Origin: Polychytrium aggregatum
Taxonomy: Eukaryota > Chytridiomycota > Chytridiomycetes > Polychytriales
NCBI RefSeq assembly: GCF_025602895.1
Contig: NW_026516207.1
Location: 1,054,001 to 1,118,000, forward strand
Length of the DNA stretch: 64,000 nt
Direction of reading: 5' to 3'
Of the stretch, positions 1-64,000 are shown piece by piece. The notes below the pieces were generated by a model. It saw only the letters and a list, made by a program, of their open reading frames with translations, searched no databases and was not told the DNA's origin. Position 1 is the first letter of the stretch, and each line of letters starts with the position of its first letter. The translations under genes and the position numbers were made by a program.

Positions 1-639
<639 letters not shown>

Positions 640-655
640 GCCTATACTCTGTTCC

Positions 656-755
656 GCTCTGCTGTGTTCTGTTTTGTTCAGCTCTGCTGTGTTCTGTTTT
701 GTTCAGCTCTGCTGTGTTCTGTTTTGTTCAGCTCTGCTGTGTTCTGTTCTGCTCT
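656..755. repeat. 25-bp minisatellite, about four copies
   Basis: A unit beginning gctctgctgtgttctgtttt and 25 bp long recurs at 656, 681 and 706, with a degenerate fourth copy from 731. It starts 17 bp after the stop codon of the ABC gene and lies in its 3' flank. The remaining stretch to 1210 shows no supported gene and should hold the promoter of the next gene. Confidence 0.9.
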
Positions 756-1210
756 CCGTTGGACTTGAGGAGCCATTGTCAGGACTTGCACTGCCTGAGC
801 GGTGTGCCTCGTCACGAGTCCGGAGCCTTGCCTCCAATACACAGGTCCATACAGCGCAATAGACATCATCTTCAGCGTCTGTACCACGGCTGAATTGCAT
901 TCCTGCGTCGAATACCCCCATGTCCAATCCGATTTCGCCCAGTGCTCTCGGGTCGAGGCAGCACGGGCCGTGGGAACAGCTCCGCGCCACAGCGCCGCCC
1001 ATTGGCCCGCGATTTGCATTTTTTCGGGGCTGCGCGCCAGTCAAATGAAAGCAATTAATTTGCCGCCCCAAGCCGCGTTGGTGCGCTCGCTCTTCGCGGC
1101 TCATCGCAGCCCGCGCCGAGAGACTTCCTTTTCGATATACCACCCACCTGCCCGCGGCTCTTGGTTTGCTTGGGATCTCCCCGGATACGCCGCTCTCTAC
1201 CGACTGAACC

Positions 1211-2224
1211 ATGACCTCCCACCGCGAAGGCATCTTTATCAAGGGTCTCTGGGTCGACAAGAGCCCTCTGCCCGAGGATATCCCCCATGTGGATGAAGTC
1301 GGCCTGACCTCGGCGCCCCTGGCCTCGATGTCGTTCTTCTTTGCGACGTTCTGCAAGGATTACTCTGAGGATTTCATGCTCTGCAAAAAGGACAACCCCG
1401 ATCCAAAGGCCTGCCTAAAGGAGGGACGAAAGGTCACCCGCTGTGCCATCGATCTGTACGTTCTGTCCCGCGTTCCTCGCTATGCTTGACTCGGATGGTT
1501 GGTTTGTTGCCCGGTGCAAATCGTGGATGCAGCGCATCTGCGGCAACAGACCAGCGGCCAGCCGATCGAAACTTGAAGCGACTCGGCCGACGACGCGGTG
1601 TTCTTGGATTCTGAACGAGCATTCCCGACGTGTGCATCGGACGGAGCGGGCGCGAATCGATTGCCCAGCACCGATGGACCAGTACTGCATCCGCCGGACA
1701 TTCGCTGGCTCCGCTGTCAAGCATATCGGGACTGAACACCACCACTCGACCTGGCTTAATGGATGGATGAGAGGGAGGATCTGCGAGACGGGTCGTGCGC
1801 ACCCTCGACTAACCCAAGGCCGTGCCCTGCCTCGATGCACACAGGATCCAGAAGCTCAAGGATAACTGCGAGGAGACCTGGACCAAGCACTGGCAGTGCC
1901 TCGATATGAACAACCAGCACTTCTGGCAATGCCGAAAAGAAGAAGCCCAGCTCAACGACTGTGTCTTCAAGAAGCTGGTACGTCACTTGGATCGTTTGTG
2001 CATCGATGTGCTGCTGTCGTGGATGGATGTCAAGACAATGTCCTGTCGCTCGATATCCCCGCAGGTGGCAGATGGCCTGCATGTAGCAGCTTGCAAAGCT
2101 GACAGGTGGATTTTCTCCCGCCTCTCCCGGCCACTTTCGAATCTAGGGTTTGACAAAAACCATTCCTGAAACCCCCGAGGACCAGATCCCCATCCACCTC
2201 AAGCCCAACCCGCTGTTCAAGTAG
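1211..2224 (+). CDS. NADH:ubiquinone oxidoreductase subunit NDUFA8 (19-21 kDa, twin CX9C)
   Basis: Accessory subunit of respiratory complex I, located at the intermembrane-space side of the inner mitochondrial membrane. The exons are 1211-1455, 1845-1977 and 2147-2224, joining in frame to a 151-residue protein, close to family size. Four CX9C motifs are visible: C-KDYSEDFML-C, C-LKEGRKVTR-C, C-EETWTKHWQ-C and C-RKEEAQLND-C. Such cysteines form the disulfides of CHCH proteins imported through the MIA pathway. The C-terminal exon reads GLTKTIPETPEDQIPIHLKP, as in fungal 20.8-kDa subunits. The first intron (1456-1844, 389 bp) is among the longest in the window. Identification is strong. Confidence 0.95.
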
Positions 2225-2934
2225 ACGTGCCGCAGTGTATTTTGAAATCGTGGGCACCCCGCAACTTCGAGAATACAGCCTAATCCGCGCAAAACAGCCT
2301 CTCCTCCGTTCGGGACACAGCGTCGCATATGTCTGATCGCTGGTCGCTTTGCGGCTCATGGATACGACAGCGCCGAATGCGTGCATCTTTCCTGCTGCTG
2401 CCGGCTGTCAAGAACGCAGACCCAGCGGATCTGTCGTCCCGTGCATTCCCCAGATCGCGTGCCATATGGCCCATTGACCAACACGCCATGGAAGTACTTT
2501 GTGGGCTATGTCAGTGTCATGGCTCTTCATCAGGCTCGAATAGTGATCAATCCCCCGGTGCGTCGGCTGGGAATCGCTGTAGGGCGGTGGGGCTGAACAC
2601 TCTCGATCTTGGGTTTGGGTGCGCCAAGGTGCCGCCGATCGCAGCCCAGCATTGACGGTTTGCAGGGCTTGGTTGGGCCGTGTGGACTTCCTGCTGCCGG
2701 TCGGGATCATCAATCATCTGGCTCGCGGACCATTTGGGCCTCGCCCGCTGGCAGCTGGCTGGGGCATGGCCAGAATGCCCTCGATCAGTTGCTGCCACGG
2801 CGGGCCAGGCGTGGCGGCAGCATGCGGTCCCAGCCGTCCGCTGGCTGGCTGGCTTCCCGGCCTGCACCTCCATCACTCTCCCCCATCGCCCACCTCGACA
2901 TTTGCTGCTGCAGCGCCAAGATCCAGTCAGTGTC
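2225..2934. other. intergenic, no gene seen
   Basis: About 0.7 kb between NDUFA8 and the TBC gene. Short open frames are present on both strands, but none has a recognisable domain or paired splice signals. It should contain the NDUFA8 3' end and the promoter of the next gene. Confidence 0.6.
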
Positions 2935-4863
2935 ATGAGCGACCAGCCCGCAAGCAGCCCCGTTGTGGCGATCTCACCGCCCAGTACGCCTTGCCAGCAG
3001 CGACCCTCGGTCGAGACCAAGCCCAAAGACTCCTGGGATATCCAGCCTGGCCCCAATGATGTTGCCAGGGTCCCGGAGCTGCCCCTTGAGTCTCCTCCCA
3101 GACAAGAGCCAACACCTGAAGCCGATCAGGTCCCAGTGGATCAGGAAGCGGATCAGGAAGCGCCCAGCACCACCGGAGCCTCGGTGGTACTCTCCACGAC
3201 AGCCATCCTCGGCCAAACCGATGCTGTCGACGAGCCCAATGCCACGAGCAAGCTCAGCCAGGCACCCGAGGGAGCGCCAAGACCTGCCGAGGCAGAAGAA
3301 AAGTCTGTCGACGCTGATATTCTGCAGCAACCTCCTGTCCCCAAGAGCAACCAAAACCGGGTGCCCAAGTCGAGGATAGCCAAGCTCAAGCGCATCAACC
3401 AAGCCGCACAAACCTCCGATATCCGGCTCCTGCGCTCGCTGGCGTTGGGGCCGGGCGGCTTTCTGAACGATGGAATGCGCAAGCGTTGTTGGCCCATGAT
3501 CCTCAAACAGCTTAGTGGCAAGGTGGAGCGGCCGTCGTCTTCAGGTGCGTTGAGGTCTTGATTGGCGCCAGCTGTGGATGCCTAGATATCCATGGCTGTA
3601 AGCCGAAGGATTGCCGGCGGCCAGCCAATGCACGGGTGTGGGGATACCGATACGATCGTTGATGATTGTGGCCTTGCAGCAGCTTAGTAACCTGTGCAGT
3701 GTCCCCGCTCCCCTGGATGCTTGCTTGCAGAATCCAGCACGAACCCGAGCCTGGACTCGGACTCAGACTCGGATTCGAACTTGGACTTGGACTCGGGACC
3801 TACGGAGGCGCCATTTGAACATCAAGTGTCCCTGGATGTGAGGCGTTCATTCACCAACCTCATTGAGGAGCAGGGCAGCAGCAACGCAGCCGTGCTGAAG
3901 ATGGACCAGCGACGGTCTGGGCTCACAAATGTGATCTCAACGGTTCTGCGGGACCACCCGTACCTCAACTACTACCAGGGTATGTCCCTGCCCCACGCAA
4001 TGCCGGATCGCTGATTACGCCTTGTTGCGCCTTAGGTCCTAATGCCATGGAACTGCGACTGACGGCCGACTGTCCTTCCCATTCGCCGCCCATCAGGATT
4101 CCATGATGTCTGTAGCACCCTCTTGCTCGTTTTGGGCGAACAAGCGGCGACTGAGGCCGCCGAGCGCATTGCTCTGTTCTGGCTCCGCGATTCCATGGAG
4201 ACCAGTCTGGACGGTTGCATGAACCAACTGCAGCTGGTGCTACCGCTGCTGAGCCTCGTCGACAAAGAGCTATTCGAGTTCCTCAATTCGATTGAATACT
4301 TTTTGCCGTACTTTTGCCTTAGCTGGGTGCTAACGTGGTGCAGCCACGATGTCATTGGCTACGCCAAGGCCGCTCGGCTCTTTGATGCCTTTATTGTCTC
4401 CGATCCTCTGTTCCCGATCTATATCTCCATCGCCGTGATTGTTAACCGACGAGCACAGATCCTGGAACTCGAGCCCGATTACAGCATCGTTCATTCATAC
4501 TTGACCAAGTTCCCCGAAGACATCGAGCTCGACGATGTGGTTGAAGAAGCCTGCAAGTACATCGAGCTCTACCCGCCTCGGGTGCTGCAGCAACGGTTCG
4601 CCATCAATCTAGGCAAGGCATCCTGCGTCAACTCGTTTCCCTACGACCTGCAGCGCTACCGCCAGGTGTCATCCCAGCCGCCTCATATTCTTATCAAGGC
4701 CCACCAGGACTTTATCGTCCAGCAGAAAGAGGCCGGCAAGTGGCCGCCGTATCTCATGATTACCTCAGCCACCACGACCCTGGCCCTAAGTGCAATCGTC
4801 GTCAGCATCCTGGCCGTGTATCTCAGCTATGGTGGCACCCATGATTTGTTCATGCCCTTTTGA
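2935..4863 (+). CDS. TBC-domain Rab GTPase-activating protein, TBC1D20/Gyp8 type, tail-anchored
   Basis: Exons 2935-3544, 3731-3979 and 4097-4863 give 541 residues. The first 150 residues are Pro/Ser/Glu-rich and probably disordered. The TBC domain begins at SDIRLLRSLALGPGGFL with RKRCWPMIL. The catalytic Arg finger lies in VSLDVRRSF and the Gln finger in YYQG, which spans the second splice junction. A hydrophobic segment (LMITSATTTLALSAIVVSIL) close to the C-terminus is the tail anchor found in TBC1D20, an ER/Golgi GAP for Rab1/Ypt1 in known relatives. Exon 2 opens with an acidic DSDSDSDS run encoded by a hexamer repeat. ATG 2935 is the in-frame start nearest the domain; one further upstream cannot be excluded. 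Confidence 0.92.
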
Positions 4864-5457
4864 TCGAGGACATATACTGGTCGTCTGCAACCTGGGCTGT
4901 AGTTGTCACCGACGGGCTGGACTCGGGCTATTTGCATGAGTATGCGTTGACGTTTGAGGGGGCTGCTGCTTTCAGACCGGAAGCCAGAGCTGTTCTGAAG
5001 CCGGCGGCGATTGTACCGCTTGTATACTGATTGGCGTGTTGCCTCTACCTTCACTATTTTCATGTCTTTTCATTTCCTCTCTTGGGCAAGTTGTCCCAAC
5101 CGCAAAGCACGCTATTTTTGCTGTGTTTCGATAGACTTTACTGGGAACGGGAGCGATCCTTGCCCTGTAGCACACACAAAGACTCGATCAATGACCTGAT
5201 AGCTTCGTCGAGGTACCGGCTCAATATATCAGCGATCCGGCCGCACCAAACCCCAGATTATCGTCTGTTTCACCCTCATTTCATCAAAGCATTGCACCGC
5301 GCTTTAGTCATATGGTCCACCTCCCACCCAGGTTTACTCACTCGACTTGACTCTGGCGGGTCTCATGAAAGATGGTCACCGTCGGTCAGCCTCTCGTTCC
5401 ATACCAACACCCTTCAGGACGGCTGCGTGATAGGGCTTTTACAGTCAATGGGAACAG
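4864..5457. other. intergenic, no gene seen
   Basis: The 3' flank of the TBC gene. It faces the downstream end of the Fanzor-like fragment on the minus strand. Translating the minus strand here, I did not find the zinc-finger or RuvC-III blocks that should follow that fragment, so it seems truncated. Confidence 0.5.
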
Positions 5458-5790
5458 TCACTTTCTGGCATCAGCGACACAAGTCTGCTGATCCGTAGGC
5501 TCCAGTGGGCTGGATGCGTATCCCTTCCCTTGCTTCCACGAGGCATTCCCAAAGGCAATCACCACTTCGGTCTCCTTGGCGCCTGGTCGACGACTCGCTT
5601 GCACATCTTGCTTGCACATCTCGTGGACAGTGCGCTGTCGCTTGCTGTGGAGATCGAGTCGCTTGAATCGCCGTCGCCGGGTCAGGCTGAAGTACAGCTG
5701 TTTCTCCAGCATGTCTCCATCGAACACATGGCGAATGTATTGCAGGAAGGAAGCCAACCCGGGGATCTTGGGACTTGGTGTGGTGTCCAC
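5458..5790 (-). pseudogene. Fanzor/TnpB-like OrfB relic, locus A (RuvC-II region only)
   Basis: A minus-strand frame reads LASFLQYIRHVFDGDM, then a basic block (LTRRRRFKRLDLHSKRQRTV), then TEVVIAFGNASWKQGKGYAS. Basic helices followed by V-V-x-x-G-N-A-S are typical of the RuvC-II neighbourhood of eukaryotic Fanzor proteins, where Gly/Asn occupies the position of the TnpB glutamate. Codons for the last 20 or so residues are shared with locus B near 30207-30272. The frame diverges after GYASS and ends at 5458 without zinc-finger or RuvC-III motifs, and a stop lies just upstream of the conserved part. I infer a truncated, inactive copy. Family assignment is by remembered motif pattern and needs a profile search. 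Confidence 0.6.
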
Positions 5791-6331
5791 TCATTGCTCT
5801 GGATCCACTTGGTCGCCTGGGTGGTGTCTTTCGCTTGCGGGGAGCCATCTGTGCGAGAAAATAGCGACGATGACTGGTTCTGTCCTTGGGCAAGAGTGAA
5901 TATCCTCAAACCCAGCGCATTTTGGGCTGACAGTGATCCTGAGCAGTGACGTCCCTGATTCAGTTCCAGAAACGCATCACAGAATGCCAGTGCGAAAGTG
6001 CAGTGTTTGGTATAGGGTCATACCCAGCGCGCGATGGACTTGAGTGATAACATTCACCAGTGCTCGAAATCCGGGATGTCTCGTTTTTATTGGATTCTAG
6101 ATTCTGCTGTGTTTGCGCAGACGCTCTGTCAGCGCTGCGTGGGAATCTCGCTGCTGAACGCTCTGGATTGCCGTGCGGCGGAGATGCCGATGGACGGCGG
6201 CAGCACTCGCTGCGTCCGCTCGATAGGTTCGATCTCACCCGCCTATGAAGCAACGCCAGCGATTCCGATTCGAGCCCTGGCTTTCAATATCGCTCCCATT
6301 TCATTCGACTCCACCAGCCCGGCCATTCGTG

Positions 6332-6763
6332 ATGCAGAAACCACTGCGGGAGCCCTTTTCCAGCGGAGCTGCTCCAGCACCCGAGGCCACCCGAGCGAGC
6401 CGTCGCTCGGTGATGTCTTCGGACTTTGGCCTTTCGTCTGCAGCCGAGCTCCTTCCGCCTCCTTTTCACGACAGCGGGTACTTTGCGACTCGGCCCCGTC
6501 CTCCAAGCCCTGTCCCTTGGCGGCCGGTCCAGCGCAGATCCACCATCAACTCGTTCTTTTCCCAGTCATTGTCTCCAGCCGCAAGCGGCCCCCTCTCTGG
6601 AGAAAGCCGATCCTCTGTTCCCGGGTCCGAGCCTGACCTGGATTTGGATCTCCGAGATGTCACGCCAAACATGAAGGGCTCTGAAGGAATCCTGCGCCGG
6701 TCGTCGCTGACTGCAATTGGCGACTACAATGGAAGGCGCGGGAGAGTAGCGCGACCCAAGTGA
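6332..6763 (+). CDS. hypothetical Ser/Pro/Arg-rich ORF
   Basis: An open frame of 143 residues from ATG 6332. It has low-complexity stretches (PRPPSPVPWRPVQRRST) and an acidic run (EPDLDLDLRDV). No domain is recognised. A consensus-like donor (gtgagc) lies at its end at 6760, so it could be a 5' exon, but I found no matching downstream exon. It may equally be a chance frame in GC-rich DNA. Confidence 0.22.
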   Translation: MQKPLREPFSSGAAPAPEATRASRRSVMSSDFGLSSAAELLPPPFHDSGYFATRPRPPSPVPWRPVQRRSTINSFFSQSLSPAASGPLSGESRSSVPGSEPDLDLDLRDVTPNMKGSEGILRRSSLTAIGDYNGRRGRVARPK

Positions 6764-7410
6764 GCCCAACCGGCACCGGCTGACTTCCACAGTCGCTCTC
6801 CGTTTGCATATCCATCAGGGTGTTTTTGCCCGATGCATGCTCAGCGCACGATATCGACCACACGCCCCCGGGTGCTTGTCTCTTCAGGAATCGTCAGTTC
6901 TGGAGCCATCCACGTCCATTGTATTCACCGTCGCTCATTTTGTTCACCTGCCTTTGATGCTGGATATGTTCGAGTATATTTCCATCAGTTTATTCATTCA
7001 TCCGCTGCCGGGCAACCATACTGTCTCGTCATCGGATGACGTTCCCACGTTGGCCAATGTGTCGCCGCGGCCCACATGCCTTGAGCGGGGCAGTCCTTCG
7101 CAGGACTATCCCAATGTGGCCCACTATGCATCCAGAATCTCCTCCAGCCTCCTGCTCCCCCGGCCTACTCAGCACCTCCTGCGGCTCGCTGTACTGCTCC
7201 AGCCGATGCTCAGTTGCATCCAGCAGCAGCAGCCATAGCAACCGATCACGGGCGGGCCTGCTGCGCATGCGACCAGCACCTCGGCCGCCCTCGCCGAGAA
7301 CGCAGCACCCTCTTCGATAGCAAACTTCCTCGCCTTGCGTTGCCCTTCTTCCCACCCAACCTCCCGAAGCGACCAGTCCAACACGGCTCCTGTGTATACC
7401 TCTGCTCCGG

Positions 7411-7452
<42 letters not shown>

Positions 7453-8624
7453 CTCTTTGCACAGTCCCCGCCCTGAGGAATATCCAAGGTTTGAATGCGC
7501 TGGTGCGGTGCGCTGCTTCCTGGTCGTTGGGGCTGTTCGTTGACGGTGCTCCTGGTACTTTTGGTTGTTTTGCTGTGTCTGGGGGCTCTGTCCGTCCCGT
7601 TCCGGGCTTCGTTGTAGTCGCCTACCAGTCAGTCTAGCTGCCTGCGGCTGGAAAGTCAGGGCAATTGCGTCCTCTAGCGCCAGCATCCTGCCGATCTGGT
7701 CGGCGACTTGCCCAGAGATCTGTGGATCTCGTTCGGTTCTCCTTGGTTGTTTGGTCGCTCCCTCATGGTGCACACCAGCACAGCGATGCAACAGCACGAC
7801 CGAGATCGCTGGAGCGGACGAGTATGTGGGCCAACCAAGGGGCCTCTGTGCGTGTGCTGTAGGCCGCTCTTGCATCGATTCGCCTCCTGTTGGCTCTGGC
7901 GAACACTACTCCCGCTCTTGGCGATCGATCCTCTCCTGCTTGCTTCTCGGCTGCCACAGACGCACCATCGCTCGCAGCCAGGGCCCTGTTTGGTGCCTCG
8001 GTTCGTGTGCTTGTCCCGCTTCTGCGGCTGTCCTCGGCGAGCGAGTGTCATCCAACCGCATTCGCACTGCGTTGGTGGGGAGGGGAAGGGCGCAGGTGTG
8101 TGCTCGATCAGATCGGCTCGAAGCTCACCAATCTTGCCCTCCCCTCGCACTGGACTGAGCTGGACTGGCAGCGGGGACATCGACCGTCGCTGCTCAGCCC
8201 GATCGATCTTGTCGCCACCGCTGACTTGCCTTGGCGAGGGGACGAATTTCTTCCAAACCGGGTTGACCGCCGATCTGACCGTGTTTTTGTTCGTGCTCCT
8301 CAAGGTGTATGTATCATAGTTTTGCATTTCGACCAACACAACTAGCCATATCAAAGCTCCATCCGCAACGATCGCCACCACCACGAGGTTTGGGCTTTCT
8401 CCTCCGCCATCTGTTCGGCTGGCATTGCTGCTGGTTTTTGGCCTGCTCTGGACGTGTCCGCCACCCTGCGTCAGCATCGATCGGCCCGGGACAGCACGAC
8501 GCAGCTCGCTTGCGCTTCTGGACAGCCTCGTCGATGCCGGGTGCTAATCCAACTTGCTCCAACCGTCTTTGCTCCAAACACTTTTTGCTCGCGGATTCTC
8601 GCGTCGACATCAGACTAGTAGCTT
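6764..8624. other. 1.9-kb intergenic, pyrimidine-rich, no gene seen
   Basis: No frame has a recognisable domain. It contains a TC microsatellite and several C/T-rich stretches, and probably holds the promoter and 5' UTR of the coiled-coil gene that follows. Confidence 0.5.
7414..7449. repeat. TC dinucleotide microsatellite
   Basis: An uninterrupted run of TC/CT dinucleotides about 36 bp long in the intergenic region upstream of the coiled-coil gene. Confidence 0.95.
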
Positions 8625-11600
8625 ATGCATCCACGAAGCACATCCAAGAGAGAGGCCCTGTCCTTGGTACAAAGGGTAGGCCGTGCGTTGTTTTGCCAAT
8701 TCGATTTGGCTTTGGCCGCTTTAGTCACGATGTGCTACGTCTTCTCTCTTCTCGGGGCATCCTGGTGGATCGGCTCTGTGTGGTTAGCTCTGCCTCAGAT
8801 TGCTTGCCCGTCTTTGTCTTTGTCGTTGCCGCTTCCAACCAACCGCGATTGACTCTACCTTCCAGGTCGTGAGATCGGCCCTGGCCGACACCGAGCTCTC
8901 GGACACCTCGTCAGGACGCTCCTCGCCGTTGCTTGACGGGCAAAGAACTCAGCCCAGTCCCAATGTACGACGGTCAAGAGCCAGCTGCGACGACTATCCA
9001 TTAGGGCGGCATCCAGAATCCAGCGAGCCATTTGCGGGCCAGAGCCAGAGCCAGATCCAGACCCAGACTCAGACCCAGACCCGAAACACGGAAGCACAGT
9101 CACCCGAGGACTCTCCAGCAACCTCGTTGCGGCCTCCAGCGCTGCAAAAGTCAGCGCCTCCGCGCTCTGTGAGCGTAGGCGACGAGCCCACAGCGTCGAC
9201 CTCAGCATCGCCAGCCGATACAAACCCTGCTCGCCCGCCTCCGCCCGAGCGGCGGCCGGCAACGCCGGCAACCGATCCAGCCCGCCTGCTTGGAAATGCA
9301 CTCAAGCAAGTAGAGAGCTGCCATCGCCCGGAGCAACAAAACTCTGCGCTGCTCATGACCGTTGCGCCAGCGGCCGAGTCGGAGAGGCTAGCAGACGGCC
9401 CTGCGGCCTCAGGGTCGATACGAAGGACCTCGATCTCTCGCAACGCGACGGGATCCTCTCCTCTCTCCAGCGAGGGGAGTCCGTGGCAGGATCTCAACTC
9501 GAAGCGGCCGCACTTCCAACATTCGTATCCAAGAGTTCTCGTTCATGCCAATGGCCCGGTTCCAGTCGCCGTTGCAGACAACTCGGCGCTCGCTCCGCTC
9601 TCGCTGTCGGCCTCGGGGTCCGTGTCCTCGGGGCGAGGTCGCTCGAAACGCAAGTCGATCGACTTTACAACAAAGATGCAAGCGTTTGGATCGTCCTCCA
9701 CCTCTGCTGACGACAGGGGCTCGGACGTACACTCAACCGACAGCCGGTCGCGAGAACCGTACGTTTCCCGCAACGACAGCTACCGAGAGCCTCTTCATCC
9801 CGATGGGGTCTCGGCCGCGCCGCCGCATCGTAAGAATCGCAAGTCCAAGAGTCGCGCCAAGAGTCGCTCGGGGTCGTCAGGGCACCAAACACCCACTCAT
9901 CAGCTGAACGATGGCGACTACGACGACTCGGGTGCTCCGTTCCATTCCGAGTCCATCGGAGAAAACGACGACGACAACGAAAACGACAATGACAACGACA
10001 ACGATAACGACAATGACAATGACGACGGCGCTCGGTCCCACTCAGCTCTGGGAGATTCCCCAGGATCGCTTGACATCGGAACCCTCAGGCAGTCGCTCGA
10101 AGACATTTACTCGCGCGAGGAGCTGCCCAGCGAGGAGCTTGAGGAAGATGCCGAGGCCCAGCGCGGGACCAAAGTGCATCGGCGCCGTTCAAGTCGACGG
10201 GGCCGGCCCTCGGAGGACTTTGACAATAGTCCAAATGGCACATCGCCCCAAGCCGATATCTCGGACCTTGGCTGGGACGATGGCCACACCCAAATATCGG
10301 TAGGATCCCATTCAAACGACGCTGTGCTCCTCCAGACGATTGTATCTCAAAATGAACGCATCCTGACGATGGACCGCGAACTCGACAAGACCCAGGACCA
10401 GCTCGAGGAAGCCAACGGCCTGGTAGCCGAGCTTTCGGGCAAGCTCCACCGACAGACCGCCGAGTTCAATCGCATCAAGACGAATCTGGACGAGATGCGC
10501 ACTCGCCATGCACACAAGTTTTCGCACCAAGAAGAGCAGATCCGGAAACTTCTCGAAGAAAACGAGGAGCTCAGTGACGAAGCCCGGCGGCTCCGGATGC
10601 AGGAAAGCCATGGCGGCGGTGGTGACAGTCGGTCGTCGTCGGTGGACACTGCTGGACGCGACACTCAACAGCGCAAGCTCGAGCGCCTCAATGAGGATCT
10701 GAAGAAACAGATTGAGAAGCGCGATCTGGAGCTGCGGGAGGTTGCAAGCGACATGCAAGTCCTTGCCGAGCACCTCAACACCGTCTCGCTAGAGCTTGAC
10801 TCTCTCAAGTCCGAAAACGTCCGCCTGACGCGGGAGCTGGAGGTGACGGAGGAAACCAGCAGGGACCAGGCAACCAGGCTCGAGGAACTAGAGGAGCAAG
10901 TCAAGGAGCTCAAGTCCAACGAAGGAGAGCTGATGGCGCATGTTTCCGAGCTCGATGCGGCCCTCGAGGAAAGCCTCGGTGAAAAGCTCGAGATTGAAGA
11001 GGAGCTCGCACATCTGCGGACGCGCTGCCGGCTCCTGGAAGATGAGCAGCGCCAGGCGACCCGCAGCCGAGAGATTCTCATCTCCGAGAAGAACCAACTG
11101 CAAGCCCGCCTCTTCCAGTCCCGGCAGCCGCTTGCGGAGCTCAAGGTGATTGCACAAGCACGCCGAATGCGTCTGGACGACGGTGCTCGACTCCCCAGCA
11201 GTCAAGATCCGGCTCGGCCCACACCGACGATCAGCGCCAGCAACACTCCTGTGGCCGAGCGAATGACACCTGTCGCCAGCTTTCCTCTGGGCCTTCCTGG
11301 CGCCGCACTGCCCGGGTTTAGTGCTGTCGCTCATAACGGGTCGTTGGTCGGTCCATCGTTGGTCAGCGCCTCGTCGGTCAACATATCTTTGCCCAATTCT
11401 GCCTTGGCCACGACTTCCATTGCGGGCACGGCTCCCGGCGCTGGCCCGATAGGTGCTGGCTCGGCTCTCGCCCTCCCGTCAACCCCGACAGCCCGCTCGA
11501 CACGATCGCAGTCGCCCGAAGAGGGACGCAAGACACGACCGACGACTCCGGAGCCGTCTTCGCGACCCCTCGAGGAAGCCCTGGTCGAGAACGGCAAGCT

Positions 11601-11787
11601 CCGAAGCGAGCTGGATCGGTTCCGAAAGATGAACAAGGAGCTCTTCATTGTGCGGCAACGGATGAGCCAGCTGCTGCTCGAAGACCGCGAGGAGCTGGCA
11701 ACGCAGCTACCCATCTCCGAGGACAAGAGGGCCAGAGCCAAGCAGCTCCTGCAAGAGTTCCAGGAATGCATCTGCGAGCCAAACTAG
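8625..11787 (+). CDS. large coiled-coil protein, function unknown
   Basis: I propose exon 1 8625-8675 (17 codons), an intron 8676-8865 with a gtaggc donor and a ttccag acceptor, and exon 2 8866-11787, giving 990 residues. Exon 2 is clearly coding but lacks an early ATG, which is why the short first exon was sought. Residues up to about 500 are Ser/Pro/Gln-rich and probably disordered. They contain Gln-Thr/Gln-Ser hexamer-coded repeats near 9040-9085 and an Asp/Asn run at 9964-10024. A long heptad-type coiled coil covers about residues 508-783 (10336-11160) and a shorter one lies near the C-terminus. No catalytic domain is seen. A scaffold or cytoskeletal role is plausible but unproven. Confidence 0.75.
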
Positions 11788-13215
11788 AGGGTCGATGACG
11801 ATTTCCGCTCTATGGCATGTGAGGGAAGAAGGGGAAGCCAGCGCCCGCGCTGTTGGTCGCAGCGCATCCTGTTTTGTTATTATTCTTTCCCTCCATATAT
11901 TTTCTCTCTCTCTCTCCCTCTCTCTCCCTCCTCTTTTTTCTCTATCGAGCCCGAGTGGAATTTTGTGCATACTGTGAAAAGATATTCAAAGAAACCTCCT
12001 CTCCTTCTCCCTCTCCCTCTCCCCCTTCCTGCAATTGCCACTGCAGCTGTGGCCTTTCTCAGAGCGAAATACAGCCATCTTGCAAGGACGCAATGGATAC
12101 CTTGAGGATCCGATGTCAAAGGACGTTGAAGGGAGTTGAAGCAGCCCTGACCAGAGACAGAAAACAGGATAGAAATCGGTCAGCCGGAGCGGAGAGCGAT
12201 ACGATCGAGGCCCCAATGGATCATCGCGGTATTATCAGTGGACACTGGTTTGTCTTTGGCCCCGCCCTCCCGACAGCTGCCCGGACATCAAATCAGTTTC
12301 CTCGGGTTCTTTCTTCCTGGACACACTCCCACCCCCTCTGGCCATCCAAGAACCGCCGGTTTCTCGACCGCACGAACCCGACGGCTCCAGCTCCCGCCTT
12401 TCCCCTCTCCATTTGCACGCCCAAACATGATCGCATGATGTCAGAATCAAGGAGGAGGCTCGTTGACTCTCCCCCTCCTAACGCCTTCAACCTCCCAAGC
12501 CCGGAAGAGTCATCGTCTCGCTGCAGTGGTATGCAGCAAGCCAGACAGACACGAACATCCTGAGCAAGGAAGGGAGGGATGAGAGGGGAGAGAGCACGGC
12601 GAGGGGTCTCGACTCGCTGTGCCTGCATCGAGCTCGATCCCGATTCATCCGGATTATGGACAAACACAAGTGGCCAAAGAGGCCACAGAAGCGAGCTGCG
12701 ATCATGAATCAAAGGCGGCATTGAGGAAGCAAGGCAGATGCAGGAGGAAGGGAGGCGCAGGAGATCGCAGATCTTGGAGAGCGGAGAAGGGGGCGTGTGG
12801 TGACGGATGGGACGCATCTGCCACATCAGAAGTATCTGTCGGGATGTCATCATGCGGTGTCGGGGTGGGTGCTGTCGGGATCGGTCGCTCGGAAGAGGTC
12901 GCTCGGATGAGCTCGGATTGTGGCTACGATGTGGTTGGAGAGACTCACCTGTTGTCATGCGACAGTTAGATCAGCCCGATGCCTCGAGCGGGGGGGGGAA
13001 GCAGGTCTTGTCTTGCGAACTCTAGCCAGGGGCGCTCGTCGAGCATTGTTGTATTGCAATCGGCCCAGATCGCGGCTGGGCGATGGAACCAAGTCAGGGA
13101 AGAAAGGGGGAAAAACGACAACAGCAAGAAACGCGAAAGGAGATTGACGACCAGCCAGATCTCGCCCCACACACAGCCTCACAATTCCGAGATTGCCACC
13201 GGCGGCAGCGGCGGC
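11788..13215. other. intergenic, no gene seen
   Basis: Convergent 3' flanks of the coiled-coil gene and the chitin synthase. It holds C/T-rich stretches (about 11902-11942 and 12000-12030). Frames up to about 220 codons occur on both strands but show no domain and overlap each other. Confidence 0.5.
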
Positions 13216-16200
13216 TTACACCAGCGCAACGGAACTGCGATGGCTCTCGGTATCGGTGTCCCGACCCCGGCCGATCATCTCGTATCCGGGCTCGGCCGAG
13301 GGTGTGTTGCCGAATGAGACGGTGTATGAGGGCCGTCCGTCTGGCTTGGCGCCGAACAGGCCTCGCCCGCCCTGCTTGCTGCTCTTGTCGCTGTTGACGG
13401 ACTGGTACTCCACATCGTGGTCGTGGTCGTGGTCGGCAGCCTTTCTTTGGCGCTGGGACCGACCAAAGGGCGAGAGCTCCGTAAAGACCCGCAGGATGGC
13501 AAACACAATGGCGCCCAGCAGCTTCATCGAGCTGATGCCGGCGATTGTAGAGAGCAGGATCAGGAAGAACAGATCCGAGGAGGTGTTGATGGAGATGGCA
13601 AAGAGCAGTCCGTTGCTGGCGATATAGATCAGCATCAGCCATGTGCGGAAGCCCTTGTACTCGTCCTCTTGGCTCAGAACGACCTTTTGCTTAGCCTCCT
13701 TTGGGGCATTCTGCTTATCGACGAGCTCGCGGATGATGTCGGCGTAGCGGGCAGAGACATCCTCGGCATTGCTGCCGATGGACACATCAGCCACGATCTT
13801 GCCGTCGACTGTCTTGGTCGAAGCCTGAGGAAGGGCTTCTGCCTTGGAATCACCCCTAGCGATGCAAAATCACCGAGCCCAGACAGTGAGTCAGAGCGGC
13901 TAATGTGTGATCAACGTCCCACACCGAGAGCGACGCAGAAACGAGAGCAAGCCCAGCCTCAAGAGGGCAGCGGCGAGGTCGTCTGGCGGCGGGCCCAGAC
14001 GACGATTAATGAGTACATACTTGGTTCCCCACGACACGTCGTGGAGGTTGGAGAGGGCATAGACCGTCAGGACATTGATGAACGAGGGCAGGAGCAAAAG
14101 ATCTGCAGATGGGTGCGCCGTCAGTGAGGTGTGGCTTCGTTGTCGATACCATGGCGCTGTGCTGGGCTCGAGCTGATGCCGTTTCACTCCCGATCAAGCC
14201 GGCGCATTCGAAATCACGGGCACGGCGAAGCACAGTCGGGCTATGAGTACGTACACTGAATCAAGCATGTAAACATGTGGGCGACATCGCCTTGAATGAT
14301 GCTGCCCACCAAGAAGACGCCAAAGGTCGAGGCCAGCGTGGCAATGTAGGTGTAGCTCTGGAACTGGGACTTTTGCAGGTTGTCGTAGACCCGGTCGCTG
14401 TAGACTTCACGGATGCGCTCAAGGACCGCGCCGAGGAGGAGCTCGCCCGTATCCGAGGTCGAGTTCCAGGACTGGGTGACTTGGCCAAAGTGCTGGAAGA
14501 ACTGGTCGTAGTCGCTGCGGGTTTGGTTGTACGAAAAGACGTTCAGGCCCGTCACCTTGACGACCAGCAAGACAATCATGGCTGCGCCAATGACACCAAA
14601 GCCCATCATGACGTATTTGTAGACCCGATGGAAGGCTTGGGGCCGGTTGCCAAACGAGACGATAAAGAGCGAGACCAGGACCACCGGGTACGAGAGGGCG
14701 GCAACATTGATGATGACTGAGATGATCTTCTTTTGGATGCTGGGCAGCGTGGTGTCGGTCGACATATCGAGCAGCTGCTGGAGCTGCTGGAACAAGAAGA
14801 AGAACGTGGTCGCGAAGTTGCCTGCGGTATCGGGTGCCAAGATCTTGGTCAGTAGAACTGTCATTGGCCAAGGTCGAGGGAGCGAACAGCTTGTCTGGAG
14901 GGTGGCCGATCTGAGGAGACGGCCACGATAGCAGGACCTACCGAGGATAAACCACGAAAAGATCTGGTTGATGACGTTGTAAAAGAACTGGATGGTGAAG
15001 GCGATTTTACGGGCAAAGCTGTGCTTTGTCTGCCACATCCTCGAGATGTGAGCCATGGCATAGAAGCCAGCAAACATACTGCCGTTCAGCCAGCGACGGC
15101 GCTGCGACAGAAACTCTGGGACAGAGTCTGGGACATCGGTGTCGGCATGGGCTTTGCGGACATAGTGGAGAGTCCACCGCGAGTCCTTCTTGGAGACCAG
15201 CTCGAAACACAGGATACGATCCTCAGCGAGATAGAGGTTTGCCGAGAAGAGCGAGTTGTCTCGAGCCTGTCCAACGCGAGCCTCGCCCTGTGGTGGTGAA
15301 TGACACGGCGGGTCAGCGATCGCTGCAGGATAGCTGAGAGCCAGTGAGCATCAAATGTGTATCTACGGGTCATGGACACGCCAATGCCTGCACACAACGA
15401 GCGGCAATCACAGCGGATTGCAATGGTCGGCATGGTGAGATACTTGCCTCGAAATACTTGGCAAGCGGACCGACGCCCGGGCCGGTGTTTTGAAGGGCCG
15501 AGAAGCGGTAGGCAGAAAAGGCGCCGGGCAAGACCGAAATGTATCCAAAGACACTCTCAAGTGCTGCGAGGATGACCGAGCAAACGTCAGTGGGGGAGGA
15601 CGCAAGCCAGCAGAGTGCCGAGGTGAAGGACACATGTCGATGAGGACAGCCATCGCCTCGAGTGTACATCTGGGGTCATCGGTTCCATGGAGCGGATGCA
15701 ACGGATGCAACGGATGCAACGGATGCAACGGATACAAAGCAACCAGACGAGTGTGAACTAACGCAGGGCCACAAACCAAACAGAATCAAAGCCTACATTT
15801 ATCCAGAATGTTGGAGATTTTGTACTCAAAGTTTTGACTGGCAACGAGGGGGTTGCACAGGTTCTTGAAGTAGTCGATACCAGAGCCGAGATCGGCACGG
15901 ATTTCACCACAGGCACCGGCAATCTGGTCGTTGCGGAAGAAGGCCTTCCAGAGGTTGTAGAGCGACCCGGCATCAGGCTTTGTGCCGACATCGAGGAGCT
16001 GTGTGGTGTGTAGAGTGGGAGGAGAGGCAGCATTGATTAGGTTGATCGCAGAGATGACCCACATTGGCAACTTGAGGGAGGAGAGTCTCGCCGATCGGCT
16101 GGATACTCACGACGCAAACTTCTGGGTTGAGCGTGGAGGCAAAGGCATTGAAGAACCATCGATGCGAGTTGATCTTCTTGGCGTTCTTCTCCTTCATACA

Positions 16201-17497
16201 GAAGATGGTCTGGATCGGAGGAATGCCCTCGGCGGCGCCCCAAAAGCGCAGCTTTTCGTCGAGGACCCGTTGGGCCGTGTACTCGTAGATATCTGTGTGT
16301 GTGAGTGTGCGTGGGGGGGGGTGCAGGGTCAGGCAATAGCGGTCAGCGATGCGGTGCAGCGACCAGGACCAGGATTCCTCTTAGCACCATCCTCGTGTCC
16401 CAGTGTTCATCATGCATCTTGATCGTGAACATGCAAAGCCAGGGCAGGGATCGAAAGCAAGCGCTGAAACGAAGCGTACGAGCCTGGACTTCCTTGTCGT
16501 CAACTTTGGACTGGGCCAAGCTGTCCTGGTAAACGCCCATGGTCTCGAGAACCTTCAGGACACCGTCATTGACCTTTGTGCGGCCATCAGCGACTGCAAT
16601 GGAGATATAGCCGAAGGAAGTAATACCAGTACAGTGGGCAAGCCAAGGGTGAAGATCCAAGGCGAAGAGCCAGGGTGAGGGTGATTAGCATGTCTCTACA
16701 ACGACGAAGGATCATCCAACAGGGGCTATAGCATCCGCAGATGAGCCTGTCGCCACTCCAGGCTTATTTCTGCGCTATCTACGGAACAGATCAGGGCGGC
16801 TCAATGGTGATGGTGATGGTGATGGTGATGGTGATGGTGATGGTGATGGTGATGGTGATGGTGATGGTGATGGTGATGGTGATGGTGATGGTGATGGTGA
16901 TGGTGGCGATGGTGATGAATGTGGCAAATGCAGGTTCACGGGGCCAACTCACCGATACAGACGGCAACTTTCTTCCACGAGTCTCTCGACCAGCCATATT
17001 TCTCTTTCTGGCAAAGATACTTGATATTCTGGGCCAGGGCAAACATGGTCCGATTGAAGAGGAACTGGATAGATGGATGGCGGTTAGCAGAGACTGGGCT
17101 GGCGGCGCACACAGGCACCGAAATAACGGGATGGGAGATCTGATGACAGAGTGCAGCGGGCGGATCCGAAGGAGGGAAGCTGGCACCGCCAGACAAAACG
17201 TTTTACCTCGTCCTCGTTGTACATGGTGACGACGACAAAGATCTCAATGTCTCGGGCGAGCTTCTTGATGCGGAGGTTGTATCCCTTTGCGGTGTATTCG
17301 TCTGGGTCGCAGGTGCATGCAGTGTATTGGGTGGTGACAAACTCCTCGCCGCTGGGGTATTCGGCGCCATCCAGGATCTCCTGAGCGACAGGGGTGCGGA
17401 TGACAAAGTTGCCGGAGGACGGGAGCTTGCAGGTCTGCTGCTTGCGGGGGGTGGCCCTGGTCAAGGTCCGCTGCAGCGTCTTGGGCTCGCTGGACAT
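13216..17497 (-). CDS. chitin synthase, division I (class I-III type)
   Basis: Membrane glycosyltransferase 2 that polymerises UDP-GlcNAc into chitin. Ten exons: 17497-17207, 17064-16953, 16593-16480, 16292-16111, 15998-15797, 15563-15448, 15287-14942, 14857-14255, 14102-14021 and 13855-13216. They total 2,688 nt, or 895 residues. In order are the N-terminal module ([11 protein letters not shown]), [64 protein letters not shown], the product-binding [10 protein letters not shown], several membrane spans, and [12 protein letters not shown] with HDVSWGTKG. The spliced junctions restore conserved motifs (CLIQ/YLLLL, WGTK/GDS), which supports the model. The intron at 15288-15447 needs a GC donor. 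The N-terminus is short, about 35 residues before the conserved region. Confidence 0.95.
15693..15737. repeat. 9-bp tandem repeat in a chitin synthase intron
   Basis: Five copies of cggatgcaa, the last with one change, inside the intron 15564-15796. Confidence 0.9.
16804..16907. repeat. ATGGTG hexamer array in a chitin synthase intron
   Basis: About 17 copies of atggtg with a single interruption near the end. The array lies inside the intron 16594-16952, which is longer than its neighbours because of it. The open frame it creates (poly Met-Val) is an artefact. Confidence 0.95.
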
Positions 17498-18385
17498 GGC
17501 TGTGGTGGGGTTGGAACGGGGCGGGCCTGGATGCCGACGGAGATGGATCGATCAGCGGAAGGGAGAGAGAGGGCGTTGCAGTCCACGGACCGGTGCTGGA
17601 TGGTGGGAGGCGACTGCTGGGTCGGGGCTGGCGCGGGTATGCGGATGGTCACGGAGCGACGAAAGGATGGAAACCAAGCCCAGCAGAGACCGGGAGAAAG
17701 CTGCCGCGGGCTCATATCGCCGGTCTGGTCGGAGGGGCCGGACGCGGAGAGCCAGATCAGGGTGGCGGTGGTCCACGCCGCCAGCCACACACAAGGGAAC
17801 GCCCTTGGTGGGCTCCTCGCCCCCGGCCTTGAGCGGCAGGCTCGGCTGGAGCGCTGTGGGGCTTGTCCATGGAATGAGATGCGAGATGCGGTGCAGGGCG
17901 GATATGTTACGTGCAGAGTGCTGCATGCGACGAGACGGAGGCAAGTATCCGATGTTGTGGCGTGGTGGAAATGCGACGGCCGGCACTGTGTGGTCGGCTG
18001 CTGGGTGCAAAAGAATGTCAAAGTTGCACGGCTGAGCGATTCTCCCTGCGTGCTGCCGTTTCGCTGTCTCAGAGTCGATAGCGCTCTATGTTTCCGCACG
18101 ACTCGACACCTTGGCCGACATATGCCTTGGTCTCATCTGTAACCCTCATCCGGGATTCTCTCCTTGGTCTCATTCACGACCCTCTCGAGCAACTCCACCC
18201 CTTTTGACAAGGGCCTGCTGGCAAGCACCGCCACCGCATCACCGCCTCGGCTGCCAGCCCGTCGCCTTTCCATTTCACCGAGGCGTCCTGCCCTCTTCGG
18301 CTCTGTCCTGTTCTGCTCTCCATCATCCACCGCTCGCAACGTCCTCGACACCCGCTCCCCATCGCAGCAGTCCATCACCGCTCCC
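17498..18385. other. divergent intergenic region
   Basis: Lies between the start of the division I chitin synthase (minus) and the secreted cysteine-rich gene (plus), so it should carry both promoters. Long frames on both strands overlap one another and show no domain. Confidence 0.5.
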
Positions 18386-19096
18386 ATGAAATCTTCTCTC
18401 GGCTTCGTCCTTCTCTCGATCGCCTTGATCGCCGCAGGCACTGCTCGGGCCACCACCTCGGGGGTTTGGCTCAACACCGACGACATCTACAACGAGCTGA
18501 TCCCGACGGATCCTGTTCCGGCTCCGCTCTACTGCCTGCGCGACAACTGTCTCTCGATCGGTGGTGTGGTCGACCAGATCTTCAACTCATGCAACGCTAC
18601 CATCATGACCCAGCTCTCGGCATCGACCCCGCCCGATATAACCAAGCTCAAGCTCATGGTCTCGGACTGCATCTGCGGCTCGGATGAGAACGCCCGCCTC
18701 TACATTGTTGCGATGTGGCAAGCCTGCGTCATCTGCCAGAACAGCCTCAATACCACGGCCCTCGGCCAGAATCTGTTCACGACCGCCTGCCAATGCCAGT
18801 CCCCTCCGCCGATCGATTTTTTCCTTGACCCACTGACCAGCAGGAAGTGCAACACTATTAACCCGGCTTACAACAGCAACAGCCGTCGGCGCCCAACCGG
18901 CCCGCCTGCGCCTGCCCCGCCTTCATCCAACACCACCAACACCAACACCAACTCGACCAGCAAGGCGGCAGCGCCGGGGACCACGTCCTCTGCAGCACCG
19001 TCCAGCACGAGCCCGGGCATTGTCATCAACAACCCGTCGTCAACGACCTCTATTGCGCCGTCATCTTCGTCGTTCCTCGGATCTCTGCTGTGGTAG
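18386..19096 (+). CDS. secreted cysteine-rich protein with Ser/Thr-rich tail
   Basis: An intronless gene of 236 residues. It starts with a clear signal peptide (MKSSLGFVLLSIALIAAGTA) and an Ala-Arg-Ala cleavage region. The mature part has ten cysteines (C..C, C, CIC, CVIC, CQC, C) before residue 165. An Asn/Thr/Ser/Pro-rich, probably O-glycosylated tail follows and ends in a weak hydrophobic stretch (SFLGSLLW). The spacing does not match the CFEM pattern that I know. A cell-surface or secreted role is likely. I do not recognise the family. Confidence 0.75.
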   Translation: MKSSLGFVLLSIALIAAGTARATTSGVWLNTDDIYNELIPTDPVPAPLYCLRDNCLSIGGVVDQIFNSCNATIMTQLSASTPPDITKLKLMVSDCICGSDENARLYIVAMWQACVICQNSLNTTALGQNLFTTACQCQSPPPIDFFLDPLTSRKCNTINPAYNSNSRRRPTGPPAPAPPSSNTTNTNTNSTSKAAAPGTTSSAAPSSTSPGIVINNPSSTTSIAPSSSSFLGSLLW

Positions 19097-20102
19097 CGAC
19101 GAGAGTCTACAAGCAGTGTGTTCTGAACCGCGGCGCCGCATGCTCAATATGTCCAATACAACGCCTGACCATCCTCGCTATTGCGCACTCTGAGATCCCA
19201 ATGGTGTCGCATGTGCCTGACGAAGGATATCGTCCACGCGAAGGACCTCGCCGATCGTTGGTTGTTTGGGAGCCCGCTTTTGCTCCTCCACCCGGATTCT
19301 CGCAAGGCCGGTGCCCGCACCAGAGGCGACTCGAGGATGCGGCGACGGCGGGAGACCTGGCTGGACAAGCCGGACAAATTGGAGCGACCGCTGGACAGCT
19401 TTCATTGGCTGGGTGTGTCGGGGAGACCGAGCGGCAGCAGCAGCGAGCCAACAGAGGCTCGTTTCCAGCGCATCTCCAGCAAGGGTCTGGTTTTCATGGA
19501 ACTTGATGAATCAAGCATCCAGATCAAGCACTCCGATCGAGTATCCAGACCAAGGGCCCTGGATCCATCCGGATTGTTGTGTCGTTGGTCTCGCTCGATC
19601 CAGAGCCATGGGCAGCCAGGCACCGCCCCCACCTTCATTGGCTGCTGCACAGCCCGGGCTTGTCGCAGTGTGGCTGTGCGGGTGTCTGGCTGTGTCGCTG
19701 GCGATGGTTTTCAAGAACGGACCGCAACTCTGGCGTTGCACAATCACAGCAGCAGCACAACCACAGCAGCAGCAGCAACAGCGGCCCAGCGCGCTTCACC
19801 GCGCCCGTCGCACATGTGCGCCCGACGGTGTCATCGTCGATGCACTGTCCCCCAGCCCAGTCCCCGTCGCTTTTTCTGGTCGCTCCTGCGGTCGCTGTTG
19901 CCCTTCGTCTCGGATCAGAATCCTGGCCCGTTCGCTTCTGCCCTCTCCGCACTTGCGCTTGTGGTGTCTTCTGGCCTGCAGCGGATTCCCTGGCTTGCTT
20001 TCTTGCTTGCTTTCTTGCTTGCTCTGCTCCACCTCTTCATAGATTGCTCTCTTGATCCCCCGCTCGCTACCTGTTTCCTCCCGCCAACCCAAACTACCCA
20101 CC
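19097..20102. other. intergenic, no gene seen
   Basis: The promoter region of the haem peroxidase. Just before the start are direct repeats of cttgctttcttgcttg (about 19993-20022). A long plus frame spanning this region and the first peroxidase intron has no domain and is rejected. Confidence 0.5.
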
Positions 20103-22887
20103 ATGCGCATCTCTGCCTTGGCCCTGCTGGCCCTGACCACCACTGCGTGGGCCGCCAACCCGCCCATCTTCGTCGACACCGAGAAGCTGCTGTACCAGAT
20201 GACCAATGTCCAAGACGGCCTCTTCAACCTGGTCTCGTATGTGATCTCTGGCCGGGTTCTCTGCCTCATCGCCGCCTCCTCTTGCATCGGCCTCTGTCTG
20301 CTGCATATGTCCAACATGGTCCGCCACCCATCAGCTGCCGCACATGGACCATCGCTGCCGCTAGAGCCCAGGCACATCGCATGTGCTTCCTCCCTGGCCT
20401 ATACTCGCTATCCTGGGCAATCGGCTTCGACTTTCCACTGATCCCGCCATGCTCGTTGCCGCCGACTTGCCCATCCCCCCCCCAACAGCACTTGCAGCAA
20501 CAATCTTGGAGCGGGTCGCTCGACCGCCGCTGAGTGGTTGAGAACCCTCTTCCATGGTATGTTTCTGGCCCGTTCAAAAGGGGAGAAGCTGGCCTCGGTT
20601 ATGCTCTCGTCGACTTGTGCACTCGCCTGCCGACGCTGCATCCCCCTTGGCGTCTCCACAAGCGTTTCATCCCCCTCACCCATCCGTCCCGCTGTGCATA
20701 CGCAGATGCCTCGGACTACAACACTGCCACCAAGACTGGCGGTGTCGACGGCTCCATTCAGTTCCAAGAGGAGCTGAGCCGTCCCGAAAACGCCGGCGCT
20801 GCCATCCCCACCGCCATCAACCAGTTCAAGAACTTTGTCAGTCCAGGCGTGACCAGTATGTCCTCTGCTGTGCCTCGGCCGCACCACGAGCCAACACCCA
20901 GCTGCCCACAGACTAACTCGCACTCTTTCGACCCCGCGCTGTCTCCCTCTGCCAGTGGCTGATCTCATTGCCCTCGGCGCCATCCAGGCCATCCGAGTCT
21001 GCGGCGGCCCCAAGGTTCTGTTCCGCCCCGGCCGTCCAGATGCCCTGGGTCCCGGCACCCTCTCTCCGCCCAATCCCAACGACAACGTCACAACCCATGG
21101 CCAGCTCTTCAGCCGCATGGGCTTCTCCCAACAGGACATGATCGCTCTCATTGCATGTGGCCATACCATAGGGTAGGCGCCAATCGGTGCACATGTGTGT
21201 CTCGGCCCTGGCCAGAGTTCCCGACCGTGTCCGCTCTGTTGTCGCATTGTGGCATGTGTTCTCGCCGCTGGACGGCACTTGCATCGGCCCCAACGACTTT
21301 GTGCTGATGGCCACGCTTCGATATCCGCAGATTTGTCCATGGTATCGATCAGCCCGAGATCATCGCCAACGGCACAAATGTCTCGCTCGACAAGACTCCC
21401 TATGCTTTCGACAACGCCGTCGCCTATGAATACGTCAACAACATCCCCCAGAATCCTCTTACTACTGGACCCACACTCCCTCGCTCGTCCGATGCCAACA
21501 TCTTCAACCTGGACAACAAGGTCACTGTGACAAAGTACGTTCCACCAGAGCACCTCGGCGCATTGTTTCTGCAATGCGTATGGCACCGCGTGTTGTTGCG
21601 ATATCTGATCCGGTCTGCCTCCTCACCCATCTCGGGGCTGTAGCTTTGCCAACAACCCCAGTGCCTTCCAGAGCTCTTGTCTTGATGTCCTGCAGCGCTT
21701 GGCCGATCTCGTTAGCCCCGACGTCACGCTCCTGGATCCTCTGATTCCACCCGGAAGCGTTGGCATCACCTCTCGCCAGGTGGCCTATACCAATGGCAGC
21801 ATCAACTTGATCACGAATGTTGTGGTGCGTCTCTCTCTCAGCATGAGCCTCGCTTGCGCTCCATCATAGGATAGCTTGATGGACGGCCCGCTGGCCAGAT
21901 CCACCCATCATACCCTATATCAAACACGCAGCCAGATGTGTCGCAGCGGTACTCACGCATCTCTTTCCATTCCATGTCGCTGTGGATTGCTCAGGCATAC
22001 AACCTGGTCGACTACCCCAACAAGGTCGTCACGCTCCTCTACAACGATACCACCGGTACAACTCACTCCAGTGTTCTCAGCCTCCAGCCCAAGGTCCTGA
22101 CCGCCACCTTCACCTCCACCGAAACCTACTCTGTCACCCTGCCGATCGACCCTGCCTCTGGCATCGTGAGCATCGCTGCTCGCGTCGACATTGGCAACCA
22201 GACCTACATGGGCGACAACAACGGCACTTGGTATGCGGTGGACGCAAACAGCATGGTCAACACCGACCTCACCTGTAGCGTGCTTCTGCCTCCTATCAAC
22301 GGAATGCAAGCCAACGGCGTGAACGGCACTCTTCTGGTAGGTTTCTTTCGTCGTATCTACCCCGCGCGATCCTCCTTGCTGTGTCCGCCGCGGCTACCCC
22401 CATTGTCGACCGGCTACCATCACGGCCTCATTTCCATCCCAGATACTACCTCGAATCAACTCGGCTAAAACATTGCCTCTCTCGCTCCTTGCGCCCTCAG
22501 GCCAAGGTCTTGAGCCCCTCTCAGAGTGTCCAGATTCCGGTCTACATCAACAATGGCGTGCCCCACCCGCCCTTGAATGCTACCCCCATCACCCTGACGC
22601 CTGCCGCCCCGCAGGGCTATCAGTTCTACTCGTTCAACATCTCCGAGAACGGCCGCGGCTTCCCCATCTTCAACATCACCATCAACTCGAACACCGGAGC
22701 GCAGCTGGATCTCAACACCAACGCGGGCCCGGGCTTTGTCGGCCTCTCCTATTCTTACTGCATCATCGGTTCATCCAGCCCTGTGGCCACCCCCACGACC
22801 ACAGCCAAGAGCTCGGCCGCCAGAAGCTGGGCCCTGACCGGCACCGTGATTGCCGTCCTGGCCTGGGCCGCTGCTGCTGCATTCTAG
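20103..22887 (+). CDS. secreted haem peroxidase (plant/fungal class II-like), probably membrane-anchored
   Basis: Eight exons: 20103-20236, 20498-20556, 20706-20855, 20956-21172, 21331-21534, 21644-21824, 21932-22336 and 22501-22887, giving 578 residues. A signal peptide (MRISALALLALTTTAWA) opens the protein. The 59-nt second exon and third exon join to give AAEWLRTLFHDASDYN, the distal His region, followed by GGVDGSI and RPENAG. Exon 4 carries ALIACGHTIG, the proximal haem-ligand His. After the peroxidase domain there is a beta-rich, Asn-glycosylation-rich extension of about 250 residues. The protein ends with a Thr/Ser linker and a hydrophobic tail (VIAVLAWAAAAAF) suggesting a GPI anchor. 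It would oxidise a substrate with H2O2 at the cell surface; the substrate is unknown. Confidence 0.9.
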
Positions 22888-23402
22888 AAGCGCCCATCCC
22901 CCCTCCCAAGTTGTGGTATTCATGGGTGTCGCCGTTCCTGTCGTTGTTGCTCCATATCCGCCCGATCGCTGTTTGTCCTTGTCCTTTCACCGTCGCCCGC
23001 TCGGAGCCTTGCATCCTTTCGCGTGTCTGGCATGCCAGTGAGCACCCTGAGTTTAATACCTTGTCGCTCCTGGTGACTATGAATACACCCTGGCTTTATT
23101 TCTTTCCCTTGGGTCCTCATCTGTCCGTGTGTGTGTGTCTCGCTGGACTCTGTGGCGCAGGGCCAGTGGCGCTCACATGACCGCCGCGATTCCTTGGGCG
23201 GCTCGCTCAAGAACAGCGCCAAACCTGATCCAACTGCGGTTCTTCCTGGATCCTGTTCGCAGACCGTCTGTGATTCCGTCTTGCTCGCCGGTTTGGTCGC
23301 CGGTTTGGTCGTCTGTGTGTCTGTCTGTGGCTTGGCAAAGACACCTGAGATTCCTTCCATCCTGAAGTCCTCCCCCTGAGAGCCATCGCTCCAGTCCTCA
23401 CA
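22888..23402. other. intergenic, no gene seen
   Basis: Between two plus-strand genes. It contains a short direct repeat (gccggtttggtc twice near 23289-23312). No frame is supported. Confidence 0.5.
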
Positions 23403-25665
23403 ATGCGTCCCTCCAAGCCAATGATAGCGCTTCGATCCAGCTCGGCGAGATCGGCATGGGGCCCTGCCGGCCTGCGGTTTCCCTGGCCGTCTTGCCGACT
23501 GCCCGCCACCTCAATCCCACAGCGGACTCTCCATATGTCACCGCCTTTGCGCGGCAACTACTGGGACATGATGCACGTCCGCAGCCAACAGGAAAAGCGC
23601 CGCAAGATGGACAAGATGCTGACCGATTCCGCTGGTCAAACCGAGCTGCCCGCCGCCGCGGATGCTGTTGATCCGAGTACCTTTACAAGGCTGACGAGTG
23701 CGGATACGGCCAAGCGAACGACGCCGCCGCAGTGTGCCAAGATGCTTGTTCGCGAATTCATCAACGATGCCCTGTACCATCCAAAATACGGATACTTTTC
23801 AAAGAAGGCGTAGGTGCCGCTTGTTGCGTCGATGAGATTGGATAGGGCGTGGTGGAATCGGATAGGATGTGGTGGGATTCTCTCTGGGCTCTCGAACAGT
23901 GAGATCGCTGGGGTGACTGGAGTGACGATCTGGTCGCATTCATGGCCGGCATCGTCCCCTCCGATGACGCAGTGCTCGTGGTATTGGTTACTGTGGTTCT
24001 CACCCTCCGGCTTCCGTCGACTTTCCATACGAACAGATACATCTTTAGTCCTCCGGAGGACATCCCATTCACTCGGCTCAAAGACAACTATCAGGTCATG
24101 AACCATCTGGCCAATCTATACAAAGACATCGAGGGAGAGTACTCGGACGTCAACGACATTGCCCGGCAAGTTTGGCATACCCCCACAGAGCTGTTTCGGG
24201 TAGGTGCCGATCGGTTTCTCTTGATTATGCGTTCGTCAGCGACTGTGGCTTTGCATGCGGGTGGCAGTTTACGATAGGATCGCACATGCAGGATCAGCAA
24301 AGTCGCATCTGTAGCGTTATGCTCATCACACACATGCTCAATCACCGCTGCTTCTGTCATGGCCATATCGATCGATGAAAAACGACCACCTTTGCTTCTA
24401 GCCGTGGTATGGATACGCCGTTGCCCAGCACATCTTGACCCAATACAAGGCCGAACGAAGTGACTCGGAGTGGGACTCGAAGCCTCTGATCATCTACGAA
24501 GTCGGTGCCGGCAATGGCACCCTCATGATGAACATCCTGGACTACGTTCAACAGAACGAGCCCGAGATCTACAGCCGCATGCAGTACAACATCATCGAGA
24601 TCAGCGCCAAGCTCGCCGAGGGGCAGACTCGACGAAAGAACAGCCGCGGCCGCGGTGGGTCGCACGGCACTCATCGGGACCACATCAACGTCGTCAACAA
24701 GTCGATCTTGGAGTGGAACGAGATGGTCACAGACGACTGCTTTGTTGTGGCTATGGAGGTCATTGTAAGTGGATCCGCCCGGCTGATGGTCGCACCGGAA
24801 TTGGCTCTTGTGGATGCGGCGCCGCGGATCAGTTCTTTAGCCGTACCATGTGGTGCCAAGTGTCCAGAGGCGACATATCGGTGGCGGCAACAGGATGAGC
24901 TGCACTCGCCCTCGCAGCCGAATGCAGTCGCCACATTTCTCCCTTGCTCGCCCTTTCGCTTGTCGCTGCCAATCTTGTCTATAACCACTGCACTGCGACC
25001 TTGCCCTTTCAACCGCACAGGACAACTTTGCCCACGATATGGTTCGGTACGACAACCAATCCGGCGCTGCCGTTCAGGGTCTCGTGCTCATCGACCAAGA
25101 TGGCGACTATCAGGAAGTCTACGAGCACATCAACGATCCGCTTATCCAGCGATACCTCGAGATTCGCCAGCGGACCGGGTACAAGACACCAGCGCTCCAA
25201 GCCTCGTGGAGGCGTCAGCTGCGGCTGGCGCTGCCGTTTGCCCCCAATCTCAGCCAACCCGAGTTCATCCCGACGATGCTCATGGTGATGTTTGAGCGAC
25301 TGCACGAGTATTTCCCAAACCACCACGTTGTTCTGTCGGATTTTAGCCAGCTGCCGGATGCGATCCCTGGCATCGACGGGCCGGTTGTGCAAACCCGGTA
25401 CCAGGGGCTGATGATTCCGTGCTCGACGTATCTCGTCCAGCCAGGCTGGTTCGACATCTTCTTCCCGACCAATTTTGAATTGGCACGGGACATGTACGAA
25501 GCCGTATGCGGCAGCCGGACGGCCAACGGGCGAGCCAGGGCCGCACAGGTGCTCACACAGGAGCGCTTCCTGCAGATCAACGGCAATTTGAAGGAGACCA
25601 CGACCCGGTCAGGCGAGAACCCGATGCTGACGTTCTACAAGAACATGAAATTCCTGGTGTCGTGA
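23403..25665 (+). CDS. NDUFAF7/MidA-type mitochondrial SAM-dependent methyltransferase
   Basis: Complex I assembly factor family (DUF185); the human member methylates an arginine of NDUFS2. Exons 23403-23809, 24037-24199, 24402-24764 and 25021-25665 give 525 residues. The N-terminus is Arg/Ser-rich with few acidic residues, as in a mitochondrial presequence. Conserved segments follow: DALYHPKYGYFSKKA joined to YIFSPPEDIPF, QVWHTPTELFRPWYGYAVAQ, the SAM-binding IIYEVGAGNGTLMMNILDYV, and VVAMEVI joined to DNFAHDMVRYD. The C-terminal half matches the fungal family through VQTRYQG and FPTNFELARDMYEAVCG. A Lys/Arg/Gly insert (RRKNSRGRGG) follows the IIEIS block. Together with NDUFA8 it indicates a functional complex I. 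Confidence 0.93.
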
Positions 25666-27421
25666 GCGCGAGCAAAGAGGAGGGGGAAGGAAGGGATAGA
25701 GTGCTGTCGGGAAGTTCTATAATACAATACCGGATGGCGTTCTCAAGAAACAACGGACAAGGGTCGCGTGCTGGCCAACCCCGGATCCCGCGCGGCCGCC
25801 GGCTTTGTTGGTCCAGGGTCCAACTCCCATGCCGAATTGGCCCGGGCGCGCATGCTTCCAGTCGATGCAGTCGATGCAGTCGATGCAGCTGATGCAGTCG
25901 ATGCAGTCGATGCAGCTGATGCAGTCGATGCAGTCGATGAGGCCTGTGCATCCCGGAGGCATCCACAAGGACAGCCAGCAGCCGGTTCTGCCACCACCAC
26001 CGCCGTCGCCGCTGCGATCTTCTGTCCCCGGCTCAGACCAGCAAGACAGACTCGTTTTGGCATCCCCCCGTCTCGTCTGGGACTGCAACTTGTCCCCATC
26101 AGGCCCGACCGGCAGAGTGCCGCTGTTTGCATTCGCTATCCCACAGCTCATTGCCCTGGCCAACCTCTGGCAAGCAGCCCCAGCGACAAAGCCTGCAACA
26201 TCCTCCCGATCGTGCGGCGAGCTTCACTCTATCCCTGGGTCGCCCAGACACCTGAGACCCAAGCGATCGCACGAGCCTGACTCGACTCGGTGAATATCAC
26301 AGCCGATCGGGCTGGCCGCTGTCGTCCAGGCCCGAGCCTGGCCCTCGATTCTGGTTCTGATTCCAAGTCATGATCCCCTCCCCCACCACAGCTTCCCGAT
26401 TCCGTCCACAGCACCCGGGATCCTGTTGGCCAGGGCAGCGTGCGAACCTTGTATTTACAGCGACGATGCTGCCGAAAGAGTCACAGCCGTCGCTTCCCGG
26501 GCCGTGTCAATGCCAGCAGCGTCTTGGAACTGCGAAGATATCAACAACGTCCTGGACCCGTGGATGCAGCTGTCGGCAGAGCGGCACATCCGTCGGTCGG
26601 GCATTGTCGGTCGATGCCGCGAGGAACCAACCCGTGCGCACGCCAAATCCTGCTGTCGCCGAATACCGAGTTCATCTAGACCATCGCTGTGGTAGGTGGC
26701 TATCAGCTCGAGTCGAGCGATTCGGTGGACTGTTTTCGCCCTTTGCCGCCGCGCATCGGCTGTGCTTTGCGGACGATCTTGACAACTCCCTGATCCAGCA
26801 AGTGCTTCGTTAGCGGCGAGATCTCTGCCAGATACCGTCAGATGGAGTTGCAGTCCGAATATTGAAGCACGGCATTGGCAGCCAAGGTATGAACGAGGCC
26901 CGTGGACGGGAAGGGAGGGTCGCTGTCAGCGACATTCGAGTTTGGCGGCACTCGAGTTTGGCAACATGGAACAGCCCTCACTCCCGCCTTGGGCCATCTG
27001 CCGAGCCCATCCCTCGACTCTCCAGCTGGTGGACTTGTTCGACTTACTCGCCATCCCCGGAAAGTTCCTCCAGCTGAAGGACTCAAACACATCCGACATT
27101 ACCGACGTCAGTACGACGGGATTCGGGTTTGCATCCGCACTGCGGAACAACAGAAGGCGTCAGTACATCCGTCAGCGCTCCATGAGCCGACCCTTGCGGG
27201 CCGTCACCGGCATGCGACGCTGCTGCCTGATGGACAGCTCACTTGCGCAAACGAGCACCTGCAGCCGCTCGGCATGTCGACCCGGACCGCCTTGGCTTGT
27301 GGCAGGACGGCAAGTCGACTCCGAACGGATCTGCGAGCTGGCAGCCCCGCTGCTTCGAGCTTGCCTCGCTCGCTTGAATCCGCCTCTCATGCTTGCACAC
27401 TTGTTACTCTCCCTCTGCCTC
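25666..27421. other. 1.75-kb intergenic, no supported gene
   Basis: The convergent space between the methyltransferase and the velvet gene. Plus-strand frames up to about 190 codons occur near 26900-27480. One reads LQLVDLFDLLAIPGKFLQL, but there is no family match and no paired splice sites. It could hide a small gene. Confidence 0.4.
25861..25938. repeat. 9-bp tandem repeat (tcgatgcag/ctgatgcag)
   Basis: About eight or nine units, mostly tcgatgcag with interspersed ctgatgcag, in the 3' flank of the methyltransferase gene. Confidence 0.9.
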
Positions 27422-28668
27422 TCATCGCCCTGTGCAGCCCATGTCGGTGCGAGCCACGTACACTTTTAGGTCAACCAAGGTGAACTTGAGCCGAAACGAT
27501 CCTTCGATGCGGACACAGAGATTCCCAAAGATGAAGAACACGCCCATGATCTTGTCCAGCCCACGGGCAAGGTAGCTCGGCGAGACCAGGGTGCCGAAGA
27601 GTGGGCTCGCTTGGCCCTTGCTGGAGCCTGAGTCCGGTTCCTCCAGCTCGTCGATCAGAATTGAGCCTTGGCCAGGCGAAGCAATGAGGCCGTGGCCCGA
27701 CGCTATCGGCTGCTCCCGTCGGTCATTCGAGCGCTCGGCAGACGGATCCGAGGACGATCGAACTCTTGAAGATGCTATCGGCGTCTCTGTGGAGAGGCCG
27801 CCATGGACGATAGACCGGGATATTGCTATCCCGTCGACAAGTTGTCTGGCCCGGTTTTGGTCCAAGACGATCGAGGGCGACGATCGAGACGACGAAACAG
27901 GCTCCTCTGCACGGCGACGGTAAGGCACCGTCGATGGGGTAGATGCAGATGCAGATGCAGATGCGGATGTGGGTGTGGATGTGGATGTAGGTGTGGGTGT
28001 GGATGTGGATGTGGCCGAGGATATGAATGTCAGTGCGGATGGATGGGCCGATTCTCGGACGCTGTGGACCGTTTCCAGGGCCCGGGTACCATCTGCAGAG
28101 AAGAGCTTGGCGTAGACGACAAAGTTGGTGGAGGCAACCAGTCTTGGATGTTGACCGCTAGGACAGACAGCAGGCCGCAGATTGACACCTTGGTAAGTGT
28201 TGCTGTCACCGAACCCCCCCCCCAGTTCCCTGACGCCTCATGTCCTTGAGCAATCGTATCACTGCAGAGTGGCTCTGCCCTTGACACCGGCGTCAATCGA
28301 CCGGGCATTGACACCCAGCCCCGATTGACAAGGATATGGCCCCTGGCTGGCCTTGATCGGTCCATGGCTGGCCACCTCGAAGGACATTGTCATCACCGGC
28401 AACCGACAACCAGCAACCGGCAACCGACCGCCACAGCACCAAGAGTGCAGCGTCACAACACACTAGCGCAACAGCATGCCTTGCTCCGTTGCTCCGCTGC
28501 TCCGTTGCTCCGGCAGCAGATGCATCCTTACTCCGTGATCAAATCCCCGTTGGCATCTTGGTATGAAAGCTGGAGCACCGGAACTGGATCGACAGATCGC
28601 CCCGAAATCGAGAGGGTGTATCCGGACGCCCTGACCTGCCGCGGCTGCTCCTTGATCGCAAGAGAATA
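27422..28668 (-). CDS. velvet-domain regulator (VeA/VelB/VosA family), 5' exon unresolved
   Basis: Velvet proteins are fungal DNA-binding factors linking development with secondary metabolism. Two exons are supported: 28668-28532 and 28157-27422, separated by a gtaagg...ctag intron. The first reads YSLAIKEQPRQVRASGYTLS, then DPVPVLQLSYQDANGDLIT, the N-terminal signature of the domain. The second continues LVASTNFVVYAKLFSADG and, after a long insert, LFGTLVSPSYLARGLDKIMG, VFFIFGNLCVRIEGSFRLKF and TLVDL. The insert of about 130 residues is Ser/Thr/Ala/Pro-rich and starts with a hexamer repeat. No in-frame ATG precedes the first exon. ATG 28947 or 28918 could start it, but no donor in the right phase was found. 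The stop codon is at 27424-27422. Confidence 0.88.
27941..28014. repeat. coding hexamer repeat inside the velvet gene
   Basis: gatgca and gatgtg hexamers in tandem. Read on the minus strand they encode an in-frame Ser/Thr/Pro/Ala run in the loop that interrupts the velvet domain. Confidence 0.88.
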
Positions 28669-29849
28669 CTGGAGACGGCGAAGGGTTAGCTTGGAGCCTG
28701 GACAGTTCGACAAGAGGGATGGAGCCGTTGAAGCCCGCAGAGATGCCAAGGTATGTCTCGACGCCAGCGGGACGGGCGTAAGAGCAAGACAGTTGCAAAC
28801 CGATGGCCGATACAATGGGACCGAAGAGCAAAGCACAAACAGGGTGCAACGAGACAAAGGACAAGACGACGACAGCGCAAGCCGACAGCGAGGCAGCAGC
28901 AGCAGCAGTGATTACCATGGCAGTGCTGGTCGAAGCTGAAGGGACATACGGATGGAGGAACAACGACCAAGTGTAGGCTTTGGAGACGGCTGCGGATGGT
29001 CGTGGAAAGTCAATGGCGAGCCGGACCTGCCCTTATTTTTTGCTGTGTAGCCCGGCTGCAAAGGGGGAGAGGAAAGGGGAAGGAGAAGGAGGAGCAGAGG
29101 GGATTCTTTCACCCGAACCAACAGCGACAGGCAGCAGCGGCTCTAGGAGACAAGCGAGGCAGGAAAGGAGTGCTCCGCGCAGCCCTGGGTGTCGGACAAA
29201 CCAACGACGCTGCCCGAGCTGGTCCCGGCTTTCGGAGTGGTTCGTGTTGGTGGATGGACATGAGGAGTCGAGCGGGTGTGCAACCGCAGAGGATGCAGCC
29301 AGGCGGACAGGAGAGGGGCAAGCACCACAACCCACAGCAACGCCGACGACAAGTGGACCCGCTTGCATTTGGTCAGAGATGCTGGGGTCCGCAGCACGGA
29401 CTGCAGCCTGGACTGCAGCGACGATGCGGGGTGAGATGGACTCGCTGCTGGCGATGGATGCGCCAAAAGGGCAGCTGGCGCTGGATGTGCCGAAAGGGCA
29501 GCGAGCAGGCCGGCATGTCGGCAACATTGCGCCCAGGCCAGGGAACGGGAATGGGCGATTCCTTTGGCGGATGGACTGCAGCGCCACCGGTGAGTCATAG
29601 GCCTCCCGAAATTTACCCGGACACGGAATGACCCAGCAACGTGTCGAACAGCCAAGCACGGGCGGCATGGACAGGGACAGGGGGCGTGTGCGAATGAGAA
29701 GAGGAAGAATGAAGTTGTGTGGAAGGGGGGGACCAAGCGAATCGTCAACGGGCCTACAGTCTATCCCGAAAGAAACGGGACAGTTCCTTCCTGGCTTCAG
29801 ATGTCTGAAACCCGCTGACTGACTGTAGGCCCAGCGGGCAGGCCATGGC
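28669..29849. other. intergenic, likely holds the velvet 5' exon and promoter
   Basis: No independent gene is supported. The segment contains the branch-like ctaac and ctccag acceptor used for the velvet exon. It also carries a 25-bp duplication near 29456-29506 (ggatgcgccaaaagggcagc and a variant copy). Long plus-strand frames at 28980-29630 lack any domain. Confidence 0.45.
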
Positions 29850-30330
29850 ATTGCACTCCTGTCTTCGTTGGCAATCTCTTTGTTTTTGTTGGTTTGGGAA
29901 GCACAGTCTTGAATACACTCGGTCGATCTCCTGTGGCGATGATCGACTGGCATACCGAGATCATGTTCCGTGAGGCATTGATGTCTCAATGTGTGAGTGT
30001 GGTGGATGCATTCGACCCTCTGCACAGCTTCATGGTTTCTCGATATCAAGATGCTCGACCTTCTCGAGTCGCTTGGCTTCCCGACAATGTGAGCACACCT
30101 GGGATGTGTTGAACTCGTTCACCGAGCACACATGGATCTTGGAGACAGATCGGTCTGGTGATGGTGGAACTACTCAAAGTATTTGGCGAACCTGAGTCTC
30201 CTGGGACTGGATGCATATCCCTTCCCTTGTTTCCACGAGGCATTTCCAAAGGCAATCACCACTTCGGTCTCCCTTGGACATACTTGCTTGGCCATGAATG
30301 CGATGAGTGGGTGGGTGTATTCAGGTCACA
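29850..30330 (-). pseudogene. Fanzor/TnpB-like OrfB relic, locus B (RuvC-II, zinc finger and RuvC-III)
   Basis: Read on the minus strand, frames switch several times but show family blocks in the right order. PLIAFMAKQVCPRETEVV leads into IAFGNASWKQGKGYASS, the RuvC-II region. Next comes RRLRFAKYFE, then in another frame HVCSVNEFNTSQVCSHC, the Asn-Glu-x-x-Thr-Ser plus first zinc pair. A third frame has RVECIHHTHTL, a possible second zinc pair. Then DINASRNMISVCQSIIATGD and RPSVFKTVLPKP match the RuvC-III Arg-Asp-x-Asn-Ala-x-Arg-Asn block and its usual tail. At least two frameshifts and several stops disrupt it, including a stop where the Arg before Asp is expected. No RuvC-I block was found upstream. 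I infer an inactivated RNA-guided nuclease of transposon origin. Family assignment comes from motif memory, not a search. Confidence 0.72.
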
Positions 30331-31038
30331 GTAAACACACTGTCCTGGTTAGAAACGGGGAGTGTCCCATTTCATTTTGGAAACGCTGTATCCAAGCACT
30401 GGATCGCTGCGCCATGGGGTGGGGATTGACACGTTCAAGGACTGAAACACCACAGCATCGAGGCACCCACACCACCGGCCAGCCAAAACAATTTGCAGAC
30501 GAACGAGCGTTCTCCTGACAAGGCGGACGCCAGGCCTGGTTTTGAGCCGTAAGTTCTGACACGGCGCCGCCGGTGCTTGGTCGTCGCTTCATGAATATTC
30601 AGGCTCATGCCAAGGCTGCCACGCTGCCTGGTGTCGGATCAAGGGAGGATGGTCGTGGTGTCGGGGAAGGCTGGTGACTTGCTGCCTGCTTTCTTCGGTA
30701 CCATGTGGCGAGGGATGGTCTGGTTGTGCTGACTCTTTCGAGTATCGATTGTTGTGGTCGAGTTGTTGTTGTCGAGTCATTCGATGGCTCTCTCGATCGA
30801 TCAACATCGGTGATTGTTATGGGACAGCACTATTGTATATTGGATGTATTGGATGTATTGGATGTATTGGATGTCAAATACATCATCACTGGGTCAATAT
30901 CGATTGATTGTAACCACTTTGCAAGTCCACTATTTGGTATCATGGTGGGTGGGATGGGTGTTGGTGTGGTTTGCTTGGCTGCTTGCATTTACAGTGCTGT
31001 GATTTGGTGGTTTGGAGTGGAACTCGAGTGACTCGGGA
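30331..31038. other. intergenic, no gene seen
   Basis: Between the Fanzor-like relic and the 3' end of the Sel1 gene. It may hold degraded N-terminal relic sequence, but no motif could be read. A tandem repeat is present. Confidence 0.4.
30840..30875. repeat. 9-bp tandem repeat (tggatgtat)
   Basis: Four consecutive units, the last partial, in AT-richer DNA than the surroundings. Confidence 0.85.
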
Positions 31039-32616
31039 TCAGGGCCACTTGCCGAACCACTTGAGTCTGTCGATGGCCAAATCGCAACCTTGATTGGCGG
31101 ACTTGCGGTACCAGAGAACAGCGGTGTTGATGTCTGCATCAACACCATAGCCATCCCTGTAGCAGTTGCCGAGATGATATTGTCCGTATCGATTGTCCTG
31201 GTCGGCCGATCTTCTGAACCATTCAAGTGCTTTGGTTTCGTCATGGGCGACACCTTGTCCAAAGTAGTAGCACGTACCGACCATCCAATGTCCATACGAG
31301 TTGCCTTGGCTCGCCGCCTTGTTATACCACTCGAATGCCTTCTCGTGGTCCTCTGATACTCCCCCACCCCTACGGTAGCACTCTCCGATCCACAACTGGC
31401 TGTCGCTGTGACTATCGTTGGCGAGTTGTTCAAAGATGCCAGCTGCCTTCACCCGGTCCTCGGTGGTTCCGAATCCATTGACAAGACACACAGCCGTCAG
31501 ATGCTTGCAGAGCCAGTCACGATCCGATCCCAGCTGGCACAATTCGAAGAAAGTGCGTGCTGTAGTTGAGCCAGACTTGGTTCCCCAGGTGTACGATGCC
31601 AGACACTCGTCCTCTCTGAGCTTGAACACATTCGATCGGTTCTTGCGGATGATCTTGACACCCTTCTGTTCGTCCCGCACGGTACCTCGGCCAAGGTAGT
31701 GCATCCAACCAAGCATGTGGGTGGCGATGGACTTGTGAATTGGATCGGTCGAGAGGTCGCTGACTTCCTGCCAGTGGTGGAAGGCGTCAGCGTCGCTTTG
31801 TTCGACTCCATCGCCCAGGAATGAGCGCCATCCACGGAGGAACACGATGTGAAGTCGGCCGTCCTCGCTGCCTTGATCTTCAGCCTTGGAGTACCACTCG
31901 ATGGCTGCATTGATGTCTTGATCGACACCCTCGCCTAACTCATAGCATCGACCGAGAGCAACTTGGGCTTGTGCCATTCCCCGATCTGCAACATTGCAAT
32001 ACAGCTCGACAGCCTTGGTGTGGTCTCTATTGGTTACGATTCCATCGTGATAACATCCGGCCAGGTAGAACTTTGCCTTTGGATGGCCGGCATCAGCAGC
32101 CTTCCTAAGATAGCGCATGATTCGCCTGGCGATTCCTCTCATCTTGGGCTTGTTTGTTGATGATGGGCCGAAAAGTTTGACTTGGAGGACCCTGGCCAGG
32201 ATATAGGAGGCGGATGCGTTTCCTTGGTCCGCCAGAGCAGCGAGCCAAGACTGGCTGCCAGTGTATTGGTTCTCGCAGTGTAGCGAGAGCGCAATCGTCT
32301 CGCTGGGTGTGAGGCCAATCCGCATCTGTCCATCTGGATGACACAGTCCTGCCATCTGACACCAGGTGTTGAAACAAGGCAGCTTGAAGCTCAGGAGTGG
32401 GCGGGCTCGTTTGCACACTCGGAGGAGGGCCTTGATGGTGCTGTGGTCGAGGGCGAGTTGGAAGCTGTCATTGCAGCAGATGATGGTGAAGATGTCTGGG
32501 TTGTGTTCGAGTGAGAGTTCGGTGATATCGGGGATCGAGGTTGTTCTGGCTTCAGCTTGGGTTTGCTGAGTGGCTGATGATGCCGTGGCTGAAGCAGGCT
32601 CGTTGATGCTGGTCAT
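31039..32616 (-). CDS. Sel1-like repeat protein
   Basis: An intronless gene of 525 residues from ATG 32616, the first Met after a long frame that lacks family features. Residues 1-40 are Ser/Thr/Ala-rich. From about residue 140 onward, several Sel1-like repeats (TPR-like helical pairs) occur. Examples are AKFYLAGCYHDGIVTNRDHT, AQVALGRCYELGEGVDQDIN, SQLWIGECYRRGGGVSEDHE, HWMVGTCYYFGQGVAHDETK and GQYHLGNCYRDGYGVDADIN. The repeats are interrupted around 31500-31800 by a less regular segment. These proteins act as adaptors, for example in chitin synthase regulation (Chs4/Skt5) or ER degradation (Hrd3). There is no membrane span or prenylation motif here to choose between them. Confidence 0.88.
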   Translation of the reverse strand: MTSINEPASATASSATQQTQAEARTTSIPDITELSLEHNPDIFTIICCNDSFQLALDHSTIKALLRVCKRARPLLSFKLPCFNTWCQMAGLCHPDGQMRIGLTPSETIALSLHCENQYTGSQSWLAALADQGNASASYILARVLQVKLFGPSSTNKPKMRGIARRIMRYLRKAADAGHPKAKFYLAGCYHDGIVTNRDHTKAVELYCNVADRGMAQAQVALGRCYELGEGVDQDINAAIEWYSKAEDQGSEDGRLHIVFLRGWRSFLGDGVEQSDADAFHHWQEVSDLSTDPIHKSIATHMLGWMHYLGRGTVRDEQKGVKIIRKNRSNVFKLREDECLASYTWGTKSGSTTARTFFELCQLGSDRDWLCKHLTAVCLVNGFGTTEDRVKAAGIFEQLANDSHSDSQLWIGECYRRGGGVSEDHEKAFEWYNKAASQGNSYGHWMVGTCYYFGQGVAHDETKALEWFRRSADQDNRYGQYHLGNCYRDGYGVDADINTAVLWYRKSANQGCDLAIDRLKWFGKWP

Positions 32617-33644
32617 GTTGACGGAGACTGAAGGGAGGCAAGTGGATGATGGCGATGGACAGGAGACAGAGAGGCAGGTTGTGGCGAAGCAAGCCAAACC
32701 CCTGGCAATTGGAGGCGAAGCAAGTCCAAGCCACACCATGCGCCACACACAGGCCTGGCTCGATCCGACGGTTTGATGGCTGGAGTTGCTGCTTCCTGCA
32801 CTGCCACGCACACTGCCACACGCGTTGGCGCTTTCGGCAATGTTCACACCGATTTCGCTCAACTGCAAGGACACCCTACTCAGGTCAAATGCGGCACTGC
32901 TTGAGCTCACCAACCAGACGATCCGTCGAGCCCGTGCCGACGACTTGTTCTCTGCCCATCGACTCTGAGAACAGCGAACGAGCAATGGGACCGGCACACA
33001 CGCCCACATCGAGGTGAGGACCAGGGGGCGATGCTCATGAATGGGTTGCCTGCCGGCTATCATCAAGCCCGTGCGTGCCAACAAGCAGCTCGTATCTTGC
33101 CTTCCCCGACATCTATATCAACGACTGCCGTCGGTGGATTTGCGGGAGATCTGGATTTGGATTTGCCAGCCTGGGGCAACAAGCGGATCTGCCCGACCAC
33201 GGGGCAGCGGCATATGAAAATGGCATGTGCCGGAAAGACATCCTGTGCCCAGGAAGGCCCTTTTTTTTCTCTTGGCCGATCCCGCGAGCGCCAAGGCCGG
33301 GCAACAACACCCGCTTGCACATGCCTTGGGCGAGCCAGGGCCGTTGCAATAGCGAATCTGCTGCATCCTGTCTCCGATTCTCGGCAGCGTTGTCACCGCG
33401 GAGGCTGGACAGCGGCTTGTTGTGGCTGTTCCGACGAGCCCGAGCACAGACACAGCCGACAGTGTGCGCAGCCCCACTGCCACGCTGTTTGGCCCGAAAA
33501 GGAAGCCGTGTCGGCGTTCCACAGGGCGGCGGTGGGCGGTGCTTTTGGTCCCCTGCGTTTGCCTGGGTTTTGAGGCGGCTGCCGCACGGAGCTCCTGCCT
33601 TCCGCCATCTACCTTCCACCGTCGTTCTCAATCACACTCAAGCC
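32617..33644. other. divergent intergenic region
   Basis: The shared upstream region of the Sel1 gene (minus) and the WS/DGAT gene (plus). A minus frame continuous with the Sel1 gene extends to 33084, but it lacks a plausible ATG context and domain, so it was left out. Confidence 0.5.
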
Positions 33645-36018
33645 ATGGCGTCTGTCTCCAAAGAGTATCTGGAGCCCTTTGACAACCTCTTCCTGGCGCT
33701 GGAGGATGACTATCATCTGGTGCGTTCGCCTGTGGATGCGGCAGCAACGAGGAGAGAAAGGCAGTCCGACGCAATGAGGGTCGAGCGACGAACTTGGCAG
33801 ACCGACGATGGGCGAGCAACGAGCACCAGCGAACCCTGGACCGATCTATGGGATATCGCCTCGCCGATCCAGCAGCGGGTTGGTTGGTTGGTTGGTTGGT
33901 ACCACCCGCTCGGTGCTGCCCGCCTGGCACTCACACAGCCGCACTCTCTGCGTACCATAGATGAGCGTTGCGGGGGTCTACACCCTCAGTCGGCTCGTCA
34001 GCATCAGCGAACTCAAGTCCAACATCGATGGATTTGCACGTATCACGGGCCGGTGTCTGAAGCGAGTTGTCTGGAACAAGAACGACATCTTTGACCGGCC
34101 CTACTTTGTTGCGGACGAGAACTATTCGATCGACAATCACTTTACCGTCGTCGATGTGGTAAGTGGGCAGGTTGTGTGCAGAACCATGACCGAGACGGAC
34201 TGAACTGCGCCAAGGAAGGCCCATGCCCACCCTTTCGCCGCCGCTGTGGATAGTCCGGTGATCGTCACTCGGTCGCAGAGTGCTGATCCAATGCCGCTGT
34301 GTGCTGATCGATTGTCGCTGCTTCGTGCATGCTCATGTCGCATCCTAGCCTGCGCCTGGGACCCTCGAGCAGATCCAAGATCTCGCCTCGGAGCACTTTT
34401 CCAAAAAGTTTGACTTCAACAAGCCTCTGTGGGAGTGCATTTACTTCCGAGGTGCCCTCGACGGAGCCAAAACGGTGTATCTGTTCAAAGTCCATGTATG
34501 TATTCGTGGCTGGAGGAGCTGTTGCATCGGGCCCCAAGTCCGCGGTTGCAAGATGGATACGCGGACACCTGGACTGGGTGGCAGCTCTCAAGATGGCATG
34601 GGTGTTTTGCTGGTTTGCTATGTCGCCCGATCGGCCCATGTCCAGTGTCCCTGGTCCATGCCAGTCTGCCCATGTCTTGTCTTATCCAACAGCGCTTCGC
34701 CGTGCTCACTTCCCAATCCGATTCAATCCGATTGCAACAGCACGCCATCGCCGATGGCCAGGGCTTTGTCCGGGCTCTGCTCAAGTACATCTCGGAGATC
34801 TCGCCCGAAACGGAGGTATCGGAAATGATGTACAAGGGCAACCAACACAGCGGCTCGGCTGCGACAAACACCAGCAAGCCGGCTCCGAGCCACCTGGACT
34901 CCAAGGACAAACCCAAGCAGCACGATGTGCGCAAGACCCTCGAGAAGCTCTCGCGGTCATCAATCTTGTTGGCCTACATGGTCTTTGGCATCCTCATGGC
35001 CATCTTTGTTGGCCTGCGTCTTGTAGCCTCATTCAAGCACTCCTTCAGCCGATCCCGCATGACAGCGAACAAACAAGTCGCCTGGTCGGCCGAGCCCATC
35101 TCCCTCACTGAAGTCAAGCTCATCAAGAACACGTTCCGGTGCACCGTCAACGACGTTCTGATGAGCTGCATGGGTGTGGCCATCCAACGTTATCTTGAGT
35201 CACAGAATGCCCTGAAGGACTCCAGCTTTTGGGTGCTTGTGCCGACATCGATGAGAAGGCATGACGACTGGAGTGTCAGCAACCGCACGTCTGGCTACAT
35301 GCTCAACCTGCCCCTGGTTTCGAAGGGTGAACGGGTGCGACACCTGCAGAGTGTGTCCAAGAGAATGAAGGCCCAGAAAGGAACCATGGAGCCGCACATG
35401 TACTTTGGCTTCATCCCGATCCTCTGGCACTGGGTCAATTTGCTGCCCAAGTGGTAAGGCTGACTGGCGATGAGGCTGTCGATGAAGCTGCTGTGGTGAT
35501 CGGATGGTCATTCGACTGTCGCTTCAGAGGCTGCCGCACTTGTGTGGCGTCATTCCGATGATGGAAGGTTGGATGTTGGTAGCGACGCATCCACTGGACA
35601 AAGGTGCCTCTGTCACTTGCTTGTGCTGACATGTCTGTGATCCCCTCTGACCGCTGTGGTTGTCTGTAGGACCCAGTTCACAGCCTACAAGGTCCATGCC
35701 GTGATTACCAACGTTCCTGGGCCGGCCAGCCAGCTGTACTGGGGCAGTAGCGCCGTCGAGAATGTCGTCGGGCTCATCCCGCAGCCCGCACCCAACGCCC
35801 TGGGCACCACCATCTATTCATACGACGGCAAAATTGTGATTTCGGTCCTGATGGACCTCGACCAGGACGAAAGCGACGATCTCCTCTTCGCACCCGGCTC
35901 GGCTCGTGTGATTGTTCAGGAGTATGCCAAGGCATTTGAGGAGCTCCTGACCCTTGCCAAGGATGAGCTGGAGGCCCAGAAGAACCATGTACCTCTTGAA
36001 GACAAGAAGCAGCAGTGA
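33645..36018 (+). CDS. wax ester synthase/diacylglycerol acyltransferase (WS/DGAT family)
   Basis: Acyl-CoA-dependent O-acyltransferase making storage esters, probably at the ER. Exons 33645-33719, 33961-34158, 34349-34495, 34741-35453 and 35670-36018 give 493 residues. The catalytic HHxxxDG is created by the third splice: KVH joins HAIADGQG. The start, EPFDNLFLALEDDYHL, is the usual N-terminus of the family. A hydrophobic segment (SILLAYMVFGILMAIFVGLR) lies mid-protein. The C-terminal DUF1298 half contains NDVLMSCMGVAIQRYL, WVLVPTSMRR and VITNVPGPASQLYWGS with NALGTTIYSYDGKIVISVLMD. Intron 1 contains a short ggttggttggttggt run near 33886. Substrate specificity cannot be told from sequence. 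Confidence 0.9.
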
Positions 36019-37127
36019 GGTCTCGTCTGGCTGACCTGAAGTATGCTACCGGCTGACAAGATGCTGCCGGGGCACATCGTGTTTGGCGATGGAGGAGGCG
36101 ACCTTGGCGGATGTTGAGGTTCCTATCGTCCAGCACACCGCTTTGCACACCGCACCGTCACGACCCGACCTTTTTTTTTTCAGCTGGGTCACGCTTTGGA
36201 TGGCTGTCTCGAGCACGACCCATCCATGATCATCTACTACAGACACGTTTTAACAATCAGGCGCTTCATGTGCGAGCATGCCACCTTGCGAGGACGTGAG
36301 GTGGAGAGCATGAGGTCCACGGAGATCGAGTGCTGCACGGGATTGGTCATTCAAAATGTCACGTTTGGGGAGACCGACCAGCCAGGGAACCATGGTGTCC
36401 GATGGCCAATCCAGCGGAAACAGCGGCCGGGATGGGATGAGAGAGGCGTCGACATGGAGCGAGGCCGTGCGGGCACTGTGCGGCTGGCGAGGATTGCAGA
36501 TCGCCGGGTCGGACCCCCCTCATTTGTCTCTCCCATCGGGTGGGGCATGTGGATGCGCCGAATGGTACAAAACAGGCATGCTCTCGCGCATTGCAAACGT
36601 GCAGCCAGCGGCAATCCCCGGGATGGTCTGTTGCCAACGAAGCGGAAGACGTTGCTGCTGGCTTGCTGTCGAAAGGCACGATGGATATCAAAACCACTCT
36701 CCACGGCAGCTCAACGGCACAAACGTGCGCTGCTGGGTTGGCAGGAGGGGGACCGCGAGCTACGGATCGGCGTGGAGTTAGAGTGCACATATGGGACAGG
36801 CAGACAAGGTCGCGAGGGGACAATCCACTTTGCCGATGGTACCCAGAGGGTTGTTTGCTGCTACGATTGCGAGTCCGCCCCTGTCCCAGAACCCGAGATT
36901 ATGCGAGCCCCACTCAGCGAGACCAAAGAGATGCGAGTAAGTGGCTCGAACAGCACTAATGTAGCAAATTTATTTTCATTTCCAGACGCTTCTTTGCAAA
37001 GAGACAAAAATTTGAGCAGAGACAATATGGCACAGTGATTACAATACTGTATCAAACAAAGAGCGATTCAAAGTGGAAGTGGTAGGTGGATGTGGTGGGC
37101 AGGAAAGAATCTATCTAGGAGTACCAT
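36019..37127. other. intergenic; one long frame of doubtful status
   Basis: The convergent space between WS/DGAT and the acid phosphatase. A plus frame from 36196 to 37038 is open for 280 codons without an ATG at its start. It contains DRELRIGVELECTYGTGRQG and FADGTQRVV but matches no domain I know. A T10 run sits at 36171-36180. I do not call a gene. Confidence 0.35.
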
Positions 37128-38174
37128 TTAGTACTTGGGGACACACTTGTAGGGAGTAGAGCAGTCCTTGAGGGGGAAGAGGGGCCAGGACTGGTAGGGG
37201 GTCATGGGAGAGAGACCCCAGTTGTCCTCGATGGTGGAGACGATGGAGTTGTGGTCAAAGAGGGTGTTGTCGGTGGAGTTGACCTGGCAGGAAACAGCAG
37301 AGCCGAGGAGGAGAGAGTAGACACGGTTGTTGTTGGCATCGCCGGGGCAGTTGTTGACAAGGTCAGTGCAGTTGGCGAGCTGGCCGGGGGGGTTGGTGCT
37401 GTAGTACAGGTTGTAGGCGGTCTCGTCCTCGTCGTAGACGATGTGGATGAGAGTGCGGACGGCGTTGAGGGCAGAGTTGTTGAGGACGGGCTCAATGAAG
37501 CCCTGGAGCCAGTTGGAGGCGTAAGCGATGGTGCTGTCGTGGGCATCGTTCATCTGGTTGGGAACGTAGTACGAGTAGTCGGGGAGGGTACCGGCGGTGA
37601 GATCGGCAGCCCACTCGGTCTCAGAGACCAGGTTCTTGCAGCGGGTGGCGTTGGTCTGGATCTGCATGTAGGAGATGAAGGGGTTGTGCTTGCGCTGGTA
37701 GAGGCGGTTGGGGGTCTTGACGGTGCCGTTGGGGAAGAGCTCGTCACCGGCGCCGTGGCCGGTGAAGCAGTTGCCGGGGTAGTTCTCGGAGTAGATCTTC
37801 CAGGTGTAGCCAGCGTTCTCGAGAGAATCGGCAATGTTGGTACGGCCGGTGATGTTGAAGGAGTCGTCACCGTTGTCACCGTTGATGATGGTGTTGGTGG
37901 CGGGGTCGATCAGATCACGGTAGGTGGACTGGCCAACGGTGGACCAGTAGTTGGGCTGGGAGGGGTGGACGGTGCCGTGGTAGTTGGTCATGAGGAGACC
38001 GCGGGCAGCCAGGGAGGCGAAGTAGGGGTCCTTCATGACATCGGGGTAGTCGTTGTTCTCAAGGATGACAAAGATGAACTTGTCAAAGTACTTGCCCTTG
38101 GCGGGAGCAGCGACGGCCGAGACGGCGAGGGAAGCAGCAGCAAGAGCAGTGGCGGCGACGGTCTTGAAAAGCAT
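37128..38174 (-). CDS. secreted acid phosphatase, PF04185 phosphoesterase family
   Basis: An intronless gene of 348 residues. The signal peptide (MLFKTVAATALAAASLAVSA) is followed by KYFDKFIFVILENNDYPDV, the family's metal-binding start (EN). TNYHGTVHPSQPNYW and GDNGDDSFNITGRTNIADSL match fungal secreted acid phosphatases. HIVYDEDETAYN and FDHNSIVSTIEDNWGL are the later conserved blocks. It would release phosphate from organic esters outside the cell. Codon choice is strikingly uniform (mainly C- or G-ending codons, Lys nearly always AAG) compared with neighbouring genes, which suggests high expression. A recent acquisition by transfer is an alternative. Confidence 0.92.
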   Translation of the reverse strand: MLFKTVAATALAAASLAVSAVAAPAKGKYFDKFIFVILENNDYPDVMKDPYFASLAARGLLMTNYHGTVHPSQPNYWSTVGQSTYRDLIDPATNTIINGDNGDDSFNITGRTNIADSLENAGYTWKIYSENYPGNCFTGHGAGDELFPNGTVKTPNRLYQRKHNPFISYMQIQTNATRCKNLVSETEWAADLTAGTLPDYSYYVPNQMNDAHDSTIAYASNWLQGFIEPVLNNSALNAVRTLIHIVYDEDETAYNLYYSTNPPGQLANCTDLVNNCPGDANNNRVYSLLLGSAVSCQVNSTDNTLFDHNSIVSTIEDNWGLSPMTPYQSWPLFPLKDCSTPYKCVPKY

Positions 38175-40272
38175 CTTTGCGGATCCTTGAGCAGTCGAGG
38201 AGAGGAGATTGCTGGTGGGTGAGGACGGAGAGGGAGAGGCGGCAACGCGGCGTATTTATGCCCCGACCGTGGTCGCTGCAGCCCGAACGCCTCCTGCTTG
38301 GACGCTCTGCATGTTCGGGCGCGAACATTCGGGACAACTGAAAGGACGAGAAGCGGGAAGGCGGGTGGTCTGCAGTTGCAGCGCGTGCGCTTGGATGATT
38401 CCCCAGCCGGAAGGCCAGGACTGGATGCATGCGCCGGGGGGGCCTCAAGACCAAGGGCCGCGTGGGAACGGGCGCGCGCGACGGTGATTGGGCAGGGGGT
38501 GATACAGAGGGGAAGTGCGGGTGCGAGTGCGGGTGCAAGTGCGACTACCAGCAGAACCGACTGGGCGAACAGAACTAACAGCGCCAGCTGAGCGAACAGA
38601 GCGAACAGAACCAACGGAGCGAACAGAGCCAACAGACACCAGCCCGGAGCGCACGCATACATCCCCAACAAGGGCAAGCATATGTCTCTGGCTCAGCGCC
38701 CTTGTCGCCCCCGCGACGCAAGCGGGGGCTGGCAGACCAGTGGCCCGTGGGCTGGATGGCCGCGAACGTGCGCTCGCTGTCCACGAGCACGCAGCCCCAC
38801 TCCAGCGCAGCCCGACCAGTCGCACATCCCCTCGCGGCACTGTTTGTGACACGGCGCGCGGGAAAAACTGCTCGGCAACAAAGTTCCCACCGGGCCGGTG
38901 CAGCGCCGCGCGTTTGGCGGCGGCATGCCGAGTCGGCCTGGCCTGCGCGTGTGCTCTGGAGCAAGGGGGAGGCGGCGTGTGCGAGACCAGAATGCGGCTG
39001 TTGCGCTGTGGAGCCTTGCAAGAAGCCTTGCGGGGAGCATGCACACCGCCAAGGAGCAATCTGTGTCGAATGTCCTTCAAGTCTGTGTCGAATAGCTTCT
39101 GGGCAGCCAGCTAAGGGGGCCGGCGGGCCTGTGGGGTCTGTCGTGCGGCGCGTGGAGAGTGTGTACAGGGGAAGTACTCCCATCGTGCTTTCTCGGATGC
39201 GTCTCGGCCAGCGAAGGATTGCGTCTGGAATGGCCGATGGATTTGTCCAATAGCATGTGCTCGAGCTGGTCGCTTCCGAAAGCACGCAGCCGGACTGCCT
39301 TTGACAAACCCGAGGTCGTGCATCCAAAGTTCGCCAACGGAGAGCAGCACATCGGGCGATCGGGACGCACAAGCTGCTCAAGCTGCATTCGCATCCACAT
39401 TGACCCTGCCTTTTGCACTTGCACTTGCACTTGCACTCGCACTCGCACTCGACCAATGCATCCCAACGACCAGCCCGCGCAATCCGCCCAGTCATGACCA
39501 GCCACGACCAGCCACAGATTTCTGTTTCGCGCAGCGGTGCATGCTCATCGAATCCACGCCGAAAGTTTTGGTTGTGTCCACCCGCGCTGGATCGAGCGCA
39601 GGCGCAGGAGAGAGGGGAGAGAGGGGAGGCACGCGTGGGAAGAACAGCGCTGGCGGGGCGGCCTGAGCCGACAGAATCGACGGGATCGGTGGATTGCAGC
39701 TGCGGAGGCAAGGGAGCGAAGGAAGAACCTTTCGGTGCTGTGCCGATCGATGCGATCGGGAATGCTCATGTTCGACGAGCCGAAGGTTGTCGCTGCCAAT
39801 CATACCGCTCTGTGCCGGAGACTGCCCGCACACAATCAGCACCAGCCAAGGTTTCGGGGATGGTCGCGGCTCGGGCTGGCTTGCCAACTCCCATGCATCC
39901 ATTCGCTACGGGCAGAGCCACAACACCATCCCGAGTCCAGCCCGAGAAGCCTCGACCGGTGAGATCTCCCCTTCGTGCAAACCCGTCATGAATATGGCTA
40001 TCATAAGCACCTCCATCAGCCAGGTTCGGACTTTTTGAAGCCCAATAGGATCAAGCGAGGTAGCAGAGTGTGGCAGTCGGCTTGCGGTAGATCCGGGTCA
40101 ACAGAATCGAGGCTCTAAGCAACATCCAACGAAGCAAGCCGTAGGAAAAGTCTCCCAAATGGTGCTCGATCTCGCCCGAATCGTGTTTGCTTGGCCATTA
40201 TGAGGACATACGCACTTTTACCTGCTCTTCGAGCCTCCCCCCGCCCCACCGCAATTTGAAAGTCAACCCTTG
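38175..40272. other. 2.1-kb intergenic, repeat-rich, no supported gene
   Basis: Upstream of the phosphatase and downstream of deacetylase 1. It contains imperfect gcgggtgcgagt units (38516-38545), gcgaacagaac units (about 38560-38640) and gcacttgcactcg hexamers (about 39413-39455). A minus frame of 378 codons (39711-38575) is Cys/Arg/Ala-rich with no domain and overlaps plus frames of similar length, so it is not called. Confidence 0.45.
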
Positions 40273-41977
40273 TTAGAACATAGCAATAATCAGGCCAGCA
40301 AGGGCGCTGCCGACGGCAGTCATAAAAAGTTGAGCGACGGATCCTCCTACTCGGACGGCACTGGATCTGTTCAAGTTGCCAGATCCAGCAGAGGGGCTGC
40401 TGCTGGCCGAAGCGCTGCTGCCAGGTGCACTGCCTGAGGGGCTGGTGTTGGGAGAGCCGCTTGGAGAGCCGCCTGGAGCGTTGGTGCCGCTGCGGTACCA
40501 GGGCTTGTTCACACATGTACCCACAGGCTCGATGGTGAGATGAATATTGGCGCGGTTCTGGTCGACATACGTGAGGTAGTCGAGAACGACGTGGCTAGTG
40601 AATGGGGTGATGTCATGGCTGAGGGAGACAAAGCCAGGCTGGTTGGGGGCAAACCATTCGGTTGTCACGTTCTGAACGAGACCCTGCTCGATTGTGGATG
40701 AGGTTGAGGATTGATCGGCAGCAAAATCGTCTTTGCTCCAGACGGTGATCGTGTAGCCGAGGGCGTTGAGGACGGCGCGCACTCGATCGTCGATGTCGCC
40801 ATAGGGAGGGCGGAAAAAGTTGGGAACCTGGCCGGTGGTGTTGTAGATCAGGGCTTCCGTGTACTTGATCTCGGCCACGATCTGCTCGTTGGTGCAGGCA
40901 GTCAGAGGGTGGTGTGTCCAGGTGTGAACGCCGATCTGGTGGCCGTCGTTGTACTCATCGAGGACGATATTGGGTCTCATGATGAGGTTGGTGCCGACGA
41001 TGAAGAAGGTGGCCTTGATCTTCATCTTGTCGAGTTGTTGGCGGATGGCAATGGAGTCGTAGTGATTGAGAGTATCATTGGTGGGCCCGTCATCAAAGGC
41101 AAGGCCCCAGGTACTCTGTTGGGGGCACTGGAAGACATCGGGTTGGTAGTACTGGGTGGCAGTAGTGCGCATGCACAGGTTGTAGGGCCAGTAGCAATTG
41201 GCAACGGCTGCGAGCGGACCAGAATAGGGAGGAGATGAGTATCATTCCTCGGCAGGATTGCCCACAGGGTTCACCAACTCAAGACTGCTCCATTTGGGTG
41301 AGCCATTGACAGGTGTAGGATCGATGATCCGGAGGAGCGTATGGAAAGCACTCACGATCAGAGTTGTAGGTTACCGTGGGCCCATTGATGTATGTGGACA
41401 CGGCGATGTTGAGGACATTGGCCGGCACAACCGATTGCACATAGGCCCAGGCGCTGGAGATCCAGATCACAAGACACTGCACAGTCAGGCATGGGGAACT
41501 CGACACACACCAGGCCCATATTCAATCATGCCATCACTATAGTCGGGATGTTTCAAGTCACGAGCACTATCTGCCTCAGCTATCCGACTTACTCTTGGAC
41601 AAGTGGGTCCTGCAAGAACGAGTCCGGGATGAAGTGTTGTTGGTCGATGGGAGGCCAGGCTGTAAAGTCCCGTCGACCATATCGCACGAGGACGGGGTTC
41701 GGGTGGGTTAGTTATGCCGTGATGTCGGTGACTGTGCATCCTTGGTAGCGATCAAGCAAGCCGAGTTTTCGAAACGAGTCGAGGGCAAACAACTACCTGC
41801 TGGCATGGGGGGAGGAATCTGCAGCGAAGGTGCCATTGCGGCAGCGAGGCTCAAGGCCATCGGACTGCCCGCTGAGACCTTGGCGTTCGCGATCGCATGT
41901 CCAGCGGGAGCTGCGTTCGAGCGCCAAGCAAAAGCCAGAGCGGCAAGGAAAAACGTCTTTGGCGAGCGAGGTTGCAT
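40273..41977 (-). CDS. chitin/polysaccharide deacetylase, anchored (paralogue 1)
   Basis: A carbohydrate esterase 4 enzyme that would convert chitin to chitosan at the wall. Exons 41977-41797, 41659-41593, 41453-41356 and 41207-40273 give 426 residues. The N-terminal region holds LQIPPPMPAWPPIDQQHF and DPLVQDAWAYVQSVVPANVL. The NodB domain has motif 1 LAFDDGP, where Asp-Asp bind the base and metal. It also has metal ligands in GVHTWTHHPLT (motif 2), and NFFRPPYGDIDDR (motif 3). LSHDI lies toward the domain end. A Gly/Ser/Pro linker and hydrophobic tail (FMTAVGSALAGLIIAMF) suggest a GPI anchor. All three intron positions and phases match those of paralogue 2 at 43466-45143, which lies head to head with this gene. 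Confidence 0.93.
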
Positions 41978-43465
41978 CGTGGCCGACACTGCGGTTGGAT
42001 TACGAGTGGAATACGAAAGCAGACGAATCCTGGGAGCTTGGGCCAGACTTTTTCTCGACCCGACCCAAGCGGGCATTTATGTGCAGAGCCGTCGGGTGTT
42101 GGAGTTCCCGAAGCCGCTCAGGGCGTCTGGCCGGGCCGACTCGTTCGAGGCTTTGTGGGAAAAAACAAGAACACGCCCCACAGAACATTCCGCCTCCTGG
42201 ACGGGACTCGGCGCACGAAGCAGGACGAGTCCGCAAGTGTCTCACAGGCTCGGACTGCGGCAATGTCGCCCGAGGCCCATTGTCGTCAACTGAGCCACAA
42301 TCGAAGCGCCGCGTTGAGCCTCGGGGGTGGCGGAGGGGTCCAGGAGATGAACGAGAGATTGTCAGACAGCCGAACAGCCTTGGCGTTGGCTGATGGCCCC
42401 GGCGGACAAGGGTCGAGGCCATGGGCCAAAGCCATTATGCGATTGGCCGCAGGGATCAGCATCAACGAGACCCCAAACACAGAAGCCGAGGCCCAAGTGG
42501 AAGGTTCCGCAGCGACAGACCGCCCGCGGACATGATCCCGAGCAGCGAACGAGGGCAGGCGGCGGTGCTGCACGGCATCGGACACTTGTCGAGCCCTTGG
42601 TACGGCGGAGACGAGGTCGGCCCTGGTGTTGACCTCGGTCGAATGTTCGTCCACAGCCCCATCGACGCCGGCAAGCAAGGACTCGGGACCATCGCCCTCA
42701 TCTTTGAGCGCGGCGTCCACAGCGACCAACCAGGGTGGGGTCTCTGGGCGGGTGAGTGGCCACAGCGCGATTCATTTTGTTGAGCTTTGTTTCCAAATGC
42801 TCAACAGATACTCTGCGATCATCAACTGAAGTGACATCGCCTCTTCCTCGTTAGTCATCATCCTCGGCAAAGAGAAAGGATCAGCGGCGGCAGTGGAGGA
42901 GCACAGCGGCGGGCTCTTATGTTTGCTGCAACGCTGTTCAACTCCCCCAGCCCGACAGGCCTGCATCGCCGTCGAGCGAGTGCTGTCGAGGCCCTGGTCG
43001 GATCTGCCTGCGGATATCGCTGATGCCAGAGCGCAAACATCGCTGGGAGACCAGCGAGGCAGCTCGTTTGGAACAGGTAGCTTCGGAGCGGATCCGGATA
43101 TGTTTGGTGTTTTGCTTCCTGGGGCAGAGCCGCTGGGGAAAGCCCATGGCCGAAGCGCGCTTCGAACAATCCGATTCGGCAGTGCCCCACACACGGAACA
43201 GGCCCTTCACAAGGCAATCTGTGTGGCGTCGGGCTGACACAGCGCTTTGGCCGAGCAAGCGGCGGGCTGTGCTGACACGCGTCGTGAGACGATCGCTGGG
43301 CTCCATTGCTTGTCCGAGCGGAAGAGCCCAAGGTCATAAAAGACGCTCGATGTTCGCTCGATGTTCGTTCGTTCGTTCGTTCGCTCGTTCGTTCGTTTGT
43401 TCGTTTGTTCGCTCGGTCGCTCGGTCTCACTCCTCGTCCGGCTGTCTCCCGTATCCAACACCAGC
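41978..43465. other. bidirectional promoter region of the deacetylase pair
   Basis: 1.5 kb between the two divergent deacetylase starts. No gene is supported. The last 100 bp before the plus-strand start hold a ttcg tetranucleotide array. Coordinated expression from this space is an inference. Confidence 0.5.
43363..43430. repeat. TTCG/TTTG tetranucleotide array
   Basis: About 16 imperfect units (gttcgttcgttcgctcgttc and onward) ending some 35 bp before the ATG of deacetylase 2, so probably within its 5' UTR or core promoter. Confidence 0.88.
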
Positions 43466-45143
43466 ATGCGTTCGCTCCTGATCTTCAGTGTGCTCGGCGC
43501 CGTCCAAACTGCTTATGGCCTCGGTTTCGACCTGAGCCACATCAACTTGGGCGGCTTCAAAATTATGGCCGCCGACTCCTCGACTCCCTCGGCCACCTCA
43601 AGCGCCGCGGCCACGGTCTCGACTGGCCAACCTGTCCTTCAGATCCCTCCTCCGATGCCTGCAAGTAAGTTGTATCCAGCATATATGCTCTGTGCATTCT
43701 GCCGGCGGTGACTCTGGCACTCCTCTTGACACTTCCCGATGTAAACCATCGTTGCTTGACATCGACAGCGTGGCCGTCGGTCGACCAGTCCAAGTTCATC
43801 ACGGGCGATCTCCTTAAAGATCCCCTCGTGCAGGAGTAAGCAACTTTGGGTCTCCGGCTCCGCCGCCCACGATCTGTTTTGCAGCTGTCGTCATGTGTCG
43901 CACACCGCCACAGATTTTTTCTGATCCCCAGTCGATGCTCGTTGCTTCAGAGCCCTGGCATATGTCGAGTCTGTCGTCCCGGCCTCGTTGCTGAATCTGC
44001 CTGTGTCGACCTACATCAAGGACTCGACGGTTCAGTACAAGTCGGATCGTAAGTGTCCTGGCCTCTGCGTCCGCACAAGTTGGCTCGATTCTGCCCACGT
44101 TGTTGTGAAGGCCGGCTCTATCGTCGGCGTGTTCTCAGCATTGCCTGACTGAATCTCTCCATCCTGTCCATTTCTATCATCTCCATTACTGCCCACGCAA
44201 CTTTTACTTGATAGCCACGGCCTACTGCTATTGGCCCTACAACCTCTGTGTTCGCTCGGCCCCGGGGAACGGCTACGAGGCTGATGTCTACACTTGCCCT
44301 CAGCCGGGAACCTGGGGTCTCGCCTTTGACGACGGGCCCACGATCGATCCTGTCTCTCACAATGACTCGATTGCCATCCACACCCAGCTCGATGCCATGC
44401 ACGTCAAGGGAACCTTCTTCATTGTCGGATCGAACGCCATCCAGAACCCCCAGATCATTCTCGATGAATACAACGACGGCCAGCAGATCGGCGTGCACAC
44501 CTGGACACACCACCCTCTGACTGCCTGCACCAACGAGCAGATCGTGGCCGAGATCAAGTACACGGAGGCCATCATCTACAACGCCACTGGCCAGGTTCCC
44601 AACTTTTTCCGCCCTCCCTATGGCGACATCGACGATCGAGTGCGCGCCGTCCTCAATGCCCTCGGCTACACGATCACGATCTGGATCGAGGACGACACGG
44701 CCGCCGACCAGTCCTCGACTAGCGCTGCGCTTGCGACCAAGCTGATCAATCAGGCGACGTCGACTTGGTTCCCAAACTCGTCAGTCAGCTTCGTCTCACT
44801 CAGCCACGACATTGACCCCTTCACCAGTGGTGTGGTTCTTGGCATCCTCGAGTATGTTCAGCAGCATCGATCCGAGATCAAGCTCAACATCGAGCCCGTC
44901 GGTACCTGTGTGAACAAGCCCTGGTACCGATCGGGCATCAGCGGCCTGCAAAATGCCACCACCACGACCGCCTCGGTATCTGCATCCCGCACCGGCACCT
45001 CAACCTTGACCAGCACCAATGCGGCGTCCCCAACCACAGCCGGATCAAACCTCATGTCCGGTGCCTTGGCCACATCGGTGTATGCCACTCTTCCTCTTCT
45101 TGCATCCGCCACTCTTATCCTTGCGCTTGGCTTGGCCATGTGA
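43466..45143 (+). CDS. chitin/polysaccharide deacetylase, anchored (paralogue 2)
   Basis: Exons 43466-43664, 43769-43835, 43951-44048 and 44215-45143 give 430 residues. A signal peptide (MRSLLIFSVLGAVQTAYG) is clear. After a Ser/Thr/Ala-rich stretch come LQIPPPMPATWPSVDQSKF, DPLVQEALAYVESVVPASLL and PTAYCYWPYNLC. The NodB motifs are LAFDDGP, GVHTWTHHPLT and NFFRPPYGDIDDR, with LSHDIDPFTSG further on. The C-terminal Ser/Thr linker and hydrophobic tail (LPLLASATLILALGLAM) indicate a GPI anchor. Exons 2 and 3 have exactly the same lengths (67 and 98 nt) as in paralogue 1, so the pair arose by an inverted duplication. Confidence 0.94.
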
Positions 45144-45864
45144 GGAATCAAGGGCCCCAAGGCGCATCCAGTTTGAATACAATTCTATCGAAGTGAGCGG
45201 CCTCGTGATGATCACGGCGATACTCCCGATGCGACCAGTGAGATGGCGGAACCTTTGAGTATGCCCAAAGGCTCATTCCATCGCAAGCGCTTCAGAGCCG
45301 CAGCATATGCCTTTCGCACATAGCTCTCTTGGCGCACAAAAAGGCTCCGCTTCCTCAGCAGCCGCTGTCAAGGAGAGCGAAACGCCATCCCAATCCACGC
45401 GAATGCATATTGCATGGATCACACATCACCGACAGCCGCCCCCGCTGCATCACCCGAATGCCAGACGTATTTCGGCAGGACACATCCTCCCCATATGTTC
45501 TAGCCCTTATCCTCGCGGCAATGGCATTGTTGCCAGAGATGTCTTGGCTTGGCCAGGCGGATCTGCCCAAGACATCGCTTCAGAATCGTACTGCTGGAAG
45601 TAACCCAGCGGCGGTCTGCACCCGTTCATCCCACCCATCCGTGGTGACTATCTGCCCTTTGTCGGTGCTGAATTTCTCTCTCCAGACACCGATACTCTCG
45701 GATCTGTCCTGAAGAACCTCTGCCGACTCGCACCTGAATCGCGCAAGGACACGCACATCCACAGCTTGGTCAAAGTCGATTCACAAAGCCCAACATCGCC
45801 AAACGTGGGATCAGCAACATCCATCCGCCATCCCCCCCACTGCTGCATTGATTCCGGTGCTCAA
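45144..45864. other. intergenic, no gene seen
   Basis: Between deacetylase 2 and the membrane protein. A frame open upstream of 45865 begins without an ATG and has no features. The promoter of the next gene should lie here. Confidence 0.5.
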
Positions 45865-47166
45865 ATGGCTCACTGGATGATTCCAGGATGCATCTGGACC
45901 TTTGCTCTCCAGCTCTCCTTTCTGCGCGACGCCTTTGCGAGCCCAGCCTTTGCTGCTGTCTATCACTTTGGCCAGCCCACCAGCGACTGCTCGGTCGCAA
46001 GCATCGCAGACTCCTTTGTCCTCTATTCTGAGCCATTGCTGCGGACCATCATCAACAGCAGCATCGATGCGCTCTGCGATCTCGACAACCAGACATGCCT
46101 CTACATCCCACAGCTTTCGCGGCTCCCCGTGCGGATCCAGTGTCTCTGGGCGCTCTCGCAGTTCGAGACGGGCTGGGATTACTCCTACGACACAAGCGTC
46201 TACTACGAGTCAACCAGCGCATCGGCCATCGACCCCTTGGACTTTTTCGCTGGCCGCATGGTCATCCAAGGCGAGCCAACCGGCCTCTGTCGGCACGGAA
46301 GCATATGCATGCTCAACAGCTCGGCCGTGCTGGCTCCGAGTCTCCAGTGCTTGGGAGGCTGCTCCCTTGCCAATTGCACCGGCTGTAGCATCGAGGCCAC
46401 CTTTGACTTGGATCGTCCGCAGGTCTGCAGCGAGTGCACTCCTCCGCACGCATCGGTTCACACACATGTCGACACAACCACGCAGTCGTTTTACATTGCT
46501 GTGCTTCATGCTTTCGAGTCCTCGCCTGGCCAGCTTGAGAACTCAATCTCGACCTCGACCTCAACCTCAACCTCCCCCGCCAGTGGGACATTGGATTCGC
46601 CCCCCGGATTCCTTCCGTCCGCGCTGACACCTGATCTGACGGAGAACATCGACACTCTCCCGGCATCCACTCCTGTGCTGTTCTCCAGCTTTGTGTCGTC
46701 TGCGCCAGAGGAGCTCCGACTGACCAACTCCACTGGCGACAGCGATATAGCAGGCGGCTCCTTCTCGAATGACTGGAACAGTCCCACAACGGCGCAGGGC
46801 CAAGGGAGCATTCGCATTCCTTCCGTCGCCGTGATGATAACGCTGCCGTCGACGGTGGTGGTGCTCTCGGTGATCATGTATCTGCTCTATCGCAGGCTGA
46901 TCAAGCGGCCCATTGACGACGAGATGAACTCGGATAGCCAGCACGGCGCGCCCAGATCCGGCCCTTCGGAAAGTACTCTTTGCTCTCCATCTCAGCGAGC
47001 ATCCCAGCACCAGCCTCAACACCAACAGCAACACAACCCGGGCCAACACCGGGGATCTCGCTTCGAATCCCACCCGGAAGCTCGAGACCGGATGAGACAG
47101 TCATCCGTGCGGCCATCGACGGCAGAATCATTGACTGGGCGGACAACGCAAGTGGCGCCCATGTGA
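45865..47166 (+). CDS. type I membrane protein with cysteine-rich ectodomain, unknown function
   Basis: An intronless gene of 433 residues; ATG 45865 is the first Met of the frame. A signal peptide (IPGCIWTFALQLSFLRDAFA) precedes an ectodomain with about 14 cysteines. These include CRHGSIC, CLGGCSLANCTGCS and QVCSEC, and Asn-glycosylation sites such as NSS and NQT occur. A Ser/Thr/Pro stalk includes a hexamer-coded ST run (about 46546-46580). One membrane span (SVAVMITLPSTVVVLSVIMY) is followed by a basic stop-transfer LLYRRLIKR and a cytoplasmic tail rich in Gln/His/Ser. The build suggests a wall sensor or receptor, but no domain is recognised and the function is open. Confidence 0.78.
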   Translation: MAHWMIPGCIWTFALQLSFLRDAFASPAFAAVYHFGQPTSDCSVASIADSFVLYSEPLLRTIINSSIDALCDLDNQTCLYIPQLSRLPVRIQCLWALSQFETGWDYSYDTSVYYESTSASAIDPLDFFAGRMVIQGEPTGLCRHGSICMLNSSAVLAPSLQCLGGCSLANCTGCSIEATFDLDRPQVCSECTPPHASVHTHVDTTTQSFYIAVLHAFESSPGQLENSISTSTSTSTSPASGTLDSPPGFLPSALTPDLTENIDTLPASTPVLFSSFVSSAPEELRLTNSTGDSDIAGGSFSNDWNSPTTAQGQGSIRIPSVAVMITLPSTVVVLSVIMYLLYRRLIKRPIDDEMNSDSQHGAPRSGPSESTLCSPSQRASQHQPQHQQQHNPGQHRGSRFESHPEARDRMRQSSVRPSTAESLTGRTTQVAPM

Positions 47167-47433
47167 ATGTGAATACGTAGAGCCACAGTCCGATCCTGGC
47201 TCCGTGCCCCCAAAGTATTGAGTCGAGTTTCCCAAACAGCCGAAGACACCAAAATCAAATCGAGTGCGCGCTCCAAATTGGCATCGTCGTCGGACAGCCG
47301 AGTTTGCATGACTGTGGCGATGGTGGAAATTGTGGTGAATGCGACAATACCCAAGCCGTTGTGGTCGTTGTCGGTGTCCTCACGGGATACGCCGCAGCTT
47401 GCATATCGAGGATCGCACCGTTGTTTCGCAAGA

Positions 47434-47439
47434 AATAAA
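47434..47439 (+). terminator. possible poly(A) signal
   Basis: aataaa located 268 bp after the stop codon of the type I membrane protein gene. Position alone supports it. Confidence 0.3.
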
Positions 47440-47763
47440 GTTCTGGAACCAATGGTGCTCAGTGGGATCTCCATCATCGCTGCGCATGTGTGCCTTCTAG
47501 TGCCAGTGAGAATGTGAGGGAGACAGCAATGACAAGAGCATCATCAAATGGTGTAGACGGTTCGGTCTATTGAGAGCTCTCGGATGACTGCAATACAACC
47601 AGAGGATAAGCGGCCCGGTGGTGGCCGAATGCGAGCCGGCGTACTTCTGCCGAGACCGACCATGTTTGTATAGTCACAGGGTCGCGAGCGCGAGAGAGTG
47701 GGGGTGGAAGTAAGTACTCGATAAAGCCCACATCAATGACCAGCGACTGTGCTGCATCGAGGG

Positions 47764-47800
47764 CTGGACTGGACTGGGCTGGACTGGACTGGACTGGACG
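47764..47800. repeat. 5-bp tandem repeat (ctgga)
   Basis: Runs of ctgga with two ctggg variants, in the short space between the convergent membrane-protein and SH3 genes. The rest of 47167-47842 shows no gene. Confidence 0.85.
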
Positions 47801-47842
47801 AGGCAGCAGTAATGTTATCGTGGCTGCCGGGTGTGGGGTTGT

Positions 47843-49229
47843 TCAGCGACGATATGGGAGCTTGGGAGGACCCGAACTGCCGCGATGCTCCTTGCGGCAG
47901 TACGTCACCGGGAAGAGCCCCTCTTTGCCTCGGCAGCGTCCTTCACACCAGTTTTCGTCGACTACATTTCAAAGACAGCAGAATGGATGTGAATGTGAGG
48001 GCAAGAATAGCATTCCGTCGTCAGTCGAAGAAGACTCGCAATCGATGCAATCGATGCAATCGGCGCCATGCACAGGGAGAGCAAATCCTCATGTCGCATG
48101 TCGCATGTCGCATGTCGCTCGTTCGCAGACCAAGACCATAGAGCGCGGTGCAACGGAACGCATATGGCCGTGAGCGCCTACCTTCTTCGATCACTTCGAT
48201 CACATCGCCCTCCCGGAACGACAGATCGCCCGGCTCGTCCGAGATAAACTCACTGATGCCGACATAGTAAAAGTCAAACTTGGACGATTCGGGCTCGATG
48301 CTGGGCCGGCTGATGGTGGTTGGGCTGGTCAGGGTCGACGAGCGGCGAACGGGGCTGGGCTCGCTGTTCTTGCGGGTGATGCTGCTGGCAGCCCCGCTCG
48401 TCATTGTGCCCAGCTTTTTGAGGCCGCGAGTGGCTGCACCGCCGACCTGCGATCCAAAGGCACCCAGCTTGCCGCCGGACGAGGTTGAGGCCGACGAGCC
48501 CTGGCGCGACCGCTGTTGCTGCTGCTGCTGGTAGTCGTCGGCTTGGTCGTCCTCGTCGTTGGCGCTGTTCGGGGGCCGGTGGCCTCGGCCATAGTTGGTG
48601 CCCTTGAGCAGGCCGCGGATACCGTTCTTGCGGGTTGGATCGTCGTAGTAGGTGTTGCCGATGCCGCGGGCGGCAGACTCGAGATTGGGCCCGAGGGCAG
48701 CTGACACCGGGTCGAACTTTTCGAGATTCAGGGCATTGCTGATGGTATCTGGTTGTGGGGAGGAAGAGAATGGGGCATTTGAGCAACAGGGGCATGGGGT
48801 GGACGATGCTGCGGTCGATCGGTGGCAACAGCGACGGCGACGCAGTATTTGATGCGGTATATGGCACAGAGACAAAAGGTATGCGAGGGGATAACGGGAT
48901 GGGGACTCTGGGCGTCGTCGTGCACCGGCTTCCTGCTCGCCACCCCAGGACAGACAAGATAATGGGCGGAATAGACCCAGGGGGAAGGCCGAACTCGGCC
49001 AGGAGCAGGCGACGGATAGACCCTTCGGGGACGATGGTCAGTGCAAGCAGACTCCTAGCGACCATCAGCAAAACAGTGCCCTACCAAAGTCGTCGTTGCC
49101 GATCCACGTCTGCTCTCGCAGCACGACCAGGTTGGTGATCAGCGTATCGAGCAGATAGCTGCGATAGGCCTTCTCACTGTCCGAGAGCGACTGCGCGATC
49201 TCTTCGGTGAGGAATCCAGGGTCAGACAT
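47843..49229 (-). CDS. SH3-domain protein (Lsb1/Pin3-like layout)
   Basis: Exons 49229-49085, 48748-48182 and 47961-47843 give 276 residues. The N-terminus (SEKAYRSYLLDTLITNLVVL, then TWIGNDDFDTISNAL) resembles the short helical region that precedes the SH3 domain in yeast Las17-binding proteins. The middle is low complexity with a Gln run (YQQQQQQRSRQ) and Ser/Arg/Pro stretches. The SH3 domain is split by the last intron. Its first part is GISEFISDEPGDLSFREGDV; IEVIEEVDENW follows across the junction, then CEGRCRGKEGLFPVTYC. The second Trp of the usual pair is Cys here. A role in actin or endocytic scaffolding is inferred from the family. The intron 47962-48181 contains repeats of catgtcg and gcaatcgat. 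Confidence 0.82.
48038..48118. repeat. two short tandem arrays in the SH3 intron
   Basis: gcaatcgat repeats (48038-48061) and catgtcg repeats (48090-48118), both inside the intron 47962-48181. Confidence 0.85.
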
Positions 49230-49673
49230 GGGGGGGGTCGAGGGCCGGAAGTGAGAGTATCGAATGCGAGGGGGTAGTGCAGGAGATGCCAGCAAGCACG
49301 GCGATGAAGGGAGGGAGTATGGGTTCCGTCGAGGGGCAGATGTATCGGTGGGAAGGATGGGAAGGCCAAGACCGAAAGGCGCGACCAAAGCGGCGGCGAT
49401 GCCAAGGAACCGCCGCTGCTGTGCAAACCTGACCGCAGACAAGCAGGATCCCAAGCCAGGAGACTGCATTCGCGGCCTCGGGCTTTCGGCACGCAGGCGG
49501 GAATGCATGGTACCAATGCACCCCTCAGCGAGCGCTGGATGACAGCAGCCACGACGTAGCTGCGACAAAGCCGCGATGGTGCACTAGAAAGAGATGCCCA
49601 GATGGTCTGCAACAAAAGCCTGTATTCCACATCGGGATGTGCGGGGTCTATCAGATACAGCCGATGCAGACGC

Positions 49674-50786
49674 TCAGAGCTCGCTGTGACCGTGGTGATG
49701 GTGGTGATCGTGGTGGTGGTCGTGGTGGTGGTCGCCGTGGAAGTGCAGGTGGCCGCCCTCCATCAGCACGCTGACGGATTCGAGGGCAACGAAGCAGACG
49801 AGCATGCCGACAAAGAGAGAGATGGTCGTCCGCTCCTTGCCAGCATAGCGGAGGGCCGTCGGGAGCAGCTCGTGCAGAGAGATGCAGGCCATGATGCCAC
49901 CTACCGCCGCCAGGCAGCAGCTCAGCACCTCGGGCGAAAGCAAGTCCTTGAGGAGGTATCCCCCGACGACGACGCCCAGAGGCTCGGCCAGGCCGTTGAG
50001 CAGCGTCATGACCAGAACCATCCAGACGGAGCCCGTCGCAACATACAGCGGGATGGCGACGGCCATGCCCTCGGGAATGTTGTGCAGCATGATGGCGAGG
50101 GCCAGTTGGATGCCCAGGCGGATGTCAGAGAGGGTCGAGAGGTAGACGCCCAGGCCCTCGGGCAGGTTATGCAGGGCGAGGGCCGCAAAGGTGACAAACG
50201 AGGTTCGGAAGAGCTCCTTGCGGCCCTTGGCGGAACTGATGTCGACATGGCCCGGCTGGGATGGAGCAGCAGATGATTTCTTTGAGTGGTCGGTGCGGGT
50301 CTTGGCATCGGTGTGGTCGGGTCCGTGGTCGGGTCCGTGGTCGTGGGCGTGGTCGTGGGCGTCTTCGGGGAAAAGATACATCTCCAAGAACAGGAACAGT
50401 CCAACGCCAACAAAGAACCAGATCATCGTTGTGCGGGCACCCAGGGCCTCGACCGACTCGGGAACAAGATCGACAAAGGTCATGTAGAGCATCACGCCGG
50501 CCGAGAAGGACTGCAGAACGCCGAGCAGGGTCGAGGTCGACTTTGCTGTTCCGGAGACGCCGATGCAGGCGCCGAGGACGACGGCGACGATGCCACCGAC
50601 AAAGGTGCCGAGACTGGCCAGGAAAGCGAGGGCAAAGGCTCTGTAGTGCGGGTCGGTGACGAAGATGCTGAGGAAGGAGGGCAGGCCGCTTGACCCGGAG
50701 GAGCACGAGCCGTGGTTGTGATCGTGGTCGTGGTCATGACCGGCGGGAGGATGCGAGCAGGTGCCGGGGGCGTTGAGGATGTCCAT
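49674..50786 (-). CDS. ZIP-family zinc/iron transporter (ZupT-like), His-rich
   Basis: An intronless gene of 370 residues with about eight membrane spans. It would move Zn2+ or similar metal into the cytosol from outside or from an organelle. The family core is clear: ALHNLPEGLGVYL near residue 204 and IMLHNIPEGMAVAIPLY near residue 233, the two metal-binding helices. Three His-rich stretches are present: the N-terminus (GHDHDHDHNHG), the loop between spans 3 and 4 (HDHAHDHGPDHGPDHTD), and the C-terminus (HFHGDHHHDHHHDHHHHHGH). It is transcribed away from a nicotianamine synthase gene, and both would act on metal homeostasis. The region just upstream of the ATG is a gggctt repeat array. Confidence 0.93.
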   Translation of the reverse strand: MDILNAPGTCSHPPAGHDHDHDHNHGSCSSGSSGLPSFLSIFVTDPHYRAFALAFLASLGTFVGGIVAVVLGACIGVSGTAKSTSTLLGVLQSFSAGVMLYMTFVDLVPESVEALGARTTMIWFFVGVGLFLFLEMYLFPEDAHDHAHDHGPDHGPDHTDAKTRTDHSKKSSAAPSQPGHVDISSAKGRKELFRTSFVTFAALALHNLPEGLGVYLSTLSDIRLGIQLALAIMLHNIPEGMAVAIPLYVATGSVWMVLVMTLLNGLAEPLGVVVGGYLLKDLLSPEVLSCCLAAVGGIMACISLHELLPTALRYAGKERTTISLFVGMLVCFVALESVSVLMEGGHLHFHGDHHHDHHHDHHHHHGHSEL

Positions 50787-50796
50787 CGCTGCTGAT

Positions 50797-50862
50797 GGGC
50801 TTGAGCCTGGGCTTGAACTTGGGCTTGGGCTTGGGCTTGTGCTTGTGCCTGGGCTTGGGCTG
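50797..50862. repeat. gggctt hexamer array upstream of the ZIP gene
   Basis: About eleven imperfect units (gggctt, gagcct, gtgctt) beginning 11 bp from the ZIP ATG, so within its 5' UTR. The rest of 50863-51763 is the shared promoter region with the nicotianamine synthase and shows no other gene. Confidence 0.88.
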
Positions 50863-51763
50863 CACGATCAATTCCAGAAAGAACCGACGCGGTGAAGCGC
50901 AACGAAACGACCAAAACGACCAAACGACGGGGGCGGAGGCGATTGGCTGGCGCGATTGGCTCGAGTGCGGGTCGATCCAGGCGGCTGCACTGCCACAGAG
51001 CAGCCAAAGCAACAAAGCCATCGGATCGATACTGGCCGAGCAATACCACCGACATCATCAGCCGGGCGACACCACCGCCATCAGTCGGGCGCTGCTGCCG
51101 ATATCGCTGTTCGGTCTCGAGACAAGCAGCACCGTCGCCCCCGCCGTGTCCGGAGCGGCTCCCCTCGTTCTCCCGCCGGCCATTGGCTGCTGCTGCCGAC
51201 ATGCCTGGCGCGCGGTCGTGGCTGGGCCAATTCTCGGGCCTGCGATTGGCCAAGGGTCGCTCTTGCGTCCGCCAACAAGTCTGCCATTGACAGATCCATT
51301 GATAGCGACTGGGGACATTTCCCTTTGCAGGCATAGGCCAGAGTGCACGGAGGTCAGACAGGCCCTGGTCCATCAGCCGGCAATGCGGGGGAAGACTGTT
51401 GCACGCCTGTATCGCACTCGCCCATCAGCCCATCAGTCAAAATAACGGCATCGGACTCCATCGCATCATGGTCCCCCGGTGTTGGGCCGCGATCGTCCGC
51501 ACAGTCGCTCGGCCGACTTATCCGTCCGCACCTCGTCTGGGCCGCTCTTGCTCCTCCTCTGCTCTTCTGCAACCGCCGGGGCCATTGGCCGTTCAAAGTC
51601 GCCGCGTCTCCCTGGCACTCTATACCCGCTTGCTCGTGCTTGCGACATCTCGCACCGCCCGCGATCCAGCAACCTCCGGAGGCCTCGCCAATCACACCCG
51701 TCGCCTTGCTCTCTTCTTGCTCTGCAGCTGTCCAATCTCCCACCACTCGCCCGGCCTTGGAAC

Positions 51764-52954
51764 ATGTCGCCTATCGCGTCCAGACCAAGTCTCCGTCGAC
51801 AAGGCCTCGGAACCAACTGCCCAGATGCCGTCGAGCAAGACTCCCACCTGCGCCGTCGCCTGATCTTCCTCCACCAGCAGCTCGCAAAGTACCGCCCCGA
51901 TGAGCTGCATCCGTCGCCCGAGATCAACGCCCTGTTCTCGGAGCTCGTCGGCCTCTGCATCCAGCCGCACCCCGCTGCCCTGACCAACGAGCTCCTGGAG
52001 TCGCCCGAGCTGCGCGACGTCCTCCAGGCTCTCCGCAAGATCGCCTCGAACGGCGAATTCTGCATGGAGCAGTACTGGACAGCCCGCCTCACCCGGCCCT
52101 CCGAGCCGACCTCCGAGCCCTCCGAGCCAACCTCCGAGGCCGTCCGCGCCTTTCCTTACTACCAGAACTATGTCGATCTAACCAGGATGGAGCTCCATGC
52201 CGTGGCCGCCTGCGCCGCCTCCGAGTGCGAGCCCATCTCCCGGATCGCCTTCCTGGGTTCGGGTCCGCTGCCGCTCTCCGCCATCGTTCTGGCCGGCATG
52301 GCCGGTCGCTTCCCCTTTCTGTTCAGCCCAGGTCTTGTCGTCGACTGCGTCGACATTAGTCCGGAGGCCACCGAGCTCGCCTCGCGCATCATCGACCAGA
52401 CCTGTCCATGCTCGGACGACGGCTCGGCGGACAGCCCCCTGGTCCAGGCCGTCAATGCGTGCGCCACCAAGGTTCCCCTCGATGGATACGACCTCATCCA
52501 CGTCGCTGCTCTCGTCGGTAAGCAGGCTGGCGACGGTGATTTGGGGGGGGGAGGCGGGTGTCTGCTGGCGGCTGAATCTGTGCCGAGGGCTGTGACGGCA
52601 CCAGTGCGATGCACGAACCGGCTGCTGGTGCATCATACCACTATCGGTGGTGTGGTCTTTGTCGACTGTGTTTGTCGAATGGCTCTTGCCGCCTGCTGAA
52701 CTCACTGCCCCCGATATGCTGCTGCAGGCGATAACCGCAAGGCCAAAGTCCAGGTCCTGAACAGGATCGCCGTTGACGCCGGCCCAGACACCATCGTCGT
52801 CATCCGGAGTGCCGATGGGCTGAGACGCATTCTCTATCCGACGGTCGATGCCGACATGGTCCGCGAGGCCGGGTTGGTGCTGCTCGGGACGTTCATTCCG
52901 CACGGCGATGTGGTCAACAGCGTCATTGTCGCCAAGCGACCTGGCTTGGCCTGA
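51764..52954 (+). CDS. nicotianamine synthase
   Basis: Condenses S-adenosylmethionine into nicotianamine-type metal chelators. Exons 51764-52517 and 52728-52954 give 326 residues, close to the family's usual length. Family blocks: AFPYYQNYVDLTRMEL near residue 129, ISRIAFLGSGPLPLSAIVLA near residue 160, VVDCVDISPEATELASRIID, and YDLIHVAALVG joined across the intron to DNRKAKVQVLNRI. VVIRSADGLRRILYPTVDAD and GDVVNSVIVAKRP follow. An in-frame SEPTSEPSEPTSE stretch near residue 115 is a small repeat insertion. ATG 51764 is the first in-frame Met after a long upstream frame without features. The divergent ZIP gene supports a joint role in zinc, nickel or iron handling. Confidence 0.93.
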
Positions 52955-53748
52955 TGCAGACAGCCGCTCCGATTCCTCGCAACTCGGATATCGCTAAAAC
53001 TAGATGCGGTGGCTATTGCCTCCCCCATACACCATTGATGCTGCCAGACCATACCTGACGAATGGCGAGACTTGTTGTGCGGCTTGGGGTGGCGAAGGTT
53101 GCGCTCTGTGGCTGGTCAAGCCCAGCAGACCTTTGGGCGTTGGTTGTCGCTGCGGGTGTGGCTGCCGTTGTTGCTCGCCGCGGACTGTGGATGCATCTCC
53201 ACGGCTGTTGTCGACGCCTGTTGCCATCTGCTGATGCCGGCTGTGATGCCGACGGTGGCTTGCAGGGTAAAGCCGCAGACCGTCATCGGCAAAGGGGTGC
53301 AGGCCAGGGTTGTCTCTGGGGCAGGCAACAGCGAGTCACCAGGGCCATCGACGATATGGACGGCATCCAAGAGGCATCGGTCGCTGCGACCTCCTCGCTT
53401 CGCTGTCGCCAACACACAAATATGGGCTGGACCGGCAGCAAGAGGCAGCAGACCCCGGCGGCAACAAATACCCCGTGGGCGACGGATCGCATCCCAGAAC
53501 TATAAATCTCGGCTGGGAATCGTAACCCCCCGGTCGGTTCCTCGGTCACTCCGCTTTCCTGTTCCCAGGCTTCCAAGCCCCTCCCGCCCTCTGATCTTCG
53601 TTCAGGGCCCGACTCGCTTCAGACCTGGTGCCTCGCTTCGCCTACGCTTCCATCCATCACTAATCGATCCGATCGTCTCCCGGTGATCGTCTCCCGATTC
53701 TCTTTCTCTGGAGTGAACCTGCACCCTCGCCACCAGAACCCCTCCGCA
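52955..53748. other. intergenic, no gene seen
   Basis: Between nicotianamine synthase and the AN1 gene. A plus frame of about 200 codons (53072-53686) has no domain. The last 150 bp are C/T-rich, as in promoters elsewhere in the window. Confidence 0.45.
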
Positions 53749-54246
53749 ATGAACGCTTCTCACAGCTCGCTGAATGCTTCCCCTGCCGGCTCCGGTGCCA
53801 GTACCCCATCTGGCACTCGCAAGGGCAACGCTCCCAAGTGTGGATGCGATGGTTGCACCGACCGAGCTGTCAAGATCGTTGGTAAGCGGCGCATTTGAGA
53901 GGGGAGGCGGGCTAGTCGGATGCCACTAGTCGGATGCCACTAGTCGGATGCCACTAGTCGGATGCCACTAGTCGGATGCCACTAGTCGGATGCCATTAGT
54001 CGGATGCCATTAGTCGGATGCCACTAGTCGGATGCACGACACATCCATGCTGATACACTGCCTTTCTCACCCGCTTGGCTTTGGTTCCCAGGCGACTGCC
54101 GCTACTGCAACTCCAAGTTTTGCTCGCGACACCGCCTGCCTGAAGCTCATGCCTGCCCCAACATTCAGCACTGTCGCGACGAGTCGTCGGCCAAGAATGC
54201 CATCCGGCTGCTCGGCGACAAGTGCGTCGCTCCCAAGGTTCAATAA
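53749..54246 (+). CDS. small AN1-type zinc-finger protein
   Basis: Exons 53749-53881 and 54092-54246 give 95 residues. The N-terminus is Ser/Asn/Gly-rich. The zinc finger runs KCGCDGCTDRAVKIVG, then across the intron DCRYCNSKFCSRHRLPEAHA and CPN. That is the C-C...C-C...C-H...H-C ligand order of AN1 fingers, in which the ring binds two zinc ions. The tail ends DKCVAPKVQ. AN1 proteins are linked to stress responses and the ubiquitin/Cdc48 system; a protein this short carries no A20 or ubiquitin-like domain. The first four ligands and the rest are on different exons. Confidence 0.9.
53912..54034. repeat. 14-bp tandem repeat in the AN1 intron
   Basis: Nearly nine copies of ctagtcggatgcca, some reading ttagtcgg, filling more than half of the intron 53882-54091. 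Confidence 0.93.
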
Positions 54247-54707
54247 GCAGCCTCCCGTCGCTGGCTCATCCAGCCTCTGGATGAATCAAGGACGAGCGTA
54301 GACATGCCTCTGTTGCCACCACCACCACCACTACCTCCTGCCACCACTACCTCTCCTCTTCCCACACACCCGATCACCGTTCTTGTGTCGGTTGCTAGCC
54401 TTCATTGTCATACGTTTGCAAGGTCTTTAGACTGTTGTTCTCGTTGTTGCAGCGGGTCAGAGTCACTTTGACACCACACCTTGTTTGGAGGTGAACGCTG
54501 CACTCGGGAAACATGTAGTTGACGATTTGCCGCTTCTACTGTGTGAATAGTCTGTTTTATAGCTCGTCTAGTTTCGCCATCCCCTCAATCTCTCTGTCTC
54601 GCCCTTTTTTTTTTTTGCCTTTTTGCTTGTTTCCGAATAGCTTGTTGCTGAAGTATAGGATCAAGTTCAGGAGCAGACAACGATACGATACGATACGATA
54701 CCATTCC

Positions 54708-54713
54708 AATAAA
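54708..54713 (+). terminator. possible poly(A) signal
   Basis: aataaa about 460 bp after the AN1 stop codon, just after a cgata repeat (54681-54700). Tentative. Confidence 0.3.
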
Positions 54714-55082
54714 GCCGCATGAGACAACACAATGACGCTCTTGGTGGGCGGGGGGGGGAATGCAATGATGTTGGAGCGAGTGTATAATGCTTTGCTCCAT
54801 GCATCTCCCCACAGCAGAAAACGGGTTTCCCCCCACCGCCTCTCGCTCCATGCAGGACTGCACAATATCTAGGATTTCCCCTGTTTGCTTTTGGTTTTGG
54901 GTATGATATCCCGAGCTTATCGGAGATGTATTTTTGCTTATGGTAGCAGCCAGGGATAGAGTACGGTAGCAATAGTGGTGCTCGGGCTAATTGTAAGCCA
55001 CATCGACCAACTGGAATTTCATAGGAGCAACAAGCGAGCGAGAGAGATAGAAAAGGACATAGATTGCGACGCATCGGTTCGC

Positions 55083-55136
55083 AGAGAGAGAGAGAGAAAG
55101 AGAGAGAGAGGAAGAGCGCAAGAGAGAGAGAGAGAT
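55083..55136. repeat. GA-rich microsatellite
   Basis: Interrupted GA/GAAA runs in the convergent space between the AN1 gene and the division II chitin synthase. The rest of 54247-55450 shows no gene. Confidence 0.9.
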
Positions 55137-55194
55137 GGAAACGATACAAGACTAAAGCATGGAGCTTCGAACCAGGTGCGGTGTGCGATGTGTG

Positions 55195-55258
55195 GTGGTG
55201 GTTGAGATGGCGGTGGTGGTTGAGATGGCGGTGGTGGTTGAGATGGCGGTGGTGGTGG
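55195..55258. repeat. 18-bp tandem repeat (gtggtggttgagatggcg)
   Basis: Three full copies at 55195, 55213 and 55231 and a partial fourth, about 190 bp beyond the 3' end of the division II chitin synthase. Confidence 0.92.
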
Positions 55259-55450
55259 CAATGTCGATAGCTGGATCGAAGCTCGGTAGAGCATGGAATG
55301 CGAAGCTGTTGGATCTGTGTGATCCACAGAACGTGAGGCAAAAAACAAACCAACAACGAAGCATGGTGTTCGCGGGATACACATAATATACACACATCCA
55401 AGTCGTGCGAACGGCGGCTGGCTTTGGCGGCGGAGTTGGCTATGAGGTTT

Positions 55451-57830
55451 TCACTGCGCGTCCGATCTTGGTTCCGGAGTGAAGAAGGGAGACACGCTGG
55501 ACGAGGGAGCCATCGTCGGCGCGGACGACTCGGGCTCCGAGGCAATGGAGTTGCGGCGGGTGGCATCTCCATTGAGGGTCGAGGCATCATCGTCGCGCTC
55601 GCGGATGACGACAATCTCGTCGAGGTCGGTCTTGGTGTCGGCCTTGGCAGACTCGGAGAAGGCGCCGTCGGCAGTGTCGTTCTTCTTCTGGACAACGACC
55701 TTCTTGCCCAGGGCAGGGTCCTCGACTTCGTAGTCGCGCAGGGTCTGGGTCTCCGGGTCAGGAACGAGGTCGGTGACGATGCAGACATCGACGACGGGGG
55801 AGGCGACATCGGTACGGGGTCCGCCCCACGAGCGCAGGTTCCAGGTTCGAATCGAGTAGATGTTGATGAAGAAGTTGACCCAGGGGTTGAGGATGAGCAT
55901 GAGCGGGTACATCAGCGCGACCTTGGAGCGCTTGAGAATGATGGCAAAGATCGAGACGAGGATCCAGAAGAACAGCAGCGGCACCCAGATCATGTACATG
56001 ACCGTCGGGTCAAACTTGGATCCGGCCGCCATCTGGAAGAGAATGATGAAGAAGAAGAAGCCTGTCGAGCGGCACGAAAAGTTGGCGGTCACGTAGGTGA
56101 GCAGGAGCGGCGCACGGGCCCACAGCTTGGCACTCGACAGGAAGTAGACTTCGTTGGCAAAGGCACCGAGCAGCCAGCGGCGGCGCTGCTTGAGGAACTG
56201 CTTCCAGGTGGCAGGGGCCTCGGTCTTGGCACGGGCCGTGGGGCAGAATCCGATGGCATAGCTCTTTTCCTGCTCCATCAGAAGATGGGTCAGGTAGCGG
56301 TCTTCGCCGAGGTAGTAGCGGTGGTAGTTGAAGATATTCTTGGTGTCGAGCTCGGAGAAGTAGGTCTCGGCGGCGACGGTGAGCTGCTTGAGGCGGATCA
56401 TGGTCTGGATGGCGGAAAGGCAGCAACGACGAGACGAGAGCGGTGAGTTTGGCTGCACAAGCAATGTGCCGATGGATGGTGCAGCAGGCAATGTGCCGAT
56501 GGATGGTGCAGCAGGCAAGGCATTCGTTCGCTTACCAGAGCACCGGGAAGGCAGGTGACGCCACCCAGGCCAGACTCGAGGGCTCGGTTGAAGACCTGGC
56601 CGGTGACATACTCAACGTCCTGGAACCACCACCAGAACTTGGGTTTCTTGGCGAGAACCGAGATGAAGCCGGTCATGCCGACGAGCTTGGGGTTCTTGTC
56701 GAGGGCGGTGGCAAACTCGACCATGGCGTCCTCGTACAGCACAATGTCCGAGTCGATAAAGAGGATCAGGGTCTCGTCCTTCTGGAAGTAAGGGTCGTAG
56801 CGGATCTGGTCAAAGGTGAGGGCCTGGACGTGGCGCTTGCCGCCGTGTGGGAAGCGGTTGACAATAAAGTAGACGCCGCGGTAGATGAGGCGGACCTGGG
56901 CACCATAGCCGCCCTCGGGCCGCTCGCCGCCGTGGGTCAGGACCTTCATGAGGGCCAGGAAGAGCTCCGACTCCTCGGAGCTGTCGAAGCTCAGGAAAAC
57001 GGTGATCTGAGCACAGGGGTACTCGCAGGTGACGATCGAGTTGACGGCCGTGATGAGGGCATCGGGTTCCTCGTTGTAGATGGGCATGACGACGACCATC
57101 TTGGGAACTTGCTTGAGCTGGTCGACCTTTTGGCGGGCGTTTTCGAGGACACTGGGGTCGCCGCGCTTGGCGTTGGCCCAGCTGCGGTACTTGACGGCAT
57201 AGATGATGCCGAAGGTGACTGGGGCGATCAGCAGGGTGATGTACATGAACACCAAGCCGACAAAGACCAGTTGGTTGACCCACATGGGGAACTTTGGCAG
57301 ACCGGCGACGGGGATGAGGACATAGAGGAACGGGAAGTAGCAGAAGCGCAGGACCAGGAACAAGATCGAGGACAAGAAAGGCATGGTCTGCAGGGGACAG
57401 GGCGGCAGGGTATTCATGGTCAGCAGACGCGAAGTGTCATGTGCATGTGGCATCAAGTATGTCATGTGCATGTGGCATCAAGTATGTGCGTGAACTAAGT
57501 GCATGAACTATGTGCATGAAGCAGATGGCAGATAGCATGGGGGTCGTGGATGCAGATACCGACCTTGTTGAAGAACCCCTTGGACGCAATCCCGGCGAGA
57601 CACATGCCATAGAGGAAGCAGCCGGTAAAGATGGCAAAGTCAAGGAAGGCCACGAGAGTGAGGGCGCCCTGGACGTAGCGGACCCACACGGGCAGGTCCC
57701 AGATGCCGGCGTTCACCGAGTCGCTAAAGGTATTGATGGTGGTGGAGACATTCTGGCCCTGGGCATTGGCCGAGACGGCGAGCAGGGCCAGGAGTGCCAG
57801 CGTGGGCACCAACTTGGAGGCAGAGGTCAT
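55451..57830 (-). CDS. chitin synthase, division II, with N-terminal signal peptide
   Basis: Exons 57830-57564, 57387-56536 and 56404-55451 give 690 residues. The N-terminus is a signal peptide (SKLVPTLALLALLAVSANAQ) with a lumenal stretch, then membrane spans. The glycosyltransferase core follows: KMVVVMPIYNEEPDALITAV, FLSFDSSEESELF, GGKRHVQALTFDQIR, ILFIDSDIVLYEDAMVEFAT, GGVTCLPGAL joined to TMIRLKQLT, YLGEDRYLTHLLM, and the product-binding FLKQRRRWLLGAFAN. More spans and an acidic Ser-rich tail complete it. There is no myosin or cytochrome b5-like domain, so it is shorter than class IV, V or VII enzymes. The donor of intron 1 (gtcggt) is weak but is required for frame. Both introns contain a direct duplication. 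Confidence 0.92.
56460..56513. repeat. 27-bp direct duplication in intron 2 of the division II chitin synthase
   Basis: Two adjacent copies of a unit beginning ggcaatgtgccgatggatgg, the first lacking its first base, inside intron 56405-56535. Confidence 0.9.
57438..57487. repeat. 25-bp direct duplication in intron 1 of the division II chitin synthase
   Basis: Two perfect copies of a unit beginning catgtgcatgtggcatcaag inside intron 57388-57563. Confidence 0.93.
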
Positions 57831-60116
57831 GCTGACAGGAGTATGCGGAAGGAAGGGAGCAGCGATGGAGGCAGGTGGAGCCAATGGCTGTGGGAAAGGG
57901 GAGAAGGAGGATGGGGTGCGGGAGGGGAGCGGAGATGGGTGGTCACCAGAGACTGGGACGCTATGGGAGATGCACCAGCAGCAGGCGGGGATGAGGGGAA
58001 TCGTCGGCGACCTGGCGCGGGCTTTTATGCGATCGCCCTGGGCTGGAGGCGAGCTTGGCGAGGCTGGCGAAGCTGTTGGCCGCAAGGAGGCTGCGAATTT
58101 GCAGCGCAAGCTTGCGTAATGGTGGCGGAGGGACAAATCCACCCGCAGAGGCCGTGCTGCTGGGCCGGACGAGACTGGGGGGAGAGGGGGGACACTGCCG
58201 GTGTTGCCGATACAGAGGGGCGCACATGTCGCCATCAAGGGCCGCGGCGGATGCACACGGCCGCTGTGGATGCCGGGCTATGGAAGTAACATGCGGGCTG
58301 CCGGGGGTCGGCGATGGCGCCTGTCCCCGTTACCGCCACACAGTTTACCAGCAACGCACGCCCCTCGTCCCCTCTCGGCCGTCAAGCCGCGAAGGCACAC
58401 CGACATTCACAGAGACAAGGCAAAAACGCAAGGGTCGAGCAAAGATTCTGGCGCAAGCAAAGGCGGCTGCTATGTGGTGAAGAAAAAATTTTTTTTCGGG
58501 CTGCGACGGGAGATAACGGGTCGGGTTGCACTGCTCCCCCCAGCAGCAGCCATCCACCGGCGCGATTGGTGTGCCTGCCTGGCTTGGTGGGCCTTGTGCT
58601 GGCGGGGCGAGAGCGGGCGACAAGAGTTGATCGGCCTGGCGATCGCCGATTGGCACTGGGCGGCCTTGGTGTCGCAGCCCGGCTTTCTTGATGCCGCCTG
58701 CGACTTGCGGGTGTTTGCGCCAACCCGGAAACGTGTGGGCGATCGCAATCGCCGGTCCATTGCCCCCTTCGAGTTGCGAGAGCGCCCCACCATCGGATAC
58801 CAACGACCGACAATCCAGCGACCGTCCTGGCGATTGGTGCAGCGGCTCGCCAGCACCCCAGGAGGCGGTCTTCGGTGCAACCGCGGCGACGGCCCAAGGC
58901 TCAAGGGGGAGCGGCAGGAACATGCAATCTTGTCAGCTCGCATGTGCAGCGGCGACTGCTGCTCATACTCCTGCTTCTGTATCCACCAGGATCCAGGCGC
59001 GCTGTGTCGGTTTCGAGTGCGATAGCGTATCGCTCAACGCCTCATTTTCGATCCGCTGGCAAGCGGGGCGGCGATGAGATCGTCGCTGTGCAGTTGCAAC
59101 TGGGCGGCCAGTGTCGGCAAGGATGGCATTCTACAGGACCGGCTTATCACTCGACGCCTGCATGACGATGGGGACTCCATGCAAACTGGAGTTGGGTCTT
59201 CTTCTCTCCTTGCCCTCCGCCCTCCGCCCGGGTCGGCACGGGTTGTGTGGTGCTTGAGCTGTCCAATGCATCGCAGCAAAACCCTGCCATGTCTGAGAGA
59301 TACACCCATTTCGCCCGAGAGACACAACCATGACGCCCGGGGAACACAACCCCATCATGCCGAAGGAACACAGCGCACGCCAAAAGGCCGGACATGTCGG
59401 CGAACCAGTGGGCGATCTGCGGCGTCATCGGTGCACCCAGGCCGTGCGATTGGCAGGCGATAGCACCAAGCAGACAGGCGACATGTGCTTGGACAAGCCG
59501 CCAGGGCACTTGCGCGAGTGGCCCTTGGCTGCGGCTGTGTCGCCGGGGCGGTTTGGGGTGGTGGGAGCAGCGATGCTGAGTGGCAGAGGGGGAGCAGCGG
59601 CTGGTGATGGGCAAATTTGAGCGGGCGGGCCTGGGCATGAGCTGGCGACAAAGAAAAAAATGGACCTGAAATCTAATGCTGCACCGATGCTGCAGCGGAG
59701 GCGAGACATGGACATGCACCAATCACCGCAGACAGAGATAGGGGCGGGCGGGATGGCCTGGCGAGACGGACGAGCGGTTGGATGGTTAGGTGGTTGAATG
59801 GTTAGGTGGTTAGGTGGTTGGGTAGTTGGATAGTTGGATTGTTGGATGCAGGTTGATGGCTTGACCAAGCAAGTCGATCTTTGCCTTTGCCGGCGAATGT
59901 TCGGAGGAACCCATCCATCGACAGGCATAGCGATCGGCTGATGACCGAGCCCGCCAAAACCGACTGCTGGTCCTTAGTAGCCCGCCCTTTTGTCGACCCT
60001 GGGCCGATGCTGGTGCAAGCCCCCCGTTTGTCCAGGAGAGGCCCCCTTGGCTTACCACCACCCTCTGTCTTGGGCACCCGGCGCTCACGCACCCGTATTC
60101 TGAGAGAAACTCCACC
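57831..60116. other. 2.3-kb divergent intergenic region, no gene seen
   Basis: Separates the division II chitin synthase (minus) from the arrestin gene (plus). Frames up to 270 codons overlap on both strands without any domain. An A/T tract (aaaaaattttttttc, about 58484-58498) stands out in GC-rich DNA and could exclude nucleosomes. Confidence 0.5.
59776..59848. repeat. imperfect 8-bp repeat (ggttaggt/ggttggat)
   Basis: About nine degenerate units upstream of the arrestin gene. Confidence 0.85.
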
Positions 60117-62833
60117 ATGACTTGTCCTTCTGCAGCCACAACAGTCTCCGGCGAAGACGACGACGCAGCGCAGCCTCTGCTGCAGCCGCAGGCCTCGAGC
60201 GAGTCCCTGGCCTCAAGCGCCGCCGACGGGACCGGCAAGGAGCAGCCCCGAGTCCATGCGACCCCGACCAGCGCAATCCAGCTCGGCCTCGACCAGCCCT
60301 ATGTCTTCCTGGATCCACACGAGCCGTTCTCTGCATTCTCGGGGCATGTTCGGGTCCGGACCGACCGGTGCCCTGGAGTTCCGCGCAAGCTGCAGATCCG
60401 GTTTCTGGGGGCTTCTGTAACGCGTTATGAGGAGCCGCAGGTGGGTTGGAAGGGAGCTGCAAGGGCGAGCAGGGGACAGAAGTGTTCCCGACGCGAATGT
60501 TGGTGCATTGGCATGTCTGTGAGCGTTGTCATGTCTTTAAGCATTGACATGTCTCTGACTTGTCATTCGCTCGCTCGCGTATTCGCCATCGCCTCATGCG
60601 ACCATCCGACTCTCTCGTGCAGACACCCACCAATCTCAGGGGCACGCACTGTCTCTTTGACCGCTGCATCGTCCTCCATGACTCGTCATTCCAGTCCAAC
60701 CAGCCAGCCAAAACTCTCTGGCAGACGACCCTCGATCTTTGGGACAGCGTGATGGCCCCCGGCAAGCTCATATCCCAGCCCGGCGTCAAGAACAGCGACG
60801 GCAACGCCAGCGGCAGCGCTGGTCGCACCTTCTCCGGCGCCAGCGACCCCAAGACATCTTCGGGCCCGGACGGCAAAGCCCCCAATGGCAATGACACTGA
60901 CCACGACGAAAGCAGCAACGACAGCAACGAAATTCAGTTTGCGTTCGGCCTGCGGATTCCGTCGCACTGTCCTGCATCCTTCCTCTCGCGACACGGACAG
61001 ATCCAATACCTGCTCATCGCAACGCTCTCGTACTCGTCGCGCTTTTGCGGGCTGCCGCTGCTGACGCCAACGTCGTCGGTACTGACCACCGAGATTGATG
61101 TCTACAAACTCGCGGCGCTCGAGTGGCCCCTGTCGGTCGAGGCCTGGGAGGTCACGGCCGACGGGCTGCACTCGGTGTGGCGGCCGCTGAGCGGGTTTGA
61201 GGTGTACTGCCCCCGAGTCACGGATCTGGAGGATGCCCGTCTGCAGATCCGCCTGGAGGTGGATCGCGAGTGGGTTCGCGGGTTCCGGGGCGTTGATGAG
61301 ATTGGCATCTGTCTGGTGCAGAGATCGCGATATACATTCAGGTAGGCGATCCGTGAGTGAGTGAGTGAGTGAGTGAGTGAGTGAGTGAGTGAGTGAGTGA
61401 GTGAGTGAGTGAGTGTGAGCGGGTATGCTCCACACAACCCATATGCCGCTGTGTGTCAAGCTGTGACTGATCCTGCTCGCTTTTTAATGCCTTTGCTCAC
61501 TCTGTACTGGTCGTCCTCTGTCGTGGACGACCCTGCCGTGGACATGTCTCTGTGCCTTGGATGCAGCCACCGGGTTCCAATCATCTTTCCCACCAACCCT
61601 TCGACCGAGTCCATCGGCACCTGCCACCACGATGCCGAAGAGTGCATCGTGCCCTTCCGGTTCTTCAGCATCTCGGGCACCATGGATATCGACTTTTCGC
61701 TGCTGGATCCGCGCGAGAAGGGTGTCGAATACGTCCCGGACACGAATGTAAGCCGTGTTGGTCGTGTGGGAACAAGTTGCATTCGAAAGTTGGGGTTCTC
61801 GGGGGGCCATCACTCAGTACTTGCATCTCATCTTCCCCTTATATCAATGTGCTGACCGTATTCTACCCTCTCGTTCTCTCCCTTTCGGGTTCTCTTCCCT
61901 GACCTCCCCACACAGGATGAAATCATGCAAGTAAGCCACTTCCTCGTCGTCAAGATCGCTCCGTACACCACCGAGGTCCAGATCCCAATCATCGTGACCC
62001 GCTTTCCAGACGGCATCGATGCCGGCTCGCTCGTCCGGTCGCACTCGCTTGCCCGCCATCTGGGCCCGGACCAAGTGCCGATCCAAATCTCACACCTCGA
62101 GCCGGATACCGAGGTGCGGCTTCCGCCCAGCGCCGAGCAGCCGTCGCAGTCGGTAGCGGTGCCCATTCCAACGCCCATCATGCCCGTTGGCTCAGTCGAT
62201 GGCCGGGCTTCGGCGGAGACCCTGGTGTTCCAAGACCCGCCAGTGTCTCACGACGAATCGGTAAAGCACAAGCACAGCCCGGACGAATCCGATCCGAAGC
62301 AAGAGGCAAGGCAAGGCAACCGGCAGCTCGAGCAGCCATCCGAGTCGCAGGACGCTCGCATGTCGCCTGGATCCATCCGTTCCAGCCTTCTCCAACAAGA
62401 GCGTGAGCGGGAGCTGGCCAAAGCAGAGCGGCTTGCCACCCGCAAGGCCGCCAAGAAGGTTCGCAAGTCCCTGTTCATGCCCGCCGATGTCGGCCTTGAC
62501 GATCATCGCGACCATCCCCGCGGGCCGTTCGGGATGGTTTCTGCGGACGCCCAGGAGAAGCTTGGACTTGCCAGCAGAATGGCTATCCCTCAGAAAGAAA
62601 GGCTCTCTCCCACCGCCGCACGGTCGGCACGCATCGCAGCCATATCAACGGCCGTAGCAAGGGCCAGAGAGGGACCTGGACGCCAGCAGCAGCAAGCCTA
62701 TGGGGCCAGTGCCATGCTGGGACAGGTCGGCGGCAGCGGCAGCAGCAGCAGGTTCATTATCGACTCTATCTTGAGCGAATACGAGGAAACGCCCTGCCGA
62801 CGCCGGCGTCATATGGCCGAAGACAGTGATTGA
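60117..62833 (+). CDS. alpha-arrestin (arrestin-related adaptor)
   Basis: Exons 60117-60440, 60623-61341, 61567-61747 and 61916-62833 give 713 residues. The arrestin N half begins IQLGLDQPYVFLDPHEPFSA, then GHVRVRTDRCPGVPRKLQIR and FLGASVTRYEEP. The strand FAFGLRIPSHCPASF with IQYLLIATLSYSSRF is the central family pattern. The C half includes VEYVPDTNDEIMQVSHFLVV and KIA. Beyond residue 450 the tail is Pro/Ser/Glu/Lys-rich with a basic helix (LAKAERLATRKAAKKVRKSL). I did not see a clear PPxY motif for binding Rsp5-type ligases. In yeast such proteins steer ubiquitination and endocytosis of transporters. A Gly/Ser/Asn linker is inserted near 60780-60930. Intron 3 carries a GTGA array. Confidence 0.85.
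61353..61414. repeat. GTGA tetranucleotide array in arrestin intron 3
   Basis: About 15 uninterrupted units, starting 11 bp after the 5' splice site. Each overlap reads gtgagt, the canonical fungal donor sequence. Confidence 0.95.
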
Positions 62834-63266
62834 GAACGCAGCAGCCCAATCGCCAGTAGGCCCACGGAAGATGCCTGTTGGCTCGCAATGTGCGGCAAGC
62901 AGTGGACTCGGGAGGCATCGAAACGGATAGCTTGGATATGTGTCGGTGGCAGTTATTGCTATTATCGCCCTTTGCAGTCAAGGGCTATCGGAACAGGTCT
63001 GTGAGCGAGAGCTGCTCAATCAATGGCCCACAGCTGATGTTGCGATGTGGGAGAGTGGGTGCATGCATTCGACCATTTAGACAATGCCGTGATTTCTGAA
63101 CGTCGAGAGACTCGTGCCGAACCGGCCGCTGGGCCTCCATGTGGGTCCTGAGGGAGTGCCGTTGTGTTCTGGGCCTTGGGTGTTGTTTCTGGCGATAGGA
63201 TGGATGGATGGTTGTGTATTCGCATCCAGGAAAACATGGTGTGCCATTGGATTGCGTGCACTGAAC
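62834..63266. other. convergent intergenic, no gene seen
   Basis: Tail-to-tail space between the arrestin gene and the unidentified minus-strand gene. No supported frame. Confidence 0.5.
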
Positions 63267-64000
63267 TCAGTCTTGCGCATCCACTCTGTTGCTGCCGGCT
63301 TTGGACCGAGTGTATCGGGTCCTCAGTCGCATGGCTCTTGTGATGACTGAATCCGCCACTTCGTACTGGGCGAGAAACTCCTCAAACTTGGCAGTGGCTT
63401 CGTCGGCTGCGAGCTCATACTGCTCCAGGAGGACGCGGGGCTCGAGTAGAGAGCCGTCCGACGCCGTCTCGGGCTCGAGCACACTTGCTGCGAGCTGAAA
63501 CGGCCAGGGCAGTCGAGTCGATATGGAGGCCCAGCATTGACGAGCGCCAGGAACTTCCTTGGCAAGGGTCCGCCAGATGTCCTGCATGATCGAAGCACCA
63601 GGCAGGAAACTCTGAAATGGCGACGACGATGATGATGATGGTGATGATGATAGGATCTGCACGAGCGACGACGTCTGGACGCTGATGCGGGTGATGCGGG
63701 ACTTTGCTTGTGTCAGCGCATCCTGAATCTGGGGATGCAGCGTACTGGCGAGCTCGACCAGGCACTCTTCCCGCTGTGATGGTGGTTGCGATGGTTGCGA
63801 TGCTTGGGATGCCTGCGATGCTTGGGATGCCTGCGATGCAGCAGCCGCGGCCGAGCACCGATCCTCCGAGAGGTCCGAGTTGCATGGGCTTTCGCGCAGA
63901 GGCGACGTGGATGCCGGCTGGCCTGCAGACGACCTGCGGCCGACAGAGTCGTGGCAGCGGAGAGGAGCCCAGCAACGAGACAACTGGACCTCGAGGCGGA
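63267..64000 (-). CDS. unidentified protein, C-terminal part (5' end beyond the window)
   Basis: A minus frame is open from the window edge to a stop at 63269-63267, 244 codons. It has a Ser-Gln-Ala tandem run (SQASQASQASQASQPSQ) encoded near 63780-63835 and a Ser run (SSSPSSSSSSP). The rest is helical: HPQIQDALTQAKSRITRISV, IMQDIWRTLAKEVPGARQ and TAKFEEFLAQYEVADSVITR. No domain is recognised. The absence of stops over 730 nt and the amphipathic pattern at the C-terminus favour real coding. Upstream exons cannot be seen. Confidence 0.5.
   Translation of the reverse strand, partial: RLEVQLSRCWAPLRCHDSVGRRSSAGQPASTSPLRESPCNSDLSEDRCSAAAAASQASQASQASQASQPSQPPSQREECLVELASTLHPQIQDALTQAKSRITRISVQTSSLVQILSSSPSSSSSSPFQSFLPGASIMQDIWRTLAKEVPGARQCWASISTRLPWPFQLAASVLEPETASDGSLLEPRVLLEQYELAADEATAKFEEFLAQYEVADSVITRAMRLRTRYTRSKAGSNRVDAQD

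Follow-up and report, generated by a model that had tools for sequence, protein, structure and literature searches.

A miniature inverted-repeat element of Polychytrium aggregatum with Tc1/mariner-like ends and the C-terminal segment of a Fanzor1 gene

The window, the whole stretch of 64,000 nucleotides of Polychytrium aggregatum analysed here, carries on its minus strand a short element of 636 bp that extends from 29755 to 30390 with a TA at each border; its limits are those at which the similarity among sister loci ends. The first ~95 bp resemble the left end of a transposon, and the rest includes the sequence for the last ~165 residues of a Fanzor1 nuclease followed by the right end. An earlier sequence-only reading had placed at 29850..30330 a Fanzor-like gene decayed in place. 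These coordinates are too narrow, the unit being 29755-30390, and what they cover belongs instead to a short deletion derivative that has been amplified, of which this is a single copy.

The left terminal inverted repeat (TIR), TACAGCGTTTCCAAAATGAAATGGGACA, is located at 30363..30390 on the minus strand and includes the 21-bp core whose genome-wide count is given below; the right TIR, CTGTCCCGTTTCTTTCGGGATAGACTGTA, is located at 29755..29783 on the same strand, follows a family pattern and is also found adjoining long Fanzor1 frames. Left and right TIRs are alike when read as inverted repeats, and together they give the element Tc1/mariner-like ends, TACAG...CTGTA, with imperfect TIRs of ~28 bp and TA on both sides; the ends had been described as invisible, and both of them, with their TA borders, are in fact seen. 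Next to the left TIR, the segment 30296..30362 (minus strand) would represent the untranslated leader of a transposon; its variation is flat over the codon phases in 16 copies.

The Fanzor1 sequence of the window copy can be divided in three pieces, all on the minus strand. Piece 1 (30155..30295) covers the RuvC-II region; it opens with an ATG (30295-30293) followed by AKQVCPRETEVVIAFGNASW and, over 46 residues, is 95.7% identical in amino acids to the sister copy L026 in its open frame. Piece 2 (30033..30158) includes the alternative Glu (30116-30114) and the first zinc CxxC, NEFNTSQVCSHC, and is 92.9% identical to L026 over 42 residues. Piece 3 (29893..29985) corresponds to the RuvC-III region, DINASRNM...RPSVFK, and aligns at 61% amino acid identity with the L050 open frame (809 aa) over its residues 779-809. 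Pieces 2 and 3 are separated by a stretch (29986..30034, approximate limits, minus strand) for which the alignment of 20 copies shows two variants; in the one carried by the window copy the frame is interrupted and the second zinc CxxC is missing, whereas the first CxxC and DINASRNM are present. At least two breaks interrupt the frame, one separating piece 1 from piece 2 and another separating piece 2 from piece 3. The motifs IAFGNASW (30256-30233), NEFNTSQVCSHC (30119-30084), DINASRNM (29985-29962) and RPSVFK (29925-29908) were all found where the sequence-only reading had noted them, spread over three frames with stops between them. A further motif of that reading, RVECIHHTH, taken for a second zinc pair, is an out-of-frame reading of the variant stretch, and sister copies with the other variant read ...HFVRSCASCHTLWDRDINA at this place. 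Given that the Fanzor part begins just before RuvC-II, RuvC-I with its DPG and approximately the N-terminal four fifths of the protein are absent, having fallen within the deleted region.

The assignment to Fanzor is supported by several comparisons. With the Pfam profile PF07282 the zinc-finger piece of the window gave E=2.9e-4 and 21.4 bits, under the cut-off of 26.3 bits, whereas the open frame of L026 passed the cut-off with E=5.6e-11; the likeness of the motifs thus exceeds chance. The signature of the alternative catalytic Glu, ExxxxxxCxxC, in which this residue is placed six residues before the first CxxC (excerpt of PMC10711439), is present in NEFNTSQVCSHC, and the moved catalytic Glu that had been claimed is the E of NEFNTSQVC. 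A profile built from six full-length frames and two MITE frames (MITE, miniature inverted-repeat element) was compared with 177,635 PDB sequences, and all three matches with E<=1 had weak scores: SpuFz1 (E=0.002), GtFz1, the Fanzor1 of Guillardia theta (E=0.021), and LaTranC (0.21). Fanzor1 is, by these weak scores, the closest among known structures; phmmer with one full-length relative gave no PDB match at E<=0.01. The E of DEYKTSSVC of SpuFz1 aligns with the E of NEFNTSQVC. SpuFz1, from Spizellomyces punctatus (PDB 8gkh; excerpt of PMC10432273), has a similar C-terminal RuvC/zinc-finger block and differs from the window copy, which is devoid of the N-terminal four fifths and has a broken frame. 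Given the Glu signature and the two Fanzor1 structures at the top of the PDB matches, the remnant is Fanzor-derived, as originally proposed.

The variant stretch at 29986-30034 exists in two forms among the 20 loci that were read with their flanks, which represent 12 insertion sites and include the window's own locus, L009. Fifteen loci, L009 among them, carry the frame-breaking form; the other five (L017, L018, L019, L025 and L026, three of the 12 insertion sites) carry a coding form that reads HFVRSCASCHTLWD / HFVRSCASCHTLWDRDINA and leaves the frame unbroken through RuvC-III, with GTG in place of ATG in L019. Since 15 of the 20 loci have the frame-breaking form, loss of the frame probably predates the amplification or was spread by exchange between copies, and a recent loss at the window locus, as had been suggested, is unlikely; the form that removes the second CxxC is the same in all fifteen.

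In 18 of these 20 loci the similarity to the window ends near 30390 and 29755, the exceptions being L009 itself and the duplicated locus L010. The element measures 636-650 bp in all 20, with some ends extrapolated by a few bases, and its TIRs are recognisable, some in degenerate form: the first bases are altered in L012, in L019 and L026, in L020 with L023 and L024, and in L021, and the element closes in CTGCA in L015 and L016. No empty site was found for any of the six loci tested, where no match spans the joined pair of flanks, so the duplication of TA is deduced from the ends of the element. No tRNA or Rfam feature reached the gathering score. Ordinary Tc1/mariner MITEs are short, bounded by TIRs, flanked by TA, present in many copies and devoid of transposase. 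The window element is likewise short, uniform, high in copy number and provided with TIRs, and no DDE transposase was found within its 636 bp; it differs from the ordinary ones in its lopsided make-up, since a nuclease cargo gene next to one end supplies ~500 of the 636 bp.

The genome searched comprises 64,678,306 bases in 418 contigs. With the window segment 29800-30420 as query, at least 41 matches of 72-100% DNA identity were obtained, the window included (best 40 of 1,328 candidates scored). The 21-bp left core occurs at 233 places (up to one mismatch), the family pattern of the right end at 395 (up to two), and a 36-base pattern that spans the junction between the left end and the Fanzor sequence at 81 (up to three), a figure that counts places matching the pattern, not whole elements, and excludes more divergent copies such as those of the L020 type; the reversed control gave 0 in each case. 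When the 81 junctions were paired with 100 listed of the 395 right ends, at least 11 pairs were found, six of them of 642-648 bp, two of 506 bp, and one each of 532, 347 and 277 bp. At three places two left-end cores face each other 256-259 bp apart (C223:320680-320938, C325:15538-15793 and C223:766226-766481), and from their positions these are possible palindromic, left-left miniature elements.

Long-frame relatives of the nuclease are abundant in the same genome. A search with the 179-aa open frame of L026 matched at least 150 places (best 150 of 1,629 candidates). Relatives with full-length open frames, which the sequence-only reading had proposed to look for, are present: at least 26 of the 150 places lie in open frames of 768-1011 aa (counted between stops), and the frames of many others reach ~290-320 aa. 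The PF07282 profile also matched at least 150 places (best 150 of 663 candidates). In four of the 26 (two on C63, one on C326 and C157:638190) a TGA lies inside the match; PF07282 frames of 883-892 aa run without a stop at those four, which suggests that the TGA is the natural stop of the gene. The MITE right end is located up to 120 bp downstream in at least eight of the 26 long relatives (compared with 100 listed of 395 right ends), and a DDE_3 domain is found 1.5-3.5 kb upstream, on the same strand, in at least five (compared with 150 scored of 335), among them the four with the TGA. Many of the DDE_3 matches in the genome lie in frames of 325 aa.

A second, related Fanzor1 family (L049-L054) has an unbroken frame in all six loci read, of ~790 aa from MPPKRKG, with the motifs IGIDPGVG (RuvC-I, with DPG in all six), VIAFGNASW, NEFNTSQ(V/L)CSKC, CKNPSC and NRDVNAARN. 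These frames are followed by ~100 bp that close in CTGAATA(A/T)AGTGTA, and upstream of them a transposase sequence was recognised by eye, FVDETGIR...VMDNVSMHKT...SPDFNPIENFFG, where DDE_3 matches are also located. On C402 a related mariner element was traced nearly end to end: it comprises a left TIR, TACAGGCAATCCAATAAAAAACGGGACA, the start of a transposase (by eye), DDE_3 in a 325-aa frame, a Fanzor1 of ~790 aa with IGIDPGVG, NEFNTSQVCSKC and NRDVNAARN, and a right TIR, with 349 unread bases between two pieces, within the 325-aa frame. At 3112-3160 of L049, on C402, a MITE whose left TIR has been lost lies directly against a full-length Fanzor1 element. A simple insertion of the full-length element into the MITE was rejected, as the left piece of the MITE expected beyond the element's left end is missing; a composite is for this reason possible. 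Another long-frame relative, L055 (C109:23529 on), starts with MAPKRKTPP and shows near its N-terminus two stretches, CRACGLTNHARPFTKKC and CATCKQVGHAKSSSSLC, which by eye resemble zinc knuckles.

From these observations we consider it very probable that the element is a non-autonomous MITE that arose by internal deletion of a Tc1/mariner transposon with a DDE transposase and a Fanzor1 gene; it would have been moved in trans. The parent would be a transposon of the Tc1/mariner superfamily with these two genes, and the deletion would have left both ends together with the segment for the Fanzor1 C-terminus. The transposase of related mariner elements would recognise the common ends and mobilise the MITE by cut and paste, with insertion at TA. 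In 901 bases of the 5' side of L055 on C109 the MITE left end was not found, so that the MITE could be a chimera of two elements. Given that its frame is broken and RuvC-I is absent, the window copy presumably makes no needed protein.

Mariner-borne Fanzor1 genes and non-autonomous Fanzor1 families are known (excerpts of PMC3627910). The Fanzor1 genes of PGv-1, PUl-1 and PUl-4 are carried by Tc/mariner elements with TA duplications (Bao and Jurka 2013, PMC3627910), some with a transposase and some Fanzor-only, which have mariner TIRs like the family described here; the excerpts of that article describe for them no miniature derivative reduced to the Fanzor C-terminus. According to the same excerpts, CRe-1, 2 and 3 of Chlamydomonas are also non-autonomous Fanzor1 families with some internally deleted copies, but they have Helitron-type ends and ten-exon genes and are not uniform small TIR elements. 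In the open-licence literature we found no report that joins Fanzor with miniature inverted-repeat elements, none that joins MITE, omega RNA and TnpB, and no precedent for a MITE of this make, in which the Fanzor1 C-terminus is kept. What looked like a one-off pseudogene becomes part of a large swarm within one genome, formed by mariners with transposase and Fanzor1, long-frame Fanzor1 copies and several deletion classes. A swarm of this kind lends itself to asking what Fanzor does for its transposon, and whether derivatives that keep the right-end RNA spread differently from those that lose it.

The retained right end raises another explanation, namely that the MITE is a passenger that supplies only a guide RNA: the right-end RNA would carry its own right flank as guide and be loaded by a full-length Fanzor1 encoded elsewhere, and empty donor sites would be cut and refilled. 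We regard this explanation as unlikely. The genome has many long Fanzor1 frames and the MITE retains its right end; in one studied Fanzor1 a three-stem guide-RNA scaffold is predicted to include the TIR and the TSD (excerpt of PMC10711439), so a MITE that keeps this end could in principle provide one. For two full-length relatives the right end is more stably folded than its shuffles (z -2.2 and -4.2), changes on both sides of a pair were observed in three of 25 pairs of 18 right ends, a result matched by one of 500 shuffles, and the lack of an empty site at the six loci agrees with refilling, a result that duplication would give as well. However, none of four MITE right ends folds better than shuffles (z -1.3, -0.8, -0.3 and +0.2), and a comparison segment from the left part of the element reached z -2.3, with -0.03 for an internal comparison stretch of the window element. 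All 500 shuffles showed at least as many further pair types among the 18 right ends, and the diversity of the right 126 bp (0.117, 0.119 and 0.171 over the three phases) is close to that of the left end. A hairpin at the terminus was rejected as proof of a guide RNA, since the left end of the MITE forms a stem-loop too. Beyond the TA, no position of the left flank is invariant among the 12 insertion sites, so no extended TAM is visible. Production of a guide RNA from the retained right end is weakly suggested by this evidence, and we find it distinctly unlikely that the MITEs and their size variants are free-riding donors of guide RNA that have dropped the body of the nuclease gene and kept the right-end RNA. 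If they were, a common pool of Fanzor1 from full-length copies would be programmed by the flanks of many MITEs, and the breaks would drive both re-insertion and the suspected exchange from copy to copy inside the elements.

Less probable still is that the MITE encodes a functional mini-protein of ~165 aa under selection, e.g. a Fanzor regulator, formed by the RuvC-II region, the alternative Glu, the zinc finger and RuvC-III. The five loci with an unbroken frame would agree with it, and so would the distribution of diversity: at element positions 120-350, third codon positions vary ~3 times more than first and second ones (0.045 and 0.037 for the first and second, 0.126 for the third), and the left 95 bp are free of any phase effect (0.147, 0.122 and 0.136), as calculated from 16 copies after dropping the near-duplicates L014, L016, L018 and L024. 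Nonetheless, the frame is broken in most loci, the window included, RuvC-I is absent, L019 has lost its ATG, and in its coding part the MITE is mixed in with longer Fanzor1 copies: duplicates aside, the window copy is most similar to one on C416, with a frame of 895 aa and 92% identity, and the three best matches of L022, on C325, C223 and C1, have frames of 275-313 aa and 98% identity. Because these best matches are longer Fanzor1 frames, the codon-phase effect was probably inherited from longer genes, and it was rejected as proof of a working mini-protein.

It is extremely improbable that the locus is a stand-alone Fanzor1 pseudogene that has lately lost its frame, a view favoured by motifs better preserved than the frame and by the existence of relatives with long open frames, and opposed by a unit of 636 bp that has the two transposon ends and no more than roughly the final fifth of the gene, by the frame-breaking variant common to 15 of 20 loci, and by the deletion junction found at 81 places.

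The deletion derivative also differs between duplicated loci. Nine pairs with the same insertion and the same flanks were compared and seven of them were summed, leaving out L020/L024 and L023/L024 (same site as L020/L023); 57 of 4,511 positions differ in the elements versus 43 of 20,698 in the flanks (1.5 kb on each side). A clear excess was observed in L019/L026 (14 of 646 element positions versus 5 of 2,998 in the flanks) and in L022/L028 (25 of 644 versus 7 of 2,990). L009/L010 differ at 14 of 636 element positions and also at 12 in ~600 bp of flank at the left end; as this flank is raised too, there is no element-only excess in this pair. In L020/L023 the four differences in 642 positions are not significant, and three pairs have none. 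Alignment columns 324-371 gather differences in L009/L010, L019/L026 and L020/L023, not in L022/L028, and the Fisher values overstate the significance because the changes are clustered. By hand count, each of the two alternative states is also found in the remaining 14 copies at 16 of 28 columns for L022/L028 and at 8 of 14 for L019/L026. The excess inside the elements of L019/L026 and L022/L028 fits gene conversion from copy to copy; false corrections of repeats in the assembly would fit too.

A second, separate Fanzor1 remnant, a decayed deletion derivative, was identified by two alignments at 5506..5978 on the minus strand of the window. Over 160 columns, its part 5819-5978 matches the 5' region of L055 with 86% identity, and 5506-5799 shows 46% identity to residues 609-701 of the L050 open frame; the remnant closes with VIAFGNASWKQGKGYASSP. 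It joins the region of the gene start to a stretch before RuvC-II and resembles the class of ~300-aa frames, a member of which, L057 (300 bases read), has the gene start joined to sequence after RuvC-I. A 25-base pattern for this class is also present inside long-frame relatives, e.g. on C109, and the 194 places where it occurs were for this reason not taken as the size of the class. By these comparisons, two distinct deletion derivatives of a single lineage seem to lie in the window.

A separate family that by eye was named Fanzor2/TnpB-like (L029-L046, e.g. L031, L035 and L038) is present in the same genome, with open frames of up to 447-477 aa; L031 carries the motifs SVDPGVRDF, GEEYTSKTCTHC, CNQC and IDRDVNGARN, and on C124 and C379 two pairs of this family lie in opposite orientation 5 kb apart. 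Next to the MITE, at 31039-33084 on the minus strand of the window, there is an open frame of 681 aa with Sel1-like repeats recognised by eye, and similar frames are found in L039-L041.
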